NCBI RefSeq assembly: GCF_001558695.1
Contig: NZ_LNTU01000023.1
Location: forward strand, 124,001-188,000
Direction: 5' to 3'
DNA length: 64,000 nt
Source: Paramesorhizobium deserti
GTDB lineage: Bacteria; Pseudomonadota; Alphaproteobacteria; Rhizobiales; Rhizobiaceae
Positions within the stretch are counted from its first letter, which is position 1. Each line of letters begins with the position of its first letter. The position numbers and the translations under genes are program-made. Shown here in pieces: positions 1-64,000 of this stretch. Below the pieces are notes generated by a model. That model was not told where the DNA came from, made no database searches, and worked only from the letters and a program-made list of their open reading frames with translations.

Positions 1-274
1 TGCCGTGGACCGTGAACATCTGATTATAGAGTTCCTGGCCTATGAAATCGTTGTCGCTTGTTGCAAGCTGCGTCCGCATGAGAAGCGCCAGAACGCCGGC
101 CATCAGGAAGAACAGGAAGGCGATGCCGATATAGAGGAGGCCGATCTCGGTGTTGTTCACCGTCGTCACGATGCGCCATCCACGTGGTGTCGCCCATACA
201 CGCTCGAGCTCTTCGAGCTCGCCCTCAGGGCGGGGCGTCTGGTTCGGCAGGTCGAGGCGTCTTTCGTTTTCCAT
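1..274 (-). CDS. ctaD: Cytochrome c oxidase subunit I, N-terminal part (cut by window start)
   Basis: The 91 codons present read MENERRLDLP at the start, then a region (NNTEIGLLYIGIAFLF) that matches the start of the first membrane helix of haem-copper oxidase subunit I, followed by LLMRTQLA and ELYNQMFTVHG, both characteristic of subunit I N-termini. The rest, including the haem and CuB ligands, lies outside the window. The ATG is 6 bases after the stop of the exchanger gene, so it is the last visible gene of the leftward oxidase operon. Subunit I would carry the catalytic haem-CuB centre in the inner membrane. The family call is secure; whether it is fused to subunit III cannot be seen. Confidence 0.9.
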   Translation of the reverse strand, partial: MENERRLDLPNQTPRPEGELEELERVWATPRGWRIVTTVNNTEIGLLYIGIAFLFFLMAGVLALLMRTQLATSDNDFIGQELYNQMFTVHG

Positions 275-280
275 TACCGT

Positions 281-1339
281 TCACCGCAATTGATAGAGCA
301 GGACAAGGCCGCCGAGATAGACGATGGTGACAATCGCTGAATCGAGCCCGATGCGGGCGATGGTGGTGTCGCGGCGCTCGGCGAGCCCGCCGAGGAAAAG
401 GGCCGTGACAATGATGCCGAGCAGGGCGCCGAAAATCGAGAAGCTGCCGACGGTGTTGAGGACCGGCTGGCCGGAGGAGGCCGCATCGATGACGAAAACC
501 AGCCCTACATTGATGAGATTGGTGCCCAATATGTCGGAGATCGCCAGGGTGAACAGGCCGCGTCGGGCTGCCGTCAGTGCCGTGCTCAGCTCGGGAAGCG
601 AGGTGGAGATGGCGACAAGGACAAACCCGACAAAGCTCGCCCCCAGTCCGGTCTGTCGGGCTATCGCATCGCCCGTCTGTGACAGGAGATAACCCGCCAC
701 GAGGATGACCAGGGCAAGCGCGGTCGTGCGCCAGATGAGGCCGGAAAGAGAGAGATCTTCCGCACCGTCTTCGCTTTCTTTCGCTTGCCCTTCTTCAAGG
801 AGATGCTGTTCGACCTTGCCTTTACGTGCGGCGAGCCACGGCCGACGATCCTGTTCGCGCGACAATAGCCAAATGCTGGCGATGTAGAGACCGAGACATC
901 CCCAGGCCCAAAGACCTATTCCGAAAAATCCGACATCGTTGACCACCATGCCGGCGGCGACGAAGGCGAGAAGGATGATGTTCAATACGCCCTGCAACAT
1001 CACGCGCGGCTCGGGAACGACCGCCGTCAGTGCCCGGTGGCCGATCGTGAAATCGACGAGCGCCAGAACCGTGACCTGCATTGCTATGCTGCCGAAGAGA
1101 TTGTTGATGGCCAGACTCGAATTGCCGCTGAGCGATGCGGTGAGGGTGACGCCGATCTCCGGCAGCGAGGTGACGCCGGCGAGCAGGATCATGCCGATGG
1201 CAGCATGGCCGATCCCTGTTTTTCTGCTGATGGTCTCGGCATGGCCGGTGATTCTGACACCGGCAAACCAGACGCTTGCTGCCGCGCCGGCAAAGATTGC
1301 GATGTTGAGCCAGAGACTGATGCTGGTGAAATCAGGCAT
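281..1339 (-). CDS. Sodium/calcium exchanger (CaCA) family membrane protein
   Basis: The 352-residue protein has about ten hydrophobic segments in two halves separated by a charged loop near residues 160-200, the inverted-repeat layout of CaCA exchangers. The two alpha-repeat signatures are visible: TSLPE at about 57-61 followed by an N-N pair near 79-80, and STSLPE at about 245-250 followed by GTN near 272. It probably exchanges a divalent cation for Na+ or H+ across the inner membrane; the ion cannot be told from sequence. ATG 1339 is chosen because it begins just before the first helix and lies 5 bases after the subunit II stop; the frame stays open upstream but would overlap subunit II. 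Its place between oxidase subunits II and I is unusual. Confidence 0.85.
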   Translation of the reverse strand: MPDFTSISLWLNIAIFAGAAASVWFAGVRITGHAETISRKTGIGHAAIGMILLAGVTSLPEIGVTLTASLSGNSSLAINNLFGSIAMQVTVLALVDFTIGHRALTAVVPEPRVMLQGVLNIILLAFVAAGMVVNDVGFFGIGLWAWGCLGLYIASIWLLSREQDRRPWLAARKGKVEQHLLEEGQAKESEDGAEDLSLSGLIWRTTALALVILVAGYLLSQTGDAIARQTGLGASFVGFVLVAISTSLPELSTALTAARRGLFTLAISDILGTNLINVGLVFVIDAASSGQPVLNTVGSFSIFGALLGIIVTALFLGGLAERRDTTIARIGLDSAIVTIVYLGGLVLLYQLR

Positions 1340-1344
1340 GGCGG

Positions 1345-2340
1345 TCACCGCAAGTGCGCGAGATAGGACGAGAGGCTGGCCAGCTCCTCGTCGGTGAAGA
1401 TGCGGTAGGCCGGCATCAAATTTTCCGGCTTGATGTGCTGGCCGTCGCGGATCCAGCGGGCGAAGGCATCCGCATTGTTGGGCAATGTGGCGGCGGCGAG
1501 CGAATGCCTGCTGCCGACATGGGTCAGGTCGGGGCCGATGGTGCCGTTTGCGGTAGTGCCCCGTACTGTGTGGCAGGCACCACAACCGCTCGCCAGAAAG
1601 AGCTCGCGTCCTCTAGTCTCCGGGTTTCCCATCGGTTCCTTCGCCTGTTTCGCTTCATTGGCGAGCCAGGCTGAGAAATCTTCTTCGGGCATTGCGATGA
1701 CGAAGAACGACATCAGCGCGTGGGGACCACCGCAATATTCCGCGCATTGTCCCCGGCTGACGCCAGGCTGGTGGACATTAAGGGTCAGCGTGTTGACGCG
1801 TCCGGGGATCATGTCGAGTTTTCCCGCGAGCTTCGGCACCCAGAAGGAGTGGATCACATCCGCCGAGGTGAGATCGATCCGGACAGGCCGGCCTACGGGA
1901 AGGCGCAACTCGTTGGCGTTTTCCACGCGGTGGCCGTTTTCATCGTGGTAGATGACGCGCCACCACCAGCGTTCGCCAACGACCGATATGCGCAAGCTGC
2001 CTGACGCACCGGCAGAGCCGCCGCCCATGCCCAGGACGATGATGCCGTAGGCAAGGAGAAAGGTCAGTGTCACCGCGGGAAAGATCAGCCCGGCGCCGAC
2101 CACCAGTCTGTCGCCGGCGAGCCGGCGGCGCCATCGCTCGCTTCCGAACAGCGCCACTGCCGCGATGATGGCGGTGACGATGAAGACGGCGGTGCAGAAC
2201 AGGATGAGCACCCATGAGAGCGTGTTGATCCTGGCCGCCTCGGCGCCTGTGGGATCGAGTGCTGACTGGACGCCGGCGCATCCGCTTACGAGAACGAGCG
2301 CCGTTCCAGCAGCCAGCCATTGCGGGGAGCCTCGCCTCAT
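1345..2340 (-). CDS. ctaC: Cytochrome c oxidase subunit II fused to a cytochrome c domain (caa3 type)
   Basis: This is a 331-residue lipoprotein: the hydrophobic signal ends in a lipobox (LVSGC, Cys21). Two membrane helices follow (about 42-66 and 82-105), then the cupredoxin domain with the aromatic patch GERWWW (122-127) and the CuA ligands His164, Cys199, Glu201, Cys203, His207 and Met210. A C-terminal class I cytochrome c domain carries CGACH at 253-257 with a distal Met in the ENLMPAY stretch. Such fusions accept electrons from soluble or membrane cytochrome c and pass them through CuA to subunit I. It overlaps the upstream cytochrome c gene by 4 bases, which implies translational coupling. 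Confidence 0.93.
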   Translation of the reverse strand: MRRGSPQWLAAGTALVLVSGCAGVQSALDPTGAEAARINTLSWVLILFCTAVFIVTAIIAAVALFGSERWRRRLAGDRLVVGAGLIFPAVTLTFLLAYGIIVLGMGGGSAGASGSLRISVVGERWWWRVIYHDENGHRVENANELRLPVGRPVRIDLTSADVIHSFWVPKLAGKLDMIPGRVNTLTLNVHQPGVSRGQCAEYCGGPHALMSFFVIAMPEEDFSAWLANEAKQAKEPMGNPETRGRELFLASGCGACHTVRGTTANGTIGPDLTHVGSRHSLAAATLPNNADAFARWIRDGQHIKPENLMPAYRIFTDEELASLSSYLAHLR

Positions 2341-3488
2341 TGCCCGGCCTCCGTCGGCAATGCCGGTCTTTCCAATCCATCATTGGAGGGGAGGGAAGCG
2401 AAATAGGCGGCGACGTCCGATATCTGCTCCTCGGTCAGGCGTCGCGCGACGGTGGCCATGATCTGGCCGTAGCCTGTCGCGTCGCGTCCACCCTTCTGCC
2501 ACAGTCGCAATTGCCCGGCGATATAATCGGCATGCTGACCGGCCAGCGAGGGAAAGGCGGGGGCTCGGCTACGCGAATGGCAGGCGAGACAGGACGGGAC
2601 ACCGCTTCCTGCATCGCCATTGATGGCGAGCATGCGCCCCCGCTCCAGGCTCTTCGCGTCGGGCCGATCCTCATCCCGATGCGGCTTTGGTCCGAGCCCG
2701 GCATAATAGGCGGCGAGCCTGCGCATTTCATTCGCGTCGAGGCTTCCCGCCACGGGCTGCATGATGCCGCTCGGGCGCGTGCCCGCCGCATATTCGGTGA
2801 GCGTGCGCAGGAGATAATCCTGGGACTGTCCGGCAAGCTTCGGAACCAGATCGCTGATCGTCTCCTCAGCCGCATCGTCATGGCAGCGGATGCATTGCGT
2901 CAGTGCTGCTGTGCCGCTGCCATGTGTCGGCTTCTCGTTGCTCTCGTTGGAAAGGCGGCTCACCCCGGACAATCGGCGATAGTCCTTCGTTACGTCACGG
3001 GGCAATTGTTTCAGGAATGCGGTCAGCGCCCAGACCTCGTCGTCGCGTCGCTGTGCGGGCCAGGCCGGCATGCCGGTATATTTGAGGCCGTGCTTGACGA
3101 TCCAGAACACTTCTTCCGGCGTCTGGCGGGCAACGGCCCCGGCGAGTGGCGGCGGGGGAGGCAGCATGCCGGAGACGATCACGCTGGCAGACTCGCCCGG
3201 CCTGCCATGGCAGGGCGCGCAACTGCCTTCGAAATGCGCGGCGCCCAGGATGATCAAGTCGGAACCGTCGAGTGGCGGCGGATTCTCGACGAAATAGCTC
3301 CGCGTCTCGACGGATTGGCGGCGCAATTTATCGAGAATCCATGTGGTGATGGCTAAATGCTCACGCGTTGCCGCGACGTTATAGAAACCGGACCATATGA
3401 AAACGGCGATGCCGACGATCAGGAAGGTGATCAAGATACCAGTGGCAAGGGCCAGTCGTTTCCACCCCAGAATCGTCTTCGGGATCAT
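2337..3488 (-). CDS. Membrane-anchored cytochrome c with three haem-binding motifs
   Basis: The 383-residue protein has one N-terminal membrane helix (about 12-34) and three CXXCH motifs: CAPCH at 90-94, CIRCH at 199-203 and CLACH at 300-304, each starting a cytochrome c-like domain. That pattern fits a periplasmic multihaem electron carrier anchored in the inner membrane. Its position directly before subunit II, with a 4-base overlap, suggests it feeds electrons to this oxidase, perhaps from the quinol pool or from a periplasmic dehydrogenase. The first domain has a proline-rich loop (residues 110-115). The precise electron donor cannot be inferred. Confidence 0.85.
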   Translation of the reverse strand: MIPKTILGWKRLALATGILITFLIVGIAVFIWSGFYNVAATREHLAITTWILDKLRRQSVETRSYFVENPPPLDGSDLIILGAAHFEGSCAPCHGRPGESASVIVSGMLPPPPPLAGAVARQTPEEVFWIVKHGLKYTGMPAWPAQRRDDEVWALTAFLKQLPRDVTKDYRRLSGVSRLSNESNEKPTHGSGTAALTQCIRCHDDAAEETISDLVPKLAGQSQDYLLRTLTEYAAGTRPSGIMQPVAGSLDANEMRRLAAYYAGLGPKPHRDEDRPDAKSLERGRMLAINGDAGSGVPSCLACHSRSRAPAFPSLAGQHADYIAGQLRLWQKGGRDATGYGQIMATVARRLTEEQISDVAAYFASLPSNDGLERPALPTEAGQ

Positions 3489-4066
3489 GCACGGGCCTCG
3501 CGCATATCGTCGGCGGGCTTATTCATCCTGGCAATCTCATCGAACCACAGGGCAGCGATGACGATGCCGGCCAGCACATAGGTCGCCGGGCAGGCGGCGA
3601 GCATCAGCAGGCCCGCCAGTTGCTGATCGGCGAGTGTGGAAAGATGCGTTGCCCCGTGGCCCGAGAGAATGCCGGGATAAAGGATGCGTGGCGCGAAGAC
3701 GAAGAGAACGCCCAGCAGGCAGAATATCTTGCTGGTGATGAGAAGGGCCAAAATGGCCCGCCAGCGCCGGTGTCCATTTATCCGGAAGATGGCCGACCAG
3801 AACCAGAAAGCGGATAGAAAAAGAGAGGCCTGCATGGCGAGATGCAGGAGGTGCGACCGCATGGCGGCATCAAGCGCCGGCGGTGCGTGCCATGCCCACA
3901 ACAGGACCAGCTGCGTGATCATGGCGGGAAAGAGCAGGGTGCGGCCCGGTATCCGATACTCCGGCCAAACCCTCACGCATGCCAGCGCCACCACGGGAGC
4001 GCAGGCATTCATCAGAACGATGTGCGTGACCATCTGCGTGGTCAATGGGCCTAAGGCATTGAACAT
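3485..4066 (-). CDS. ctaG: CtaG-like (caa3-type) cytochrome c oxidase assembly membrane protein
   Basis: This 193-residue protein is nearly all hydrophobic, with about five or six membrane helices, and carries histidines in and near the helices (MVTHIVLMN, LLHLAMQ, ATHLSTLADQQLAGLLM) as in the caa3_CtaG assembly family. Its C-terminal LADQQLAG segment is typical of that family. It overlaps the downstream cytochrome c gene by 4 bases and is the first gene of the leftward oxidase operon. ATG 4066 is chosen; a TTG three codons upstream is also possible. The protein is shorter than the usual Gram-positive CtaG. This family differs from the Cox11-type protein that is also sometimes called CtaG. 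Confidence 0.8.
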   Translation of the reverse strand: MFNALGPLTTQMVTHIVLMNACAPVVALACVRVWPEYRIPGRTLLFPAMITQLVLLWAWHAPPALDAAMRSHLLHLAMQASLFLSAFWFWSAIFRINGHRRWRAILALLITSKIFCLLGVLFVFAPRILYPGILSGHGATHLSTLADQQLAGLLMLAACPATYVLAGIVIAALWFDEIARMNKPADDMREARA

Positions 4067-4114
4067 TCTCGCCAAACGTGCGGCGTTCTTAAATGTTCCT
4101 CCGCGGTCAGGCGC

Positions 4115-6220
4115 TTACGCCAGGTTTTTCCAGCCTTCGTCGGGAGCAAAGCGGAGGCCGTACTGCTGCTCGAAGCGTTTCAATGTGGCTACGATGTCTT
4201 CTGCGCCGCGGGTGCGGGCATAGTGGATGGGGCCGCCGCGGAACGGCGCGAAGCCGGTGGCGAAGATCATTGCGCCGTCGAGCATGTCCGCGTCCTCCAC
4301 GATGCCTTCGCGCAGGCAGGCCACGCAGGTGTTGAGCATCGGCAGGATGAGGCGGTCCGCCATTTCAGGACTGGGTGCGGCCGTATCGGATGCCTTTTTC
4401 GGCCGACCCTTGTCGTCATAGTCGTAGAGCCCCGTGCCGGCCTTCCGACCGGTTTCACCTGCCTCGACCTTCTGCGCGAGCCACGCTGGAATTTCAGGCA
4501 TGGCGCCACCAAGGCTCTCCTTGAGCATGCGGGCGACTTCGAGGCAGATATCGAGACCGACACGGTCGGCCAGTTCGATCGGCCCCATCGGCATGCCGAA
4601 ATCGGTGGCGGCGCGGTCGATCGTCTCCTTGGCGGTTCCCTCGTCCAGCATGACAAAGGCCTCGACCAGATAAGGCGTCAGCGCCCGGTTGACGAGGAAA
4701 CCTGGCGCGCTTTTCACCGTGGCGGGCAATTTGCTGATCGCGCCGCAAAAGGCGCGTGCCCTATCGAGCGTCGACCGGCTTGCCTGATCGTGGGCGACAA
4801 TTTCGACCAGTTCCATCTTTGCGACTGGATTGAAGAAATGCAGGCCGACCAGACGATCCGCGAAAGGCAGGTTCTCACGCAACGTCTCGAGTGGAATGCT
4901 CGATGTGTTGGTGGCGAGAAGTGCATTTTTCTTCATTTTCGGTGCAATCGCCTCGAAAACCCGGCGTTTTATGTCGGCCTTTTCGGCAATCGCCTCAATG
5001 ATGAGGTCAGCCTTCGCTATGCCGGATTGCTCGAAATCCGGCATCAGCCGGTCGAGCGCGTCGCGCCGCTCGATGCCCGAATGAAGCTTCTTGCCGTAGA
5101 ACTCCGCCGCCCGCCCGATCGCCCCGGCCATCGCATTGCGATCGAGATCGGAGAGCGAAACCGAGAGGCCGCGCGCGGCGCACCAGGCGGCGATGTCGCC
5201 GCCCATCGTGCCGGCGCCGATGACATGGACATGGCGGATGCCGCTTTCACCCTTGGCGGCACCTTTCAGCTTCTCGCGAAGGAAGAAGACGCGGATCAGG
5301 TTTTGCGCGGTGTCGCCGACGAGCAGTTGTGAGAAGGATTTGATCTCCGCCTTCTGCATCGCCCTGGCGTCGCCGCCATGCTCCTCCCAGAGATCGATGA
5401 GGCGATAGGGCGCGGGATAATGCTGCTGCGGCGCATGCTTCTCCGCCTGGGCCCGCATCTGCCGGGCGGCAATCTGGCGGGCCGGCTGAAAGCCGAAAAC
5501 ACCGGATTTGAGGCTGCCGCGGCGGGTCTTCACATTCCCGGAGACTGCCGCACGCACAGCATTCTCGACATGACGCTCCTCGATCACCGTATCGACCAGG
5601 CCAAGCGATTTCGCCTTCTTCGCGTGCACGGTCCTTCCAGTCAGCATCATGGTCATCGCCTCGACGGGATCGATCAGCGACGTCAGGCGGAAGGTGCCGC
5701 CGAGGCCCGGATGCAGGCCGAGCAGCACTTCGGGGAAGCCGAGCTTGGCATCGCTGATGGCGAGACGATATCTGCAGGCAAGCGCGAGTTCCAGCCCGCC
5801 GCCGAGGCAATGGCCATGGATGACGGCGACCGTGGGGATGTCGAGCGCCGCCAGGCGGTCGACGATCTCGTGCGCACGCGTCATGCGCTTTTCGACCTCC
5901 TGCTCCTCTTGCGCGGTCACGCCCCTGAAATCGCGGATATCGGCGCCGGCGACGAAACCGTTCTTCTTGGCCGAGCGGATGACCAGGCCCTTGGCGCCCA
6001 TGCCTGAGATATCGTCCAGCGCCGTGTCGAGTTCGGCCAGGACGGCCTCCGACAGGGTGTTGGTGCTTTCATCTGATCTGTCGAGGATCAGCCAGACGAT
6101 GTCGTCGTCGCCCTTGATGATCCGCCAATCGGTCAGGATATTCGCCGAGCCGGAGCGCGGACCGAGCTCCATGTTGCGAGGGGCGAGCGTGTTCCATACG
6201 GATGTGTCGGTGACGGGCAT
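4115..6220 (-). CDS. fadJ: Bifunctional enoyl-CoA hydratase / 3-hydroxyacyl-CoA dehydrogenase (FadJ/FadB-like)
   Basis: This is the 701-residue multifunctional alpha subunit of beta-oxidation. The N-terminal crotonase domain shows GADIRDF near 95, the oxyanion and active-site region HGHCLGGGLELALAC and a second Glu in FPEVLLGLHPGLGG. The dehydrogenase domain starts at VIGAGTMGGDIA (about 318), with the catalytic region HFFNPVAKMELVEIV and two C-terminal 3HCDH domains. It hydrates enoyl-CoA and oxidises the product with NAD+. ATG 6220 shares its A with the TGA of the thiolase gene (TGATG), so the two are coupled; an upstream in-frame extension lies inside the thiolase gene and is rejected. Confidence 0.92.
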   Translation of the reverse strand: MPVTDTSVWNTLAPRNMELGPRSGSANILTDWRIIKGDDDIVWLILDRSDESTNTLSEAVLAELDTALDDISGMGAKGLVIRSAKKNGFVAGADIRDFRGVTAQEEQEVEKRMTRAHEIVDRLAALDIPTVAVIHGHCLGGGLELALACRYRLAISDAKLGFPEVLLGLHPGLGGTFRLTSLIDPVEAMTMMLTGRTVHAKKAKSLGLVDTVIEERHVENAVRAAVSGNVKTRRGSLKSGVFGFQPARQIAARQMRAQAEKHAPQQHYPAPYRLIDLWEEHGGDARAMQKAEIKSFSQLLVGDTAQNLIRVFFLREKLKGAAKGESGIRHVHVIGAGTMGGDIAAWCAARGLSVSLSDLDRNAMAGAIGRAAEFYGKKLHSGIERRDALDRLMPDFEQSGIAKADLIIEAIAEKADIKRRVFEAIAPKMKKNALLATNTSSIPLETLRENLPFADRLVGLHFFNPVAKMELVEIVAHDQASRSTLDRARAFCGAISKLPATVKSAPGFLVNRALTPYLVEAFVMLDEGTAKETIDRAATDFGMPMGPIELADRVGLDICLEVARMLKESLGGAMPEIPAWLAQKVEAGETGRKAGTGLYDYDDKGRPKKASDTAAPSPEMADRLILPMLNTCVACLREGIVEDADMLDGAMIFATGFAPFRGGPIHYARTRGAEDIVATLKRFEQQYGLRFAPDEGWKNLA

Positions 6221-7614
6221 CAGACGACCTCCAGAAGCATCGCGCCGCCCTGGCCGCCACCGATGCATTCGGTGGCCATGCCGCGCTTGAGGCCAAGACG
6301 ACGCATGGCGTTGACGAGGTGAAGCACGATGCGGTTGCCGCTCGCGCCGACGGGGTGGCCGAGGCTGATCGCCCCGCCGTCTACATTGAGCCGGTCGCGA
6401 TCGATGGGGCCGAAGGTGCCTTCGAGCCCGAGCACGTCACGGCAATATTGCTCATCCTCCCATGCGGCAAGGCAGGCCAGCACCTGCGCGGCGAAGGCCT
6501 CGTTCAACTCCCAGAGGTCGATATCCTCGCGGGCAAGGCCCCGGCGTTTCATCAGCGCCGTACAGCAAAGCGTCGGCCCGAGCCCCATGATCGACGGGTC
6601 GAGCGCCGACCATTCGGCATCGATGATGCGGGCGAGCGGCTTGAGCTTGTGTTTCCTCACCGCCTCTTCGGAGGCGAGGATGACCCAGGAGGCGCCGTCG
6701 GTGATCTGGGAGGAATTGCCGGCGGTGACGTTGCCATAGGGCTTTTCGAAAACGGGTTTGAGGCTTGCCAGCTTCTCCAAGGAGGTGTCGGGCCGCACGC
6801 CATCATCATGATCGTAAAGTTCGCCGCCGCGGCTGACCGCCGGGATGAGTTCGCCATCGAGGAAGCCTTCCTGATGCGCCCGCGACAGTCGTTGGTGGCT
6901 CTCCAGCGCATAGGCATCGGCCGCTTGCCGTGTGATGCCGAAGAGATGGCCGATCATCTCCGCCGTCTGGCCCATGTTGAGCTCCGTCATGGGATCGGTC
7001 AGCCCGCGCTCCAGCCCGATGACGGGCTTCGCCATTTCCGGGCGGAAATCAGCCAGCGCGGCGGTCTTGCCCCAGGCGGTCTTCTCCGACGCAAACCGGG
7101 CGAACCATTTCGTCGCCTCCTGACTCAACACCAGCGGCGAATGCGACAGGGCTTCAGCACCGCCGGCCAGGATCATATCCACCTTGCCTACCTCTATCAT
7201 GCGGAAGGCGGTGTCGATGGACTGCATGCCCGAGCCGCAATTGATCTGGACGGTGAAGGCGGGCATCGCCGCGCCCATGCCGAGCCGGAGGGCTGCGACG
7301 CGCGCCGGGTTCATCTCGTCGGCGATCACGTTGACGCAGCCAAGGATGACCATGTCGAAGGTTTCCGGCGAAAAGGACTGGCGGGCGAGAAGCGGCCGCC
7401 CGCACTGGACGGCGAGATCGACCGGGGTGAAGGGGCCCGGCTTGCCGCGGGCGCGCAGAAAAGGCGTCCGCGTGCCGTCGACGAGATAGACAGGCCGGCC
7501 AACGGCGGCCGTGTCTCCGCCGATGGCCGATGCGGCTGATTTGGCGGGCTTCGACGGGCGCGTCCGGGTTCTTGTTTTTGGCGGGGCGGCGGCGGGTTTC
7601 GGTTTCTGGGCCAT
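6220..7614 (-). CDS. fadI: Acetyl-CoA acyltransferase (thiolase; FadI/FadA-like)
   Basis: This 464-residue thiolase has the nucleophilic Cys in INCGSGMQS, the NEAFAAQ motif, the His in GHPVGASG, and the second active-site Cys in ECIGGGQGGAM. It releases acetyl-CoA from 3-ketoacyl-CoA and pairs with the downstream FadJ-like protein as the beta subunit. An N-terminal Lys/Pro/Arg-rich extension of about 35 residues precedes the thiolase fold and looks disordered. ATG 7614 is chosen; a GTG one codon upstream is equally possible. It begins a two-gene leftward operon with a 1-base overlap. It is longer than housekeeping PhaA-type thiolases, consistent with a fatty-acid-degradation role. Confidence 0.9.
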   Translation of the reverse strand: MAQKPKPAAAPPKTRTRTRPSKPAKSAASAIGGDTAAVGRPVYLVDGTRTPFLRARGKPGPFTPVDLAVQCGRPLLARQSFSPETFDMVILGCVNVIADEMNPARVAALRLGMGAAMPAFTVQINCGSGMQSIDTAFRMIEVGKVDMILAGGAEALSHSPLVLSQEATKWFARFASEKTAWGKTAALADFRPEMAKPVIGLERGLTDPMTELNMGQTAEMIGHLFGITRQAADAYALESHQRLSRAHQEGFLDGELIPAVSRGGELYDHDDGVRPDTSLEKLASLKPVFEKPYGNVTAGNSSQITDGASWVILASEEAVRKHKLKPLARIIDAEWSALDPSIMGLGPTLCCTALMKRRGLAREDIDLWELNEAFAAQVLACLAAWEDEQYCRDVLGLEGTFGPIDRDRLNVDGGAISLGHPVGASGNRIVLHLVNAMRRLGLKRGMATECIGGGQGGAMLLEVV

Positions 7615-7744
7615 CACGTATTCCCGTCTACTGGCAGAATTTCGGATCGGCTTGATCCCTAAGGAGAGGGCAGGCCTCTATACCATGGATTGCATGCGGA
7701 TCGAACATGCCATTGCCGAAATCTACAGTGATCTGCGGACTTCA

Positions 7745-8488
7745 TCACCAATAGCGCGGATATCCGTAATAGCCGTGGTAGCGTTCCTCATAGAGGCGGT
7801 CGACGGCTTGCGTGGGGTCATATTCGGGTGCGTTCTTGACCTGATCGCGTGTCAGGTTCACATCCACCATCTCTTTCGCCCAGTCGACGCTGGTGACCGC
7901 GCGGGGAGCGACAAGGACCTTCTTTCCCGGCCACCAGTTCCTGGTATCGACGACGAGATAGCGGATGGTCCAGTTGTCCAGATCGATCAGGAATTCCTCG
8001 ATGTGACCGATATCGCCATCCTTCGCCTGGATATAATAGCCGGTAACCTCCTCGGTGGAGCATAGATGGGGGTCTCCCTCATCGGTCTCCTCCTCTCCGG
8101 CGATCGGTGGTGTCTCGACCGGCCGCGGGAGGATGGTCAGGCCCGCGCCCACGGGCGGATATCCGACCCAGTAAGGTTCCCAGCCATAATGGCCATAAAG
8201 ATTGTTCTCGTGATGGCGCGAGACCGGCGCGTCGGTATCGATCTCCGGGCTGTCCTTCACCTGCTGCTTGGTCACATTGGCGGGGAATGCCCGGTGCGGC
8301 ATCTCCGGCTCGGCGACCGCCTTCGGCGGAAGGAGCACCTTTCGCCCGCTCAGCCAGGTGCCGGTGTCCACAACAAGCCAGCGGATCGTCCATTCCCGGT
8401 CATCAAAAAGAAAATCGTCCACGGAACCGATCGCGCCATCAGTGGCATCGATCGTGTAGCCGATCAGGTTGGATGCATTCCACAACAT
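7745..8488 (-). CDS. Protein with two PRC-barrel domains
   Basis: The 247-residue soluble protein holds two copies of a PRC-barrel fold. Copy one spans about residues 8-85 (IGYTIDATDGAIGSVDDFLFD, then WTIRWLVVDTGTWLSGRKVLL) and copy two about 148-225 (GYYIQAKDGDIGHIEEFLI, then WTIRYLVVDTRNWWPGKKVLV). The linker and tail are rich in Tyr, Trp and Pro. PRC-barrel proteins occur in photosynthetic reaction centre H subunits and RimM, but stand-alone tandem forms in rhizobia are mostly uncharacterised and often linked to stress. A good ribosome site (GGAGG about 9 bases upstream) supports ATG 8488. It is a single-gene unit. Confidence 0.82.
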   Translation of the reverse strand: MLWNASNLIGYTIDATDGAIGSVDDFLFDDREWTIRWLVVDTGTWLSGRKVLLPPKAVAEPEMPHRAFPANVTKQQVKDSPEIDTDAPVSRHHENNLYGHYGWEPYWVGYPPVGAGLTILPRPVETPPIAGEEETDEGDPHLCSTEEVTGYYIQAKDGDIGHIEEFLIDLDNWTIRYLVVDTRNWWPGKKVLVAPRAVTSVDWAKEMVDVNLTRDQVKNAPEYDPTQAVDRLYEERYHGYYGYPRYW

Positions 8489-8706
8489 CGTCAGAGTCCT
8501 CCGGATGAACCTAATTCTAAACGGAAGGAGACGATGTTCGTTCCTTGGCAGTCAGCTCATGGATCGCGGAGAATGCACAGAGGCGTAAAGCCAGTTTTTA
8601 AAATTGAATAATTGTTCAAGTCTCTCACTGGCATTGCCGATGGGCCGGACTATAACTGTTGCTGTTCGCGGCTCAGATGATTCATCGAAATAAAAGAGAC
8701 CACAGC

Positions 8707-10335
8707 GTGCCGGACCGAAGATCGCCACTGGCTCCGTTCAGACATGATATGTTCCGCACGATCTGGATCGCGAGCCTTTCGTCCAATTTCGGCGGACTGA
8801 TCCAGGCCGTGGGCGCCGCCTGGATGATGACCTCCATTTCGAATTCGGTGAACATGGTCGCATTGGTGCAGGCGTCGACGGCGCTGCCTATCATGCTGTT
8901 TTCCGTGGTTTCGGGCGCGCTTGCCGATAATTTCGACCGGCGCCGGATCATGCTCGTCGCCCAAAGCTTCATGCTGGCGATCTCCGCCGTGATGACGATC
9001 TTCGCCTATCTCGGCCTGATCACGCCCTGGCTCCTGCTGGCATTCACCTTTCTGCTCGGCTGCGGCACGGCGCTCAACAACCCATCGTGGCAGGCCTCGG
9101 TGGGCGATCTGGTGCCACGTGACGACGTTCCCGGCGCGGTTGCGCTCAATAGCATGGGCTTCAACATCACGCGCAGCGTCGGCCCGGCGATCGGCGGCAT
9201 GATCGTGGCTGCCGCGGGGGCCGCCGCGGCCTTTGCGGTCAATACGGTGAGCTATTTCGCCATCATCTTCGCGCTCGCACGCTGGCGACCCGGCATCACG
9301 CCGAATGCCTTGCCGCGCGAGACGCTGGGACGTGCCATCGGAGCGGGCCTGCGCTATGTCGCGATGTCGCCGAATATCGTGAAGGTGATATTTCGCGGCT
9401 TCTTCTTCGGTCTTTCCGCAAGCGCGGTCCTGGCGCTTCTGCCTTTCGTGGCGCGGGATCTCATCGGTGGCGGTCCGCTCGTCTATGGCGTCATGCTCGG
9501 CTCATTCGGGGTGGGCGCGATCGGCGGCGCGCTTCTGAGCGGCCGGTTGCGGGAGATCCTGTCGAGCGAAGGAGTGGCGCGGTGGGCATTTCTCGGATTT
9601 GCGATCAGCGCAGGGATTGTCGGGTTCAGCAACAATGTCTGGTCGACCAACGCCGCCTTGCTGATATCCGGCGCCTGCTGGGTGCTTGCGCTATCGCTTT
9701 TCAACATGACCGTGCAGCTTTCGACGCCGCGCTGGGTGGTCGGCCGGGCGATGTCGCTTTCCCAGACGATGACCTTCGCCGGGATCGCCGGCGGCAGCTG
9801 GATATGGGGTCTGGCAGCCGAGGAATATGGCGCGGACAATGCGCTTTATGCATCCGGCGTGCTGATGCTGGCCGGCGCGGCGTTGGGCCTGCGTTTCGCC
9901 CTGCCGGAATTCACATCGCTCAATCTCAATCCGCTCAACCGTTTCAGCGAACCGCTCCTGCGGCTGGACCTGCAGCCGCGCAGCGGGCCGATCGTCATTA
10001 TGATCGACTATAATATTGCCGAGGAAGACGTTCCCGCATTCCTTGCCGCCATGGCGGAGCGGCGGCGCATCCGTATCCGGGACGGGGCAGGGCAGTGGGG
10101 GCTGATGCGCGATCTCGAAAATCCGGAGATTTGGACAGAGAGCTATCACACGCCAACCTGGGTCGAATATGTGCGCCACAATCAGCGGCGGACGCAGGCG
10201 GATGCGGAGGTGAGCGACCGGATCAGGGCGCTGCATCGCGGGCCGACCGATCCGCGCGTGCATCGCATGATCGAGCGGCAAACCATTCCGCCGCACGAGA
10301 TCACCGCCTACAAGACGCATGTGGAGATGCACTGA
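8707..10335 (+). CDS. MFS exporter with C-terminal soluble domain (MFS_3/DUF894 type)
   Basis: The first 400 residues form a twelve-helix major facilitator with the loop motif NFDRRRIML after helix 2 and the pattern RSVGPAIGG in helix 5, as in the EntS-like MFS_3 family of exporters. Residues from about 430 on form a soluble domain (DYNIAEEDVPAFLAAMAE and onward) that resembles the dimeric alpha-beta barrel tail of DUF894 proteins. The substrate is unknown. GTG 8707 is chosen because an AAAAGAGA stretch lies at ribosome-site distance and the protein then begins just before RSPLAPFRH, where related proteins start; ATG 8677 is an alternative without a clear ribosome site. Convergent with the GntR gene. 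Confidence 0.8.
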   Translation: MPDRRSPLAPFRHDMFRTIWIASLSSNFGGLIQAVGAAWMMTSISNSVNMVALVQASTALPIMLFSVVSGALADNFDRRRIMLVAQSFMLAISAVMTIFAYLGLITPWLLLAFTFLLGCGTALNNPSWQASVGDLVPRDDVPGAVALNSMGFNITRSVGPAIGGMIVAAAGAAAAFAVNTVSYFAIIFALARWRPGITPNALPRETLGRAIGAGLRYVAMSPNIVKVIFRGFFFGLSASAVLALLPFVARDLIGGGPLVYGVMLGSFGVGAIGGALLSGRLREILSSEGVARWAFLGFAISAGIVGFSNNVWSTNAALLISGACWVLALSLFNMTVQLSTPRWVVGRAMSLSQTMTFAGIAGGSWIWGLAAEEYGADNALYASGVLMLAGAALGLRFALPEFTSLNLNPLNRFSEPLLRLDLQPRSGPIVIMIDYNIAEEDVPAFLAAMAERRRIRIRDGAGQWGLMRDLENPEIWTESYHTPTWVEYVRHNQRRTQADAEVSDRIRALHRGPTDPRVHRMIERQTIPPHEITAYKTHVEMH

Positions 10336-10352
10336 CGATAGCGGCGCCGCGC

Positions 10353-11018
10353 TCAGGCGGTGCGGGCTTCCCGCTTGGCGAGTGTCGAGACGAGATCGCC
10401 GAAACGGTCGCCCTGGACCGCGATATGGCTGCGCAGGAGCGCGCGGGCGGCTTCCGCATCGCCGGCCAGGATCGCCTCGACAATGCCGGTATGCTCGCTG
10501 AACGAGGTCTTCATGCGGTTGCGCACGCGCAGTTGCAGTCGCCGGTAGGGGCGCAGGCGACGGTGCAGTGTGGTGCACTGCTCGGCAAGAAATTCGCTGT
10601 GGCTCGCGGCATAGATCGCGCCGTGGAACAGCTCGTTGTCGTAGTAATAAGCGTCGGTATCTCCGCTCTCGGCTGATCGCTCGCACTTGCCGTGGGCGGC
10701 CAGGAGATCGGCGCGGTCTTCTTCCGTATAGCGGCGGGCCGCGAGTGCGCCCGCCATGCCTTCGAGCTCAGCCATGACCTCGAACATCTCGTAGATGCGC
10801 TGCGGACCCGGATCGACGACGACCGCGCCGCGTCGCGGGCGGATTTCGACGAGACCAATGGCGCTCAACTGCATCAGCACTTCGCGGATAGGGGTGCGCG
10901 ACACGCCAAACCGCTTGGCCAGTTGCACCTCGTCCAGCCTTTCGCCGGGGGCGAAAAGCCCGGTGACGATGCCGTTCTCAATCTTGTCCCTCAGTCCCTG
11001 GACGATGTTTTCCGCCAT
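10353..11018 (-). CDS. gtrA: GntR-family (FCD-domain) regulator of malonate utilisation, GtrA/MatR-like
   Basis: The 221-residue protein has a GntR winged helix at about 1-75, with the recognition region LAKRFGVSRTPIREVLMQL, followed by an all-helical FCD ligand domain with the metal-site residues spaced as in this subfamily (D..YYDNELFHGAIY, and SEHTGIVEAI). It is divergent from matPQMAB, and S. meliloti has a GntR regulator called GtrA in the same position that controls malonate TRAP transport. It most likely represses the operon and responds to malonate or malonyl-CoA. ATG 11018 is chosen; the open upstream stretch runs through the divergent promoter and into matP. Confidence 0.85.
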   Translation of the reverse strand: MAENIVQGLRDKIENGIVTGLFAPGERLDEVQLAKRFGVSRTPIREVLMQLSAIGLVEIRPRRGAVVVDPGPQRIYEMFEVMAELEGMAGALAARRYTEEDRADLLAAHGKCERSAESGDTDAYYYDNELFHGAIYAASHSEFLAEQCTTLHRRLRPYRRLQLRVRNRMKTSFSEHTGIVEAILAGDAEAARALLRSHIAVQGDRFGDLVSTLAKREARTA

Positions 11019-11052
11019 CTGGAATTTCCAATCACATACAGAATTGTCATTC

Positions 11053-11095
11053 TTGCATACAATATGTTTGACTTTGCGTGCAAGATATATGCACG
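11053..11095. promoter_or_regulatory. Likely GntR operator region between gtrA and matP
   Basis: Two symmetrical elements lie in the 121-base divergent spacer. TTGCATACAA (11053-11062) resembles the TTGTATACAA-like sites of GntR proteins. A second, stronger one is a perfect inverted repeat CGTGCA-N7-TGCACG (11077-11095). Their position between the start codons (11018 and 11140) fits autoregulation plus control of matP. Binding by this regulator is inferred. I could not assign a confident -35/-10 pair for matP; TTGCAC-N18-TATGCA on the minus strand is a possible gtrA promoter. Confidence 0.6.
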
Positions 11096-11139
11096 ATTGG
11101 CGATCCTGATTGGAGAGCAGGATCGTAAGGGAGGAAAGA

Positions 11140-12144
11140 ATGAAGACATTCACGAGAGTTCTGAAGGCTGCGGCCTGTATCGCCTTCGGCTGTGTCGTCG
11201 CATCGGGCGCGGGCGCGCAGACCATATTGAAGGCATCGCACCAGTTCCCCGGCGGGAAGGGCGACATACGCGACGAAATGGTGCAGATGATCGCGCGCGA
11301 CGTGGCGGCCGCCAACGTCGATCTGCAGATCCAGGTGTTCCCCGGCTCATCGCTTTACAAGCCCAATGACCAGTGGAACGCGCTGACGCGCGGCCTTCTC
11401 GACATGTCGTCCTTTCCGCTCGACTACGCCTCGGGCAAGCATCCGCAGTTTTCGGCGACGTTGATGCCGGGGCTGGTCGGAAATTTCGATAGGGCGATGC
11501 GGCTCAATGATTCCGACTTCATGAAGGACATCAAGAAGGTCATCGAGGATGCCGGCGTTGTCGTGATCTCCGATGCCTGGCTTTCCGGCGCCTTTGCCTC
11601 GAAAAAGAACTGCATCACCGCGCCTGACACCATCAAGGGCCAGGTGATCCGCGCGGCAGGGCCGGCCTTCGAGGAAATGCTGGTGGCGGCAGGGGCCTCG
11701 ATTTCCTCCATGCCGTCATCGGAAATCTACACGGGCATGCAGACGGGGGTTCTCGATGCGGCCAATACGTCTTCGGCGAGCTTCGTGTCCTACAGGCTTT
11801 TCGAGCAGGCGAAGTGCTTGACGGCGCCGGGAGAAAACGCGCTCTGGTTCATGTATGAACCGGTGCTGATGTCGAAGAAGGTGTTCGACGGCCTGACGCC
11901 CGACCAGCAGAAGGCTATCCTTGCCGCTGGCGAGAAGGCCGAGGCGTTTTTCAACGAGGAAGTCCGCAAGGGCGACCAGAAGCTGATCGACACGTTCAAG
12001 CAGGCCAACGTCGAAGTCGTCGAGATGTCCAAGGCGGATTACGACGCCTGGCTCGCCGTAGCGAAGGAGTCTTCCTACAAGAATTTCGCCGAACGGGTGC
12101 CGGGCGGTGAAGAGCTGATCAAGAAGGCTCTCGCGGTCGAATAA
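11140..12144 (+). CDS. matP: TRAP transporter substrate-binding protein, malonate (DctP family)
   Basis: This is a 334-residue periplasmic protein: a signal peptide ends near residue 26 (ASGAGAQ), then the DctP fold with the conserved stretches KPNDQWNALTRGLLDM, TIKGQVIRAAGPAFEEML (specificity region with the carboxylate-binding Arg) and SSEIYTGMQTGVLDAANTS. It would bind malonate and hand it to the MatQM membrane pair using a Na+ gradient. A GGGAGG ribosome site precedes ATG 11140. It heads the operon matPQMAB; the malonate assignment comes from the downstream decarboxylase and synthetase, plus the known S. meliloti homologue. Confidence 0.88.
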   Translation: MKTFTRVLKAAACIAFGCVVASGAGAQTILKASHQFPGGKGDIRDEMVQMIARDVAAANVDLQIQVFPGSSLYKPNDQWNALTRGLLDMSSFPLDYASGKHPQFSATLMPGLVGNFDRAMRLNDSDFMKDIKKVIEDAGVVVISDAWLSGAFASKKNCITAPDTIKGQVIRAAGPAFEEMLVAAGASISSMPSSEIYTGMQTGVLDAANTSSASFVSYRLFEQAKCLTAPGENALWFMYEPVLMSKKVFDGLTPDQQKAILAAGEKAEAFFNEEVRKGDQKLIDTFKQANVEVVEMSKADYDAWLAVAKESSYKNFAERVPGGEELIKKALAVE

Positions 12145-12163
12145 TCATCCGATGAACATGACG

Positions 12164-12183
12164 GCCGGCAATCGTGTGCCGGC
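12164..12183 (+). promoter_or_regulatory. Intercistronic hairpin after matP
   Basis: Perfect arms GCCGGCA and TGCCGGC with a 6-base loop sit in the 65-base gap between matP and matQ. There is no T-run, so it is not a classical terminator. It could protect the matP message 3' end so that the binding protein is made in excess over the membrane subunits, a common arrangement for periplasmic binding proteins. Confidence 0.5.
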
Positions 12184-12209
12184 TGTCTGATCCTGACGGG
12201 ACCCGGACA

Positions 12210-12779
12210 ATGGTGAATACCTATATCCTCGTCGTGAACAATCTGTCCCGCGCCCTCGCGGTGCTGGCGACGCTGCTTCTCATCACGGCCATGCTGGTCG
12301 TCTGTCAGATGATCGCGGTGCGTTACATCCTGCGCATGGCGACGATCTGGCAGACCGATTTCGTGGTGTTCACGGCGACAGCCGCGATTTTTCTCGGCGC
12401 GCCCTATGTGCTCCTGAAAGGCGGTCATGTCGGCGTCGACGTCGTTGAACTGATGGTGGGTGAAAAAACGCGCCGCGGGCTGCGGATCGTCGCGAGCTTC
12501 CTCGGCCTCCTGTTCTGCGTGGCCATGCTGGTGGCGAGCTGGATTCACTTCCACGACGCCTGGGCGGGCAACTGGAAGCATTCGAGCGTCTGGGCGCCGC
12601 CGCTGTGGATACCGCTTGCGGCGTTGCCGCTCGGTTTCGGCATGCTGTGCCTGCAATACATCGCTGAAATCCTGAAGCTCTTCGTCAACGCAGAGCTGAA
12701 GGCTCCGGCTCCCGCCGTCGGGGCGGATGCCCTTGGCCAGATCCCGGCCGCACACACGCTGAGGGAGATTCCACGATGA
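12210..12779 (+). CDS. matQ: TRAP transporter small membrane subunit (DctQ family)
   Basis: The 189-residue protein has four hydrophobic helices (about 8-30, 43-65, 85-107, 133-155) and the DctQ-like patterns W..D at TIWQTDFVVF and GGHVGVDVV. It forms the membrane complex with MatM for Na+-driven malonate import. ATG 12210 is chosen since it starts right before the first helix; an upstream in-frame GTG would add 12 unlikely residues. Its stop overlaps the matM start by 4 bases. The C-terminal tail of about 30 residues is cytoplasmic and Ala/Pro rich. Confidence 0.88.
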   Translation: MVNTYILVVNNLSRALAVLATLLLITAMLVVCQMIAVRYILRMATIWQTDFVVFTATAAIFLGAPYVLLKGGHVGVDVVELMVGEKTRRGLRIVASFLGLLFCVAMLVASWIHFHDAWAGNWKHSSVWAPPLWIPLAALPLGFGMLCLQYIAEILKLFVNAELKAPAPAVGADALGQIPAAHTLREIPR

Positions 12780-14092
12780 GCCCGACCATGGCCGGCCTCG
12801 CCATCATTGCGGGCCTATTCGTTCTCCTCGGTACCGGCATGCCGATCGCCTTTGCGCTGGGGCTTGCCGCCATATTGGCGCTCGTCATGGAGGGCGGGTT
12901 CAGCATCTTCTATGTGCTGTCGGAAACGATGTTCGCCGGCATCGCCAATCTCGCCTATGTGGCGATCCCGATGTTCGTGCTGATGGGCGCCGCGGTGGCG
13001 TCATCGCCGGCCGGAGCCGATCTCTATACTGCGCTCGACCGCTGGCTGAACCGGGTGCCCGGCGGGCTGGTCCTTTCCAATCTCGGCGCCTGCGCAATCT
13101 TCTCCGGCATGACGGGATCGTCGCCGGCCACCTGCGCGGCGATCGGCAAGATGGGCATTCCGGAGATGATGCGCCGCGGATATCCGGCGTCCGTCGCCAC
13201 GGGCTCGATCGCCGCCGGCGGCACGCTTGGCATTCTCATTCCGCCTTCGGTAACCCTGATCGTCTATGGCATCGCCACGGAAACATCGATCGGCAGGCTG
13301 TTCATGGCGGGGGTCTTTCCCGGGATCATGCTGACCATCATGTTCATGGTCTGGGCGATCATCGACTGCAAGCGCAAGGGCTATGAGTTCGATACGCGGG
13401 CCCTGCGTTTTACGTTGCGCGAGAAACTATCCGGTTTGCCCCGCATCCTGCCGTTTCTGCTGATCATCGCCGGGACGCTCTATGTGCTCTATGGCGGCAT
13501 CGCCACCCCATCGGAGGCGGCGGGCGCCGGCGCGCTGCTGACGCTTCTCGTCGTCATTATCGCTTATCGCCTGTTCAGGATCAGGCCGGTGGCCAATATC
13601 TTCGGCTCGGCCATGCGCGAAAGCGTGATGATCATGATGATCATGGCGGCGGCCGAGCTTTTCGCCTTTGCCCTTTCCTCGCTTTTCATCACCCAGACAA
13701 TTGCCACGGCAATCGCCGGCCTGGAGGTCAATCGCTGGGTGCTGATGGGGATGATCAATGTCTTCCTCCTGGCGGCGGGTATGTTCCTGCCGCCGGTGGC
13801 GGTGATCGTGATGTCGGCGCCGCTGCTCTTCCCGATCATCACCCAGGCCGGTTTCGACCCATACTGGTTCGCCATCATTCTGACGATCAATATGGAAGTC
13901 GGCCTGATCACGCCGCCCATCGGGCTCAACCTATTTGTGATCAATGCGGTCGCGCCCGATGTCCCGACGCGCGAGATATTATGGGGGTCGCTCCCATATG
14001 TATTGGTGATGTTCCTGGCGATCGTGATCCTATGCGTCTTTCCAGGCATCGTCACGTGGCTGCCGAACCATATGATGGGAGTGCCGATATGA
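12776..14092 (+). CDS. matM: TRAP transporter large membrane subunit (DctM family)
   Basis: This is a 438-residue, roughly twelve-helix permease of the ion-transporter superfamily. DctM hallmarks are visible: IPMFVLMGA, FSGMTGSSPATCAAIGKMGIPEM, the GGTLGILIPPS hairpin, GIATPSEAAGAGAL and MEVGLITPPIGLNLFVIN. It provides the Na+/malonate translocation path together with MatQ. It overlaps matQ by 4 bases and matA by 4 bases (ATGA in both cases), so synthesis is tightly coupled. Its length is normal for the family. Confidence 0.92.
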   Translation: MSPTMAGLAIIAGLFVLLGTGMPIAFALGLAAILALVMEGGFSIFYVLSETMFAGIANLAYVAIPMFVLMGAAVASSPAGADLYTALDRWLNRVPGGLVLSNLGACAIFSGMTGSSPATCAAIGKMGIPEMMRRGYPASVATGSIAAGGTLGILIPPSVTLIVYGIATETSIGRLFMAGVFPGIMLTIMFMVWAIIDCKRKGYEFDTRALRFTLREKLSGLPRILPFLLIIAGTLYVLYGGIATPSEAAGAGALLTLLVVIIAYRLFRIRPVANIFGSAMRESVMIMMIMAAAELFAFALSSLFITQTIATAIAGLEVNRWVLMGMINVFLLAAGMFLPPVAVIVMSAPLLFPIITQAGFDPYWFAIILTINMEVGLITPPIGLNLFVINAVAPDVPTREILWGSLPYVLVMFLAIVILCVFPGIVTWLPNHMMGVPI

Positions 14093-15510
14093 GGAGCTCG
14101 TCCTTCTTCAGCGACATGTTGCAGACCATCACGGAGCGTGGCCGCAATCTGCTGTCCTTTGCACAGCGTGAGCAGGGCGGCGCATCGGGCGTCAAGGGGT
14201 TGGAGAAGGAGTGCGAGGCGCTGCTTTCCAGCCGTGGCGAGGCGTCCGGCATGGCGCTCGCCAGGGATATTCTGGCGCGGTGGTCCCTGCTCGGCGAAGG
14301 CGAGCAGCGGGTGTTCATGCGTACCCTGCTCGAGCGTTTCGGGCCGGATACGGAAAGGCTGGAAAGGGCGATCGATGCCTATCGGTCCGAGAAAACGCCG
14401 CAAGCCCTGCAGGAGCTGAATGCAGCAGCGGAGCCGCGCCGGCAGGAGCTCATCCGGCGGCTCAACCTGGCGCCGAACGGCATCGCCACGCTGGTCAAGA
14501 TGCGCGAAACCTTGTTGAAGCTGAAGACGGAGGAGCCGGATCTCGACGCGGTCGATGCGGATTTCGCCCATCTCTTTGGTTCCTGGTTCAATCGCGGCTT
14601 TCTGGTGCTGCGGCCGATCGACTGGTCGACGCCTGCCGACATACTGGAAAAGATTATCCATTACGAAGCCGTGCATGCGATCAGCGACTGGGACGAATTG
14701 CGCCGTCGACTTGCGCCCGCGGATCGGCGCTGTTTTGCCTTCTTTCATCCGCAGCTTGTCGACGAGCCGCTGATCTTCGTCGAAGTGGCGCTGACGACAG
14801 GAATACCGGAGGCGATCGGTGATGTGCTCGACGGCGCACGGGCGCCGATCCATCCGGGCGATGCGACGACCGCCGTCTTCTATTCGATCTCGAACTGTCA
14901 GGAAGGATTGCGCGGCATTTCCTTCGGCAATTTCCTCATCAAGCAGGTGGTCGAGGATCTGCGCCGGGACCTACCCAGGCTCGATACGTTCGTCACCCTC
15001 TCGCCGGTGCCCGGATTTGCCAACTGGCTGGCGCGGGAGCGGAAGGCGGAGGTGTCGGACGCCTTGAGCGAAGAGGATAAAGCCGTTCTTGCCGCGCTGG
15101 ATGAGCCTGGCTGGGTAGACGATCCAGCCGTCTCTGCGTCGATCAAAGCCGCGCTGATGCCGGGGGCGGCATGGTATTTTCTCAGGGCGCGGACGCCGCG
15201 AGGAAAGCCGGTCGATCCCGTCGCCCGTTTCCATCTTGGCAATGGGGCGCGGCTGGAACGGCTGAATTTCCTCGGAGACCGCTCGCCGCGGGCCATGCGG
15301 CAGGCGCACGGGCTGATGGTCAACTATCTCTATAAGCTGGACGATATCGAGGCCAATCACGAAGCCTTTGCCGGCCGCGGCGAGGTGGTGGCCACGGCGG
15401 CGGTCCGGCGGCTGCTGCGCAATGGCCGGCCGGTGCGAAGTGTCGTTCCGATCTCCGGCGGAGAAGAAAAAGGCGCAGCAAAAACAAAGGGGAACGAGGA
15501 AGTCATATGA
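14089..15510 (+). CDS. matA: Malonyl-CoA decarboxylase
   Basis: The 473-residue cytoplasmic enzyme matches malonyl-CoA decarboxylase: an N-terminal helical domain (about 1-165) and a C-terminal GNAT-fold catalytic domain with the conserved HPQLVDEPLIFVEVALT region, SISNCQEGLRGISFGNFLIKQV, the LSPVPGF motif, and the late PVARFHLGNGA stretch with the catalytic His. It converts malonyl-CoA to acetyl-CoA and CO2, the last step of malonate use. ATG 14089 overlaps the matM stop; a longer frame beginning inside matM is rejected. It overlaps matB by 4 bases. Confidence 0.93.
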   Translation: MRSSSFFSDMLQTITERGRNLLSFAQREQGGASGVKGLEKECEALLSSRGEASGMALARDILARWSLLGEGEQRVFMRTLLERFGPDTERLERAIDAYRSEKTPQALQELNAAAEPRRQELIRRLNLAPNGIATLVKMRETLLKLKTEEPDLDAVDADFAHLFGSWFNRGFLVLRPIDWSTPADILEKIIHYEAVHAISDWDELRRRLAPADRRCFAFFHPQLVDEPLIFVEVALTTGIPEAIGDVLDGARAPIHPGDATTAVFYSISNCQEGLRGISFGNFLIKQVVEDLRRDLPRLDTFVTLSPVPGFANWLARERKAEVSDALSEEDKAVLAALDEPGWVDDPAVSASIKAALMPGAAWYFLRARTPRGKPVDPVARFHLGNGARLERLNFLGDRSPRAMRQAHGLMVNYLYKLDDIEANHEAFAGRGEVVATAAVRRLLRNGRPVRSVVPISGGEEKGAAKTKGNEEVI

Positions 15511-17030
15511 AAAAGAATCACATGTTCGATGCCATCCGCAACGCTATCCCGGCGCAGGACGCGGTGTTCATCGAAACCGTCGATGGTCGTCTTTGGACTT
15601 ATGGTGATCTCCTTGAATGGTCGGGACGGCTGGCGAACACGCTGGTCGCCGCAGGGGTGGAGCCGGGCGATCGCGTTGCCGTGCAGGTGGAAAAGAGCCC
15701 GGAAGCGCTGATGCTCTATCTCGCCTGCCTTCGCGCCGGCGCCGTCTATCTGCCGCTCAATACCGCCTATACGCTTGCCGAGCTCGACTATTTCATCGGT
15801 GATGCCGAGCCGCGTCTGGTGATCGTTTCGCCCAAGGCGGCGGAAGGGATAAGGGCCATCGCGTTAAAATATGGCGCAAAGGTCGAAACGCTGGATGCCG
15901 CCGGAGGCGGGTCGCTGCTCGCACGCGCGGCGGAGGCCGATAGCGAATTCGAGGATGTCGCTCGCGGTCCGGACGACCTTGCCGCGATCCTCTATACATC
16001 GGGCACGACGGGCCGCTCCAAGGGCGCGATGCTGACGCATGACAATCTCCTGTCGAATGCGCTGACGCTCAAGGACCACTGGCGTTTCACGCCTGCCGAC
16101 CGGCTGATCCATGCCTTGCCGATCTTTCATACGCATGGGCTGTTCGTGGCGACGAACGTCATTCTGATGACCGGTGCGTCAATGTTCTTCCTGCCGAAAT
16201 TTGACCCCGACAAGGTCCTGTCGCTGATGCCGAAAGCGACCGCCATGATGGGTGTGCCGACATTCTATGTGCGCCTCCTGCAGCATGATGGGCTCAACCG
16301 GGATGCCGCCGCCAGGATGCGGCTTTTCATTTCGGGCTCCGCGCCGCTTCTGGCCGAGACGCATCGCGCTTTTCGCGAGCGCACAGGGCATGCCATCCTC
16401 GAGCGTTACGGCATGACCGAGACCAACATGAACACCTCCAATCCCTATGATGGCGAGCGGATCGCGGGAACGGTGGGCTTCCCGCTGCCCGGCGTGGAAT
16501 TGCGGGTGGTCGATCCCGAAACCGGAACGCTTCTGCCAGGCGAGGAGACGGGCATGATCGAGGTGCGGGGCCCCAATGTCTTCAAGGGCTATTGGCGCAT
16601 GCCGGAGAAGACGAGAGCCGAATTCCGCGAAGACGGCTTCTTCATCACCGGCGATCTCGGGAAGGTTGATGCACGCGGCTATGTGCATATCGTCGGCCGG
16701 GGCAAGGATCTGGTGATATCGGGCGGCTACAACATCTATCCGAAGGAGGTCGAAAGCGAGATCGACCAGCTTCCGGGCGTGGTCGAAAGCGCGGTCATAG
16801 GCGTAGCGCATCCCGATTTCGGCGAAGGCGTTACCGCGGTCGTGGTCAGGCAGCCGGGTTCCGATCTCGACGAGAAGGATATTCTCGATGCGCTGAAGGA
16901 CCGGCTGGCCCGTTATAAGCAGCCGAAGCGCATCATCTTCGTTAACGACCTGCCGCGCAACACGATGGGGAAAGTGCAGAAAAATGTCCTGCGGGATGCG
17001 TATGCGGATCTTTATTCCGTTAATGCCTGA
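15507..17030 (+). CDS. matB: Malonyl-CoA synthetase (malonate-CoA ligase)
   Basis: This 507-residue acyl-adenylate-forming enzyme shows the P-loop ILYTSGTTGRSKGAML, the A5 motif ERYGMTETNM, the A8 hinge GRGKDLVISGGYNIYPKEVE and the A10 catalytic Lys in PRNTMGKVQK. The binding-pocket pattern HTHGLFV and the TETNMNTSNPYDGER stretch are typical of MatB. It activates imported malonate to malonyl-CoA, the substrate of MatA. Last gene of matPQMAB. In Rhizobium leguminosarum bv. trifolii the same enzymes go with a different carrier (MatC); here, as in S. meliloti, a TRAP system is used. Confidence 0.93.
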   Translation: MKKNHMFDAIRNAIPAQDAVFIETVDGRLWTYGDLLEWSGRLANTLVAAGVEPGDRVAVQVEKSPEALMLYLACLRAGAVYLPLNTAYTLAELDYFIGDAEPRLVIVSPKAAEGIRAIALKYGAKVETLDAAGGGSLLARAAEADSEFEDVARGPDDLAAILYTSGTTGRSKGAMLTHDNLLSNALTLKDHWRFTPADRLIHALPIFHTHGLFVATNVILMTGASMFFLPKFDPDKVLSLMPKATAMMGVPTFYVRLLQHDGLNRDAAARMRLFISGSAPLLAETHRAFRERTGHAILERYGMTETNMNTSNPYDGERIAGTVGFPLPGVELRVVDPETGTLLPGEETGMIEVRGPNVFKGYWRMPEKTRAEFREDGFFITGDLGKVDARGYVHIVGRGKDLVISGGYNIYPKEVESEIDQLPGVVESAVIGVAHPDFGEGVTAVVVRQPGSDLDEKDILDALKDRLARYKQPKRIIFVNDLPRNTMGKVQKNVLRDAYADLYSVNA

Positions 17031-17040
17031 GGTGGGACTG

Positions 17041-17073
17041 GGGTAAAAAGCGGATTCCTTTCCTGGACTTGCG
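17041..17073. repeat. Copy of a short intergenic repeat shared with 43871-43903
   Basis: The segment ends in TTCCTGGACTTGC, found identically at 43891-43903 beyond hutU; the preceding bases (GGGTAAAAAGCGGATTCC against GGGAAAACCGCTTCACAC) are related. This points to a dispersed family of small repeats. It lies just after matB, ahead of arsR, with no reading frame. Confidence 0.55.
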
Positions 17074-17173
17074 AAGGATGCTTCATTTTCAGGTGGAGCG
17101 CTTGTCTGTCCGTTTGGTCCATCCAGTTTTTCTGGGTTGGCGGTGTGCAGCGGTCCCCTCCGGCAGATTTCAA

Positions 17174-17215
17174 TTGACGGCGAATTAAAATATCGTTAAA
17201 TCCAGAAATATGGAT
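17174..17215 (+). promoter_or_regulatory. arsR promoter and possible ArsR operator; leaderless start likely
   Basis: TTGACG (17174-17179), a 17-base spacer and TAAATC (17197-17202) form a good sigma-70 type promoter. The ATG of arsR begins at 17210, 7 bases after the -10, so transcription should start at or next to the start codon. No ribosome site is present. An inverted repeat ATCCA-N6-TGGAT (17200-17215) overlaps the -10 and start codon and is a candidate repressor site. Confidence 0.55.
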
Positions 17216-17566
17216 AAGAATACGACTATTGAGGCGTTCTCCGCCCTTGCCCAGCCGACGCGCATGGATGCGTTCAAACTTCTCGTGATGCATGAGCCAG
17301 ATGGGCTAGCGGCGGGGGAGATTTCGCGCCTGCTCGATATTCCTCAGAATACGATGTCGACGCATCTGGCCATCCTCTCGCGCGCCGGGCTGATCGTCTC
17401 CGAACGGCAGGGGCGTTCGATCATCTACCGCGCCAATTTCGAGAGCATTCGCGGAGCGCTCAATTATCTCCTGAAGGATTGCTGCGCCGGCCATCCCGAC
17501 ATCTGCGCACCATTGATCGCCGACATCATTCCATGCTGCCCACCTAGGGAGAAGTCCAATGTCTGA
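17210..17566 (+). CDS. arsR: ArsR-family arsenic-responsive repressor
   Basis: The 118-residue winged-helix protein has the ArsR core (FSALAQPTRMDAFKLL, then ISRLLDIPQNTMSTHLAILSRAGLI and the wing RQGRSIIYRAN). It lacks the ELCVCDL-type metal site of plasmid ArsR. Instead it has C-terminal cysteines, in DCCAGHPDICA and PCCPP, like the C-terminal As(III) sites known from other ArsR subgroups. It should repress the operon until arsenite binds. It overlaps arsC by 8 bases. Confidence 0.9.
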   Translation: MDKNTTIEAFSALAQPTRMDAFKLLVMHEPDGLAAGEISRLLDIPQNTMSTHLAILSRAGLIVSERQGRSIIYRANFESIRGALNYLLKDCCAGHPDICAPLIADIIPCCPPREKSNV

Positions 17567-18086
17567 CCGCGTTTACAATGTCCTCTTTCTCTGCACCGGC
17601 AATTCCGCCCGGTCGATCCTTGCCGAATCCATCCTGAATGCCGAAGGGAAGGGCCGCTTTCGGGCCTTCTCGGCCGGCAGCCAGCCGAAGGGCACGGTCA
17701 ATCCCCTTGCGCTGAAGGTGCTGGATGCACTTGGCTACCCGACGGAAGGTTTCCGTTCGAAAGGCTGGGAGGAGTTTGCCGGGCCCGATGCGCCGAAAAT
17801 GGATTTCGTCTTCACCGTCTGCGACAGCGCTGCAGGAGAGGCCTGCCCGGTCTGGCCGGGGCAGCCGATGACCGCGCATTGGGGCATCGAGGATCCGGCG
17901 GCGGTGGAAGGCAGCGAAATCGAGAAGGAGCGGGCCTTTTCTACCGCGGCCCGTTATCTGAAGAACCGGATTTCCGCGTTTCTCAATCTGCCTATGCATT
18001 CCATCGATCATCTGTCGCTCCAGACGAAACTGCATGGTATCGGCAAGCTCGAAGGCGCATCCTCGCCCAACCCGGACGTGGCGTGA
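17559..18086 (+). CDS. arsC: Arsenate reductase, low-molecular-weight phosphatase type
   Basis: The 175-residue protein begins with the phosphatase P-loop CTGNSARS (Cys12 to Arg18), the CX5R signature of thioredoxin-coupled arsenate reductases. Further cysteines in TVCDSAAGEACPVWPG (about 88-95) match the redox pair that relays electrons. It reduces arsenate to arsenite, the substrate of the downstream Acr3 pump. The tail after about 145 (LPMHSIDHLSLQTKL) is typical of the alphaproteobacterial form. The ribosome site GGGAGAAG lies within the end of arsR. A second, unrelated arsenate reductase follows two genes later. Confidence 0.9.
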   Translation: MSDRVYNVLFLCTGNSARSILAESILNAEGKGRFRAFSAGSQPKGTVNPLALKVLDALGYPTEGFRSKGWEEFAGPDAPKMDFVFTVCDSAAGEACPVWPGQPMTAHWGIEDPAAVEGSEIEKERAFSTAARYLKNRISAFLNLPMHSIDHLSLQTKLHGIGKLEGASSPNPDVA

Positions 18087-18087
18087 C

Positions 18088-19149
18088 ATGTCGGTCTTTG
18101 AACGCTACCTGACCCTCTGGGTCGCTTTGTGCATTATTGCCGGCGTCTCGCTCGGCCATCAGATGCCTGATCTGTTCCATGCGATCGGAGCCCTGGAGAT
18201 CGCCAAGGTCAACATCCCGATGGCGGTCCTGATCTGGCTGATGATCGTTCCGATGCTGCTGAGGATCGATTTCGCGGCGCTTCGCGAGGTCGGGACCTTC
18301 TGGCGCGGCATCGGCGTCACGCTGTTCGTCAACTGGGCGGTGAAGCCCTTTTCGATGGCGCTGCTCGGGTGGCTCTTCATCGGCTGGCTGTTCCGGCCCT
18401 ACCTGCCCGAGATGCAGATCGATTCCTATATCGCCGGGCTGATCATCCTGGCTGCCGCGCCGTGTACGGCCATGGTATTCGTCTGGTCCAACCTGACCAA
18501 GGGTGAGCCGCATTTCACCCTGTCGCAGGTGGCGCTGAATGATGTGATCATGGTAGTCGCTTTCGCGCCGATCGTCGGCCTGCTGCTGGGGCTTTCCGCC
18601 ATCACAGTGCCGTGGAACACGCTGGTTCTTTCGGTCGTGCTCTATATCGTCATTCCGGTGATCGTGGCGCAGATCGTGCGTAGCCGGCTGCTGGCTGGCA
18701 GCGGGCCGGCTGCACTCGAGCGCCTTCTGGCCACACTGCAGCCATTGTCGCTGGTGGCGCTGCTCGCCACACTGGTCATGCTGTTTGGTTTCCAAGGCGA
18801 GCAGATCATCGCGCAGCCGCTGGTGATCGCGCTGCTGGCGGTGCCGATCCTGATCCAGGTCTATTTCAATTCGGGCCTTGCCTATGTGCTTAACCGTATC
18901 TCCGGCGAGCGGCATTGCGTGGCGGGGCCTTCCGCGCTGATCGGCGCCAGCAATTTCTTTGAACTCGCCGTTGCTGCCGCCATCAGCCTGTTCGGCTTCA
19001 ATTCGGGCGCGGCGCTGGCGACGGTCGTGGGCGTGCTGATCGAGGTTCCGGTGATGCTGTCGGTGGTCTGGATCGTGAACCGCACCAAAGGCTGGTACGA
19101 ACGCGGCGCGCCCGTCAGCAACAGCAACGAATTGGAGAGGACCTTCTGA
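18088..19149 (+). CDS. acr3: Arsenite efflux permease, ACR3 family
   Basis: The 353-residue protein has ten hydrophobic helices of the ACR3/BART type. The conserved Cys in helix 4 is present (AAAPCTAMVFVWSNLTKGE), as are helix 9 residues in GPSALIGASNFFELAVA, including the essential Glu. It expels As(III) across the inner membrane by proton antiport. ATG 18088 is one base after the arsC stop; an upstream in-frame start would overlap arsC. In S. meliloti the known ars operon uses the aquaglyceroporin AqpS at this point, so the permease is the alternative solution. Confidence 0.92.
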   Translation: MSVFERYLTLWVALCIIAGVSLGHQMPDLFHAIGALEIAKVNIPMAVLIWLMIVPMLLRIDFAALREVGTFWRGIGVTLFVNWAVKPFSMALLGWLFIGWLFRPYLPEMQIDSYIAGLIILAAAPCTAMVFVWSNLTKGEPHFTLSQVALNDVIMVVAFAPIVGLLLGLSAITVPWNTLVLSVVLYIVIPVIVAQIVRSRLLAGSGPAALERLLATLQPLSLVALLATLVMLFGFQGEQIIAQPLVIALLAVPILIQVYFNSGLAYVLNRISGERHCVAGPSALIGASNFFELAVAAAISLFGFNSGAALATVVGVLIEVPVMLSVVWIVNRTKGWYERGAPVSNSNELERTF

Positions 19150-19571
19150 TGGACGTCACCATCTATCATAACCCCGCATGCGGGACGTCGCGCAACACGC
19201 TGGCGATGATCCGCAATGCCGGTATCGAACCGACGATCATCGAATATCTGAAGACCCCGCCCACCCGTGGTGAGCTCAAGGACATGATCGAAAAGGCCGG
19301 ACTAACGGTGCGCGAGGCGATCCGCCAAAAGGGCACCCCCTATGCGGAACTCGGCCTCGACAATCCGGCACTTGATGACGGCCAGCTTCTCGATACCATG
19401 CTGGAAAACCCGATCCTGATCAACCGGCCGTTCGTGGTGACGCCGCTTGGCGCCAGGCTTTGCCGTCCGTCGGAAATGGTGCTCGATATCCTGCCCCTGC
19501 CGCAGAAGGGTGCTTTCACCAAGGAGGACGGCGAGGCCGTCGTCGATGATGAAGGACGGCGCATTGTCTGA
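19149..19571 (+). CDS. arsC: Arsenate reductase, glutaredoxin-coupled (Spx/ArsC) type
   Basis: The 140-residue protein has a thioredoxin-like ArsC fold: the catalytic Cys in [11 protein letters not shown] (Cys11), and the Arg residues that hold arsenate in INRPFVV and ARLCRPSE. It reduces arsenate with glutathione and glutaredoxin, unlike the thioredoxin-linked enzyme upstream. Its ATG shares one base with the acr3 stop (TGATG). Its 3' end overlaps the arsH start by about 26 bases. Two mechanistically different reductases in one operon are notable. Confidence 0.92.
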
Positions 19572-20271
19572 CCTGCCCAATATCGTTGCCGACGCTCTCC
19601 ATGTTCCCGATTTGGTAAAGCTTTCGGAGCGGACTTCCACGCATCGGCCGCGCATATTGCTGCTCTATGGCTCACTGCGCGAACGCTCCTACAGCCGGTT
19701 TCTGGCACAGGAGGCGGCCCGTCTTCTGGAGCATTTCGGTGCGCAGACGCATATCTACGATCCGGCGGGCTTGCCATTACCGGACGGAGCGCCGGTCGAT
19801 CACCCCAAGGTACAAGAACTGCGCAAACTGGCCGAATGGTCGGAAGGGCAGGTCTGGGTCAGCCCGGAGCGCCATGGCGCCATGAGCGGCGTTCTCAAAT
19901 CGCAGATTGACTGGATACCGCTTTCCGTCGGCTCGATCCGGCCGACGCAGGGGCGGACGCTGGCCGTCATGCAAGTTTGCGGCGGCTCCCAGAGCTTCAA
20001 CGCCGTCAATCAGATGCGGGTCCTCGGTCGCTGGATGCGCATGATCACCATTCCCAACCAGTCCTCGGTCGCGAAAGCTTTCCAGGAGTTCGACGAGGCG
20101 GGGCGGATGAAGCCTTCCTCCTATTATGACAGGGTTGTCGATGTGATGGAGGAATTGGTCAAGTTCACGCTGTTGACGCGCGACATATCCGGCTATCTCA
20201 CTGATCGCTATAGTGAGCGCAAGGAAGACGCGGCGAAACTCGAAGCGCGGGTGAATTTGAAGGCGATCTGA
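19546..20271 (+). CDS. arsH: ArsH, NADPH-dependent FMN oxidoreductase for organoarsenicals
   Basis: This is a 241-residue flavodoxin-fold protein with the FMN phosphate loop [30 protein letters not shown] and the long conserved ArsH stretch [20 protein letters not shown]. ArsH oxidises trivalent methylated or aromatic arsenicals to the less toxic pentavalent forms. Two tandem ATGs (19546, 19549) sit inside the end of the second arsC gene with a GAGG about 10 bases upstream, so either may be used. Last gene of the ars operon; it ends 22 bases from a convergent acetyltransferase gene. Confidence 0.9.
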
Positions 20272-20292
20272 GAAACGTGAGATTGCCTGTTT

Positions 20293-20862
20293 TTACCGGC
20301 CTGCTCTTGATGGCGAAGCCGTATCTCCACGCCCAAGCGCCTTCTGGACCAGGACCGTGTCCAACCATCTTCCGTGCTTCCAGCCGACCGATTGCAGCAT
20401 GCCCACTATGCGGAAGCCGAGGCTTTCATGCAGTCTGATCGAGGCGCGGTTGTTCGAATCGCCGATTACCGCCAGCATCTGGCGAAAGCCGCGCGCCTCC
20501 GCTTCCCGGATGACTCTGGTCATCAGCGCCTTGCCGATGCCGCGACCGTGGAAATTTTCACTTACGTAGACCGAGCTTTCCACCGTGTTCGCATAGGCGG
20601 GTCGTGGCCGATAGGCGCCGGCATAGGCGTAGCCGGCCAACTCATCCGCGACGATTGCCACAACATAGGGGAAATTTCCGGTGATGAGCAATTCACGCCG
20701 CCTGGTCATCTCGCTTTCGGAGGGCGGCTCGATCTCGAAGCTTGCCGAGCCGGTGAGCACGGCATGGCGATAGATCGCGGTGATCTCGGGGATATCGCCT
20801 GCTTCGCAATCGCGCAGAACGAGCTCATCGGTGATGGACGGGGCTGACAAGGACGACTCCAT
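20293..20862 (-). CDS. GNAT N-acetyltransferase, phosphinothricin acetyltransferase-like
   Basis: The 189-residue protein matches the Pat/YncA branch of GNAT enzymes: an N-terminal LRDCEAGDIPEITAIYRHAV, FEIEPPSESEM, and the acetyl-CoA loop SENFHGRGIGKALM, followed by GFRQMLAVIGDSNNRASIRLHESLGF. Such enzymes acetylate phosphinothricin, methionine sulfoximine or related amino acids; the substrate here is unknown. ATG 20862 is chosen from homology. It is a single gene, convergent with arsH, without an obvious link to the exo genes beside it. Confidence 0.8.
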   Translation of the reverse strand: MESSLSAPSITDELVLRDCEAGDIPEITAIYRHAVLTGSASFEIEPPSESEMTRRRELLITGNFPYVVAIVADELAGYAYAGAYRPRPAYANTVESSVYVSENFHGRGIGKALMTRVIREAEARGFRQMLAVIGDSNNRASIRLHESLGFRIVGMLQSVGWKHGRWLDTVLVQKALGRGDTASPSRAGR

Positions 20863-20984
20863 GGATTGGATACTGCCGGCCAATCTGACGCATGCGCAAT
20901 CCAAAATAAAGCTTCTATCCTCGTGCAATTGATAAGGATTTCAGTCGGGCTCAGCTTGATGTTTTTTCAGGGCTTGCGAACCGC

Positions 20985-21965
20985 TCATGCCGGCGCCCCT
21001 GGCTGTTGCGGACGGGCAAAGAGCAGGCCGCGCAGGATCTGCCCGACCGGGCGCTCGAAGAGATAATAGGACAGCATTGCTACCGTGATACAGGCAACAA
21101 GGGCCGCGAGAACCGCGAACCCGCTTTCATGCCCGATGAACTTGCCGATGATGCCAAGCACGATGCCATGGGTGAGATAAAGCGAGTAGGAGGCATCCCC
21201 CAGTTTTTCGAGGGGTCGCAGTGCCTGGCCGGGAAAGGCGCCGGCCCTTTCGATCGCCACGAAGCCTGCGACGATCGCCAGGGCGGGCAGGCCCCAGTAG
21301 ATGATGCGCCAATCGGGCGTGTCGCTGGCAAGCCCCCATGACAGCAGGCTGGCGAAACCGGCGAGCACGAGCGCCGATCCGAGCGCCGCATTCTTGAAGA
21401 AGACTGCACGGGAAAGCAGGAGGCCGAGAGCGAATTCGAGCAATAGCTGGCTGGTATAGAAATGTGGGATGGTCTGGGCCGGCTGGAAAATCCATCCGGC
21501 AGCCACCAGCCCGCAGATAACCAGCACGGGCGCGATAATTGGGCGGCGCAGCCAGAGCCCGAGAGCGAAGAGCAGATAAAAGAACATCTCGTAGTTAAGC
21601 GTCCACCCCACGACCACGAGCGGCCAGATCTCGCCCTGCGGATCCTGGAACGGAATAAAGAAGAGCGAGGTGATGAGCCTCGGCAGGTCGAAAGTGAAGG
21701 TGGAAAAAAGTCCCGGCACCTGCGAGGCTACACACATGGCCAGGGTGATCGCCCAATAGAGCGGCACGATGCGAATGACGCGCTTGGACATGAACCGGCC
21801 CGGACTGTCGCCAAGCCCGACCGTACCCATGATGAAACCGGAGATGACAAAGAAAAGATCGACGCCTGCCGCCCCAAGCGTCCAGGAGGAGGGAGAAAGG
21901 TGAAAGAAAACGACCGCAAGTGCCGCGATTGCACGCAAAACCTGTACCGAGCGCAACTGGTTCAT
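20985..21965 (-). CDS. exoZ: Membrane acyltransferase 3 family protein, ExoZ-like acetyltransferase
   Basis: The 326-residue protein has about ten membrane helices and the acyltransferase 3 signature: RAIAALAVVFFH near residue 12-23, GVDLFFVISGFIMG, and RVIRIVPLYWAIT. It overlaps the exoQ stop region by 4 bases and stands at the exoZ position of the Sinorhizobium cluster (exoY-F-Q-Z), so it probably acetylates the growing repeat unit on its lipid carrier. The name rests on family and synteny. ATG 21965 is preferred over a much longer frame that runs back into exoQ. Confidence 0.75.
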   Translation of the reverse strand: MNQLRSVQVLRAIAALAVVFFHLSPSSWTLGAAGVDLFFVISGFIMGTVGLGDSPGRFMSKRVIRIVPLYWAITLAMCVASQVPGLFSTFTFDLPRLITSLFFIPFQDPQGEIWPLVVVGWTLNYEMFFYLLFALGLWLRRPIIAPVLVICGLVAAGWIFQPAQTIPHFYTSQLLLEFALGLLLSRAVFFKNAALGSALVLAGFASLLSWGLASDTPDWRIIYWGLPALAIVAGFVAIERAGAFPGQALRPLEKLGDASYSLYLTHGIVLGIIGKFIGHESGFAVLAALVACITVAMLSYYLFERPVGQILRGLLFARPQQPGAPA

Positions 21966-23227
21966 GCCGCAACTCCCGCATGAACCGGCGGCTGCTGCGA
22001 TTGTGAAGCGGACGAGACGCGTTGCGGTATAGCCAGAAGACCGGCCGAATAATAGAGGAGGAAAGCTCCGATCGTGTAGGGCGTCATGAAATCGATCTCG
22101 AAGAAGGAACGGATCAGCAGCAATATGGCTATGCCAAACATCAGTTGTGCCTGGGGCGTGTAGCTTTCGGTCAAGAGCCGCCTGAGATAGCCGAACAGGA
22201 CGCGCAGCATGACCAAGCTTATCAGGACGAGCCCGACATAACCCAGTTCGACGAGCACCTCGATATAGGTGTTGTGGAAGTGAAAGCCGCCGCGGCTGGT
22301 GATATAGAACTCGTCCCATAGACGCTCCGCCTCGGAGAAGCCCTGTACCCAATAGGCGTAATAGCCGACGCCGAGGAGGGGCGCCTCATGGGCAGCGCGT
22401 AATCCCTGATCCCAGAGATAGGTTCGGCCGGTGAGCGTTGTGTCCTTGCCGAATGCGCCAAGGATCAGGCCCACCGCGCCGGCATTGAGCGCGACGATCG
22501 CAACCGCGACAGCGATGACAAGCCCGATGATGAAAAACGAGCGGCGGCTCCGCGGCGAGAATTTCAGGACCAGGCCTACGGTCATGACGACCATGAGAGT
22601 GGCAAGCGTCGCGATGACGGATGTGGCCGAGCTGGACGCCAGCAGGGAATAGCCTGACAGGGCGCCGAGCAGGATGGCGATTGAACGCCACATGATGCTC
22701 GTACGCAGTACGAAGAAACTCGCGAAGACGAAATAGAGGCCGAGCGAGGCGAAGAAGCCGAGCTGGTTCTTGGACGAGAATGCGCCGACAAAGCTGTAGG
22801 AGCCATCCAGCGCATCATAGTGGTACCGGCCGAAGGCCAGCGAATAGAGGAGGACCAATCCGACACCCAGGCTGACGCCGCTCGTAAGTGTTCTGGTATC
22901 GATGATGCGCGATGCGATCAGCGCGCAGATGATGGTGGTCATATACTGGATGCTCGCGCGCAGGGTAACCGCGGGCGCCGCCGACCAGGTGAATGAGAGG
23001 CAGGCAAAGAGCGCGAACGCCAATATCCAGGAAAACCGCGCATAGTTGCCGATCACATGGCGGTAATCCACCAGGACGAGCGGCAACCAGAGCGCATAGA
23101 ACACCAGGATGGAGACCTGACCGAAGCGGGCCGAATAGGCGAAAATGAACACCGAAACGGCGACGGCGAACGTTCCATACCAGGAATTTTCGCCGGGCCG
23201 AACCAGTACGGATTTCGCGATTCTCAT
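21962..23227 (-). CDS. exoQ: Exopolysaccharide polymerase (Wzy/O-antigen ligase-like), ExoQ
   Basis: The 421-residue protein has eleven or twelve helices and the long periplasmic loop of Wzy_C proteins, with the motif TGRTYLWDQGLRAAHEAPLLG followed by HFHNTYIEVLVELG. It should join lipid-linked repeat units into high-molecular-weight polymer in the periplasmic leaflet. It follows exoF by 43 bases and overlaps exoZ by 4. The C-terminal tail is Gln/Ser rich and cytoplasmic. Confidence 0.86.
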   Translation of the reverse strand: MRIAKSVLVRPGENSWYGTFAVAVSVFIFAYSARFGQVSILVFYALWLPLVLVDYRHVIGNYARFSWILAFALFACLSFTWSAAPAVTLRASIQYMTTIICALIASRIIDTRTLTSGVSLGVGLVLLYSLAFGRYHYDALDGSYSFVGAFSSKNQLGFFASLGLYFVFASFFVLRTSIMWRSIAILLGALSGYSLLASSSATSVIATLATLMVVMTVGLVLKFSPRSRRSFFIIGLVIAVAVAIVALNAGAVGLILGAFGKDTTLTGRTYLWDQGLRAAHEAPLLGVGYYAYWVQGFSEAERLWDEFYITSRGGFHFHNTYIEVLVELGYVGLVLISLVMLRVLFGYLRRLLTESYTPQAQLMFGIAILLLIRSFFEIDFMTPYTIGAFLLYYSAGLLAIPQRVSSASQSQQPPVHAGVAA

Positions 23228-23270
23228 CGAGGTCGACCCAACAGCACGCTGTCAGCAGATGCGCCAGAGA

Positions 23271-24503
23271 TCATGAACGGGCATTGGAAATCGCCACCTT
23301 AATCAGATCCCCCGGCATGAGCGGCGTGTTCTCGTCCGCGGAAAATTCCTTTGTTTCGCCATCGCCGTTGTTCCTGACGATGCTGTACTCCAGCACCGGG
23401 CCTTCGCCGTCACGGGCGGCAAGGGCGCTTGCCTCCGGCGCGTTCACGAGCGCTTCCGTCATCAGGTTTTTATACATGGAGAGCTTCAGCTCGGTTTCGT
23501 CGAGCGCGGCCTGGGTGGCTTGCATTCCGTTCGCCAGTTCGGCTGTCCGGCTGTTCTCCAGATCCGTCTCGTCGCGCGTCGCCTTGTTTATCTCCTGCTT
23601 GGCGCGGAGGGCCGCGGTATCGAGGTCCAGAAGCTTGCTTTGCATGTCCGCGACGGATGTCTCCAAGCTCATCACGCGCGAATTGACGACGAGCCCCTTA
23701 TCGGCGAGGCCGCCGATCGAGGACAGCTCCTTGCTCATCAGATCCTTCTGCCGGTTCTGGACGACCATTTTCTTTTCCAGCGACGTGATCTCGTTCTGAT
23801 AGAGTGTCTTGAGCTCATCGAGCGCGTTGAGCTGCAGGGTCAGGGATTGCGTCCTGGACCGCATGATGGCTGCTTCATCATCGATCAGCTTCTGCGCATC
23901 CGGAATGTCGGCCAGTTCCTTTGGCATCTGAATCGTCTTGGCATTGGTCATCTCCGTCTGCAGACGAGCGCGCTTGGCCAAGAGCCGGTTACGCTCGGCG
24001 ACCAGAACGTCATAATTGCCGCGCGCATTGAGGAAATCCCTTTCAAAGCGCTGGCCCGACTCCGCGCGGCGCATGCCGCCGGCGAGGCTCACCGCCTTCA
24101 AGACCGTCAGTTCGGGGTCGTAGGGGTATTTCCCGGGCGTTTCCACATCACCCGACACAAAGATCGGGCGGAACTCGGCGACCTCCACCGAGGCCTCCGG
24201 AAGATCGATCAGGCCGAATTTCTGTTGGAGGTTCTTGGCAATCTCGGTTGCTATCTCGGACGTGGTCTTGCCACCCGCCTGCAGCTCGCCAGCGAAGGGA
24301 AGGGATAGGGAGCCCGATGGCCCCACCGTAAAATCGCCGGTGATTGTCGGCCACTCCCGGAATGTCCCTTCCGCCGTCTGCCATTCGACAACGCGGATGG
24401 AGAGCTTGTCCATGGGGCCGAGTTTATATTCGGCTGCGCCGGCTGGAAATACCGTCAGCAGCAAAGCGAAAAGGAGAAACAGGGAGCCAAATATGCGGCA
24501 CAT
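23271..24503 (-). CDS. exoF: Polysaccharide export protein ExoF (outer-membrane auxiliary type)
   Basis: This is a 410-residue exported protein: a signal peptide ending at about PAGAAE (residue 24), a polysaccharide export domain (YKLGPMDKLSIRVVEWQT to about 110), an SLBB-like part (FRPIFVSGDVETPGKYPY) and a long coiled-coil region (about 160-330) that pairs with ExoP-like co-polymerases. It forms the periplasmic/outer-membrane exit for the polymer. ATG 24503 gives a clean signal peptide. Upstream, a TTG preceded by AGGAG (near 24575) or ATG 24548 could add 15-24 residues, and the TTG has the only good ribosome site. Confidence 0.87.
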   Translation of the reverse strand: MCRIFGSLFLLFALLLTVFPAGAAEYKLGPMDKLSIRVVEWQTAEGTFREWPTITGDFTVGPSGSLSLPFAGELQAGGKTTSEIATEIAKNLQQKFGLIDLPEASVEVAEFRPIFVSGDVETPGKYPYDPELTVLKAVSLAGGMRRAESGQRFERDFLNARGNYDVLVAERNRLLAKRARLQTEMTNAKTIQMPKELADIPDAQKLIDDEAAIMRSRTQSLTLQLNALDELKTLYQNEITSLEKKMVVQNRQKDLMSKELSSIGGLADKGLVVNSRVMSLETSVADMQSKLLDLDTAALRAKQEINKATRDETDLENSRTAELANGMQATQAALDETELKLSMYKNLMTEALVNAPEASALAARDGEGPVLEYSIVRNNGDGETKEFSADENTPLMPGDLIKVAISNARS

Positions 24504-24824
24504 GATTTCGGCGGGGCCACTCGACACTGCGGGTCGGACATGGCCCATATGGGCGGTAGGGGCAATTTTCAACAAATGGTCTCCTGTATGACTGACGGCT
24601 CCTGACGCTGCAATTTCAGTTGCGCTGTTTCCTGAACACCACCACTGCCCCATAGCGTGCCCCCCGCTATGCGTCTGCCATTCCATTTATGCTTTTGTTG
24701 TTACCCGATGCTCAGGAGAGCCCACCGGGGGCTCTCCGTATCTCCATTCGACCGAGGACCATTACCTGAGGTTACCTTGGGATCACGAAGAAGCCGCCGC
24801 CCGCCTTCGTGAGCCCAACCGGCA
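24504..24824 (-). other. 321-base gap between exoY and exoF, with an intercistronic hairpin
   Basis: No gene is seen. A perfect inverted repeat GGAGAGCCC-N5-GGGCTCTCC lies at 24715-24737, about 90 bases past the exoY stop. It lacks a T-run on the exoY transcript, so it would act as a stabiliser or weak terminator. Further on, TGCAATTTCAGTTGC (24610-24624) is symmetrical at its ends and loosely resembles the motif repeated in other exo spacers. The gap suggests that exoF-Q-Z can be transcribed separately from exoY. Confidence 0.5.
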
Positions 24825-25505
24825 TCAGTATGATCCGCGCGAGGCGCATACAGCGGGGATGGTCTTGAGAATGATCACGATATCCTTCTGAAAGGACCAG
24901 TTCTCCACATAATACCGATCGAACGCGATGCGGTCGTCATAGGATACGTCGTTGCGGCCGCTGATCTGCCAGACACCCGTCAGACCCGGACGGGATTTGA
25001 AATAATAAACGGCTGCGGGACCGTAGAGGTCGATCTCGTCCTTGACGACGGGACGCGGTCCGACAAGGCTCATTTCGCCGCGCAGCACGTTCACAAGCTG
25101 GGGCAACTCGTCGAGGCTGAGCTTACGCAGGACAGTGCCGACATTGGTGACCCGGGGGTCCTTCTGTAGCTTCCGTGTGGCAAGCCATTCCGCACGCGCC
25201 TCGGGATTGGCGGTGAAATGGGCGGCAAGCACGGCATCGCCGTCTTCCACCATCGTGCGGAATTTCAGGCAGTGGAACGGATTTCCGTCACGGCCGATTC
25301 GGCGGTGACCGTAGAAAACCGAGCCGCCATCGGAAAATTTAACCAGAAGCGCTATCATGAGGAAAAGCGGGCTCAGCAGGATCAGGCCGAGTACCGCGCC
25401 TACCACATCGAATGATCTCTTCCACACTCCGCCAACTGGGAGCTTTTCCGTTTTTTCCGACTGTCGAAGAAAAGGGAAACTGGCCGACTTCGCTGCAGGC
25501 TTCAT
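24825..25505 (-). CDS. exoY: Undecaprenyl-phosphate galactose phosphotransferase ExoY
   Basis: The 226-residue protein is a monotopic phosphoglycosyl transferase: one reentrant hydrophobic segment (VGAVLGLILLSPLFLMIALL, about 32-55), then the catalytic region with GRDGNPFHCLKFRTM, the LDELPQLVNVLRGEMSLVGPRP motif (catalytic Asp-Glu) and SRPGLTGVWQISGRND. It moves galactose-1-phosphate from UDP-galactose to the lipid carrier, the committed step. GGAG eight bases upstream supports ATG 25505, giving the same size as S. meliloti ExoY. ExoX, divergent across the long spacer, is the expected antagonist. Confidence 0.92.
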   Translation of the reverse strand: MKPAAKSASFPFLRQSEKTEKLPVGGVWKRSFDVVGAVLGLILLSPLFLMIALLVKFSDGGSVFYGHRRIGRDGNPFHCLKFRTMVEDGDAVLAAHFTANPEARAEWLATRKLQKDPRVTNVGTVLRKLSLDELPQLVNVLRGEMSLVGPRPVVKDEIDLYGPAAVYYFKSRPGLTGVWQISGRNDVSYDDRIAFDRYYVENWSFQKDIVIILKTIPAVCASRGSY

Positions 25506-26298
25506 TATGCTGCTCCATGAACGGATACGAATGGTCGCACAAACGATAACATGAAATTTGTGCGATGCAACAGGGCGTGTTTGCAGCATGCTTGGACATC
25601 TGCTCCCAATTTCATGTTGGTATAATTGGGCAATTTTATGGATCATCCTATATATAAGTAGGCTCCAATAACGAACTCCCTGTGGTTTCTCCATATTTTG
25701 CACCCTAAAAATAGCGATATCACGGATTGATAAAATATTGTAATGTTTGAAAATATTGCGTGTTTTAAATTTTAAATGAAGAATCTCGATTTATCTCTCT
25801 GTCGTTAACCAAGATATATTAAGATATACTATGTATTCTCTGCGCAAGATATTTTTGTATTTATGTTGCGATGCAGTGTATTTGATGAAGATAACCTTGT
25901 AAAAGCACTGCCGTTAAGATTTTGGATGTCAATGTTTTCCTTGCGGCAAGAATCCCCGAGAGCAACCTGCGCCTTAGCTTCAATACTTGATTTCGTTGCA
26001 CGCCTTGGCGTGAAGCATGGATAAGATTGAACGGTCGGGCCGGCGGTGGGTCTTCTTGATTGCCGTTCACATATATTTTTTCTCGTGGAACCGAGATGCA
26101 ATAGCCGGGTTAAAACTATATGTTGCACAGGCTAGGCTGGTTTAATACAATTTCAAAGCCTTCTGCTAATGATGCGGTTGGGGCCAATGATAACGAAATC
26201 GGGTTTCCATATGCGTGTTTTACATGCATGTGGAGGGAGGCAGAAGATGCAGCTGTCAGCAAGGCTCCAATTCGAGTAGAGAATGGGGGCAAGACGAT
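25506..26298. promoter_or_regulatory. 793-base AT-rich control region between exoY and exoX
   Basis: No convincing gene is present. Base composition drops sharply from 25680 to 25900. Elements seen: inverted repeat CCCAATT-N12-AATTGGG (25605-25630); TGCGATGCA at 25561-25569 and again at 25867-25875; TATTGTAAT (25736-25744), like the core of the Ros/MucR box; two TTTAAA blocks (25764-25776); direct repeats AAGATATA ending in a -10-like TATACT (about 25810-25830); and the palindrome ACATGCATGT (26222-26231) ahead of exoX. A TATATA -10-like stretch on the minus strand near 25650-25657 could serve exoY. Confidence 0.6.
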
Positions 26299-26571
26299 AT
26301 GAATTTTCCGAAGTTCCTTGTGGGGATGGTTGGCGTCCTGATCGCCTTCGCGATCACGACCTATACGCTGACGCAATCCCTCTGGACGACCCTGATCCAG
26401 ACGCTGATTTGCGCCGTGGTGATCCAGATAGGGTATTTTGGCGCGGTCCTTTTCCTCGTGATGCGCGAGAGATCAAGGAAATCCACAAAGCCGAAACTGC
26501 TGCCAGGCGATGAGGCCGGTCCTCAAAAGCCGACGCAGCCATTCAACACATCCGCCACCAAGGCGCCGTAG
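26299..26571 (+). CDS. exoX: ExoX-like exopolysaccharide production repressor
   Basis: This is a 90-residue membrane protein with two closely spaced helices (about 5-24 and 31-52; FLVGMVGVLIAFAITTYTL and CAVVIQIGYFGAVLFLVM) and a charged, Pro-rich tail. Size, topology and position match ExoX of Sinorhizobium, which lowers exopolysaccharide synthesis after translation; the dose ratio of exoX to exoY sets polymer output. It is divergent from exoY, as in S. meliloti. ATG 26299 begins right before the first helix; longer upstream frames have no support. Confidence 0.85.
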   Translation: MNFPKFLVGMVGVLIAFAITTYTLTQSLWTTLIQTLICAVVIQIGYFGAVLFLVMRERSRKSTKPKLLPGDEAGPQKPTQPFNTSATKAP

Positions 26572-26762
26572 GTCCTGATCCGTTCAGCTCCGGTTTTTCG
26601 CCCCCTTGCGGGGAATGGAAACAATTGTATCCTTGCGGCCATTGGCCCGCCAAAGGTCTTCCGGCGGCGGGATATAGGTTGCGGCGCACAAAAAGCGGCG
26701 CCTGAAGAGGGAAGCTCAGCCCGTGCTGCGGGCGGAGCCATCCAATCAGGACGAGGATTTCC

Positions 26763-27812
26763 ATGACGGCACCGGCAAGGCGGAAAACGATCGTGAAGGG
26801 ATCGGATGACAGCGTTTGCGTCATCATCGCCGCAAAGAACGCCGCCGATACCATCGGCGCGGCCATCGCGTCGGCGCTCCTTGAGGAACAGGTGACCGAG
26901 GTCATCGTCGTCGACGACGGTTCGACGGACGGGACGAATGAGGCGGCGCGGGCGGCCGATGACGGAAGCGGGCGGCTGCGTATCATCCGATTCGACGTCA
27001 ACCGGGGTCCGGCCCATGCGCGCAATCAGGCCATCGCCTCATCGTCGGCAGCACTGATCAGCATACTCGACGCGGACGATTTTTTCATTCCCGGCCGGTT
27101 TTCCCATCTTCTTGCGAACGGGGATTGGGATCTCGCCGCCGACAATATTGTCTTCGTCGACCAGCAGCGGCTAGCCGGCTTCAATGTGTCGGCCGTCGAG
27201 CGCTTTTCTCCCGAGCCGCGCTTTCTTGATCTGCCGACATTCGTCGAGCGCAACATCTCCAGGCGTGGCAGGCAGCGCGGTGAGCTGGGCTTCCTGAAGC
27301 CGGTAATGCGCCGCGCTTTCCTCGATCGCCATGGCCTGCGCTACAATGAAAAGCTGAGGCTCGGCGAGGATTACGATCTCTACACCAGGGCGCTGGCAGC
27401 CGGCGCGCGGTTCCAGATCATCAATAATTGCGGCTATGGCGCCGTGGTCAGGGCGGATTCCTTGAGCGGACGGCACCGGACGGACGATCTCAAGCAGCTT
27501 GCCGACGCGGACAAAGCGATTCTGGCCGGCGGTGCCCTTTCGGGCGAGGGGCGGGAAGCGGTGCGCCGGCACGAGCGCCACATTCGCGGCAAATATCATC
27601 ACCGCCAGTTCCTGGACACCAAGGCGCAACAGGGGATTGCCGGTGCAATGGCCTACTGCCTGCGGAATCCGCCCGCGCTTGCGCCGGTTGTAAGCGGCGT
27701 TTTCACCGACAAGCTCGACAGCTTTTGGCGGGTGCGCAGTAAAAAGGCCGATCCGGCCCAGGCTCCGGCCGATCTGCGCTATCTCTTTACCGGGCAGGCC
27801 GAAGCAGAGTAG
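26763..27812 (+). CDS. exoU: Glycosyltransferase family 2, ExoU-like glucosyltransferase
   Basis: The 349-residue GT2 enzyme has VCVIIAAKNAADTIGAAI near the start, VVDDGSTDGT, the DXD-type SILDADDFF and a later LRLGEDYDLYTRAL acidic motif. It resembles ExoO in design but is distinct, and its place beside exoX is that of exoU in S. meliloti, where ExoU adds the sixth sugar (a beta-1,6 glucose) to the lipid-linked unit. No membrane helix is seen. A GAGGA sequence about 8 bases before ATG 26763 is the ribosome site. ExoW is less likely, given sequence style and position. Confidence 0.8.
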   Translation: MTAPARRKTIVKGSDDSVCVIIAAKNAADTIGAAIASALLEEQVTEVIVVDDGSTDGTNEAARAADDGSGRLRIIRFDVNRGPAHARNQAIASSSAALISILDADDFFIPGRFSHLLANGDWDLAADNIVFVDQQRLAGFNVSAVERFSPEPRFLDLPTFVERNISRRGRQRGELGFLKPVMRRAFLDRHGLRYNEKLRLGEDYDLYTRALAAGARFQIINNCGYGAVVRADSLSGRHRTDDLKQLADADKAILAGGALSGEGREAVRRHERHIRGKYHHRQFLDTKAQQGIAGAMAYCLRNPPALAPVVSGVFTDKLDSFWRVRSKKADPAQAPADLRYLFTGQAEAE

Positions 27813-28000
27813 GCGAGGATTTTCACTCCTATAATTGTGCGCTGCACACTTCCGATGCTTAAGGCGTTGCGGCTTGACAGGGGCGGTTGCGGCAAACAAG
27901 CTTGCGGCGAAGCATTGTTCGGGCGATTTGCCGGCACATCGCGCAAATGCCTACCCAGAGGCGGCGCAGACGGTTTTTCAGCACTTCGAGAGGTCAAGCA

Positions 28001-28378
28001 ATGGCGTTGTTTCGCTTCCGCACGAGGAACCCCAACAGGGACCGCCAGACCGACGTTTCCCGTTTTGCCGGCATCAGGCAGGCGCTGGATGATGTTCGCG
28101 CGGAAATCGAGCGGGAGCGGGACGGCTTTCAGCGTCGCTATGACGAAGTCGCGATGAACGCGGCGTTTTCGCTGGAGAACATCGAAAACGAAGGCGAAAA
28201 CGAAAAAATATCGGCGAAAGTGGATGATTATGCGCAGGCGCTGAAGAATTTCACGCAGCGCATCGCCTTTCTGGAAAAGCAGATCACCTTTCTCAAGGGG
28301 GTCGACGAAACCATGGCGGAATTCGCTGACGAGAACGGCCTTGGCCGGGCGGATGCAGTGTCAGATGCTTCGGCCTGA
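28001..28378 (+). CDS. Uncharacterised 125-residue coiled-coil protein inside the exo cluster
   Basis: I do not recognise a family. The protein is small, highly charged, free of Cys and of membrane or signal segments, so cytoplasmic. Residues about 20-50 (GIRQALDDVRAEIERERDGF) and 70-105 (DDYAQALKNFTQRIAFLEKQI) have heptad-like spacing, joined by an acidic Glu/Asn-rich stretch (ENIENEGENEK). A GAGAGG ribosome site 8 bases upstream supports ATG 28001. It sits between exoU and exoH, where Sinorhizobium has exoV, exoW, exoT and exoI, on the same strand as its neighbours. Separate spacers on both sides (188 and 293 bases) suggest its own promoter; TTGACA at 27874-27879 is a possible -35. Confidence 0.65.
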   Translation: MALFRFRTRNPNRDRQTDVSRFAGIRQALDDVRAEIERERDGFQRRYDEVAMNAAFSLENIENEGENEKISAKVDDYAQALKNFTQRIAFLEKQITFLKGVDETMAEFADENGLGRADAVSDASA

Positions 28379-28542
28379 CCTGTGTCGGCATCGACGAAAT
28401 CACGTTGGGCGAGCTCTCGTCGAATATGGCGTGAATTGGGCCCCGATCCCGTGTGAGCGGTTCCCTCGCTGATCGAGGATTGGCTGCGAAGGGTTGATTT
28501 CTAAGGGAAAAACGCGGTCCCAATATCGCAACTTTTTGCTGG

Positions 28543-28586
28543 TTGACACTGGCTGCCAACAGCTATGAAATTGATGCAGTGCAACA
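28543..28586 (+). promoter_or_regulatory. Candidate exoH promoter with overlapping TGCAGTGCA motif
   Basis: TTGACA (28543-28548) is a full -35 consensus; TATGAA (28564-28569) or TGAAAT (28566-28571) could be the -10. The repeated exo motif TGCAGTGCAACA (28575-28586) then falls at the expected transcription start, a typical repressor position. exoH starts at 28672. The rest of 28379-28671 shows no gene. Confidence 0.5.
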
Positions 28587-28671
28587 ACAACGTACTGGAC
28601 ATCAATCTTAATCCTGAATTCGTCTGACGCGCTGTTTTGGGGGGCTCAGCCAAAACAGAGGTGTGGTCGCC

Positions 28672-29724
28672 ATGACGATGGATGCAAATGTATCCGCCCG
28701 GATCAATCTGCTCCGGATACTGCTGATATGCGGCATCGTACTGGTGCACGTGCCTTACGGACCGGAAACGGCGCCGTTCAATGGCGATAACGGAGTTGTC
28801 GACTGGTTGCGCGTGTTTCTTGCCGAAGTTGTTTTCAGGGTAGGGGTCCCCTGTCTCAGCGCAATTTCCGGCTATCTCCTGCTGCGTAATGGGCTCGAGT
28901 CGTTCAATTACGCAAAGGTTCTGGGACGCAAGGCGCAAAGCATCCTGCTGCCTTTGCTGATCTGGAACGGCGCCTTTTTCCTTTTCGTTCTGGTGGTGCA
29001 GAGCCGCGGTATCAGCGAGGGCTATCTGCCTGATATGACAGATCAGCCTTTCTCCGAGATGCTCAATCTGATTTTCGCGCTGAATGGTGAGCCGATCAAC
29101 CTGCCGCTTTATTTTCTGCGTGATCTCTTCGCCTGCATTCTTCTCTCGCCGTTGCTGGCCTTGCTGGTGAAGCGTTATCCGCTCACCACGCTGGCATTTC
29201 TGCTGATGCTGATCGTCGTGCCTGTTCCCGTTCACCTCGTGCTGCGCAAATCGATCCTGCTCAGTTTCACGCTCGGCATGTCGTTCGCCATACATAGGGT
29301 CGATGTGAAGAAGATGGACCCTTATGCGGTCCCGGTGGCTGCGGCGTTTCTCGCTGCCAGCGCCGGGCTCACCGTCGCGCTTTTCCAGTATGGGCCCGAA
29401 TATCCCGATTGGCTGAATTTCATCCGCAGTCTTTTTATTCTGGCGGGTATTCCAGGCTTCTGGGCTTTGTCGGCGCTGCTGATCTGGTCAGAACCGGGCC
29501 GACGGCTATCGAGAACGAAGGGGCTGAGCTTCTGGATATTCTGTGCTCATTATCCGGTCCTGTTGCTGCTCTGGATGATCTGGAACCGGGTGAATATCGA
29601 TGAGTATGTGGTTTTTTATGCCGGCGCTCTGGCGATAGCGGGGCTGCTCTTGCTCCTGTCGAATGAAATCGCGCGCCGCTCGTTTCCCGGTACCTATGCC
29701 TGGCTCGTCGGGAGTCGAGGTTGA
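28672..29724 (+). CDS. exoH: Acyltransferase 3 family membrane protein, ExoH-like succinyltransferase
   Basis: The 350-residue protein has about ten helices and the acyltransferase 3 pattern: INLLRILLICGIVLVHVPYG, with the catalytic His near residue 25, then WLRVFLAEVVFRVGVPCLSAISGYLL, and SFWIFCAHYPVLLLLWMIWN near the C-terminus. This fits ExoH, which adds succinyl groups to succinoglycan. It precedes exoK as in S. meliloti. ATG 28672 is chosen because AGAGG lies 10 bases upstream; the in-frame GTG at 28663 is too close to that site. Its usual acceptor, the seventh sugar, would need ExoW, which is not found in this window. Confidence 0.85.
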   Translation: MTMDANVSARINLLRILLICGIVLVHVPYGPETAPFNGDNGVVDWLRVFLAEVVFRVGVPCLSAISGYLLLRNGLESFNYAKVLGRKAQSILLPLLIWNGAFFLFVLVVQSRGISEGYLPDMTDQPFSEMLNLIFALNGEPINLPLYFLRDLFACILLSPLLALLVKRYPLTTLAFLLMLIVVPVPVHLVLRKSILLSFTLGMSFAIHRVDVKKMDPYAVPVAAAFLAASAGLTVALFQYGPEYPDWLNFIRSLFILAGIPGFWALSALLIWSEPGRRLSRTKGLSFWIFCAHYPVLLLLWMIWNRVNIDEYVVFYAGALAIAGLLLLLSNEIARRSFPGTYAWLVGSRG

Positions 29725-29750
29725 TGCATGTTGTCGAAAAGGAACCGCCC

Positions 29751-30551
29751 ATGACGATCTCAAGACCGATTTCGAGGCCGCTCCGTCTGCTTCTGACCGT
29801 TCTGGCCGCTGCTTCGGGCATGGCGTTTGTCCCGTCCTCGCAAGCGCAGGAGACGGGAAAATCCTTCGTCGAAGATTTCTCCAGCCTGGACAAGAGCCGC
29901 TGGTATGTCTCCGACGGCTGGGCCAATGGCGATCATCAGAACTGCACATGGGCAAAGGACCAGGTGAAGGTCACCGACGGCACGCTCAGCCTCGGTTATG
30001 AACGCAGGCAGACCAAGGATCGCGAGCATGTGTGCGGTGAGATCCAGACCAATGCGCGCTTCAGCTATGGCACCTACGAGGCCCGCATCAAGGCGGCGGT
30101 CGGCTCCGGGTTCAATACCGGTTTCTTCACCTATATCGGCCCGGCGCAGAAGCAGCCCTGGGACGAGATCGATTTCGAGTTCCTCGGCAAGGAACCTTCG
30201 AAGGTCCAGCTCAATACCTATGTCAACGGCAAGGGCGGCAATGAGAAGCTGGTTCCCGTGCCGGGCGGCGCCGACGCGGGGTTCAATGACTATGCCTTTG
30301 TCTGGGAGAAGGACCGGCTGCGCTATTACGTGAACGGCGAACTGGTCCATACGGTTACCGATCCGGCGGCGCTGCCCACCCATGCACAGAAGATCTATCT
30401 CAGCCTCTGGGCCAGCGACAACATGAAATCATGGCTCGGAACCTTTAGCAGCCCTGAAGCGCCTGTCTCCGCGCAGTTCACCCGCGTCGCCTTCACGGCG
30501 CTGGGGGAACCCTGCCAGTTTCCCGAATCCGTCGCCTGTTCGCTCGATTAA
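29751..30551 (+). CDS. exoK: Secreted endo-beta-1,3-1,4-glycanase ExoK (GH16)
   Basis: The 266-residue glycoside hydrolase family 16 enzyme has a signal peptide ending near SSQA-Q (residue 32), then the GH16 beta-sandwich with the catalytic motif EIDFE (Glu139, Asp141, Glu143). Cys65, Cys95 and two Cys near the C-terminus could form disulfides. ExoK clips nascent succinoglycan to release low-molecular-weight forms. AAGGA eight bases before ATG 29751 is the ribosome site; the upstream in-frame start lacks one. It follows exoH by 26 bases, likely in the same transcript. Confidence 0.92.
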   Translation: MTISRPISRPLRLLLTVLAAASGMAFVPSSQAQETGKSFVEDFSSLDKSRWYVSDGWANGDHQNCTWAKDQVKVTDGTLSLGYERRQTKDREHVCGEIQTNARFSYGTYEARIKAAVGSGFNTGFFTYIGPAQKQPWDEIDFEFLGKEPSKVQLNTYVNGKGGNEKLVPVPGGADAGFNDYAFVWEKDRLRYYVNGELVHTVTDPAALPTHAQKIYLSLWASDNMKSWLGTFSSPEAPVSAQFTRVAFTALGEPCQFPESVACSLD

Positions 30552-30554
30552 TCC

Positions 30555-30657
30555 TGCAGTGCAGCATAGATATTTTACAGATGATGCGGATTACATGATA
30601 AAATTCCACAAAAGCCGGCCGATATTTGTGAAGATGCAGCAATGTTGCAGTGCAGCA
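30555..30657. promoter_or_regulatory. Two identical TGCAGTGCAGCA elements between exoK and exoL
   Basis: The 12-mer occurs at 30555-30566, directly after the exoK stop, and again at 30646-30657, 47 bases before the exoL start. A further TGCAGCA stands at 30635-30641. The stretch between is AT-rich (30567-30620), unlike its surroundings, which suggests a promoter for exoL and the following genes. The core recurs ahead of exoH and in the exoY-exoX spacer. Confidence 0.55.
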
Positions 30658-30703
30658 CAAGCTGTATTATCCTGTTGCTCCAGATCAACTGCGGAATGAT
30701 CTC

Positions 30704-31924
30704 ATGCTGCAAGTCCTGTACCTGGTGCATGATCTTTCCGACCCTGCCGTTCGTCGCCGTGTGGTCATGCTGCAAGCGGGTGGTGCGGTCGTGACGCTCG
30801 CCGGTTTTCGCCGCAGCAGTGAAGCGGTAACGGAAGTGGCCGGCGTTGCGCCGATCGATCTCGGCAAGACCAGCGATGGCCGGTTCGCCCAGCGCCTGGC
30901 GGCGGTGGCGCAGGCGGCGCTGACGCTCAGAACCGCGCTGAGCAATGTGGCGAGGCCCGACGTCATCATCGGGCGCAATCTGGAGATGCTGGCGCTCGCC
31001 AACCGGGCGCGGACGGTCTTTTCCGGCAGGGTCCCCGCCAGCGACCGTGGGGAGCTTAAGGGCGGGGCAGACGATGTGCCGATCATCTATGAATGCCTCG
31101 ACGTTCACCGCCTGCTTCTCAGGCAGGATTTGGCGGGAAAGGCGATCCGCTCGGCGGAGCGCGCGCTCGGCCGCCATGCGGCGCTGCTCATCACTTCGTC
31201 CCCGGCCTTCGTGAGGCAATATTTCGAGCCATTCGGCCAGATGGGAATGCCGGTGGAACTTGTTGAAAACAAGGTGTTGGAGCTCGGGCCAGACAAGGTC
31301 GGCAAGATTGAACCGGCGCCGATACCTGCCGCCGGCGAGCCCTGGAAGATCGGCTGGTTCGGCGCCTTGCGCTGCCGCCGGTCGCTGGAGCTTCTTTCGG
31401 AGTTCTCGCGCCGGATGGAGGGCAGGGTGGAGGTCATCCTGCGCGGCCGGCCTGCCTATACGGAGTTCGAGGATTTCGACGGTTTTGTCGCCGCCGAGCC
31501 GTTCATGCAGTTCCAAGGGCCTTATCGCAACCCGGAAGACCTGCCGCGCATCTATGGAGATGTGCATTTCTCCTGGGCCATCGACTTTTTCGAGGAAGGA
31601 CAAAATTCCAGCTGGCTCCTGCCCAACAGGCTTTACGAGGGCTGCCGCTATCATTGCGTGCCGATCGCCATGCAGGGCACCGAGACCGCGCATTTCCTGA
31701 AGGCGCTGGATATCGGCTTCTCGCTTACCCGGCCCGATGCGGGCGAGCTCGTCGCGCTGTTCGATCAACTCGATGCGGAGCGATATGAAGGCGCGCGCGC
31801 CAAGGTTGCCGCACGGGACCGCAGCGTGTGGGTGTGCAACGAAGATGATTGTCGCGCGTTGGTAGGCCGGCTGCGCGCGCTCGTTCCGACGCGCCAGGGC
31901 GCCGACGCGCGAGTTGCGGCTTGA
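30704..31924 (+). CDS. exoL: Glycosyltransferase ExoL
   Basis: This 406-residue protein starts MLQVLYLVHDLSDPAV and has the overall build of a GT-B-like glycosyltransferase without membrane helices. Conserved blocks include IIGRNLEMLALANRAR, PIIYECLDVHRLLL, WKIGWFGALRCRRSLELL and FEEGQNSSWLLPNRLYEG. It matches ExoL of Sinorhizobium in length, sequence style and gene order (exoK-L-A-M-O-N-P). ExoL adds the third sugar, a beta-1,4 glucose. ATG 30704 is preferred over an upstream GTG, because homologues begin with this beta-strand. Confidence 0.85.
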   Translation: MLQVLYLVHDLSDPAVRRRVVMLQAGGAVVTLAGFRRSSEAVTEVAGVAPIDLGKTSDGRFAQRLAAVAQAALTLRTALSNVARPDVIIGRNLEMLALANRARTVFSGRVPASDRGELKGGADDVPIIYECLDVHRLLLRQDLAGKAIRSAERALGRHAALLITSSPAFVRQYFEPFGQMGMPVELVENKVLELGPDKVGKIEPAPIPAAGEPWKIGWFGALRCRRSLELLSEFSRRMEGRVEVILRGRPAYTEFEDFDGFVAAEPFMQFQGPYRNPEDLPRIYGDVHFSWAIDFFEEGQNSSWLLPNRLYEGCRYHCVPIAMQGTETAHFLKALDIGFSLTRPDAGELVALFDQLDAERYEGARAKVAARDRSVWVCNEDDCRALVGRLRALVPTRQGADARVAA

Positions 31925-31944
31925 TCGGCCGAAGGGGAACCGAG

Positions 31945-32961
31945 ATGGAAACAGAAGAGGGAACAGCCTTGCCCAGCGCAACCAGCCGATGCCTGATTAT
32001 CATCCCCTGTCTCAACGAGGCCGGGCATATCGGCGCGCTGCTCGAAAAGTTCAGCCTCGATGCCGAACGGCACGACATGAAGATCATCGTTGCCGATGGC
32101 GGCAGCACCGATGGGACGCCGCGGATCGTCGAAGAGATAATGCGGCGAAACCCCCGTGTCGTTCTCATGCACAATGAAAAGCGCATCCAGAGCGCGGCCA
32201 TCAATCTAGCGGTCGCCACCCATGGCGATGGTTATGACTATTTCATCCGCATCGACGCGCACGGGAAATATCCCGACGGCTATTGTGAAGCGCTTCTCCT
32301 GGAAGCGGAAGAAAAAGGAGCCGATTCCGTCGTGGTCGCGATGGCGACGGAGGGTTTCAGCACTTTCCAGAAGGCTACCGCTTCCGCCCAGAATTCCAAG
32401 CTCGGCAATGGCGGTGCCAAGCATCGTGATGGCGCGAAGGGACATTGGACCGACCATGGCCACCACGCGCTGATGCGTATCGAGGCCTTCCGGCAGGTCG
32501 GCGGTTATGACGAGGCTTTCACGCACAATGAGGATGCCGAGCTCGATTACCGGCTGGTGAGAGCAGGCTTCCGCATCTGGATGACGGACAAGACGGTGAT
32601 GGTCTATTATCCCCGGTCATCGGCTTCCTCTCTCTTCCGGCAATATCTCGGTTATGGGAGGGGCAGGGCGAAGAACCTCCTGAAACACCGTATCGTTCCA
32701 AAAGTCCGTCAAGCACTGCCGTTGATGGTGCTGCCGGTGGTGGCGGGAACCTTTCTTGGCGTTCTCCACTGGTCGGCGGTCGTGCCGGCCGTGCTGTGGG
32801 TGACGATCTGCCTCGGCTACGGCATCTGGATGGCGGTCGGCGAACGCAACCCCTACGGCCCGCTTGCCGCGGTGTCGGCGATGATCATGCATTTTGCCTG
32901 GTCGACAGGCTTCTGGCTGCAGCTCCTCGGTTTCCGCAAGCGCACGGGTTCGTCCTCATGA
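31945..32961 (+). CDS. exoA: Glycosyltransferase ExoA (GT2)
   Basis: The 338-residue GT2 enzyme has CLIIIPCLNEAGHIGALL, VADGGSTDGTPRIV, a DAHG metal-binding motif (RIDAHGKYPDGYC), HNEDAELDYRL and a C-terminal membrane region with three or four helices (about 255-330). ExoA adds the first glucose (beta-1,3) to the galactose primed by ExoY and is the membrane-bound member of the set. An AAGGGG ribosome site precedes ATG 31945. It overlaps exoM by 4 bases. Confidence 0.9.
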   Translation: METEEGTALPSATSRCLIIIPCLNEAGHIGALLEKFSLDAERHDMKIIVADGGSTDGTPRIVEEIMRRNPRVVLMHNEKRIQSAAINLAVATHGDGYDYFIRIDAHGKYPDGYCEALLLEAEEKGADSVVVAMATEGFSTFQKATASAQNSKLGNGGAKHRDGAKGHWTDHGHHALMRIEAFRQVGGYDEAFTHNEDAELDYRLVRAGFRIWMTDKTVMVYYPRSSASSLFRQYLGYGRGRAKNLLKHRIVPKVRQALPLMVLPVVAGTFLGVLHWSAVVPAVLWVTICLGYGIWMAVGERNPYGPLAAVSAMIMHFAWSTGFWLQLLGFRKRTGSSS

Positions 32962-33929
32962 ACAAAATGACCGAGAGCCGTTCAGCAGCATTGCGGATCG
33001 ACATCGGCGTCTGCACCTATCGTCGCAAGGAGCTGGAGGCGACGCTGCGCTCGCTCGGCCGGATGGCGGTGCCGGACAATTGCCGCGTCCGCATCATCGT
33101 CGCCGACAATGATGTCGAGCCGAGCGCGGAGGAGCGAATTGCCGAAATCGCGCCCACACTGCCGTTCGAATTGCGCTATGTCCATTGCCCGGCTTCCAAT
33201 ATCTCGATAGCTCGCAACGCTTGCCTCGATGCGAGCAACGGCGATTTCATCGCCTTCATCGATGATGACGAAACGGCGTCGGAGAACTGGCTGGCCCATC
33301 TCCTGGCGACGGTGGGGGATACGGATGCCGATGCGGTGCTGGGACCGGTGCAGGCCTCTTACGGCGCGGATGCGCCGCGCTGGATGAGCAGGGGCGATTT
33401 CCATTCCACCTATCCCGTCTGGGTGAGGGGCGAAATCCGCACCGGCTATACCTGCAATGTCCTCCTACGGCGGGCGTCGCCTTTTGTTAGCGGCCGACGT
33501 TTCAGCCTGGCGCTCGGCCGCAGCGGCGGCGAAGACACGCAATATTTCGCCGAGCTCCATGAGGAGGGCGGCAGGATCGCCTACGCGCCGGAGGCATGGG
33601 TGCACGAACCGGTTCCCGCCGGACGGGCGCAGTTCTCGTGGCTCGCCAAACGGCGCTTCCGTGTCGGGCAGACGCACGGACGGCTCACTGGCCGCAAGGC
33701 GGCGGGCGTAGCGCTCGTCAAGCAGGTCGCCCTTGCAACGGCAAAGGCCGGCTACAGTTTCAGCGCCGCGCTCGCGACCGCCTTTTCAGCCACACACCGT
33801 AACCGCTCGATCCTGCGCGGTATCATGCATGCCGGCGTCCTCAGCGGCCTGATGGGCATTCGGGAGATCGAGCAATATGGCGAGACGGTCATGGCTCAGG
33901 CCAGCGGAGGCAAATCCCGTGCAACCTGA
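32958..33929 (+). CDS. exoM: Glycosyltransferase ExoM (GT2)
   Basis: The 323-residue GT2 enzyme opens with IDIGVCTYRRKELEATLRSL, then IIVADNDVEPSAEER, an acidic FIDDDE motif and SGGEDTQYFAELHEEG. ExoM adds the fourth sugar, a beta-1,4 glucose. Its ATG overlaps the exoA stop (ATGA), and its end overlaps exoO by 11 bases, so exoA-M-O are translationally coupled. The C-terminal third is weakly hydrophobic (VALVKQVALATAKAGYSFSA), suggesting membrane association. Confidence 0.9.
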   Translation: MNKMTESRSAALRIDIGVCTYRRKELEATLRSLGRMAVPDNCRVRIIVADNDVEPSAEERIAEIAPTLPFELRYVHCPASNISIARNACLDASNGDFIAFIDDDETASENWLAHLLATVGDTDADAVLGPVQASYGADAPRWMSRGDFHSTYPVWVRGEIRTGYTCNVLLRRASPFVSGRRFSLALGRSGGEDTQYFAELHEEGGRIAYAPEAWVHEPVPAGRAQFSWLAKRRFRVGQTHGRLTGRKAAGVALVKQVALATAKAGYSFSAALATAFSATHRNRSILRGIMHAGVLSGLMGIREIEQYGETVMAQASGGKSRAT

Positions 33930-34869
33930 CGTCAGCTTCGTCATCGCCGCCTATAATGCGGAAGACACGATCGGCCGCGCCATCGAAAGCGCGCTGGCGC
34001 AGCGGGGTGTCAGCGTTGAGGTGATTGTCGCGGACGACCGGTCGACCGATCGCACGGCGGCCGTTGCGGCATCCTATCCGGCGGATCAGGTTCATGTGGT
34101 GACGCTGGCGAAGAACAGCGGTCCGGGCGGCGCGCGCAATGCGGCGCTCGGCCTTGCCAAAGGCCGCTGGATCGCTGTGCTCGACGCCGATGACGCGGTG
34201 CTGGCCGATCGCATGGCGCGGATGATCGCGCGGGCCGAGAAAGCCGGGGCGCAGGCCACGGTGGACAATATCGAGGTGGTCCGCGAAGGCGAGGCGCGCG
34301 GGGAGCCGATGTTCCCACCCGAGCGGCTTGAAAGGATCGAAGAGATCACGCTTGCCGACTTCATCGGATCGAACCTCATTTTCAAGTCGACTTTCAATTT
34401 CGGCTATATGAAGCCGATATTCGCGCGCGATTTCATTGAGGCGCACGGACTTCGCTATGACGAGGACTTACGCATCGGCGAGGATTATATCTTTCTGGCG
34501 TCGATCCTGGCGAAGGGCGGCAAGCTCATTGTCGAGCCGAGTGTCGGATACGCCTATCACATCCGGTCCGGCTCGATCTCGCGCGTTCTCGAACTGCACC
34601 ACATCGACTCCATGCTGGAGGCCGACAGGACGTTTCTCAAGCAATTCGAACTCGATGATGAAGCGAAGGCCGCCCAGGCACGGCGGACGCGGAGTCTCGA
34701 AGAGGCGCGATCCTTCGTTGCGCTGGTGGGGCATATCAAACAGCGCTCGTTCAAGGAAATCGTCAAGGTGGCGCTGCAGGATCCGCTGGCGCTACGGCAT
34801 CTCTCCATGCCGATCGCGGTGCGGCTGAAGCGGCTCATGCCTTCGGCGGCGTCGCAGCGGCCGGGGTGA
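33919..34869 (+). CDS. exoO: Glycosyltransferase ExoO (GT2), GTG start
   Basis: The 316-residue GT2 enzyme has [45 protein letters not shown] and the late [14 protein letters not shown] acidic motif. ExoO adds the fifth sugar through a beta-1,6 link, which starts the side chain. GTG 33919 is preferred since GGAGG stands exactly 8 bases upstream and the protein then begins at the first beta-strand; in-frame ATGs within exoM (33877, 33892) lack a ribosome site. It is related to the exoU product, probably by old duplication. Confidence 0.9.
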
Positions 34870-34933
34870 GTTCAATGAAGGTGGTGGGGCAGCAAAACAA
34901 TTTCTTCCGCTCTCGAACGAAAAGGACATTTCG

Positions 34934-35830
34934 ATGAAAGACGTCAAGAAAGCCATCATTCCCGTTGCCGGCCTTGGCACGCGGTTTCTGCCCGCGACCA
35001 AATCCATGCCAAAGGAAATGCTGACGATCGTGGACCGCCCGGTGGTGCAATATGCCGTGGATGAAGCCTTTGAGGCGGGAATCGAGCATATCGTCTTCGT
35101 CACCGGCCGTAACAAGGCGACGATCGAAGACTATTTCGATATCCAGCCTGAGCTGGTTTCGACGCTTTCCCAATCCGGCAAGATGGAACAGCTCGCCTCG
35201 CTGCAGCGGCTTCTGCCGCGGGCCGGGAGCATGAGCTTTACCCGGCAGCAATCGCCGCTCGGCCTCGGACACGCGGTCTGGTGCGCGCGCGACATCATCG
35301 GCGATGACCCTTTTGCGCTGCTCCTGCCTGATATGGTGACCTTCGGCAAGCGCGGTTGCATGGCCGGCATGGTTGAGCTCTACGAACGCACGGGCGGCAA
35401 TCTGATCGCGGTCGAACAGTGCGATCCATCCGATACCAATAAATACGGCATCGTCGCCAAGGGGCGGGATATCGGCAAGGGGTTCGAGATCACCGGCATG
35501 GTGGAAAAGCCGGCTCCGGCGGTTGCGCCGTCGACCTACTATATCAACGGGCGCTATATCCTTCAGCCTGAAGTCTTTGATATACTGGAAAAACAGGAAC
35601 GGGGCGCGGGTAACGAGATCCAGTTGACCGATGCCATGCTGCACCTTTCCAATGCCCAAGATTTCTTCGCCTATCCGTTCGAGGGCCGCACCTTCGATTG
35701 CGGGTCGAAGGAAGGCTTCATCGAAGCCAATGTGGCTTTCGCGCTGGCGCGGGCGGATATCCGCGATCGGGTTTTCGAACCGTTGCGCGATATCATCCTT
35801 TCACACGAGCCGACGACAGAAGCGGCTTAA
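34934..35830 (+). CDS. exoN: UTP-glucose-1-phosphate uridylyltransferase ExoN (GalU family)
   Basis: The 298-residue enzyme carries the nucleotidyltransferase signature [19 protein letters not shown] near residue 13, [21 protein letters not shown] in [13 protein letters not shown] and [13 protein letters not shown]. It makes UDP-glucose for the glucosyltransferases of this cluster. AAGGA ahead of ATG 34934 is the ribosome site. A hairpin with a T-run follows the gene, so it may close the exoL-A-M-O-N transcript. Confidence 0.93.
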
Positions 35831-35848
35831 GTTGAAAATTTCGGGAGC

Positions 35849-35890
35849 GCGCGGTCTGCTGCCAGGCAGAGGCCGCGCCTTACCATTTTT
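35849..35890 (+). terminator. Probable intrinsic terminator between exoN and exoP
   Basis: A GC-rich hairpin (GCGCGGTCTGC paired with GCAGA then CCGCGC, two-base bulge, 6-base loop, 35849-35878) is followed by TTACCATTTTTG. The T-run starts 7 bases after the stem, so termination may be partial. It would separate exoP from the upstream transcript. Confidence 0.55.
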
Positions 35891-35918
35891 GAACTGCATA
35901 TGAAGAATTGGCGGTACC

Positions 35919-38240
35919 ATGCATCAAGGCAATCTTCCGTTTAACGGCAGGCTCGCGGTAAACGCGAAGGGGCAAGCGGATGCCGACAATTTCATCGATA
36001 TCGAACAATTGCTCGCCATGGCGCGGCGGCAGGCGAAGACCGTCGCCATCGTCGCGGCGATCGGGCTCATGCTTGGCATCGTCAGCCTTATCTTTTCGAC
36101 CTCCTACTATACGGCCGGGACGAGCATCCTGCTCGACGACAATCTCGGCAAGCTGGCGGACGAGCCGTCGCCCATGCCGGCCAATGCGCAGACCGACGCC
36201 ACCATTCTCAGCCAGATCGCGATCCTGAAATCGACCGAACTCGCCGCCAAGGTGGTGGACCGCGAGAAGCTGACCGAAAACGCGACGTTCATGAACCCGC
36301 CACGCTCGCTCCTTTCGCGCATAAAGGGCGTAGCACAGGGCGTCATGGGTGTGTTCAGAGGTGGGGGGAAGGAAGCCGACGACACGTCCAGTTCCGCCGG
36401 GCCGCGCATGTATGCGGCCTCGATCCTCCAGAGCAATCTTAATGTCGAACGGCAGGGGCGCAGCTTCGTCATCGATCTCAATTATACGTCGAATGATCCG
36501 GTCCTGGCCGGCCGGATCGCGCGGGCGTATGCGGATGTCTATCTGGCCGATCAGCTGGACGCGAATTTCGATGCGACGCAGCGCGCCACCGTGTGGCTGC
36601 AGGGGCGTCTCGTCGATCTGAAGGAGAGTTCGCAGAAGGCGGCTCTGGAAGTCGAGCGCTACAGGGCGGAAAACGGACTTACGGCGGCGAAAGGCGCTCT
36701 GGTTTCGGAGCAGCAGCTCTCTGATCTCAATAGCCAGTTCATCTTGGCGCAGGCGGAAACGGCGCGGGCGCTTGCGCAATATAACCAGTATAAATCGATC
36801 CTTAACGGCGGCCCTGAAGCGGCTGTCAACAATGCGGCCGTCCTTTCCGATCAGTTGAATGCGTCGGTGATCGCACCGTTGAGAACCCGTTACCTGACAA
36901 TCAGCAAGCGCATCCAGGAAATCACCAGCCGCTATGGCAAGGATCACCCCCAGGCGGTGAGCCTGCGCACCGAGCAGCAGGAGGTCGGGCGGCAAATCTT
37001 CCAAGAGCTGCAGCAGGCGACCGCGAGCCTGCGCAACCAGTACGAGGTTGCGAAGTCGCGCGAGACGTCGCTCAGGGAGAGCCTGCAAAAGGTGACCGGA
37101 GAGACTTCCACGGCAAACCAGTCACTTGTTCATCTCAGGGAACTGGAGCAGAGGTCCCAGGCGCTTGGCGATCTCTATCAGACCTACCTGAAGCGCTATC
37201 AGGAGGCGTCGCAGCAGCAATCCTTCCCGATCGCCAAGGCCCGCATCATTTCCGTCGCGTCGAAGCCGACCGATGCGTCGAGCCCGAAAAAGAAGATGGT
37301 GCTCGCCGCGTCGCTGCTGCTCGGCCTTTTCGCTGGGGCGGGCATCGGCGCCTGGCGTGAGTTCCGCGAGCGGTTCTTCCGAGTGGGCGAGGAAGTCCGC
37401 GCTATTCTGGGCGTCAAGTTCCTGGGCTATCTGCCGGCTGTCATTGGTTCCAGCGATGCCGGCACCCGCGGGTCTTCGGACGATCAGGGGCCAGCGCCGC
37501 GTGTCACCAATATGATGCGCGTTGCCATCGACTCGCCTGCCTCCGCCTTCGCCGAGACCCTGCGCAACGCCAAGGTGGCCGCCGACGTGGTGCTGCAGGG
37601 CAGGGAAAGCAAGGTGATCGGCATCATCTCGGCTTTGCCGAACGAGGGCAAATCCACGGTCGCGGCGAATTTCGCCGGGCTTCTTGCCGCCAACGGCGCG
37701 AAGACGCTTCTGGTCGATGGTGATCTGCGCAATCCGGGCCTGACGCGGGCGCTGTCCCTGGCGCCTCAGAAGGGGCTGGTGGAGGTCGTCGTGGGTGAGG
37801 TGCCTTGGCAGAGCGCGGTCAAGATTGACAGCAAGACGAAACTCGCCATCCTGCCGGCGGTGGTTCCCCGGCATCTGTCGCATACCAGCGAGCTCATCTC
37901 CTGCGCGGGCATGAAGAATTTCCTCGACGAGGCGCGCGGCGTCTTCGAATATATCATCGTCGATCTGCCGCCGCTTGGCCCGGTGGTCGATTCCAAGGCC
38001 TTCGCGCCGCTGGCCGACGGCTTCGTCATGGTGACGGAATGGGGCGTCACGCCGCGGCCGCTCGTCAAATCCATGCTGCAAGCGGAAAACCTGATCGCGC
38101 CGAAGATCCTGGGGCTGGTCCTCAACAAGGCCGACATGAAGCGGCTTTCGCAATATAGCGCCTACGGAAGCTCGGAACATTTCATGGACCGCTATTCGAG
38201 CTATTATCTCGATGATGCTTCCGCTTCAGGCAAGTCCTGA
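35919..38240 (+). CDS. exoP: Polysaccharide co-polymerase and BY-type tyrosine kinase ExoP
   Basis: The 773-residue protein combines a Wzz domain (first helix about 45-67, VAIVAAIGLMLGIVSLIF; large periplasmic coiled-coil region; second helix about 460-482, MVLAASLLLGLFAGAGIG) with a cytoplasmic kinase: Walker A in LPNEGKSTVAAN (about 574), Walker A' LLVDGDLRNPG and Walker B YIIVDLPPLG. The C-terminus holds a Tyr cluster (SQYSAYGS, DRYSSYYLDD) for autophosphorylation. It controls chain length and works with ExoQ and ExoF. A separate promoter is likely, because of the hairpin upstream. Confidence 0.92.
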   Translation: MHQGNLPFNGRLAVNAKGQADADNFIDIEQLLAMARRQAKTVAIVAAIGLMLGIVSLIFSTSYYTAGTSILLDDNLGKLADEPSPMPANAQTDATILSQIAILKSTELAAKVVDREKLTENATFMNPPRSLLSRIKGVAQGVMGVFRGGGKEADDTSSSAGPRMYAASILQSNLNVERQGRSFVIDLNYTSNDPVLAGRIARAYADVYLADQLDANFDATQRATVWLQGRLVDLKESSQKAALEVERYRAENGLTAAKGALVSEQQLSDLNSQFILAQAETARALAQYNQYKSILNGGPEAAVNNAAVLSDQLNASVIAPLRTRYLTISKRIQEITSRYGKDHPQAVSLRTEQQEVGRQIFQELQQATASLRNQYEVAKSRETSLRESLQKVTGETSTANQSLVHLRELEQRSQALGDLYQTYLKRYQEASQQQSFPIAKARIISVASKPTDASSPKKKMVLAASLLLGLFAGAGIGAWREFRERFFRVGEEVRAILGVKFLGYLPAVIGSSDAGTRGSSDDQGPAPRVTNMMRVAIDSPASAFAETLRNAKVAADVVLQGRESKVIGIISALPNEGKSTVAANFAGLLAANGAKTLLVDGDLRNPGLTRALSLAPQKGLVEVVVGEVPWQSAVKIDSKTKLAILPAVVPRHLSHTSELISCAGMKNFLDEARGVFEYIIVDLPPLGPVVDSKAFAPLADGFVMVTEWGVTPRPLVKSMLQAENLIAPKILGLVLNKADMKRLSQYSAYGSSEHFMDRYSSYYLDDASASGKS

Positions 38241-38250
38241 AAAAGAGCGA

Positions 38251-39027
38251 TCACGTCGAGAAGATACGGCCCTTCCTGTTCCACAGGCGTAGCGCGCTGA
38301 GCCTGCCGGAATAGTAGGCGCCGGTATCGATATTGATCCGCCGCCCTTCCGGTCCCGCCTTTTCCACGGGCGTATGACCGTGGACCACCCATTGCTTGAG
38401 CAGGTGGGCGTTGCTTAAAAATTCGCTGCGGATGAAGACCAGATCCTCGTCCTTCTGTTCGTCGAGCGGTATGCCGGGCCGGATTCCCGCATGAACGAAG
38501 AGGAACGGCGCGGCATCGATGATGATCGGCAGCGAGCGCAGGAATTCCTTGTGTTTCCCGGGGATGGCCGAGCGGATTACATCGTCCAGTTCCTGCGATG
38601 AGCGATAGACCTGCCGCATATGATCCACATCCACGCCATAGGAGAGCAGGGTGGGGGCCGCGCCCATCTGCAGCCATTGCTCCAGCGAAAGATGCCCATC
38701 GAGATAGTCGAGCATCGCCATCTCGTGATTACCCATCAGGCAGATGCGATGAAAGCCCTGGGGTGGCGATCCCAGGAGATGCTCGACGATCTGCGCCGAG
38801 TCCGGTCCGCGGTCCACATAATCGCCGAGCATGACGATCAGCTTCGGGCCGGGCAGCCGGCGGGCATCCGCGGTGATGATGCGCTCCAGCGTCATCAGCT
38901 GGTCATAGCAGCCGTGCACGTCGCCGACGGCATAGGCCGCGATGCGCGAAATATCGATCGAAAGCCGCCGCCCTGGGGGGCGCTGGGCCGGTTTGGCGGA
39001 TTTGAGGGACCGAAAGAGATTTTTCAC
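38251..39027 (-). CDS. Calcineurin-like metallophosphoesterase (serine/threonine phosphatase type)
   Basis: The 258-residue cytoplasmic protein has all PPP-family metal motifs: GDVHGC (about 35), GDYVDRGPDS, GNHE, a His in FVHAGIRPG and GHTP. This is the bacterial PrpA/ApaH-like group. The position convergent with exoP, 10 bases apart, is conserved in feel but does not prove a role; dephosphorylation of ExoP is an attractive guess only, since PPP enzymes act on Ser/Thr, diadenosine tetraphosphate and sometimes Tyr. Single gene. Confidence 0.82.
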   Translation of the reverse strand: MKNLFRSLKSAKPAQRPPGRRLSIDISRIAAYAVGDVHGCYDQLMTLERIITADARRLPGPKLIVMLGDYVDRGPDSAQIVEHLLGSPPQGFHRICLMGNHEMAMLDYLDGHLSLEQWLQMGAAPTLLSYGVDVDHMRQVYRSSQELDDVIRSAIPGKHKEFLRSLPIIIDAAPFLFVHAGIRPGIPLDEQKDEDLVFIRSEFLSNAHLLKQWVVHGHTPVEKAGPEGRRINIDTGAYYSGRLSALRLWNRKGRIFST

Positions 39028-39094
39028 CGAACTTCCCGCACGCTAAGTTATTGAGAAGTCTAGGCGGATATGCCGCTCCTGGCTACAGCATCGG

Positions 39095-39188
39095 TCTGAA
39101 AATCGGAATCGATTTTCAGAAAGCCTGATGCGTAGACTCAATAACGTACAGCGTCCTTTGTGCGTCCTAACGGACACACGGCGCTGTA
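39095..39188. repeat. Two adjacent palindromes (intergenic repeat, possible terminator)
   Basis: The first is a perfect hairpin, TCTGAAAATCG-GAAT-CGATTTTCAGA (39095-39120), flanked by GCATC and GATGC arms. The second has outer arms TACAGCG (39147-39153) and CGCTGTA (39182-39188) with inner arms GTGCGTCC and GGACACAC. The second lies directly after the ABC ATPase stop on the minus strand and could terminate that operon. Both look like dispersed rhizobial palindromic repeats. Confidence 0.6.
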
Positions 39189-39190
39189 GG

Positions 39191-39985
39191 CTATCCGTGC
39201 GTTGCGGCCTCGATCGCCTCGCCGCGGATCTCCTCGGTAAGCTTGAGGCGCAGTTCGGAGAATTCCGGGCTGGCCTTCACCGTATAATGGCGCGGATGGG
39301 GAAGGGGAACCTGAGTGATCGATTTGATGCGACCCGGACGCGCCGTCATGGTGACGACCCGCGAGGCCATGAAGATCGCCTCCTCGATATCATGGGTGAC
39401 GAAAATCACCGTCTTCTGCTCGCGCTCCCATATGCCGAGCAGGAGTTCCTGCATCAGCCCACGCGTCTGGTTGTCGAGCGCGCCGAAAGGCTCGTCCAGA
39501 AGCAGGATCTTCGGGTTGTTGGCGATTGCGCGGGCGATTGCCGTGCGCTGCTGCATGCCGCCCGAAAGCTGCTTCGGCCAATGGTTCTCGAAGCCACGCA
39601 GGCCGACCTTGTCGATATAGCTGTCGACGATCTCCCATTTTTGCCTTTCGGGCACGCCCTTTTCGCGCAGGCCGAAGGCGACGTTGTCGCGAATGGTGAG
39701 CCATGGAAAGAGCGTATAGGACTGGAACACCATCCCCCGATCCGCGCCCGGACCTCTGATGACCTGGCCTTCGAGGGTCACCGTGCCGGTTGTCGGGCGG
39801 TCGAGGCCGGCGACGATGCGCAGAAGCGTCGATTTTCCGCAGCCGGAAGGCCCGAGAATCGATACGAAATCGTTGCGCTCGATCGTGAGATCGGTCGGGC
39901 GCAGCGCTTCGGTCGGCTGGCCGCCGCGCACGCCCGGAAAGATGCGGCTGACGCCCTTCATGACGAGTTCGCTATTATCGGGCAT
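39191..39985 (-). CDS. ABC transporter ATP-binding protein (NitT/TauT family)
   Basis: The 264-residue ATPase has Walker A GPSGCGKSTLL (about 46), Q-loop FQSYTLFPW, signature LSGGMQQRTAIARA, Walker B LLLDEPFGALD and the H-loop His in VTHDIEEAIF. The family pattern fits nitrate, taurine or aliphatic sulfonate importers. ATG 39985 shares a base with the permease stop (TGATG). A longer frame back through the permease gene is a shadow. It is the last gene of the leftward importer operon. Confidence 0.9.
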   Translation of the reverse strand: MPDNSELVMKGVSRIFPGVRGGQPTEALRPTDLTIERNDFVSILGPSGCGKSTLLRIVAGLDRPTTGTVTLEGQVIRGPGADRGMVFQSYTLFPWLTIRDNVAFGLREKGVPERQKWEIVDSYIDKVGLRGFENHWPKQLSGGMQQRTAIARAIANNPKILLLDEPFGALDNQTRGLMQELLLGIWEREQKTVIFVTHDIEEAIFMASRVVTMTARPGRIKSITQVPLPHPRHYTVKASPEFSELRLKLTEEIRGEAIEAATHG

Positions 39986-40758
39986 CAGGCAAGCCTCCAG
40001 GCGAAGAGCCAGCGGTTTAGTGATTTGAAGGCAAAATCCGAGATCAACCCGATCACGCCGATGACGATGATGCCGAAGATGATCTGGCCGGTGGCGAGAA
40101 GCGCCTGGCTGTTGATGATCATATAGCCGATGCCGGACGATGCGCCGATCAGCTCGGCGACGATCACATAGGTCCAGGCCCAGCCAAGCACGAGGCGGAG
40201 CGTCTCGGCGACATCGGGCGCGTTGGCGGGGATGAGCACACGGCGCACAATGCCGTTGTCGCCGGCGCCGAGCGTATAGGCGGCTTCGACCAGATCGCGC
40301 CGCGTCGCCGAAACGGAGACGGCCACCATCAGGATGATCTGGAATACGGCGCCGATGAAGATCACCAGGAGCTTCTGCGTCTCGCCGATGCCGGCCCACA
40401 GGATCAGAAGCGGTACGAAGGCCGAAGCGGGCAGATAGCGGGCGAAGGAGACGAAGGGCTCGAGCAGCGCCTCGATCGGCTTGTAGGCGCCCATGGCGAT
40501 GCCGAGCGGCACGGCGACGAGGGAGGCGAGGATGAAGCCGCCGACGACCCGCCATACGGTGATGGCGATATCCCAGAGGAAGCCCTGCTTCGTCAGCAGG
40601 AGCCAGCCATCCTGAAGCATGGTCAGCGGATCGGCCAGGAATGTCTTCGAAACAAAACCGCCGAAGGTGGCGAAAGACCATCCGGCGATGAAAAGGACGA
40701 AGAAGAGGATGCCGAGAAGAACACGGCTGCGTGGGCTGATCGGTTCGAGAGGATGCAC
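39985..40758 (-). CDS. ABC transporter permease (NitT/TauT family)
   Basis: The 257-residue membrane protein has six helices and the cytoplasmic EAA loop (VEAAYTLGAGDNGIVRRVLIPANAPDV), which meets the ATPase. GTG 40758 is chosen because AAGGGG precedes it at 5-6 bases; TTG 40773 lies in the T-run of an upstream terminator-like hairpin and has no ribosome site. It takes the ligand from the binding protein encoded upstream. Confidence 0.85.
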   Translation of the reverse strand: MHPLEPISPRSRVLLGILFFVLFIAGWSFATFGGFVSKTFLADPLTMLQDGWLLLTKQGFLWDIAITVWRVVGGFILASLVAVPLGIAMGAYKPIEALLEPFVSFARYLPASAFVPLLILWAGIGETQKLLVIFIGAVFQIILMVAVSVSATRRDLVEAAYTLGAGDNGIVRRVLIPANAPDVAETLRLVLGWAWTYVIVAELIGASSGIGYMIINSQALLATGQIIFGIIVIGVIGLISDFAFKSLNRWLFAWRLA

Positions 40759-40771
40759 TTTCGCCCCTTGC

Positions 40772-40811
40772 AAAAAACGGCAAAGCGCTCCCCTGAAGGG
40801 AACGCTTTGCC
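40772..40811 (-). terminator. Terminator-like hairpin between binding-protein and permease genes
   Basis: Arms GGCAAAGCG and CGCTTTGCC with a second inner stem TCCC/GGGA form a strong hairpin (40779-40811). On the minus strand it is followed at once by GTTTTTTG, the usual look of an intrinsic terminator. Partial read-through would give more binding protein than permease and ATPase. Confidence 0.72.
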
Positions 40812-40824
40812 TCTATGGGATGGC

Positions 40825-41769
40825 TTACTTGATGAAGCTGGTATCGACGATCGACGACAGGTCCGGCTTGGACTTGATCACTCCGATCTCGAGCAGCAGG
40901 TCGGCGGCTTCGGCGGAGAAGGTCTTGAACTCGCCTTCGAAGAAGGCCTGGTTGGCGGCCTTGTCCTGCCAGCGGAGATATTGCGCCGATTGGCCGAAGG
41001 CCTCGCCGCTCTGCTTCACATCAGCGCCCATGATCTCAAACGACTTGGCCTTGTCGCTCTCGATCATCTGCAGGGCCTCGAAATAGCTGTCGGCCAGCGC
41101 CTTCGCCGCTTCCGGGTTCTTCTCGAGGAAAGCGGGGGTGCAGCCGAACGTATCCATTACCGCGGGATAGTCGAGCGTGGTGGCGAGGATCTTGCCCTTG
41201 TCAGGGGCGGCGCGCACGGTCGAAAGATAGGGCTCATAGGTCATTGCCGCATCGTTCTGGCCGGCAACGAAGGCCTGCGCCGCAGGGCCGGGCTCCATGT
41301 TGACGACTTTCACGTCCTTCATGGACAGGCCGTTATGCTTGAGGATCCAGGCAAGCAGGAAATAGGGCGATGTGCCGGGCGCGGATGCTGCGACGGACTT
41401 GCCCTTCAGGTCGGCGACTTTTTCCACGTCGTTGCGGACCGCAATGCCATCCGCGCCGTAGGATTTGTCGAGCTGAAAAATCTGCTTGGTGGCGACACCC
41501 GCCGCGTTCCAGACGATCCAGGTCTCGACGGTCGTAGCGGCGCACTGGATATCGCCCGAGGCCAGCGCCAGATGTCGGCTCGCCTGCGGGATCTTGTTCA
41601 GCGTGACGTCCAGACCGTGCTTCTTGAAGATGCCGGCTTCCTTGGCGAGCGTCAGCGGCGCAAAGCCCGTCCAGCCCGAGAATCCGACCGAAACCGCCGT
41701 ATCGGCGCGCGCGGCTGTGGAAATCGACAGCGCCGCGAACGCCGCGGCGGCAACCCATGCTTTCTTCAT
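40825..41769 (-). CDS. ABC transporter substrate-binding protein (SsuA/NMT1-like)
   Basis: The 314-residue periplasmic protein has a signal peptide cut near AARA-D (residue 22), then the NMT1/SsuA fold: VGFSGWTGFAPLTLAKEAGIFKKHGL, ASGDIQCAATTVET, LKGKSVAASAPGTSPYFLL and EPYLSTVRA. The ligand is unknown; aromatic residues near the start of the mature part (GWTGF) would line the pocket. It heads the importer operon, and a GntR/HutC-type palindrome lies 79 bases upstream, which suggests a histidine-related compound. Confidence 0.85.
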   Translation of the reverse strand: MKKAWVAAAAFAALSISTAARADTAVSVGFSGWTGFAPLTLAKEAGIFKKHGLDVTLNKIPQASRHLALASGDIQCAATTVETWIVWNAAGVATKQIFQLDKSYGADGIAVRNDVEKVADLKGKSVAASAPGTSPYFLLAWILKHNGLSMKDVKVVNMEPGPAAQAFVAGQNDAAMTYEPYLSTVRAAPDKGKILATTLDYPAVMDTFGCTPAFLEKNPEAAKALADSYFEALQMIESDKAKSFEIMGADVKQSGEAFGQSAQYLRWQDKAANQAFFEGEFKTFSAEAADLLLEIGVIKSKPDLSSIVDTSFIK

Positions 41770-41794
41770 CGTCTGGAACCCCTGTTGTGTTTTT

Positions 41795-41863
41795 AGGCAA
41801 CTGTTCTGGTTGCCTTTTATACAAGCATAGTAGCCATGGCCATGGCTTTTTGTCTAGACAAAA
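41795..41863 (-). promoter_or_regulatory. HutC/GntR-type operator and neighbouring palindromes ahead of the ABC importer
   Basis: TTTTGTCTAGACAAAA (41848-41863) is a perfect 16-base palindrome of the TGT-N4-ACA type bound by HutC and related GntR proteins. Directly beside it is another perfect palindrome, GCCATGGCCATGGC (41833-41846). Nearer the gene, AGGCAAC-N7-GTTGCCT (41795-41815) may fold in the 5' leader. The region lies between hutD and the importer, so it should drive the importer separately. Confidence 0.6.
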
Positions 41864-41887
41864 GCATTGCCATACAGGGGCATTCTA

Positions 41888-42469
41888 TCATCCGCGACGG
41901 ATCTCGATGAGGAAAAATGTGCCGGTGCCGGAAAGTCTCAACGTTTTTTCGGCGGCTTCATCGAGGACAAGGCAATCGAGAGGGGTCAACTGCGCCGACA
42001 GGTCGTCGCCATCCACCTCGATGGTGCCACGATGGCAGAAGAGGAGAGCAGGCGTGCCCGTCGCCGTCAACGCCGTCTGGTGGTCGATATGCATGCGGCG
42101 GACCGAATGGGTGAAGCCGCCGCGCCGCGTCATGACGTTCAGATCGGTGATCGGCCCGTCCGTCAGCCGGGCATCGACGGCGGCATCGGCGGGGAAGGGC
42201 AGGGGCTCAGAGGCGGCATCGAGACGAACCGCGCCTTGTCCGGCGATGGAGAGCTCCATGCCATTGCCTTCGAGGATGCTGAGCGTGCGGTCGATACCGG
42301 GGAAGATCGAGAAGGGGCCGTCACCCGCGACCTTCGCCATGCTGACGCGCCAGTCGAAATCCGACAACCCGGCATCAGGCGGAAAGACGGCGATCTCCGT
42401 CGTCTCCCCACCGCCGTTCTTCCAGGGCATGCGGCGGTGATCCGCCGCCCGCAGAAGCGAGGCCACCAT
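41888..42469 (-). CDS. hutD: HutD family protein (histidine utilisation accessory)
   Basis: The 193-residue protein is a two-cupin HutD: LLRAADHRRMPWKNGGGETTEIAVFP near the start is the family hallmark, followed by FDWRVSMAKVAGDGPFSIFPGIDRTLSIL. HutD proteins accompany hut genes and have been proposed to limit hut expression by sensing urocanate or formylglutamate. ATG 42469 forms TAATG with the stop of the upstream yjiH-like gene; ATG 42481, four codons earlier, is an alternative. Last gene of the leftward hut run. Confidence 0.85.
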   Translation of the reverse strand: MVASLLRAADHRRMPWKNGGGETTEIAVFPPDAGLSDFDWRVSMAKVAGDGPFSIFPGIDRTLSILEGNGMELSIAGQGAVRLDAASEPLPFPADAAVDARLTDGPITDLNVMTRRGGFTHSVRRMHIDHQTALTATGTPALLFCHRGTIEVDGDDLSAQLTPLDCLVLDEAAEKTLRLSGTGTFFLIEIRRG

Positions 42470-43794
42470 TAGCCGAGCCATCCATTGGAGGCGGCCCAGA
42501 AGGCGACCGGGGCCGCGAGCAGGATGCTGAGCGCGGTGCGGATATACCAGATCACGATCAGGTCGCGGAATTTGAGCGGAACCGACGTCGCCAGTACGCA
42601 GGGGATCGAGGCCGAAAGGAACAGCACCTGGCTGACGGAGACGACCGCCGCCACGAATTTCAGCGCCGCGTCGCCATCCTTCAGCAGAATGGCCGGCAGG
42701 AACATCTCGGCCAGGCCGGACGCCATCGATTTGGCCGCCAGCATCGGATCGCCAAGCTGTGCGATCCAGGTGAACGGATAGAGCGCGAGGCCGAGCACGT
42801 CGAAGATCGGCGTATATTTGGCGGCGAGGAGCCCCAGGAGGCCGACCGCCATGATGCTGGGCAGGATCATGGATGCCATGCGCAGGCCGTCGAGGAAGGT
42901 CGCGCCGAGCAGCGAGCGGATGCCTGGAGCCTTGCCGGCCTGGCTGATGCCGGCGTCTATAGCGGCCGCAACGCGCCCCTTGCCCTCGGGCAAGGGCAGG
43001 TCGCGATCGCCCTTATGCTCCATCCGGCTGAGCGGCCAGATACGCGCGGTGATGGCCGAGACGAGAAAGGTGATGATGAAGGTCGACCAGAAATAGAGGT
43101 TCCAGGTACCCATCAGGCCAAGCGTCTTGGCGACGATGATCATGAAGGTCGCCGAAACGGTGGAAAAGCCGGTGGCGACGATCGCCGCTTCGCGCGGGGT
43201 GTATTTGCCTTCCTTGTAGACCCGGTCGGTGATGAGGAGGGCCAGCGAATAGCTGCCGACGAAGGAGGCGACCGCGTCGATGGCCGACCAGCCGGGCGTG
43301 CGCCAGACGGGACGCATGATGGGCTGGACGATGATGCCGGTGAATTCGAGAAGCCCGTAACCGATGAGGAAGGCGAGCGCCAGCCCACCGATGGGTACGA
43401 TCAGGCCGACGGAGAGCACCAGCTTGTCGAACAGGAAGGGCAGCATGTCTGGCTGGTAAAGAGCCGCCGGTCCAACGCCCGCCAGATACATGCCTGTGAG
43501 AACGAGGCCCAGCACGCGCAGCAGCGAGAATATCGTTTCGGTGACATTCTTGTTCCATGTGCCACGGATGAAAGGTGCGAGCGCGCCGTAGGCAATCAGC
43601 GCCGTCACGAAGACGAGCGCCGCAGGCCGCAATTGGGTGGCGATGGCCGTAGCCGCATGGTCCAGCAGGATCGTCGATTTGCCGCCGATGGTGACGGGCA
43701 CGAAAAAGAAGAAAATGCCAATGAAGCTGTAGACGATGAGCTTCAGGGCGGCCATGCCCCGCGAACCATCATGCGTGAGTGTCGAATCCGTCAT
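42469..43794 (-). CDS. YjiH family membrane protein (nucleoside-recognition/gate domains)
   Basis: The 441-residue protein has about ten helices, two gate-like domains (SAIDAVASFVGSYSLALLITDRVYKEG and GLRMASMILPSIMAVGLLGLL) and matches YjiH proteins, which often sit in hut clusters and may carry histidine or an intermediate. ATG 43794 is chosen because GGGA lies 6 bases upstream; ATG 43806 lacks a ribosome site. It is separated from hutU by 135 bases containing a palindromic repeat, so it may be expressed less than hutIHGU. Confidence 0.8.
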   Translation of the reverse strand: MTDSTLTHDGSRGMAALKLIVYSFIGIFFFFVPVTIGGKSTILLDHAATAIATQLRPAALVFVTALIAYGALAPFIRGTWNKNVTETIFSLLRVLGLVLTGMYLAGVGPAALYQPDMLPFLFDKLVLSVGLIVPIGGLALAFLIGYGLLEFTGIIVQPIMRPVWRTPGWSAIDAVASFVGSYSLALLITDRVYKEGKYTPREAAIVATGFSTVSATFMIIVAKTLGLMGTWNLYFWSTFIITFLVSAITARIWPLSRMEHKGDRDLPLPEGKGRVAAAIDAGISQAGKAPGIRSLLGATFLDGLRMASMILPSIMAVGLLGLLAAKYTPIFDVLGLALYPFTWIAQLGDPMLAAKSMASGLAEMFLPAILLKDGDAALKFVAAVVSVSQVLFLSASIPCVLATSVPLKFRDLIVIWYIRTALSILLAAPVAFWAASNGWLG

Positions 43795-43819
43795 TGCAGT
43801 TCCCATTTACATAGACAGG

Positions 43820-43915
43820 CGGCCCATTTTTTCTCGCAAGTCCGCTGGGAAAACAGTTCCTGTTTTTCCCGGGAAAACCGCTTCACACTTTTCCTGGACT
43901 TGCTTTCTGGGCCGC
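43820..43915. repeat. Nested palindromic repeat between hutU and yjiH
   Basis: Three nested pairs of arms are visible: GCGGCCCA (43820-43827) with TGGGCCGC (43908-43915); GCAAGTCC (43836-43843) with GGACTTGC (43896-43903); and inside them GGGAAAACAG with CTGTTTTTCCC near 43847-43870. The right part shares TTCCTGGACTTGC with the repeat at 17061-17073. It would make a large hairpin in the hut message. Just past it, TGTCTATGTA on the minus strand (near 43807-43816) is an 8-of-10 match to a HutC half-site pair, too weak to call. Confidence 0.65.
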
Positions 43916-43929
43916 ATCGCAGAATTTTC

Positions 43930-45603
<1,674 letters not shown>

Positions 45604-45614
45604 GGAGTTCCCTC

Positions 45615-46415
45615 TTAAGATTTCAGAGTGGGCGCGATCTTTTCGATGCGCTGGAGAATGGCTTTCAGGTGGACGCGCAGCTTTTCAGCCTTGGCCTCGT
45701 CATAGGCGAAGGGCGGCGTCTCGGAGGCGAGGTGGGTCGATTGCGCCAGTTCCATCTGGATGGCGTGAACGCCTGTTTCCGGCTTGCCATAATGGCGCGT
45801 CGTCCAGCCGCCCTTGAAGCGCCCGTTGAGGATGGATGTGTAGCCTTCCGCCGCTGCGGTGATATCGCGTGTCACCGCTTCGATCGCGGGCGCGCAAGTG
45901 TTGCCATTGTCGGTGCCGATGTTGAAATCGGGCAGCTTGCCTTCGAAGAGGAAGGGGATATGCGAGCGGATCGAATGGCAATCATAGAGGATGGCGACGC
46001 CGTGGATCGCCTTCACACGCTCGATCTCGGCGGCAAGGGCGGCGTGATAGGGCGCATGGAAGGCGGCAAGCCGCGCCGCGGTGTCGGCCTCATCAGGAGC
46101 CTGACCATCCAGCCAGATCGGTTCGCCGTCAAAATCCGTTTCGGGGATCAGACCCGTGGTGTTCTGGCCGGGATAAAGGCTTACGCCCGCAGGATCGCGA
46201 TTGGCGTCGATCACGTAACGGTGGAAGGTGGCGCGCACCGTGGTCGCATCGGGCAGAAGGCCGTCATAGAGCCTGTGGATGTGCCAGTCGGTATCGGCGA
46301 GCAGGCGGCCATTGGCGTTGAGTCTTTCCCAAATTTCGGGTGGCACATCAGTTCCCGTATGGGGCAAACCGAGAATGACGGGCGAATTGCCCTGCTTCAC
46401 TTCGAATACGGGCAT
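45615..46415 (-). CDS. hutG: N-formylglutamate deformylase
   Basis: The 266-residue enzyme belongs to the N-formylglutamate amidohydrolase family: [20 protein letters not shown], the [14 protein letters not shown] stretch, [28 protein letters not shown] and a GWTTRHYG motif with the metal ligands and catalytic Glu/His. It splits formylglutamate to glutamate and formate, the final step after HutF. One base separates it from hutH. It is not the arginase-like formiminoglutamase that carries the same gene name elsewhere. Confidence 0.93.
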
Positions 46416-46416
46416 G

Positions 46417-47955
46417 TCAGTTGTCCAGTGCGGGGAGAATATCGGCGGAGACGGAAGCGTTGAGCGCGCCGGTGGCGACGAGATCGCCTGCCGCTTTCAG
46501 GTCATCAGCCATATAGCGGTCGATCTCGAGTTCGGGCACCGCATCGCGGATGACGGCATGGGCCTTGAGCAGTTCCGGGCTGGTCTTGAGCGGCTGGCGG
46601 AAATCAAGCCCCTGCGCGGCAGTCAGCGCCTCGATGCCGATGATGGAGAAGAGGTTTTCGGTCATCTGCAAAAGGCGGCGCGCCCCGTGGCAGGCCATGG
46701 AGACATGATCTTCCTGATTGGCGGATGTCGGCGTGGAATCGACCGATGCCGGGTGCGACATCTGCTTGTTCTCGCTCATTAGCGCAGCGGAGGTGACCTC
46801 GGCGATCATCAGGCCGGAATTGAGCCCCGGCTTTTTGGCGAGAAAGGCCGGGAGGCCGAAGCTCAACGCGGGATCGACCAGCAGGGCGATGCGTCTCTGC
46901 GCAATCGCTCCAATTTCGCAGATGGCGATCGCGATCTGGTCGGCGGCGAAGGCCACCGGCTCGGCATGGAAATTGCCGCCCGAGATGACCGAGCCATCGC
47001 TCACGACAAGCGGGTTGTCGGTGACGGCATTGGCCTCGATTTCCAGCGTGCGGGCGGCCATGCGCAAGAGATCGAGACATGCGCCGTCGACCTGCGGCTG
47101 GCAGCGGATGCAGTAGGGGTCCTGCACGCGCTCGTCGCCTTCCAGATGGCTCGCTCGGATTTCGGAACCTTCGAGGAGGGTGCGCAGCGCATAAGCCGTA
47201 TCGATCTGCCCCTTATGGCCGCGCAGCGTATGGATTTCCGGGTGGAAAGGCGCGGAGGAGCCCATCGCGGCGTCGGTGGAAAGCGCGCCGGTAATCAGGG
47301 CGCTCTGCGCGGCGCGATGCGCGCGGAACAAGCCGGCAAAGGCGAGCGCGGTGGAAACCTGCGTGCCGTTGATGAGGGCGAGCCCTTCCTTGGCGGCAAG
47401 CACCACGGGTTTCAGCCCGGCCCTCGACAGCGCTTCGCGGGCGGCGAGCCGCTCACCCTGATAAAATGCTTCGCCTTCGCCGATCATCGCGGCGGCCATA
47501 TGGGCCAGCGGTGCTAGATCGCCCGATGCGCCGACGGAGCCTTTCTCCGGGATAACGGGGATAACGCCCTTTTCCAGCATGTCCTCGATGAGCCGGATGA
47601 TCTCCAGCCGCACGCCGGAAGCGCCGCGCCCGAGCGAGATCAGCTTCAGCGCCATGATGAGGCGGACGATCTCCTCCGGGAAAGGCGCGCCGACGCCGCA
47701 GCAATGCGACAGGATCAGGTTGCGCTGGAGGGTGGCGACATCGGCGGTATTAATGCGGATGCTCGCCAGCTTGCCGAAGCCGGTGTTGACGCCATAGACC
47801 GGCTGGTCGCCCCCCGCGATTTCGGTGATGCGGGCCGAGGCCTTTTCGATCGCCGGATGGAATGACGGGTCGATCCGCGCCTCTGCCCCAGTCCAGTAGA
47901 TGGCTTCAAGCGTACGCAGCGGTACGGAGCCGGGTTCAAGCATAATCGGGGTCAT
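46417..47955 (-). CDS. hutH: Histidine ammonia-lyase
   Basis: The 512-residue enzyme has the MIO prosthetic-group triad Ala143-Ser144-Gly145 in [15 protein letters not shown], the [11 protein letters not shown] motif with the catalytic Tyr, and the C-terminal [15 protein letters not shown]. It deaminates histidine to urocanate. ATG 47955 overlaps the hutI stop by 4 bases (ATGA); an upstream extension inside hutI is rejected. Confidence 0.96.
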
Positions 47956-49178
47956 CTGCCCCTCCATACGCGCCGGTGCAAGGGATTGAACCCCATGCGA
48001 TAGACGAGTTCCGCCGGCCGCTCGATGTCCCAAATGGCGAGATCGGCCCATTTTCCGACTTCGAGCGTGCCCGTCTCACTAAGAATGCCGATGGCACGCG
48101 CGGCCTCGCGGGTCACTCCGGCGATGCATTCATCTACCGTCAGGCGGAACAGCGTTGCGCTCATATTCATGGTGAGAAGCAGCGAAGTCAGTGGCGAGGT
48201 GCCGGGATTGCTGTCGGTGGCGATGGCGACCTTGACGCCGTGTTTCCGCAGTTCCTCAACTGGCGGCAATTGCTTCTCGCGGATGAAGTAGAACGCACCG
48301 GGCAGCAGCACCGCCACGGTGCCGGCCTTGGCCATCGCGATGATGCCGGCTTCGTCGGTATACTCCATATGATCGACGGAGAGCGCGTCGAATTCGGCTG
48401 CCAGTTTCGCCCCATGCAGGTTCGACAGTTGGTCGGCGTGGAGCTTGACCGGCAGGTCATGTTTCTGCGCCGCGCGGAAGACCTGGGCGATCTGCTCCGG
48501 CGAGAAGGCGATGCCTTCACAGAATCCGTCGACGGCGTCGGCGAGCCCTTCCGCGGCGATAACCGGCAGCATTTCGCCTGCTACACGGTCGATGTAAGCC
48601 TGCTTATCGCCGTTTGCCTCGGGCGGAAGGGCATGTGCGCCAAGAAAGGTCGTACGCACGGTTACGGACCGTTCGTTTGCGAGCTGCCTTGCGACCTTCA
48701 ATGATTTGCGTTCATTTTCCAGATCGAGCCCGTAACCGGACTTGACTTCGACCGTGGTGGCGCCTTCGGCAATCAGCGTGTCGAGCCGGGGCAGGGTTTC
48801 GCACAGCAAATCCTCTTCGCTGGCGGCCCGCAACGCCTTGACCGAGGAGACGATGCCGCCGCCCGCCTTCGCCACTTCCTCGTAGGTTGCGCCGGCAAGC
48901 CGCATCTCGAATTCGTGCGCGCGATTTCCGGCGTAGACGAGATGGGTATGGCAGTCGATCAGGCCGGGGGTGATCCAGCGGCCTTCGCAATCGATCTGCT
49001 CAAGCGCTGCAAGCGAGGAAGGGAGGTCCGCCTCCGGTCCGGCATAGGCGATGCGCCCGTCCCGGACGGCCACCGCACCCTTCTCCACGGTGCCGAGCCC
49101 GGGGAGGTTTTCGCTGAGCGTGGCCAGACGCGCATTGCGCCAGAGCCGGTCTTTACGGTGATCGGTGCTTTCCGCCAT
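47952..49178 (-). CDS. hutI: Imidazolonepropionase
   Basis: The 408-residue amidohydrolase has the metal motif [12 protein letters not shown], the His/Glu sites in KLHADQLSN and SVDHMEY, and the [10 protein letters not shown] metal Asp. It opens the imidazolone ring to give N-formimino-glutamate. It is the first gene of the leftward operon. An AGGAAA ribosome site 7 bases upstream selects ATG 49178 over longer frames that run into the divergent promoter. Confidence 0.95.
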
Positions 49179-49209
49179 GATGGTTTCCTGCTTCCCCTGT
49201 TTGGCGATA

Positions 49210-49221
49210 ATGTATATACAT
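49210..49221. promoter_or_regulatory. HutC operator between hutI and hutF
   Basis: ATGTATATACAT is a perfect 12-base palindrome of the TGTATATACA type recognised by HutC. It lies near the middle of the 98-base spacer between the divergent start codons (49178 and 49277), so one site could control both operons. Urocanate is the known inducer that releases HutC in related bacteria. Confidence 0.78.
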
Positions 49222-49276
49222 ATTTCGAATGATCGCAAGTGGCCGGACGCAGAGCGGCCATTCGAAGGAGAGTGCT

Positions 49277-50674
49277 GTGACAGTAAATGATGCGGGAAAC
49301 GACATGGTCAACGCCGGTGGAAGAGAGGTCGCCATTCATGCGGAGTGCGCGCTACTGCCCGGCGGTTGGGCGCATGACGTGCGCATTTCATTCACCGATG
49401 GTCTGATTGCCTCGGTCGAGACGGATGTGGAGGCGCGGCCAGGGGACGAGCGCCATGCGGCCGTTCTGCCGGGGATGCCCAACCTGCACAGCCACGCCTT
49501 TCAATATGGCATGGCCGGTTTGGCCGAACGGCGCGGCCCGTCGGCGGACAGTTTCTGGAGCTGGCGCGACGTGATGTACCGTTTCGCGCTCTCCATGACG
49601 CCGGAGCAGGTGGAAGCCGTCGCCCTGCAGCTCTATGTCGAGATGCTGGAGGCGGGCTTCACCCGCGTCGGCGAGTTCCATTATCTGCATCACGACCGGG
49701 ACGGCAGCCCCTACGGCGACATCGCGGAAATGGCGGCGCGCATCGTCTCCGCCGCCGGGCAGAGCGGGATCGGGCTGACGCTGCTGCCGGTCTTCTATGC
49801 CCATTCGACCTTCGGCGGCGCTGCGCCGAATGAGGGGCAAAGGCGCTTCATCAACGATCTCGACAGCTTCGCGCGCCTGATCGACGGTTGCGCGCCGCTG
49901 TTGGCGGGGCTCGACGGGGCGGTCCTCGGCGTTGCGCCGCACAGCCTGCGCGCGGTGACACCGGGCGAACTCGCCGAAGTCACTGGGCTGCTGCCGCAGG
50001 CGCCGGTGCATATCCACATTGCCGAGCAGGTGAAGGAAGTCGAGGACTGCATCGCTTGGTCGGGCCTGCCCCCGGTCGAATGGCTTCTCGACAATATGGA
50101 TGTCGACGGCCGCTGGTGCCTGATCCACGCCACCCACATGAAGGATGAGGAGACGCGCCGGATGGCGGCGAGCGGGGCGATCGCCGGCCTCTGCCCGGTG
50201 ACGGAAGCCAATCTCGGCGACGGCACCTTCCAGGCGCCGCTCTTCACCGCGCATGGCGGCCGCTTTGGCATCGGTTCGGATTCCAACGTGCTGATCAGCA
50301 TTGGGGATGAGCTGCGGCAGCTCGAATATTCGCAGCGTCTTTTCCACCGCGCCCGCAACGTCATGGCCGTGGCTGAGGGTTCGACAGGCCGCGCCCTTTT
50401 TGACGGCGCGTTTGCCGGCGGCAGCGCAGCCCTTGGCGTTTCGGGCGAGGGCATTGCCGTGGGGCAGGCGGCGGATCTGGTTTCGCTCGATACGGAACGG
50501 CTCGCCGGCGCCAGGGACGACGCGATCCTCGACGGCTGGATCTTTGCCGCTCGCGCTCACGTCGACAGCGTCTGGGTGCGCGGCGTAAAGCAGGTGGAAG
50601 GCGGGCGGCATCATTTGCACAACCATTCGGCACATGCATTTGACGCCGTGCTGAGAGAGCTTCTTCAGAGATGA
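49277..50674 (+). CDS. hutF: Formiminoglutamate deiminase
   Basis: The 465-residue amidohydrolase has [15 protein letters not shown] near the start (zinc ligands), [23 protein letters not shown] and [16 protein letters not shown]. It turns formiminoglutamate into formylglutamate and ammonia, so the pathway here is the five-step route finishing with the HutG above. GTG 49277 is chosen because AAGGAG stands 6-7 bases upstream and no better ATG exists; it is divergent from hutI across the HutC operator. Confidence 0.93.
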
Positions 50675-50764
50675 CCGACAGGCGGCAGTATTTGTATTTT
50701 CGCCCTCATACGTGCAGTTTATTCGGGATTGCCACTCAAGCATCGATTCGAGCGGATAGGATGA

Positions 50765-51523
50765 ATGGCGCAGAATTCCAATGAATGGAGCACTCCGGAA
50801 GGAAGCGAGACCCAGCCGGCCTCGCTGCACCAGCGCATCCTCGGCGATATCGAAGCGAACATCCTTTCCGGGGCCTGGCCGCCCGGCTATCGCATTCCCT
50901 TCGAGCATGAGCTGACGGAGCAATATGGCTGTTCCCGGATGACGGTGAACAAGGCGCTGACGCAACTCGCTAAGGCGGGGCTGATCGAGCGCAAGCGGCG
51001 TTCCGGCAGTTTCGTCGCCCATCCGCAGTCGCAGGCCGCTATCCTGGAAATCCACGATATCCGGGAGGAGGTGAAGCAACTCGGGCTTCCCTATCGCTAC
51101 GAGCTGGTGAAGGCGAGAAAACGCAAGGCCGTCGCTTCGGACCGCAAGCGTCTGGATGTGGCGGCGGACGTTTCGCTGCTCGATCTCTCCTGCCGGCATT
51201 TCGCCGGGCCGCGCCCCTTCTGTCTGGAGGAGCGCATCATCAATCTCAGCGCCGTGCCGGAGGCGGATGGCGAAGATTTCCGCGCGGTGGCACCCGGTCC
51301 CTGGCTTCTCGACCGCGTGCCCTGGAGCAATGCCGAGCACAGCATCCGCGCTGTCGCCGCTGACAGGGAGACGGCGGATGCGCTGGCCATTCGGGAAGCG
51401 TCGCCTTGCCTCGTCATCGAGCGGCGGACCTGGAATGCCGGCCAGCCGATCACCCATGTGCGGCTGACCTATTCCGGCGACAATCACGCCCTCGTCGCCC
51501 GGTTCACACCGGCACAGGGGTGA
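50765..51523 (+). CDS. hutC: Histidine utilisation repressor (GntR family, UTRA domain)
   Basis: The 252-residue regulator has a GntR winged helix (about 15-90; IPFEHELTEQYGCSRMTVNKALTQLAKAGLI) and a UTRA ligand domain (about 110-245) with the family pattern FCLEERIINL and WNAGQPITHVRLTYSG. It should bind the palindromes near hutI/hutF and the ABC importer and respond to urocanate. It lies 90 bases after hutF on the same strand, either co-transcribed or on a short promoter of its own. Confidence 0.92.
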   Translation: MAQNSNEWSTPEGSETQPASLHQRILGDIEANILSGAWPPGYRIPFEHELTEQYGCSRMTVNKALTQLAKAGLIERKRRSGSFVAHPQSQAAILEIHDIREEVKQLGLPYRYELVKARKRKAVASDRKRLDVAADVSLLDLSCRHFAGPRPFCLEERIINLSAVPEADGEDFRAVAPGPWLLDRVPWSNAEHSIRAVAADRETADALAIREASPCLVIERRTWNAGQPITHVRLTYSGDNHALVARFTPAQG

Positions 51524-51618
51524 GTCTTTTCAAGCTGTTGGAAGTGGTTTGTACTTTGTGGATTCAGGACCGCTTTGAGGCAATGGCTTTAGTGTCTGAC
51601 CGCCGGTGAGGCGGCGAT

Positions 51619-51695
51619 GTTCCGGAATGGACCTCGGGCTTGACCCGAGAATCCATTCCGGAACGGTCCAAACGGAAAGCCGCTTCGCGGTTTCG
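51619..51695. repeat. Large palindromic intergenic repeat between convergent genes
   Basis: Arms GTTCCGGAATGGA (51619-51631) and TCCATTCCGGAAC (51652-51664) match perfectly over 13 bases, with an inner stem CTCGGG-CTTGA-CCCGAG (51633-51649). A second hairpin, GAAAGCCGC-TTC-GCGGTTTC, follows near 51675-51694. The CTCGGGCTTGACCCGAG core is a widespread rhizobial intergenic repeat. Lying between hutC and the convergent aminotransferase gene, it could also stop transcription both ways. Confidence 0.75.
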
Positions 51696-51756
51696 GCATC
51701 ATGTGCGAAAACCCTTCATATCAATAGAAGGGCCAACGCTCACCAGAAAGCTTACA

Positions 51757-53088
51757 TCAAGCCACCTGCTTGATGCTGTCGCTAAGCATTGAGGCCATCG
51801 TGTCGATCTGCTCGCGCTCCACGATCAGCGGCGGCGACAGGGCGATGGTATCGCCGGTGACGCGGATGAGCAGGCCCTTCTTGAAGAGATCGGTGAAGAT
51901 CTCATAAGCGCGTGCGCCGACCGCTCCCTCGCGCGAGGTGAGTTCGATGCCGACCACGAGGCCGATCGTGCGGATGTCGATGACGTGCGGCAGGCCCTTC
52001 AGTCCGTGCATCGCATCCTGCCAATGGGTGGCGAGCTCCGCGCCACGGGTAAGAAGCCCTTCCTCCTCGTAGATTTCCAGCGTCGCCAGGCCCGCCGCGC
52101 AGGCCGCCGGATGGCCGGAATAGGTGTAGCCGTGGAAGAGCTCGATCTGGCCTTCCGGTCCCTGCATCAGCGCATCGTGCACCTTGCGGCTGGCGAAGAC
52201 GGCGCCCATCGGGATCGAGCCATTGGTGAGCCCCTTGGCGGTGGTGACGAGATCGGGGACGACGCCGAAATAATCGACGGCAAACGGCGTGCCGAGGCGG
52301 CCGAAACCGGTGATGACCTCGTCGAAGATCAGGAGAATGCCGTGCTTGTCGGCGATGGCGCGCAGCCGTTCGAGATAGCCCTTGGGCGGCAGCAGCACGC
52401 CGGTGGAACCTGCCACGGGCTCAACGATGACGGCGGCGATGGTTTCCGCGCCATGCAGCCCGACAAGCCGCTCCAGATCGTCGGCGAGCTCAGCGCCATG
52501 GGCGGGCAGGCCCTTGACGAAGCTGTTGCGCTCCGGGTCATGGGTGTGGCGCAGATGGTCCGTGCCGGGAAGCGTCGGGAAGACGCGGCGGTTGTTGACG
52601 AGGCCGCCGACGGAGATGCCGCCGAAGCCGACGCCGTGATAGCCGCGTTCGCGGCCGATGACGCGGGTGCGCGTTCCCTGGCCGATGGCGCGCTGGTAGG
52701 CGATGGCGATCTTCAGGGCCGTATCGACAGATTCCGAACCCGAACCGGTGAAGAATATCCGGTCGAGCTTGGCGTCCGGGCCGCCCGGCGCGCGTGCCGC
52801 GAGTTTTTCGGCGAAGTCGAAGACAACCGGATGCCCCATCTGGAAGGAGGGGGCGTAATCCATCACCGTGAGCTGGCGTTCAACGGCCTCGGCGATGCGC
52901 CGGCGGCCGTGGCCGGCATTGACGCACCATAGGCCCGCGGTTCCGTCCAAGACCTTACCGCCGTCGACATCGGTGTAATACATGCCCTCGGCCCCGGCGA
53001 GGAGGCGGGGCGCCGCCTTGAACTGCCGGTTGGCGGTGAACGGCATCCAGTAATTTTCAAGGCTTGGCGTGTTGGCTTTGGTCAGCAT
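51757..53088 (-). CDS. Class III aminotransferase, omega-amino acid:pyruvate type
   Basis: The 443-residue PLP enzyme has WMPFTANRQFKAAPRLL and DGTAGLWCVNAGHGR near the start, GSGSESVDTALKIA, LIFDEVITGFGRLG and the PLP-binding Lys in TTAKGLTNGSIPMGAV. This matches beta-alanine/omega-amino acid:pyruvate transaminases. Substrate could be beta-alanine, taurine or a diamine. GGGAG 8 bases upstream supports ATG 53088. It is divergent from an XRE-cupin regulator, its probable controller. Confidence 0.88.
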   Translation of the reverse strand: MLTKANTPSLENYWMPFTANRQFKAAPRLLAGAEGMYYTDVDGGKVLDGTAGLWCVNAGHGRRRIAEAVERQLTVMDYAPSFQMGHPVVFDFAEKLAARAPGGPDAKLDRIFFTGSGSESVDTALKIAIAYQRAIGQGTRTRVIGRERGYHGVGFGGISVGGLVNNRRVFPTLPGTDHLRHTHDPERNSFVKGLPAHGAELADDLERLVGLHGAETIAAVIVEPVAGSTGVLLPPKGYLERLRAIADKHGILLIFDEVITGFGRLGTPFAVDYFGVVPDLVTTAKGLTNGSIPMGAVFASRKVHDALMQGPEGQIELFHGYTYSGHPAACAAGLATLEIYEEEGLLTRGAELATHWQDAMHGLKGLPHVIDIRTIGLVVGIELTSREGAVGARAYEIFTDLFKKGLLIRVTGDTIALSPPLIVEREQIDTMASMLSDSIKQVA

Positions 53089-53236
53089 GGCGGAACTCCC
53101 TTTTCCAACGAAGAAGGGCACGCTCCGCATAGGGCAACAAGTCCTTTTCTATAGGTCCGTAAACGATTGATATTGCTTAGTCTGAGAGTGTGATTTACCG
53201 TATATCGAACATAATAAACACCGGAGTGCTTGCATC

Positions 53237-53785
53237 ATGAGCATCGATATCGGCGGCAGGCTGCGTTATGTCCGCATGCGGCACAATCTCTCGCAGCGCG
53301 AGCTGGCAAAACGGGCCGGTGTGACCAACTCCACCATCTCGCTGATCGAATCCAATCAGACCAATCCTTCGGTCGGCGCATTGAAGCGCATTCTCGACGG
53401 CATCCCCATCGGCCTGTCGGAATTCTTCGCGATCGAGCCGGATGCGCCATTGAAGGCCTTCTATCAGGCTGAGGAGCTTGTCGAGATCGGCAAGGGCAAG
53501 ATCTCATACCTGCAGGTGGGCGACAATCTCTTCGCCCGCTCGCTGCAGATATTGAAGGAGCGCTACGAACCGGGCGCCGATACGGGGAGGGTGCCGCTGG
53601 TGCATGAAGGCGAGGAGGGCGGTGTGGTGATCAGCGGGCGCATCGAGGTGACGGTGGGAAGTGAGCGCCGCATCCTCGGACCTGGCGACGCCTATTATTT
53701 CGAGAGCCGGCGGCCGCATCGCTTCCGCTGCATCGGCCCGGTTCCGTGCGAGATCGTCAGCGCCTGTACGCCGCCGACGTTTTGA
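53237..53785 (+). CDS. XRE-cupin transcriptional regulator (PuuR-like)
   Basis: The 182-residue protein has an N-terminal helix-turn-helix (about 6-62; LSQRELAKRAGVTNSTISLIESNQTNPS) and a C-terminal cupin_2 barrel (about 105-180; HEGEEGGVVISGRIEVTVG, then LGPGDAYYFESRRPHRF). Such regulators often control polyamine or omega-amino acid catabolism and sense the substrate with the cupin. It is divergent from the aminotransferase gene across a 148-base spacer whose AT-rich part (53190-53220) should hold both promoters. Confidence 0.87.
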   Translation: MSIDIGGRLRYVRMRHNLSQRELAKRAGVTNSTISLIESNQTNPSVGALKRILDGIPIGLSEFFAIEPDAPLKAFYQAEELVEIGKGKISYLQVGDNLFARSLQILKERYEPGADTGRVPLVHEGEEGGVVISGRIEVTVGSERRILGPGDAYYFESRRPHRFRCIGPVPCEIVSACTPPTF

Positions 53786-53806
53786 GGATAGGCCGGCGCT
53801 GCCTTT

Positions 53807-54949
53807 CTATTCCTCACGATAAAGCACGTCCCGCCCGATATCGACGGCGCGGCGCTTGCCGCAAAGCGCCATGGTGGTGTCGAGCTCCTTGCGGATGATC
53901 TCCAGGGCGAGGGTGACGCCCGCCTTGCCCATCGCGCCGAGGCCATAGAGGAAGGGGCGGCCAATATAGGTGCCCTTGGCACCGAGCGCCAGCGCCTTCA
54001 GCACGTCCTGGCCGGAGCGGATGCCGCCATCCATGTGCACCTCTATCCTGTCGCCGACCGCGTCGACGATCCTGGGCAGGACCGAGATCGAGGATGGAGC
54101 GCCATCGAGCTGTCGTCCGCCATGGTTGGAGACGATGATTGCGTCGGCGCCCGATCGCGCCGCCATCTTCGCGTCTTCCACATCCAGAATGCCCTTGAGG
54201 ATCAGCGGCCCGCCCCAGCGCTGCTTGATCCATTCGACATCGCTCCAGTTGAGCCGGGGGTCGAATTGCTCGGCGGTCCAGACGGAAAGCGAGGAGAGGT
54301 CGCCAACGCCCTTCGCGTGCCCGACGATGTTGCGGAAGGTGCGGCGCTGCGTGCCCAGCATGCCAAGGCACCAGCCGGGCCGCGTCGCCATCTGCCAGAT
54401 GTGCTTGGGCGTGAATTTCGGCGGGGCGGAGAGGCCGTTGCGGATGTCCTTGTGGCGCTGGCCGAGGATCTGCAGGTCGAGGGTGAGCACGAGGGCCGAG
54501 CATCCGGCGGCCTTGGCGCGGTCGATCAGATTGATGACGAAATCTCGGTCGCGCATGACATAGAGCTGGAACCAGAACGGCTTTTTTGTCACGGATGCGA
54601 TATCCTCGATGGAGCAGATGCTCATCGTCGAAAGCGTGAAGGGAACGCCGAATTCCTCCGCGGCCTGCGCCGCCAGCATCTCGCCATCGGCGTGCTGCAT
54701 CCCGGTCAAGCCCGTCGGCGCGAGCGCTACCGGCATCGCAACCTTCTGGCCGATCATCGTCGTCTCCAGCGATCGGTCGGTCATATCGACGAGGACGCGC
54801 TGGCGCAGCTTGATCTTTCTGAAATCCTCCTCATTGGCGCGGTAGGTGCTTTCCGTCCACGCGCCTGAATCGGCATAATCGAAAAACATCTTGGGAACGC
54901 GGCGCCGCGCGCGTTCCTTGAGATCTGCGATTTCGTTGATCGTCGTCAT
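53807..54949 (-). CDS. lldD: FMN-dependent L-lactate dehydrogenase / alpha-hydroxyacid oxidase
   Basis: The 380-residue flavoprotein has the MCAD-like family features: FFDYADSGAWTESTYRAN, ALAPTGLTGMQHADGE, FQLYVMRDR, the catalytic His-Gly-Gly-Arg in VSNHGGRQLDGAPSS and MDGGIRSGQDVLKALALGA. It oxidises L-lactate (or a related 2-hydroxyacid) to pyruvate, passing electrons to quinone at the membrane. ATG 54949 starts the recognised homologous region; a longer upstream frame has no support. Convergent with the XRE-cupin gene; single transcript. Confidence 0.9.
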   Translation of the reverse strand: MTTINEIADLKERARRRVPKMFFDYADSGAWTESTYRANEEDFRKIKLRQRVLVDMTDRSLETTMIGQKVAMPVALAPTGLTGMQHADGEMLAAQAAEEFGVPFTLSTMSICSIEDIASVTKKPFWFQLYVMRDRDFVINLIDRAKAAGCSALVLTLDLQILGQRHKDIRNGLSAPPKFTPKHIWQMATRPGWCLGMLGTQRRTFRNIVGHAKGVGDLSSLSVWTAEQFDPRLNWSDVEWIKQRWGGPLILKGILDVEDAKMAARSGADAIIVSNHGGRQLDGAPSSISVLPRIVDAVGDRIEVHMDGGIRSGQDVLKALALGAKGTYIGRPFLYGLGAMGKAGVTLALEIIRKELDTTMALCGKRRAVDIGRDVLYREE

Positions 54950-55179
54950 CTTTTCCCGCCCTTTCGGCATTCCGTTATTTGCATCCGCATGGCGGATTGC
55001 GGCGCCGGAATCAAGCTCCGGACGCATCTTGCCGGACGCCTTGTCGGCCCTGGTCTCAAACCGGAGCGGATAAAGCTGCCCAGCAGAAGACCCGGCTCTC
55101 GGCAATCGGCTGTTGTTGTATGGGTGTTTGTTAAGGATGGCGAGGTGAACTGCCTAGGACAATTAGTTGCGGTTGCATA

Positions 55180-55195
55180 ATGTTATAGATGACAT
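55180..55195. promoter_or_regulatory. Possible operator before the RND efflux operon
   Basis: ATGTTA-N4-TGACAT is a near-palindrome (5 of 6 positions in the arms) 36 bases before the first adaptor gene. No regulator gene lies next to the operon in this window, so the cognate protein is unknown. The 282-base spacer from 54950 to 55231 shows no gene. Confidence 0.3.
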
Positions 55196-55231
55196 ATCAC
55201 TTCCGCTTGGGAAGAGGTTCGGGGGCCCGGA

Positions 55232-56365
55232 ATGGCAGATAGGGAGAGAGGCGGCGATACATGGCGGCGGCATCCGGCGGTCGGCTGGCGGCGATTTGCC
55301 GGTATTGCAATCGTTGCGCTCTCGGTGTCCGCCTGCGACCGGCATGCTGAAACGGCACAAGGCGAGGACAGCGCCGCGGTTGCCGTCGAAACCGTCAGAT
55401 ATTCCGAATTCGCACCTGAAATCACACTGACCGGGGCCATTGCCGCGCGTACTCTCACCAATCTCTCCTTCCGTGTTGGCGGTCAGGTCACCGAGCGCAA
55501 CGCCGATGTCGGGCAGCATGTAACGCCTAGAGAAGTGCTGGCGCGGCTCGATCCCGCGGAGCAGCAGGTCAATGTCCGCACGGCGCAAGCCTCGCTCGAT
55601 GCGGCGAAATCGCAGCTCGTGCAGGCATCCTCCACATTCGATCGCCAGAAGACGCTTCTTGCCCAGGGCTTCACCACGCGCCGGCAGTATGACGAGGCAC
55701 AGGAAGCGCAGCGCACAGCGCAGAGCGCCCTGACCGTGGCGGAAAGCCAGCTCGCCAATGCGCAGGACCAGCTTACATTCACGCAGTTACGGGCCGGCGT
55801 TTCGGGGATCATAACGGCGCGCAATATCGAGGTGGGCCAGGTCGTACAGCCGACGGAGACGGCCTTTACCATCGCCGAGGACGGACCACGCGACGCCGTC
55901 TTCGACGTTCAGGAAACGCTGGTCGCCAATGCCAAGACCGATCCCGTCGTCATGGCGATTGCGCTTCTTTCCAATCCGCAGGTCAAGGCAGAGGGACGGG
56001 TGCGCGAAATCTCACCCGTGGTCGATCCGGCCACCGGCACGGTTCGCGTCAAGGTCAGCATCGCCGACACGCCGCCGCAGATGACGCTCGGTGCGACGGT
56101 GACAGGCTCCATGCGGATGCAGCCGCAACGCGCCGCGATCCTGCCGTGGAGCGCACTCACCTCGGACGGGGGGCGGCCCGCGGTCTGGCTGGTCGAAGGG
56201 GATACGGATGTGGTCGCGCTCACCCCGGTGAAGGTGCTCTCCTATGAGCGCGAGCGCGTCGTCATCGCGAGCGGGCTCGATGAAGGACAGCGGGTGGTCA
56301 CCAAGGGCGCGCAATTGCTGCGCCCCGGCGAGGTGGTCGATATCGTCGAGGAGGTGGGGCGGTGA
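55232..56365 (+). CDS. RND efflux adaptor (membrane fusion) lipoprotein, first copy
   Basis: The 377-residue periplasmic adaptor has a lipobox (LSVSACDR, Cys35), a split biotinyl-lipoyl domain (LSFRVGGQVTERNADVGQHV, then LRAGVSGIITARNIEVGQVV) around an alpha-helical hairpin (about 110-175), then beta-barrel and membrane-proximal domains. It links the inner-membrane pump to an outer-membrane channel. It overlaps the second adaptor by 4 bases (GTGA). Two adaptors before one pump gene is less common than one. Confidence 0.9.
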   Translation: MADRERGGDTWRRHPAVGWRRFAGIAIVALSVSACDRHAETAQGEDSAAVAVETVRYSEFAPEITLTGAIAARTLTNLSFRVGGQVTERNADVGQHVTPREVLARLDPAEQQVNVRTAQASLDAAKSQLVQASSTFDRQKTLLAQGFTTRRQYDEAQEAQRTAQSALTVAESQLANAQDQLTFTQLRAGVSGIITARNIEVGQVVQPTETAFTIAEDGPRDAVFDVQETLVANAKTDPVVMAIALLSNPQVKAEGRVREISPVVDPATGTVRVKVSIADTPPQMTLGATVTGSMRMQPQRAAILPWSALTSDGGRPAVWLVEGDTDVVALTPVKVLSYERERVVIASGLDEGQRVVTKGAQLLRPGEVVDIVEEVGR

Positions 56366-57528
56366 GGTCTTTAGAGCATTTCACATTCAAGTGGAAATGC
56401 TGGCGGGACAACGCCCCCCTCTGGGCGGCAGGCCAGAGGGGGGCGCCTAGCGATTCCGTTAAAATAATTGCTGCCTTGGGACTCACCGCATTGCTTTCTG
56501 TCGCCGGCTGCAGCGAGCAGCATGAGCAACGGACCGAACCCGTTCGCCCGGTGCTTTACATGAAGGCGGAGCCGCAGGAGCAGCGCACCTACGGGTTCGT
56601 CGGAACGGTCGAGCCGCGCTACAGCACGAGCCTCGCTTTCCGCGTGCTCGGGCGCATCGTCAGCCGGGAGGTCGATGTCGGCGACCTCGTGAAGAAGGGC
56701 GAGACGGTAGCAGCCATCGATCCGACCGCGCTCGACCTCGCCGTTCAGGCGGCGCGCGCCGATCTGGCAAGCGCGGAGGCGCAGTTCGCCAACGCCTCGG
56801 CAAGCGAGGAGCGTCAGCGCGCGCTTCTCGATCAGGGCAACATATCCGAAGCCATCTATGACGCCGCCCTGCAGGGAAGGGATGCCGCGAGCGCCGGTGT
56901 TGAAAAGGCGCAGGCTGCGCTGAGCAAGGCCGAGGACCAGCGCGGCTATGCGCAGTTGCGGTCGGATTTCGACGGCGTGGTGTCGCAGGTCGCAGCCCAA
57001 GTGGGACAGGTGGTCGCCGCCGGACAGACCGTGATGACGATCGCGCGATCCGATATCCGGGAAGCGGTGGTCGATATTCCCGACAGCATGATCGGTGATA
57101 TCTCGGTCGGCATGCCCTTCGATGTCGTGCTGCAATCGGCGCCTGCCATCCGGGCGAGCGGGCAGGTTCGCGAGATCGCACCGCAATCGGATGCCGCGAC
57201 GCGAACCAGGCGTGTCCGCATCACGCTGGATGATCCACAATCCGCCTTCCGGCTGGGTGCGACGATCACGGCGACGCGACAGGTGCCGACGCAGCCTTCG
57301 GTAGTGCTGCCGATTTCGGCGCTTCTGGAAGAGAACGGCAAGACATCGGTGTGGGTCGTCGATCCCGCCACGCAGACGGTCGGCACGCAGGAGGTGAATA
57401 TCGTGGCGCGCAATGCGCATAGCTTCACCGCCGGCAATATCGCGGACGGCACCTACGTGGTGACGGCGGGCGTCCATAGCCTCGAAGAGGGGCAGAAGGT
57501 CAAATTTCAGGAAGGAGCAGAGCGTTGA
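56362..57528 (+). CDS. RND efflux adaptor lipoprotein, second copy, with in-frame repeat insertion
   Basis: The 388-residue adaptor is related to the upstream copy: lipoyl halves LAFRVLGRIVSREVDVGDLV and LRSDFDGVVSQVAAQVGQVV flank a helical hairpin (about 125-200). It starts with GTG overlapping the previous stop. Residues 4-32 are encoded by two palindromic repeats (56371-56457). Without them the N-terminus would read MRS then VKIIAALGLTALLSVAGC, a perfect lipoprotein signal; with them the lipobox Cys moves to residue 50 behind a 32-residue polar stretch. The frame is kept. Whether the signal still works, or an internal TTG (56476) is used, is open. Confidence 0.85.
   Translation: MRSLEHFTFKWKCWRDNAPLWAAGQRGAPSDSVKIIAALGLTALLSVAGCSEQHEQRTEPVRPVLYMKAEPQEQRTYGFVGTVEPRYSTSLAFRVLGRIVSREVDVGDLVKKGETVAAIDPTALDLAVQAARADLASAEAQFANASASEERQRALLDQGNISEAIYDAALQGRDAASAGVEKAQAALSKAEDQRGYAQLRSDFDGVVSQVAAQVGQVVAAGQTVMTIARSDIREAVVDIPDSMIGDISVGMPFDVVLQSAPAIRASGQVREIAPQSDAATRTRRVRITLDDPQSAFRLGATITATRQVPTQPSVVLPISALLEENGKTSVWVVDPATQTVGTQEVNIVARNAHSFTAGNIADGTYVVTAGVHSLEEGQKVKFQEGAER
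56371..56457 (+). repeat. 87-base palindromic element inserted in frame in the adaptor gene
   Basis: Two inverted repeats lie side by side: AGCATTTCAC (56375-56384) with GTGGAAATGCT (56391-56401), one base bulged, and a perfect 13-base pair CGCCCCCCTCTGG (56412-56424) with CCAGAGGGGGGCG (56433-56445). Such elements are normally intergenic in rhizobia. Here they lie wholly inside a reading frame, length divisible by three, no stop codon. Confidence 0.75.
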
Positions 57529-60500
57529 AAGGCTTCAATCTCTCCGACTGGGCTTTGAACCATCGCTCGCTCGTCTGGTATTTCATGCTGGTGTTCCTGA
57601 TTGCCGGCGTGTTTTCCTATATTGATCTCGGGCGTGAGGAAGATCCGGCCTTCACCATCAAGACCATGCTGGTGCAGGCCAATTGGCCGGGCGCCTCGGT
57701 CGAGGAAACGATCAATCAGGTCACCGATCGCATCGAGAAGAAGCTGGAAGAACTCGACAATCTCGATTTCACCCGCAGCGTCACGACGGCCGGCAAGACG
57801 ATCGTCTTCGTCAATCTGAAGGCCACGACCAGGGGACGCGATGTCGAAGCGACGTGGGTGCGTGTGCGCAACATGCTGAACGATATCAGGACGTCTTTTC
57901 CGGAAAGCGTCTTCGGGCCGTTCTTCAACGATCGCTTCGGCGATGTCTATGGCAATATCTATGCCTTCACCGCCGATGGGCTGACGCAGCGCCAATTGCG
58001 CGATTATGTCGAAGATGTCCGCACGAAAATCCTGACTGTTCCCAATGCCGGCAAGGTGGATCTCGTCGGCGCTCAGGATGAGGCCATCTATCTGGAGTTC
58101 TCGACAAGGCAGCTCGCCGCGCTCGGCCTCGACGAGCAGGCCGTCATGCAGAGCCTTCAGGACCAGAACGCCATCACGCCATCGGGCGTCATCGAAGCAG
58201 GACCGGAACGGGTGAGCGTGCGGGTGAACGGCCAGTTCACCTCTGAAAACAGCCTGCGCGCCGTAAACTTGAGGGTGAACAACCGCTTCTTCCGGCTAAC
58301 GGATGTCGCGAACATCACCCGCGGCTATGTCGATCCGCCGACGTCGATCTTCCGCGTCAACGGCCAGGATGCGATCGGTCTCGCCATCGGCATGAAGCCG
58401 AACGGCAATCTCCTGGAATTCGGCGAAGCGCTGAAGGAGATGATGGACAAGGTGGTGGCGGAACTGCCTGTTGGTGTCGGCGTGCATCTGGTGGCGGATC
58501 AGCCTGTCGTCGTCGAGGAAGCGGTCTCCGGCTTCACCCGCGCCCTGTTCGAGGCCGTCGCCATCGTGCTTGCCGTGAGCTTCATCAGCCTGGGGTTCCG
58601 GGCGGGCTTCGTGGTGTCGCTTTCCATCCCGCTGGTGCTCGCCATCACATTCCTCACGATGAGCTATCTCGATATCTCGCTGCAGCGCGTTTCGCTCGGC
58701 GCGCTCATCATCGCGCTGGGGCTTCTGGTAGACGATGCGATGATCGCCGTGGAGATGATGGTAGCGCGGCTCGAGATGGGCGATCCCCTCAATAAAGCCG
58801 CGACCTATGTCTACACCCACACGGCGTTCCCCATGCTGACGGGAACGCTGGTGACGATCGCCGGCTTCATGCCGATTGGCCTCAACAACAGCCAGGCGGG
58901 CGAATACACCTTCACCCTCTTCGTCGTCATCGCCGTGTCGCTGATCGTATCCTGGATCGTGGCGGTCCTTTTCGCACCTTTGCTCGGCGTGACGTTCCTG
59001 CCGGCGAGGATGCGCCATCATGAGGAAAAGCCGCGTCGCTTCTTCCTGGCGTTTTCGCGCGTGCTGCGCCTGGCGGTGCGCCATCACTGGCTGACCATCA
59101 TCGCGACGGTGCTCGCCTTTGCGCTCTCCGTCTTCGGGCTACGCTTCATCGAGCAGCAGTTCTTTCCGTCCTCCGACAGGCCGGAGCTCGTCATCGACTG
59201 GAAACTGCCGGAGAGTAGCTCGATCGAAGAGACGAAGGCGCAGATGGAACGTTTCGAGAAGACGATGCTCGCGGGTAATCCCGATATCGAGCACTGGAGC
59301 ACCTATATCGGTCAGGGGGCGGTGCGCTTCGTGCTCACCTTCGACGTTCAGCCGGCCAATCCTTATTTCGGCCAGATGATCATCGTCACCAGGAATATCG
59401 AGGCGCGCAACCGGCTGAAGGCGGCATTCGAGAAGGTGCTGAGGCAGGATTTCGTCGGCACGGACACCTATGTGAAGTTCCTGGAACTCGGGCCTCCGGT
59501 CGGACGGCCGGTGCAATACCGCATCAGCGGCCCCGATATACAGGCCCTGCGCGGCTTTTCGCAGGAGCTGGCGGGGATCATGAGCGCCAATCCGCATCTC
59601 GGCATCGTCACCTATGACTGGAACGAGCCGGCCCGCATGGTCAAGGTCGATGTGATGCAGGACAAGGCCCGCCAGCTCGGCATCACATCCAAGGCGATCG
59701 CCACGACGCTCAACAGCGTGGTGGGAGGCGCCACCATCACACAGGTGCGCGACGCGACCTATCTGATCAATGTGATTGCGCGGGCGGATGCGAAGGAGAG
59801 GGGTTCGATAGAGACCCTGCGCAATCTCCAGATCGCGACCGCCGCCGGCGAATCCGTACCGCTCGCGGCGATCACCAATTTCCGTTACGAGCTGGAGCAG
59901 CCGGTCGTCTGGCGGCGCGACCGCATGCCGACCATTACGGTGGCGGCCGGCATCAATGACGGGGTGATGCCGATGACGATCGTCGAGGAACTCGCGCCCG
60001 ATATCCGCACCTTCGCCGACAAGCTGCCCGCCGGCTATTCCATCGAGACGGCGGGTACGGTGGAGGAAAGCGGCAAGAGCCAGGGGCCGATCATCGCCGT
60101 CGTGCCGCTGATGCTGTTCGTGATGGCGACGATCCTGATGATTCAGCTGCAGAGCTTCCAACGGCTTTTCCTGGTAGTGGCCGTGGCGCCGCTGGGGCTG
60201 ATCGGTGTCGTGGCAGCGCTGGTGCCGAGCGGTGCGCCGCTCGGCTTCGTCGCCATTCTCGGCGTCCTGGCGCTGATCGGCATCCTGATCCGCAATTCGG
60301 TGATCCTCATCGTGCAGGTGGAGGATCTGATCAAGGAAGGGGTGCACCCCTGGGATGCGGTGATCGAGGCCACCCAGCACCGCATGCGGCCGATCGCGCT
60401 GACAGCTGCGGCGGCGAGCCTTGCGCTGATCCCGATCGCGCGCGAAGTGTTCTGGGGGCCGATGGCCTATGCCATGATGGGCGGCATCATCGCCGGCACG

Positions 60501-60602
60501 GCGATCACGCTGCTCTTCCTTCCCGCGCTCTACGTCGCGTGGTTCCGCGTCAAGGAGCCGGAGCGGAGCGCGGAAGAACGTGCGTCGACGGTGGCGGGAT
60601 AG
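57525..60602 (+). CDS. RND-family multidrug efflux pump
   Basis: The 1025-residue inner-membrane pump has the RND layout: helix 1 near 12-33, a large periplasmic loop, helices 2-6 (about 335-490), a second loop and helices 8-12 (about 860-1010). The helix 4 proton-relay motif is present (LLVDDAMIAVEMM, about residue 400). It exports hydrophobic or amphipathic compounds by proton antiport. TTG 57525 overlaps the adaptor stop (TTGA), with GGAAGGAG 7-8 bases upstream, so this rare start is well supported. No outer-membrane channel gene follows. Confidence 0.93.
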   Translation: MKGFNLSDWALNHRSLVWYFMLVFLIAGVFSYIDLGREEDPAFTIKTMLVQANWPGASVEETINQVTDRIEKKLEELDNLDFTRSVTTAGKTIVFVNLKATTRGRDVEATWVRVRNMLNDIRTSFPESVFGPFFNDRFGDVYGNIYAFTADGLTQRQLRDYVEDVRTKILTVPNAGKVDLVGAQDEAIYLEFSTRQLAALGLDEQAVMQSLQDQNAITPSGVIEAGPERVSVRVNGQFTSENSLRAVNLRVNNRFFRLTDVANITRGYVDPPTSIFRVNGQDAIGLAIGMKPNGNLLEFGEALKEMMDKVVAELPVGVGVHLVADQPVVVEEAVSGFTRALFEAVAIVLAVSFISLGFRAGFVVSLSIPLVLAITFLTMSYLDISLQRVSLGALIIALGLLVDDAMIAVEMMVARLEMGDPLNKAATYVYTHTAFPMLTGTLVTIAGFMPIGLNNSQAGEYTFTLFVVIAVSLIVSWIVAVLFAPLLGVTFLPARMRHHEEKPRRFFLAFSRVLRLAVRHHWLTIIATVLAFALSVFGLRFIEQQFFPSSDRPELVIDWKLPESSSIEETKAQMERFEKTMLAGNPDIEHWSTYIGQGAVRFVLTFDVQPANPYFGQMIIVTRNIEARNRLKAAFEKVLRQDFVGTDTYVKFLELGPPVGRPVQYRISGPDIQALRGFSQELAGIMSANPHLGIVTYDWNEPARMVKVDVMQDKARQLGITSKAIATTLNSVVGGATITQVRDATYLINVIARADAKERGSIETLRNLQIATAAGESVPLAAITNFRYELEQPVVWRRDRMPTITVAAGINDGVMPMTIVEELAPDIRTFADKLPAGYSIETAGTVEESGKSQGPIIAVVPLMLFVMATILMIQLQSFQRLFLVVAVAPLGLIGVVAALVPSGAPLGFVAILGVLALIGILIRNSVILIVQVEDLIKEGVHPWDAVIEATQHRMRPIALTAAAASLALIPIAREVFWGPMAYAMMGGIIAGTAITLLFLPALYVAWFRVKEPERSAEERASTVAG

Positions 60603-60800
60603 AATCTCGCAACAATTTCCCCTCTCTCCTGGCTAGAGATACTTCTGGTTAGGTAAGTTATATTATCCCTGTAGAAATATGCGGAAGCTGCGCTAAGATC
60701 AGTGCGGCGGCGGTCGTTCGCGGGACGATGATTCCATGCCTGTTGTACGATCAAACTTTATGATCGGACTGTCGATTTCATGCGGCAGCGCCTGCGGTGC

Positions 60801-60817
60801 GGACAGTATAGCTGTCC
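60801..60817. promoter_or_regulatory. Inverted repeat before the mechanosensitive channel gene
   Basis: GGACAG-TATAG-CTGTCC lies 31 bases before the start codon at 60848. It may be an operator or a small leader hairpin. The spacer from 60603 to 60847 has no gene; its first half is AT-rich and probably holds the promoter. Confidence 0.35.
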
Positions 60818-60847
60818 ACACAGCTTAGAGATCTCGAGGGGACTTTG

Positions 60848-63433
60848 ATGCGTATGATGAGGGTTCTGGGCGAATTACTACCGCAGGCGTGGCGTTCCAC
60901 CGTCCTTCTACTGGCGCTTTCACTTTTCGGTCTGGTCATTTCCGCATCGGAAGTCCAGTCGCAGGCCACGGCCAACTGGGCGGGCGTGTGGGATACGAAA
61001 TGGACCGGCGGCGGCGCGCAGGTCGAATTCGAGCAGACAGGCGCGGAAGTGGTCGGACGCTATTCGCTCTATAACGGTCGCATCGAGGCCAAGGCCGTCG
61101 GCCGGCAGTTGATCGGCCGCTGGATAGAGGGCAACCGCCAGGGCGAAATCCTCTTCGTCCAGTCGCCCGATGGCACGAGCTTCATGGGACGCTTCGAATA
61201 TGCCGCTGCGGAATGGTGGACAGGCGTTCGGGTGGATGCGGCGCAGTATCAGAGCGTGCAGATCGACCAGTCGAGCCCGATGACCGCCATGCGCTCGTTC
61301 CTGCAGGCGATGAACGAAAGTGGTGCCGACAATGTCTCGCGCAGCGCGGGCGGCGGCATGGCGCTGGTGGCCAAGGCCGCCAGTCTCGTCGACGTCAGCG
61401 AGGCCGATCGCGGCGGTCTCAACATTGCCGACTATGTGCATGAGCTCTACGCGGTCATCGACAAGCTGACCTTCCGCCTCTGGAGCCTTCCGCATGGGCA
61501 GATCCAGGGTGACGAAGCTACCGCGACGCTTCATCAGTTCGACACCAATGTGACGTTCGATGCCGCGTTCCGGCGCAAGGGCGACCAGTGGTTTGTTGTG
61601 GGGCCGCCGCTTGCCGCGCTGCGCGCCAAGCACGCGGAACTTTCCAATGCGCGCGGCGAGCCGGCGGATGCGGTAACCGAGCCTGAAAAGCTCAGGACGC
61701 CGCGCGATACCTTCAAGATGCTGCTCAGCGGCTTCGTCAGCGGCAGCGACGAGCCTTCCGACACCACGCTCAACATGCAGGATTTCAGCGCCGCCGTCCG
61801 TAACGATGAGGCGCCGCTGCTCGCCCGGTATCTGAAGAAGGTGATCGACCGGATCGGCTATGTCTATTGGCAGGAGATCCCGGACGATCCAAAGAGCAAG
61901 ACGCCCTTCGTCTTTTTCCAGCATCCGGCGGGAAACATCGTCGTCGGTCCGGTCCAGACCGATAATGGGGTGATCTGGCAGTTCACGCCGGAGACACTCC
62001 ACCATATCCGCTCGCTTTATGCCGCTGTGGAGGACATGCCGGTTGCCCCGGAATTCGCGGCCTTCGCAGCGGACGACCCATATTTCAAGGCGCGTGCGCT
62101 CGCCCGTTCGCTCAGTCCGGACCTGCTCAAGCGCGCCGGTCCGGTCGATCGCTGGCAATGGCTGCTGCTCGGCCTTTTCGGGCTGCTCGGCATCATTTGC
62201 GGGTTTCTCGTCAATACCGTCATCTCCGCTTTTTCAAGCCGGGGTTCGGCCGAGCGGTCAGACCAGCCGACGCCGATCTTTCGGGTGCTCGATTGGGCGG
62301 TGCGGGCCATCGTGCTTGGCCTGTTCCTGCTTGTCGCGCTGCGTCTCCTGGGCCTGCCCGATCTCGTCGCCACGCCGGTCAAGGCCCTTGCCTGGATGGC
62401 GGTCCTGGTGGGCGCCGTGCCTATCCTCTGGCATCTCATAGGCACGATAGCCGACAGCTATCGCGCGCGTTGGGTGATCCCGGGCTATCATGAGACTTTG
62501 ATCTCGCTGCTTACGGGCGTTGCCCGCGTCGCGGTTATCATCATCGCCTTCCTTCTTCTGGCCGAAGTGTTCTCCATTCCCTACCAGCATGTGCTGGCTG
62601 GTCTCGGCATCGGCGGTCTGGCGGTCGCGCTCGCCGCGCAGCCGACCTTGCAGAACTTTCTCTCCGGTCTCACGCTCTACGCCGACCGGCCGGTCAGCGT
62701 CGGCGATTTCTGCAAATTCGGCGATATGCTCGGCACGGTCGAGCATATCGGCATGCGGTCCACGCGTGTGCGCTCGCTGGACCGCACCCTGATCTCCGTG
62801 CCGAACTCGGAATTCGCCAATATGCAGATCGAGAATTACGCACGACGCGACCGCATCCGGTTCATTACCACGCTGCAATTGCGCTATGAAACAACCGCCG
62901 ATCAGTTGCGCTATGTGCTCGCGCAGTTACGCGAGCTGCTCATTGCCCATCCCCGCGTCGTCGAAGATCCCTGCCGCGTGCGCTTTGTCAGCTTTGGGGA
63001 ATATTCGCTCGACGTCGAGATATTCACCTATATCAAGACGTCGGATCATTCCGAATTTCTTGCCATACGCGAGGATATTCTCCTGCGCATCATCAAGATC
63101 ATGGACGATGCGGGCGTGCAGTTCGCATTCCCGTCCGCGGTCGAATACAGGAGCGAAGATCTCCCCATCGACGAGGAAAAACGCAAGGAAGCGGAAGAGC
63201 GCGTGGTCGCGTGGCGGACGGAGCAGAAGCTGCCATTCCCGGATTTCTCCGTGGCGGAGAAGCAGGGGATGACCGATACGCTTTCCTATCCGCCGGAAGA
63301 CTCGATCCTGGCCCATGTCATCGAACCGGAGGAGATCAACGGCAAAGCCAATCTGAGCGTTTCATCCCGCCCGCGGCGCTGGGGCTTGTTCCGGAGCCGG
63401 GCCGCGGGTACCGAGGCGCAGGATTCGGATTAA
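60848..63433 (+). CDS. Large MscS-type mechanosensitive channel with N-terminal periplasmic sensor region
   Basis: The 861-residue protein has a signal or first helix (about 15-38), then about 390 residues predicted periplasmic, then several helices (about 438-600) leading to the MscS pore (GLGIGGLAVALAAQPTLQNFL, about 585-605), beta domain (DRPVSVGDFCKFGDMLGTVEHIG) and cytoplasmic alpha-beta domain. Residues about 44-128 form a Trp/Gly-rich unit (WAGVWDTKW, GRYSLYNGRI, GRWIEGNRQGEIL, GRFEY) that looks like a small beta-barrel. The charged tail is long. ATG 60848 has GAGGGG about 6 bases upstream. It should act as an osmotic safety valve. Confidence 0.87.
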   Translation: MRMMRVLGELLPQAWRSTVLLLALSLFGLVISASEVQSQATANWAGVWDTKWTGGGAQVEFEQTGAEVVGRYSLYNGRIEAKAVGRQLIGRWIEGNRQGEILFVQSPDGTSFMGRFEYAAAEWWTGVRVDAAQYQSVQIDQSSPMTAMRSFLQAMNESGADNVSRSAGGGMALVAKAASLVDVSEADRGGLNIADYVHELYAVIDKLTFRLWSLPHGQIQGDEATATLHQFDTNVTFDAAFRRKGDQWFVVGPPLAALRAKHAELSNARGEPADAVTEPEKLRTPRDTFKMLLSGFVSGSDEPSDTTLNMQDFSAAVRNDEAPLLARYLKKVIDRIGYVYWQEIPDDPKSKTPFVFFQHPAGNIVVGPVQTDNGVIWQFTPETLHHIRSLYAAVEDMPVAPEFAAFAADDPYFKARALARSLSPDLLKRAGPVDRWQWLLLGLFGLLGIICGFLVNTVISAFSSRGSAERSDQPTPIFRVLDWAVRAIVLGLFLLVALRLLGLPDLVATPVKALAWMAVLVGAVPILWHLIGTIADSYRARWVIPGYHETLISLLTGVARVAVIIIAFLLLAEVFSIPYQHVLAGLGIGGLAVALAAQPTLQNFLSGLTLYADRPVSVGDFCKFGDMLGTVEHIGMRSTRVRSLDRTLISVPNSEFANMQIENYARRDRIRFITTLQLRYETTADQLRYVLAQLRELLIAHPRVVEDPCRVRFVSFGEYSLDVEIFTYIKTSDHSEFLAIREDILLRIIKIMDDAGVQFAFPSAVEYRSEDLPIDEEKRKEAEERVVAWRTEQKLPFPDFSVAEKQGMTDTLSYPPEDSILAHVIEPEEINGKANLSVSSRPRRWGLFRSRAAGTEAQDSD

Positions 63434-63439
63434 TCCGTC

Positions 63440-64000
63440 TTATGTTACCCGTGCGCGTTCGGCCAGGAAATCGAGGAGCGCGCGCACGCGGGCCGGCAAG
63501 GGGCCGCCCTGGCCGAGATAGACGGCGTGCACTTCCTCCAGATCGCCGGGGTTGCAATTTTCCATGACGGGTACGAGGCGTCCGGCTTCGATATCCTCGC
63601 GGACGGTGAAAGCGGCGAGCCGGGCAAGGCCGACGCCGGCAATCGCCAGCTGCCGCATGGCTTCGCCGTCGCTGACCTGGACATTGCCGGTGACGGGAAG
63701 CGTGATGACCTCGCCCTCATGAACGAACGGCCAGCCTTCGCGGATTCTGGCATAACAGAAGCCGAGGCGATTGTGCTTTTCAAGCTCGGCAATCGTCTTC
63801 GGCTTTCCGAAGCGCTCGAGAAAGCCGGGCGAGGCAACGATCGTCATGCGCGTCGCGCCGAGCTTGCGGGCGATGAGGCTGGAGCTTTTCAACGGGCCGG
63901 CGCGTATCGCGACGTCGGTTCGCTCTTCCAGAAGGTCTATGACAGCATCCGTCTGCACGATATCGAGTGTGATATCGGGATATTTCGCCAGAAACTCGGG
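63440..64000 (-). CDS. LysR-family regulator, effector domain only (cut by window end)
   Basis: The 186 codons present cover most of a LysR substrate-binding domain: EFLAKYPDITLDIVQTD, VIDLLEERTDVAIRAGPL, the ARKLGATRMTIVASPGFLERFG segment, GEAMRQLAIAGVGLARLAAF and a short C-terminus LLDFLAERARVT. The DNA-binding part is outside the window. The pattern fits the AaeR/DsdC-like group often next to quinone or efflux functions; its target is unknown. It is convergent with the channel gene, 6 bases apart. Confidence 0.88.
   Translation of the reverse strand, partial: PEFLAKYPDITLDIVQTDAVIDLLEERTDVAIRAGPLKSSSLIARKLGATRMTIVASPGFLERFGKPKTIAELEKHNRLGFCYARIREGWPFVHEGEVITLPVTGNVQVSDGEAMRQLAIAGVGLARLAAFTVREDIEAGRLVPVMENCNPGDLEEVHAVYLGQGGPLPARVRALLDFLAERARVT

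Follow-up and report, generated by a model that had tools for sequence, protein, structure and literature searches.

A repeat of a multi-copy palindromic family has very probably inserted just after the start codon of an adaptor gene in the window (the whole 64-kb stretch of DNA that was analysed), where it would be translated as an in-frame extension of the N terminus. The position and frame of the element, its membership in the family, its recurrence and its absence in relatives were observed directly. The gene belongs to an RND efflux operon, identified with Pfam and, for gene B, also with NCBIfam, in which adaptor A is followed by adaptor B and then by pump C. Gene B carries the insert, between its start codon and its lipoprotein signal. 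The features are as follows.

55232..56365, + strand: gene A, first RND periplasmic adaptor (Pfam HlyD_D23 and HlyD_3)
56349..56354, + strand: Shine-Dalgarno sequence AGGAGG, 7 nt before GTG 56362 (read from the sequence)
56362..57528, + strand: gene B, second RND adaptor, 388 amino acids, GTG start (open reading frame; Pfam; NCBIfam RND_mfp, 4.7e-74)
56370..56463, + strand: composite palindromic element, short form with a 30-nt core (ends common to other genomic copies)
56375..56401 (about), + strand: left hairpin of the element, 8-bp arms and a bulged extension (RNA fold; left-end match)
56412..56445, + strand: central palindrome, perfect 13-bp arms and an 8-nt loop, holding the 30-nt core at 56414-56443 (inverted-repeat search)
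56449..56463, + strand: right tail AGCGATTCCGTTAAA, encoding Val-Lys at the boundary of the n-region and h-region of the signal (match without mismatches; consensus of other tails)
56464..56511, + strand: hydrophobic core and lipobox V-A-G-C, with the Cys codon at 56509-56511
57525..60602, + strand: gene C, RND pump of the AcrB family (Pfam ACR_tran, 4.3e-152)

An earlier note on this DNA had described 56371-56457 as an in-frame, stop-free stretch made of two inverted repeats. Reading from GTG 56362 confirmed the frame and the absence of stops. Both inverted repeats are present, but from comparison with other copies they are read as parts of one composite element spanning at least 56370-56463 rather than as two separate repeats. 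In the window, the central palindrome was the sole perfect inverted repeat whose arms reach 13 nt or more around a loop of 3-12 nt; among 12 shuffled controls searched for the same class, one gave two such repeats and the other 11 gave none. A core pattern derived from the genomic copies matched twice at the window element, once per strand, against 0.01 matches expected. The left end, starting at 56370 (TTTAGAGC..., also TTTAGAGCATTTC...), was found once without mismatches against 0 expected, using a pattern built from the window copy together with other copies. The perfect match of the tail is weak by itself, with 0.40 chance matches expected at up to two mismatches. In other copies the order was left part, GGCGGGACA, core and GCGATTCC tail, although the end motifs gave no orientation for 30 of the 67 copies considered below. 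Some copies begin with TTAGAGC and have GCTCTAA near the end; no target-site duplication was established. Because the codons GTT AAA (Val-Lys) belong to the element, within a tail common to other copies, the clean MRS|VKII junction that had been proposed does not mark the true edge. In an Rfam scan of 55000-58000 no family attained its gathering score; the single match was to a miRNA model, below threshold (E 0.17).

The core was abundant in the window's genome, with 109 forward and 102 reverse matches at up to three mismatches (one full copy may give two matches), compared with one on each strand for a reversed control. Among 61 genomes, the six members of the genus had 50-189 matches per strand and the other 55 had 0-38. 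Copies were sampled from 100 of the 211 places, namely those listed, and from places found in an earlier search. In the 50 stretches fetched, 67 paired copies were found, the window's included, and these represent a sample of the family. Their core sizes were discrete: a 30-nt core was found in 21 copies, one of them the window's; 35 copies had cores of 151-160 nt and eight of 228-274 nt, and the other three had cores of 41, 66 and 110 nt. A plasmid search with another copy of the family as query returned relatives in 175 records, mainly from Sinorhizobium (69) and Rhizobium (68). Of the 40 records listed, for which the gene table was incomplete, 39 had no annotated gene at the best place, and the remaining one was unannotated. 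The element is read as a composite palindromic repeat, non-autonomous and belonging to a multi-copy family. A signal region that evolves fast and is palindromic by chance, with no insertion at all, would fit the varying signal length of adaptor B in insert-free loci, but it was rejected on the core and left-end matches against expectation and on the inverted-repeat shuffles; already refuted by the 211 family matches in the genome, it deserves practically no credence.

Whether the extra sequence is an insertion or an old extension was judged on A-B operon loci fetched by homology. Of 76 loci, 73 had both A and B, giving 74 with the window; L132-L134, distant matches without A, were left out. 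The insert was absent in 71 of the 74. The distance from the start codon to the match with the mature protein was 17-38 codons in these 71 loci compared with 50, 87 and 97 codons in the three carriers, which are the window, P. leguminum ORS 1419 (L062) and B. endophytica CGMCC 1.15082 (L063). The adaptors of the latter two carried a larger nested form of the insert, in frame and without stops. Within the same genus group, Mesorhizobium sp. RMAD-H1, P. phragmitis and P. salinisoli had the adaptor without the insert. The earlier note had set homologues with a similar N-terminal extension and no repeat, named beforehand, against an insertion; there were none among the 71. The adaptor insert is accordingly best read, from these alignments, as the insertion that the note had claimed. 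A single clean gain in one carrier clade was rejected on the operon tree (AU test, p-AU 0.0137). A wider concatenated tree also rejected the carrier clade (p 0.0212), but it was poorly resolved, paired RMAD-H1 with B. endophytica, perhaps via recombination, and was set aside for the history of gain and loss. Since the carriers do not form a clade, either losses occurred or there was more than one insertion at the same junction. In the B. endophytica adaptor, matching extra sequence was seen by eye in both arms of the nested palindrome, as if copied onto each other.

The start of gene B was well conserved. The TGA stop of gene A and the start of gene B overlapped by 4 nt (-4) in 74/74 loci; the AGGAGG before gene B was identical in RMAD-H1 and P. 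salinisoli and weaker in the other three loci of the genus. A translation start after the repeat, with the hairpins acting on the mRNA only, would make the element extragenic in effect, and a passage in PMC3733652 suggests this for many N-terminal REPs of other species. In-frame ATG codons do lie inside the element of the P. leguminum and B. endophytica adaptors, and an ATG or GTG lies in those of the secretins described below, so a later start is possible in those genes. In the window, by contrast, no in-frame ATG or GTG follows GTG 56362 before the Cys codon. Downstream of the insert and ahead of the Cys, TTG 56476 and TTG 56491 are the only in-frame start candidates; both are within the hydrophobic core, and a start at either would leave no charged n-region and has no Shine-Dalgarno sequence visible by eye. 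Together with the upstream start at the same overlap in every locus, this makes an extragenic element very unlikely for the window copy, and a start downstream of the repeat, which had been named as a possible objection, found no support in the sequence. Separately, in the P. leguminum adaptor the inner right arm GAGGGGGAGATG resembles a ribosome-binding site followed by an in-frame ATG; some copies of the element might bring along a start codon of their own.

The signal of the window adaptor was judged by simple rules rather than by a trained predictor. With the lipobox VAGC, Ser at +2, 15 uncharged residues leading up to the Cys and an n-region of net charge +3, it shows the charged n-region, the hydrophobic stretch and the lipobox ending in Cys of a Sec/signal-peptidase-II lipoprotein, and it is consistent with a working lipoprotein signal. 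The type of lipobox and the +2 Ser were the same as in three insert-free orthologues of the genus. The earlier note had suggested that the signal was displaced and the sorting of the adaptor altered. A shift of the adaptor to another membrane, or loss of its lipidation, might follow from the n-region of 34-83 residues in the carriers compared with 5-13 in the three insert-free orthologues, and long n-regions can slow export. However, each of the three carriers retains a lipobox with Ser at +2, a stretch of 12-15 uncharged residues ahead of the Cys and an n-region of net positive charge, and the insert sits upstream of the Cys that bears the lipid. Altered sorting is therefore highly improbable. 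The further suggestion that a first adaptor copy makes the insert tolerable is not supported either: adaptor A is a partner of adaptor B and no spare copy, because the two are about 33% identical and A precedes B in 74/74 loci.

On the preferred reading, a copy of the repeat would have inserted just downstream of the start codon of adaptor B, and translation from GTG 56362, whose context is described above, would run through the element in frame. The extra residues would lengthen the n-region only and, following the lipoprotein pathway, would be removed with the signal peptide upon lipidation of the Cys. Because the insert lies before the lipobox, these residues should be discarded with the signal, which would explain why they are tolerated. 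Copies would shrink and grow at the palindromic arms, presumably by hairpin slippage during replication, and selection would retain only changes that preserve the frame; the keeping of the frame itself is seen in the comparisons below.

The repeat type had been taken as normally confined to intergenic DNA. This holds for much of the sample, since 61 of the 67 copies were not placed in any domain-verified gene, but not for all of it: four copies lie in frame well inside three genes, and two lie before signal peptides, one in a secretin gene and one in the adaptor. The carriers other than the adaptor are as follows.

L169:3712-5934, - strand: PBP1C; element at residues 484-505, inside the Pfam Transpeptidase match 305-570
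L202:1155-5312, + strand: CobN; two elements, at residues 238-289 and 858-867, inside the CobN match 174-1362
L208:1036-3972, - strand: nitrate-reductase/formate-dehydrogenase-like protein; element at residues 583-634, between Molybdopterin and Molydop_binding
L184:1978-3738, + strand: secretin with pilus N-domain; element at residues 23-73, before the signal peptide

Altogether, 29 of the 67 copies were covered by an open frame, long or short. Twenty-five of these and the window copy were followed to open reading frames, and three copies without a start codon before the element were left out. When the 38 read-through frames were scanned with Pfam, nine had a domain; the 29 without one were dropped as gene evidence. 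In the QueG-like, HisZ-like, FlgA-like, BPD_transp_1 and AAA_28 frames the domain follows the element, and these were counted as an element upstream of a gene. The remaining four frames with domains hold five in-gene copies. The six gene copies, adaptor included, are a lower bound for the sample of 67. As a side observation, the frame was open from the element into the FlgA-, QueG-, HisZ-like and AAA_28 genes (L203:1456-2139, - strand; L179:1857-3311, + strand; L173:9606-11084, - strand; L189:1425-2249, - strand). Start calls beside such repeats, as in the FlgA-, QueG- and HisZ-like genes, are prone to false N-terminal extensions in automatic annotation.

The in-gene copies also bear on a role of the hairpins in tuning the expression of gene B or C, through translation rate or mRNA stability, for which the element would be kept. 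The RNA fold of 56340-56480 was strong (-65.7 kcal/mol, z -4.25), with a stability that none of 200 shuffles attained, and the element sits just after a coupled start codon, as such a role would have it. Yet the carriers are scattered and their inserts differ in size, and tuning is less likely for family copies deep in CobN, PBP1C and the nitrate-reductase-like gene, so we consider it unlikely that the element is kept for this purpose. The presence of the same family in frame in other genes of the genome and genus instead suggests that the adaptor insert, read as a translated insertion, is one case of a wider process like that of the Rickettsia palindromic elements (RPEs).

Frame keeping was compared at the four internal sites across six genomes of the genus. 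All 24 gaps (24/24) were 0 mod 3 and free of stops, with sizes of 33-234 nt; they are not 24 independent trials, because the six genomes share ancestry. The reading frame used at one site may differ between species. For CobN and PBP1C, the stops that the search marked in some sister matches lay before the ATG of the gene or at the C-terminal end, outside the inserts. As a control, copies outside the six gene copies were examined. The short core was open in all six frames in 20/20 copies (120/120 frames; 19 with cores of 30 nt and one of 41), whereas for the 151-160 form with 30 nt on each side only 40/192 frames were open and 23/32 cores were not a multiple of three. Because the short core is open in every frame, openness by itself carries little weight for the short window copy, but it says much for the set of gene copies.

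Empty and scarred sites were found as well. The PBP1C site was empty in 29/29 measured outgroup loci from 28 genomes, with gaps of 6-24 nt. Among 29 CobN outgroup loci, of which 10 at site 1 and 8 at site 2 were not measurable, inserts of at least 100 nt were present in 6/19 at site 1 and 5/21 at site 2, several with the same peptides, and 40/40 measured gaps were 0 mod 3. In P. salinisoli, CobN site 1 and the nitrate-reductase-like site held only short remnants matching the element arms, which are interpreted as in-frame deletion scars. At CobN site 2 of RMAD-H1 and B. endophytica (L217, L219), an unrelated repeat family was observed in frame. That unrelated repeats occupy these in-frame positions in RMAD-H1, B. 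endophytica and P. phragmitis suggests either hot spots for insertion or replacement. In other genera of the family, CobN (L302, L303, L306, L311) carried inserts that keep the frame, reach 462 nt and encode related peptides, and on account of these inserts the process is probably family-wide.

The secretin repeated the layout of the adaptor, with start codon, element and signal peptide in this order, in the window's genome, P. leguminum and B. endophytica. No element was found before the signal in the secretins of RMAD-H1 and P. salinisoli, and in P. phragmitis (L253) an apparently different palindrome was noted by eye at that place. The secretin elements hold an in-frame ATG or GTG (in the window's genome, a GTG at the element's end), which makes the secretin the weaker of the two pre-signal cases. 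In both genes the right terminus of the element falls on the n/h boundary, to which it contributes a Lys. When the right end was aligned against 80 signal regions (74 adaptor loci and 6 secretins), five of the six carriers ranked 1-5, their element ends aligning well with the Lys and the first hydrophobic residues, and the window adaptor ranked 73. Owing to this rank, an exapted boundary is proposed for the five carriers, and for the window copy only the Lys-bearing tail. The right end of the window element may reach about 56480. Such an end, inside the hydrophobic core, was attractive by eye, as most differences are transitions, but at its identity rank of 73 of 80 it is not claimed.

Taken more broadly, one rhizobial family of nested palindromes could be a standing source of new protein sequence in free-living hosts, entering the same permissive sites of core genes repeatedly, being resized by multiples of three or exchanged for an unrelated family of repeats, and, at signal peptides, having its right terminus taken over as the n/h boundary with the Lys and the first hydrophobic residues. 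We put this forward tentatively, with somewhat less than even confidence. A genus with genomes of 3.7-5.6 Mb carries such elements in cobN, pbpC and a nitrate-reductase-like gene as well as before secretin and RND adaptor signals, and the sequenced species offer filled alleles at all these sites and empty or scarred alleles at several. With both kinds of allele at hand, the spread of the repeat, the tolerant sites of the proteins and a possible usefulness of the added residues can be tested with wild sequences.

Protein-coding palindromes are often tied to reduced intracellular genomes, and a 2002 paper reportedly, going by its title, treats them as peculiar to Rickettsia. The earlier note had likened the insert to the RPEs that invade coding genes, and the in-frame, stop-free element in adaptor B bears the likeness out. 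The RPEs and the protein-coding palindromes of Wolbachia are, like the element here, palindromic repeats of about 100-150 bp set in frame in conserved genes. The present copy numbers show a multi-copy palindromic unit, at least 94 nt long in the window, and the gene copies show in-frame, stop-free insertion in conserved protein genes. The organisms differ, and here the nested core is GC-rich and the hosts are free-living. The analogy appears right in mechanism; membership in the RPEs is not claimed. As far as the available text of PMC3767692 goes, RPEs lie in open reading frames and different RPE groups occur near one site, both as here, and PBP1C, a carrier in the present set, is among the RPE-carrying genes of R. 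japonica. Text from PMC2229807 describes an RPE insert in Gmk of R. conorii that is translated in an active protein.

Other repeat classes share single features with the element. GTAG/CGTC REPs are found, according to an excerpt of PMC3733652, inside open reading frames of several species, some near N termini, as here. In contrast to these, the present unit is longer and nested and shows no GTAG/CGTC tag at its consensus ends (by eye) or in its core pattern. ERIC/RU elements are fused in frame in enterobacteria, including to an HlyD-like fragment, according to PMC2759123 and PMC2229807. They too are MITE-like repeats read as protein inside genes, but host and element are different, and the HlyD-like sequence there is a fragment of 145 aa, in contrast to the full-length adaptor preserved here. 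The intergenic mosaic palindromes of rhizobia, namely RIME, Sm-repeats and ABC motifs (PMC2573895, in part), were compared by description only; they are likewise multi-copy palindromic mosaics of rhizobial intergenic DNA, and the difference here lies in the in-frame gene copies. No report of in-frame palindromes in rhizobia was found in the literature searched, which reached few of the subscription journals. The "palindromic element" of one rhizobial paper is, in the section available, a regulator site (PMC6280393). The class of protein-coding palindromes is already known, and the interesting part is the wider pattern across genes and species. Judged from these sequences, rhizobial bacteria that live freely appear to gain protein sequence from selfish repeats in much the way known from Rickettsia.
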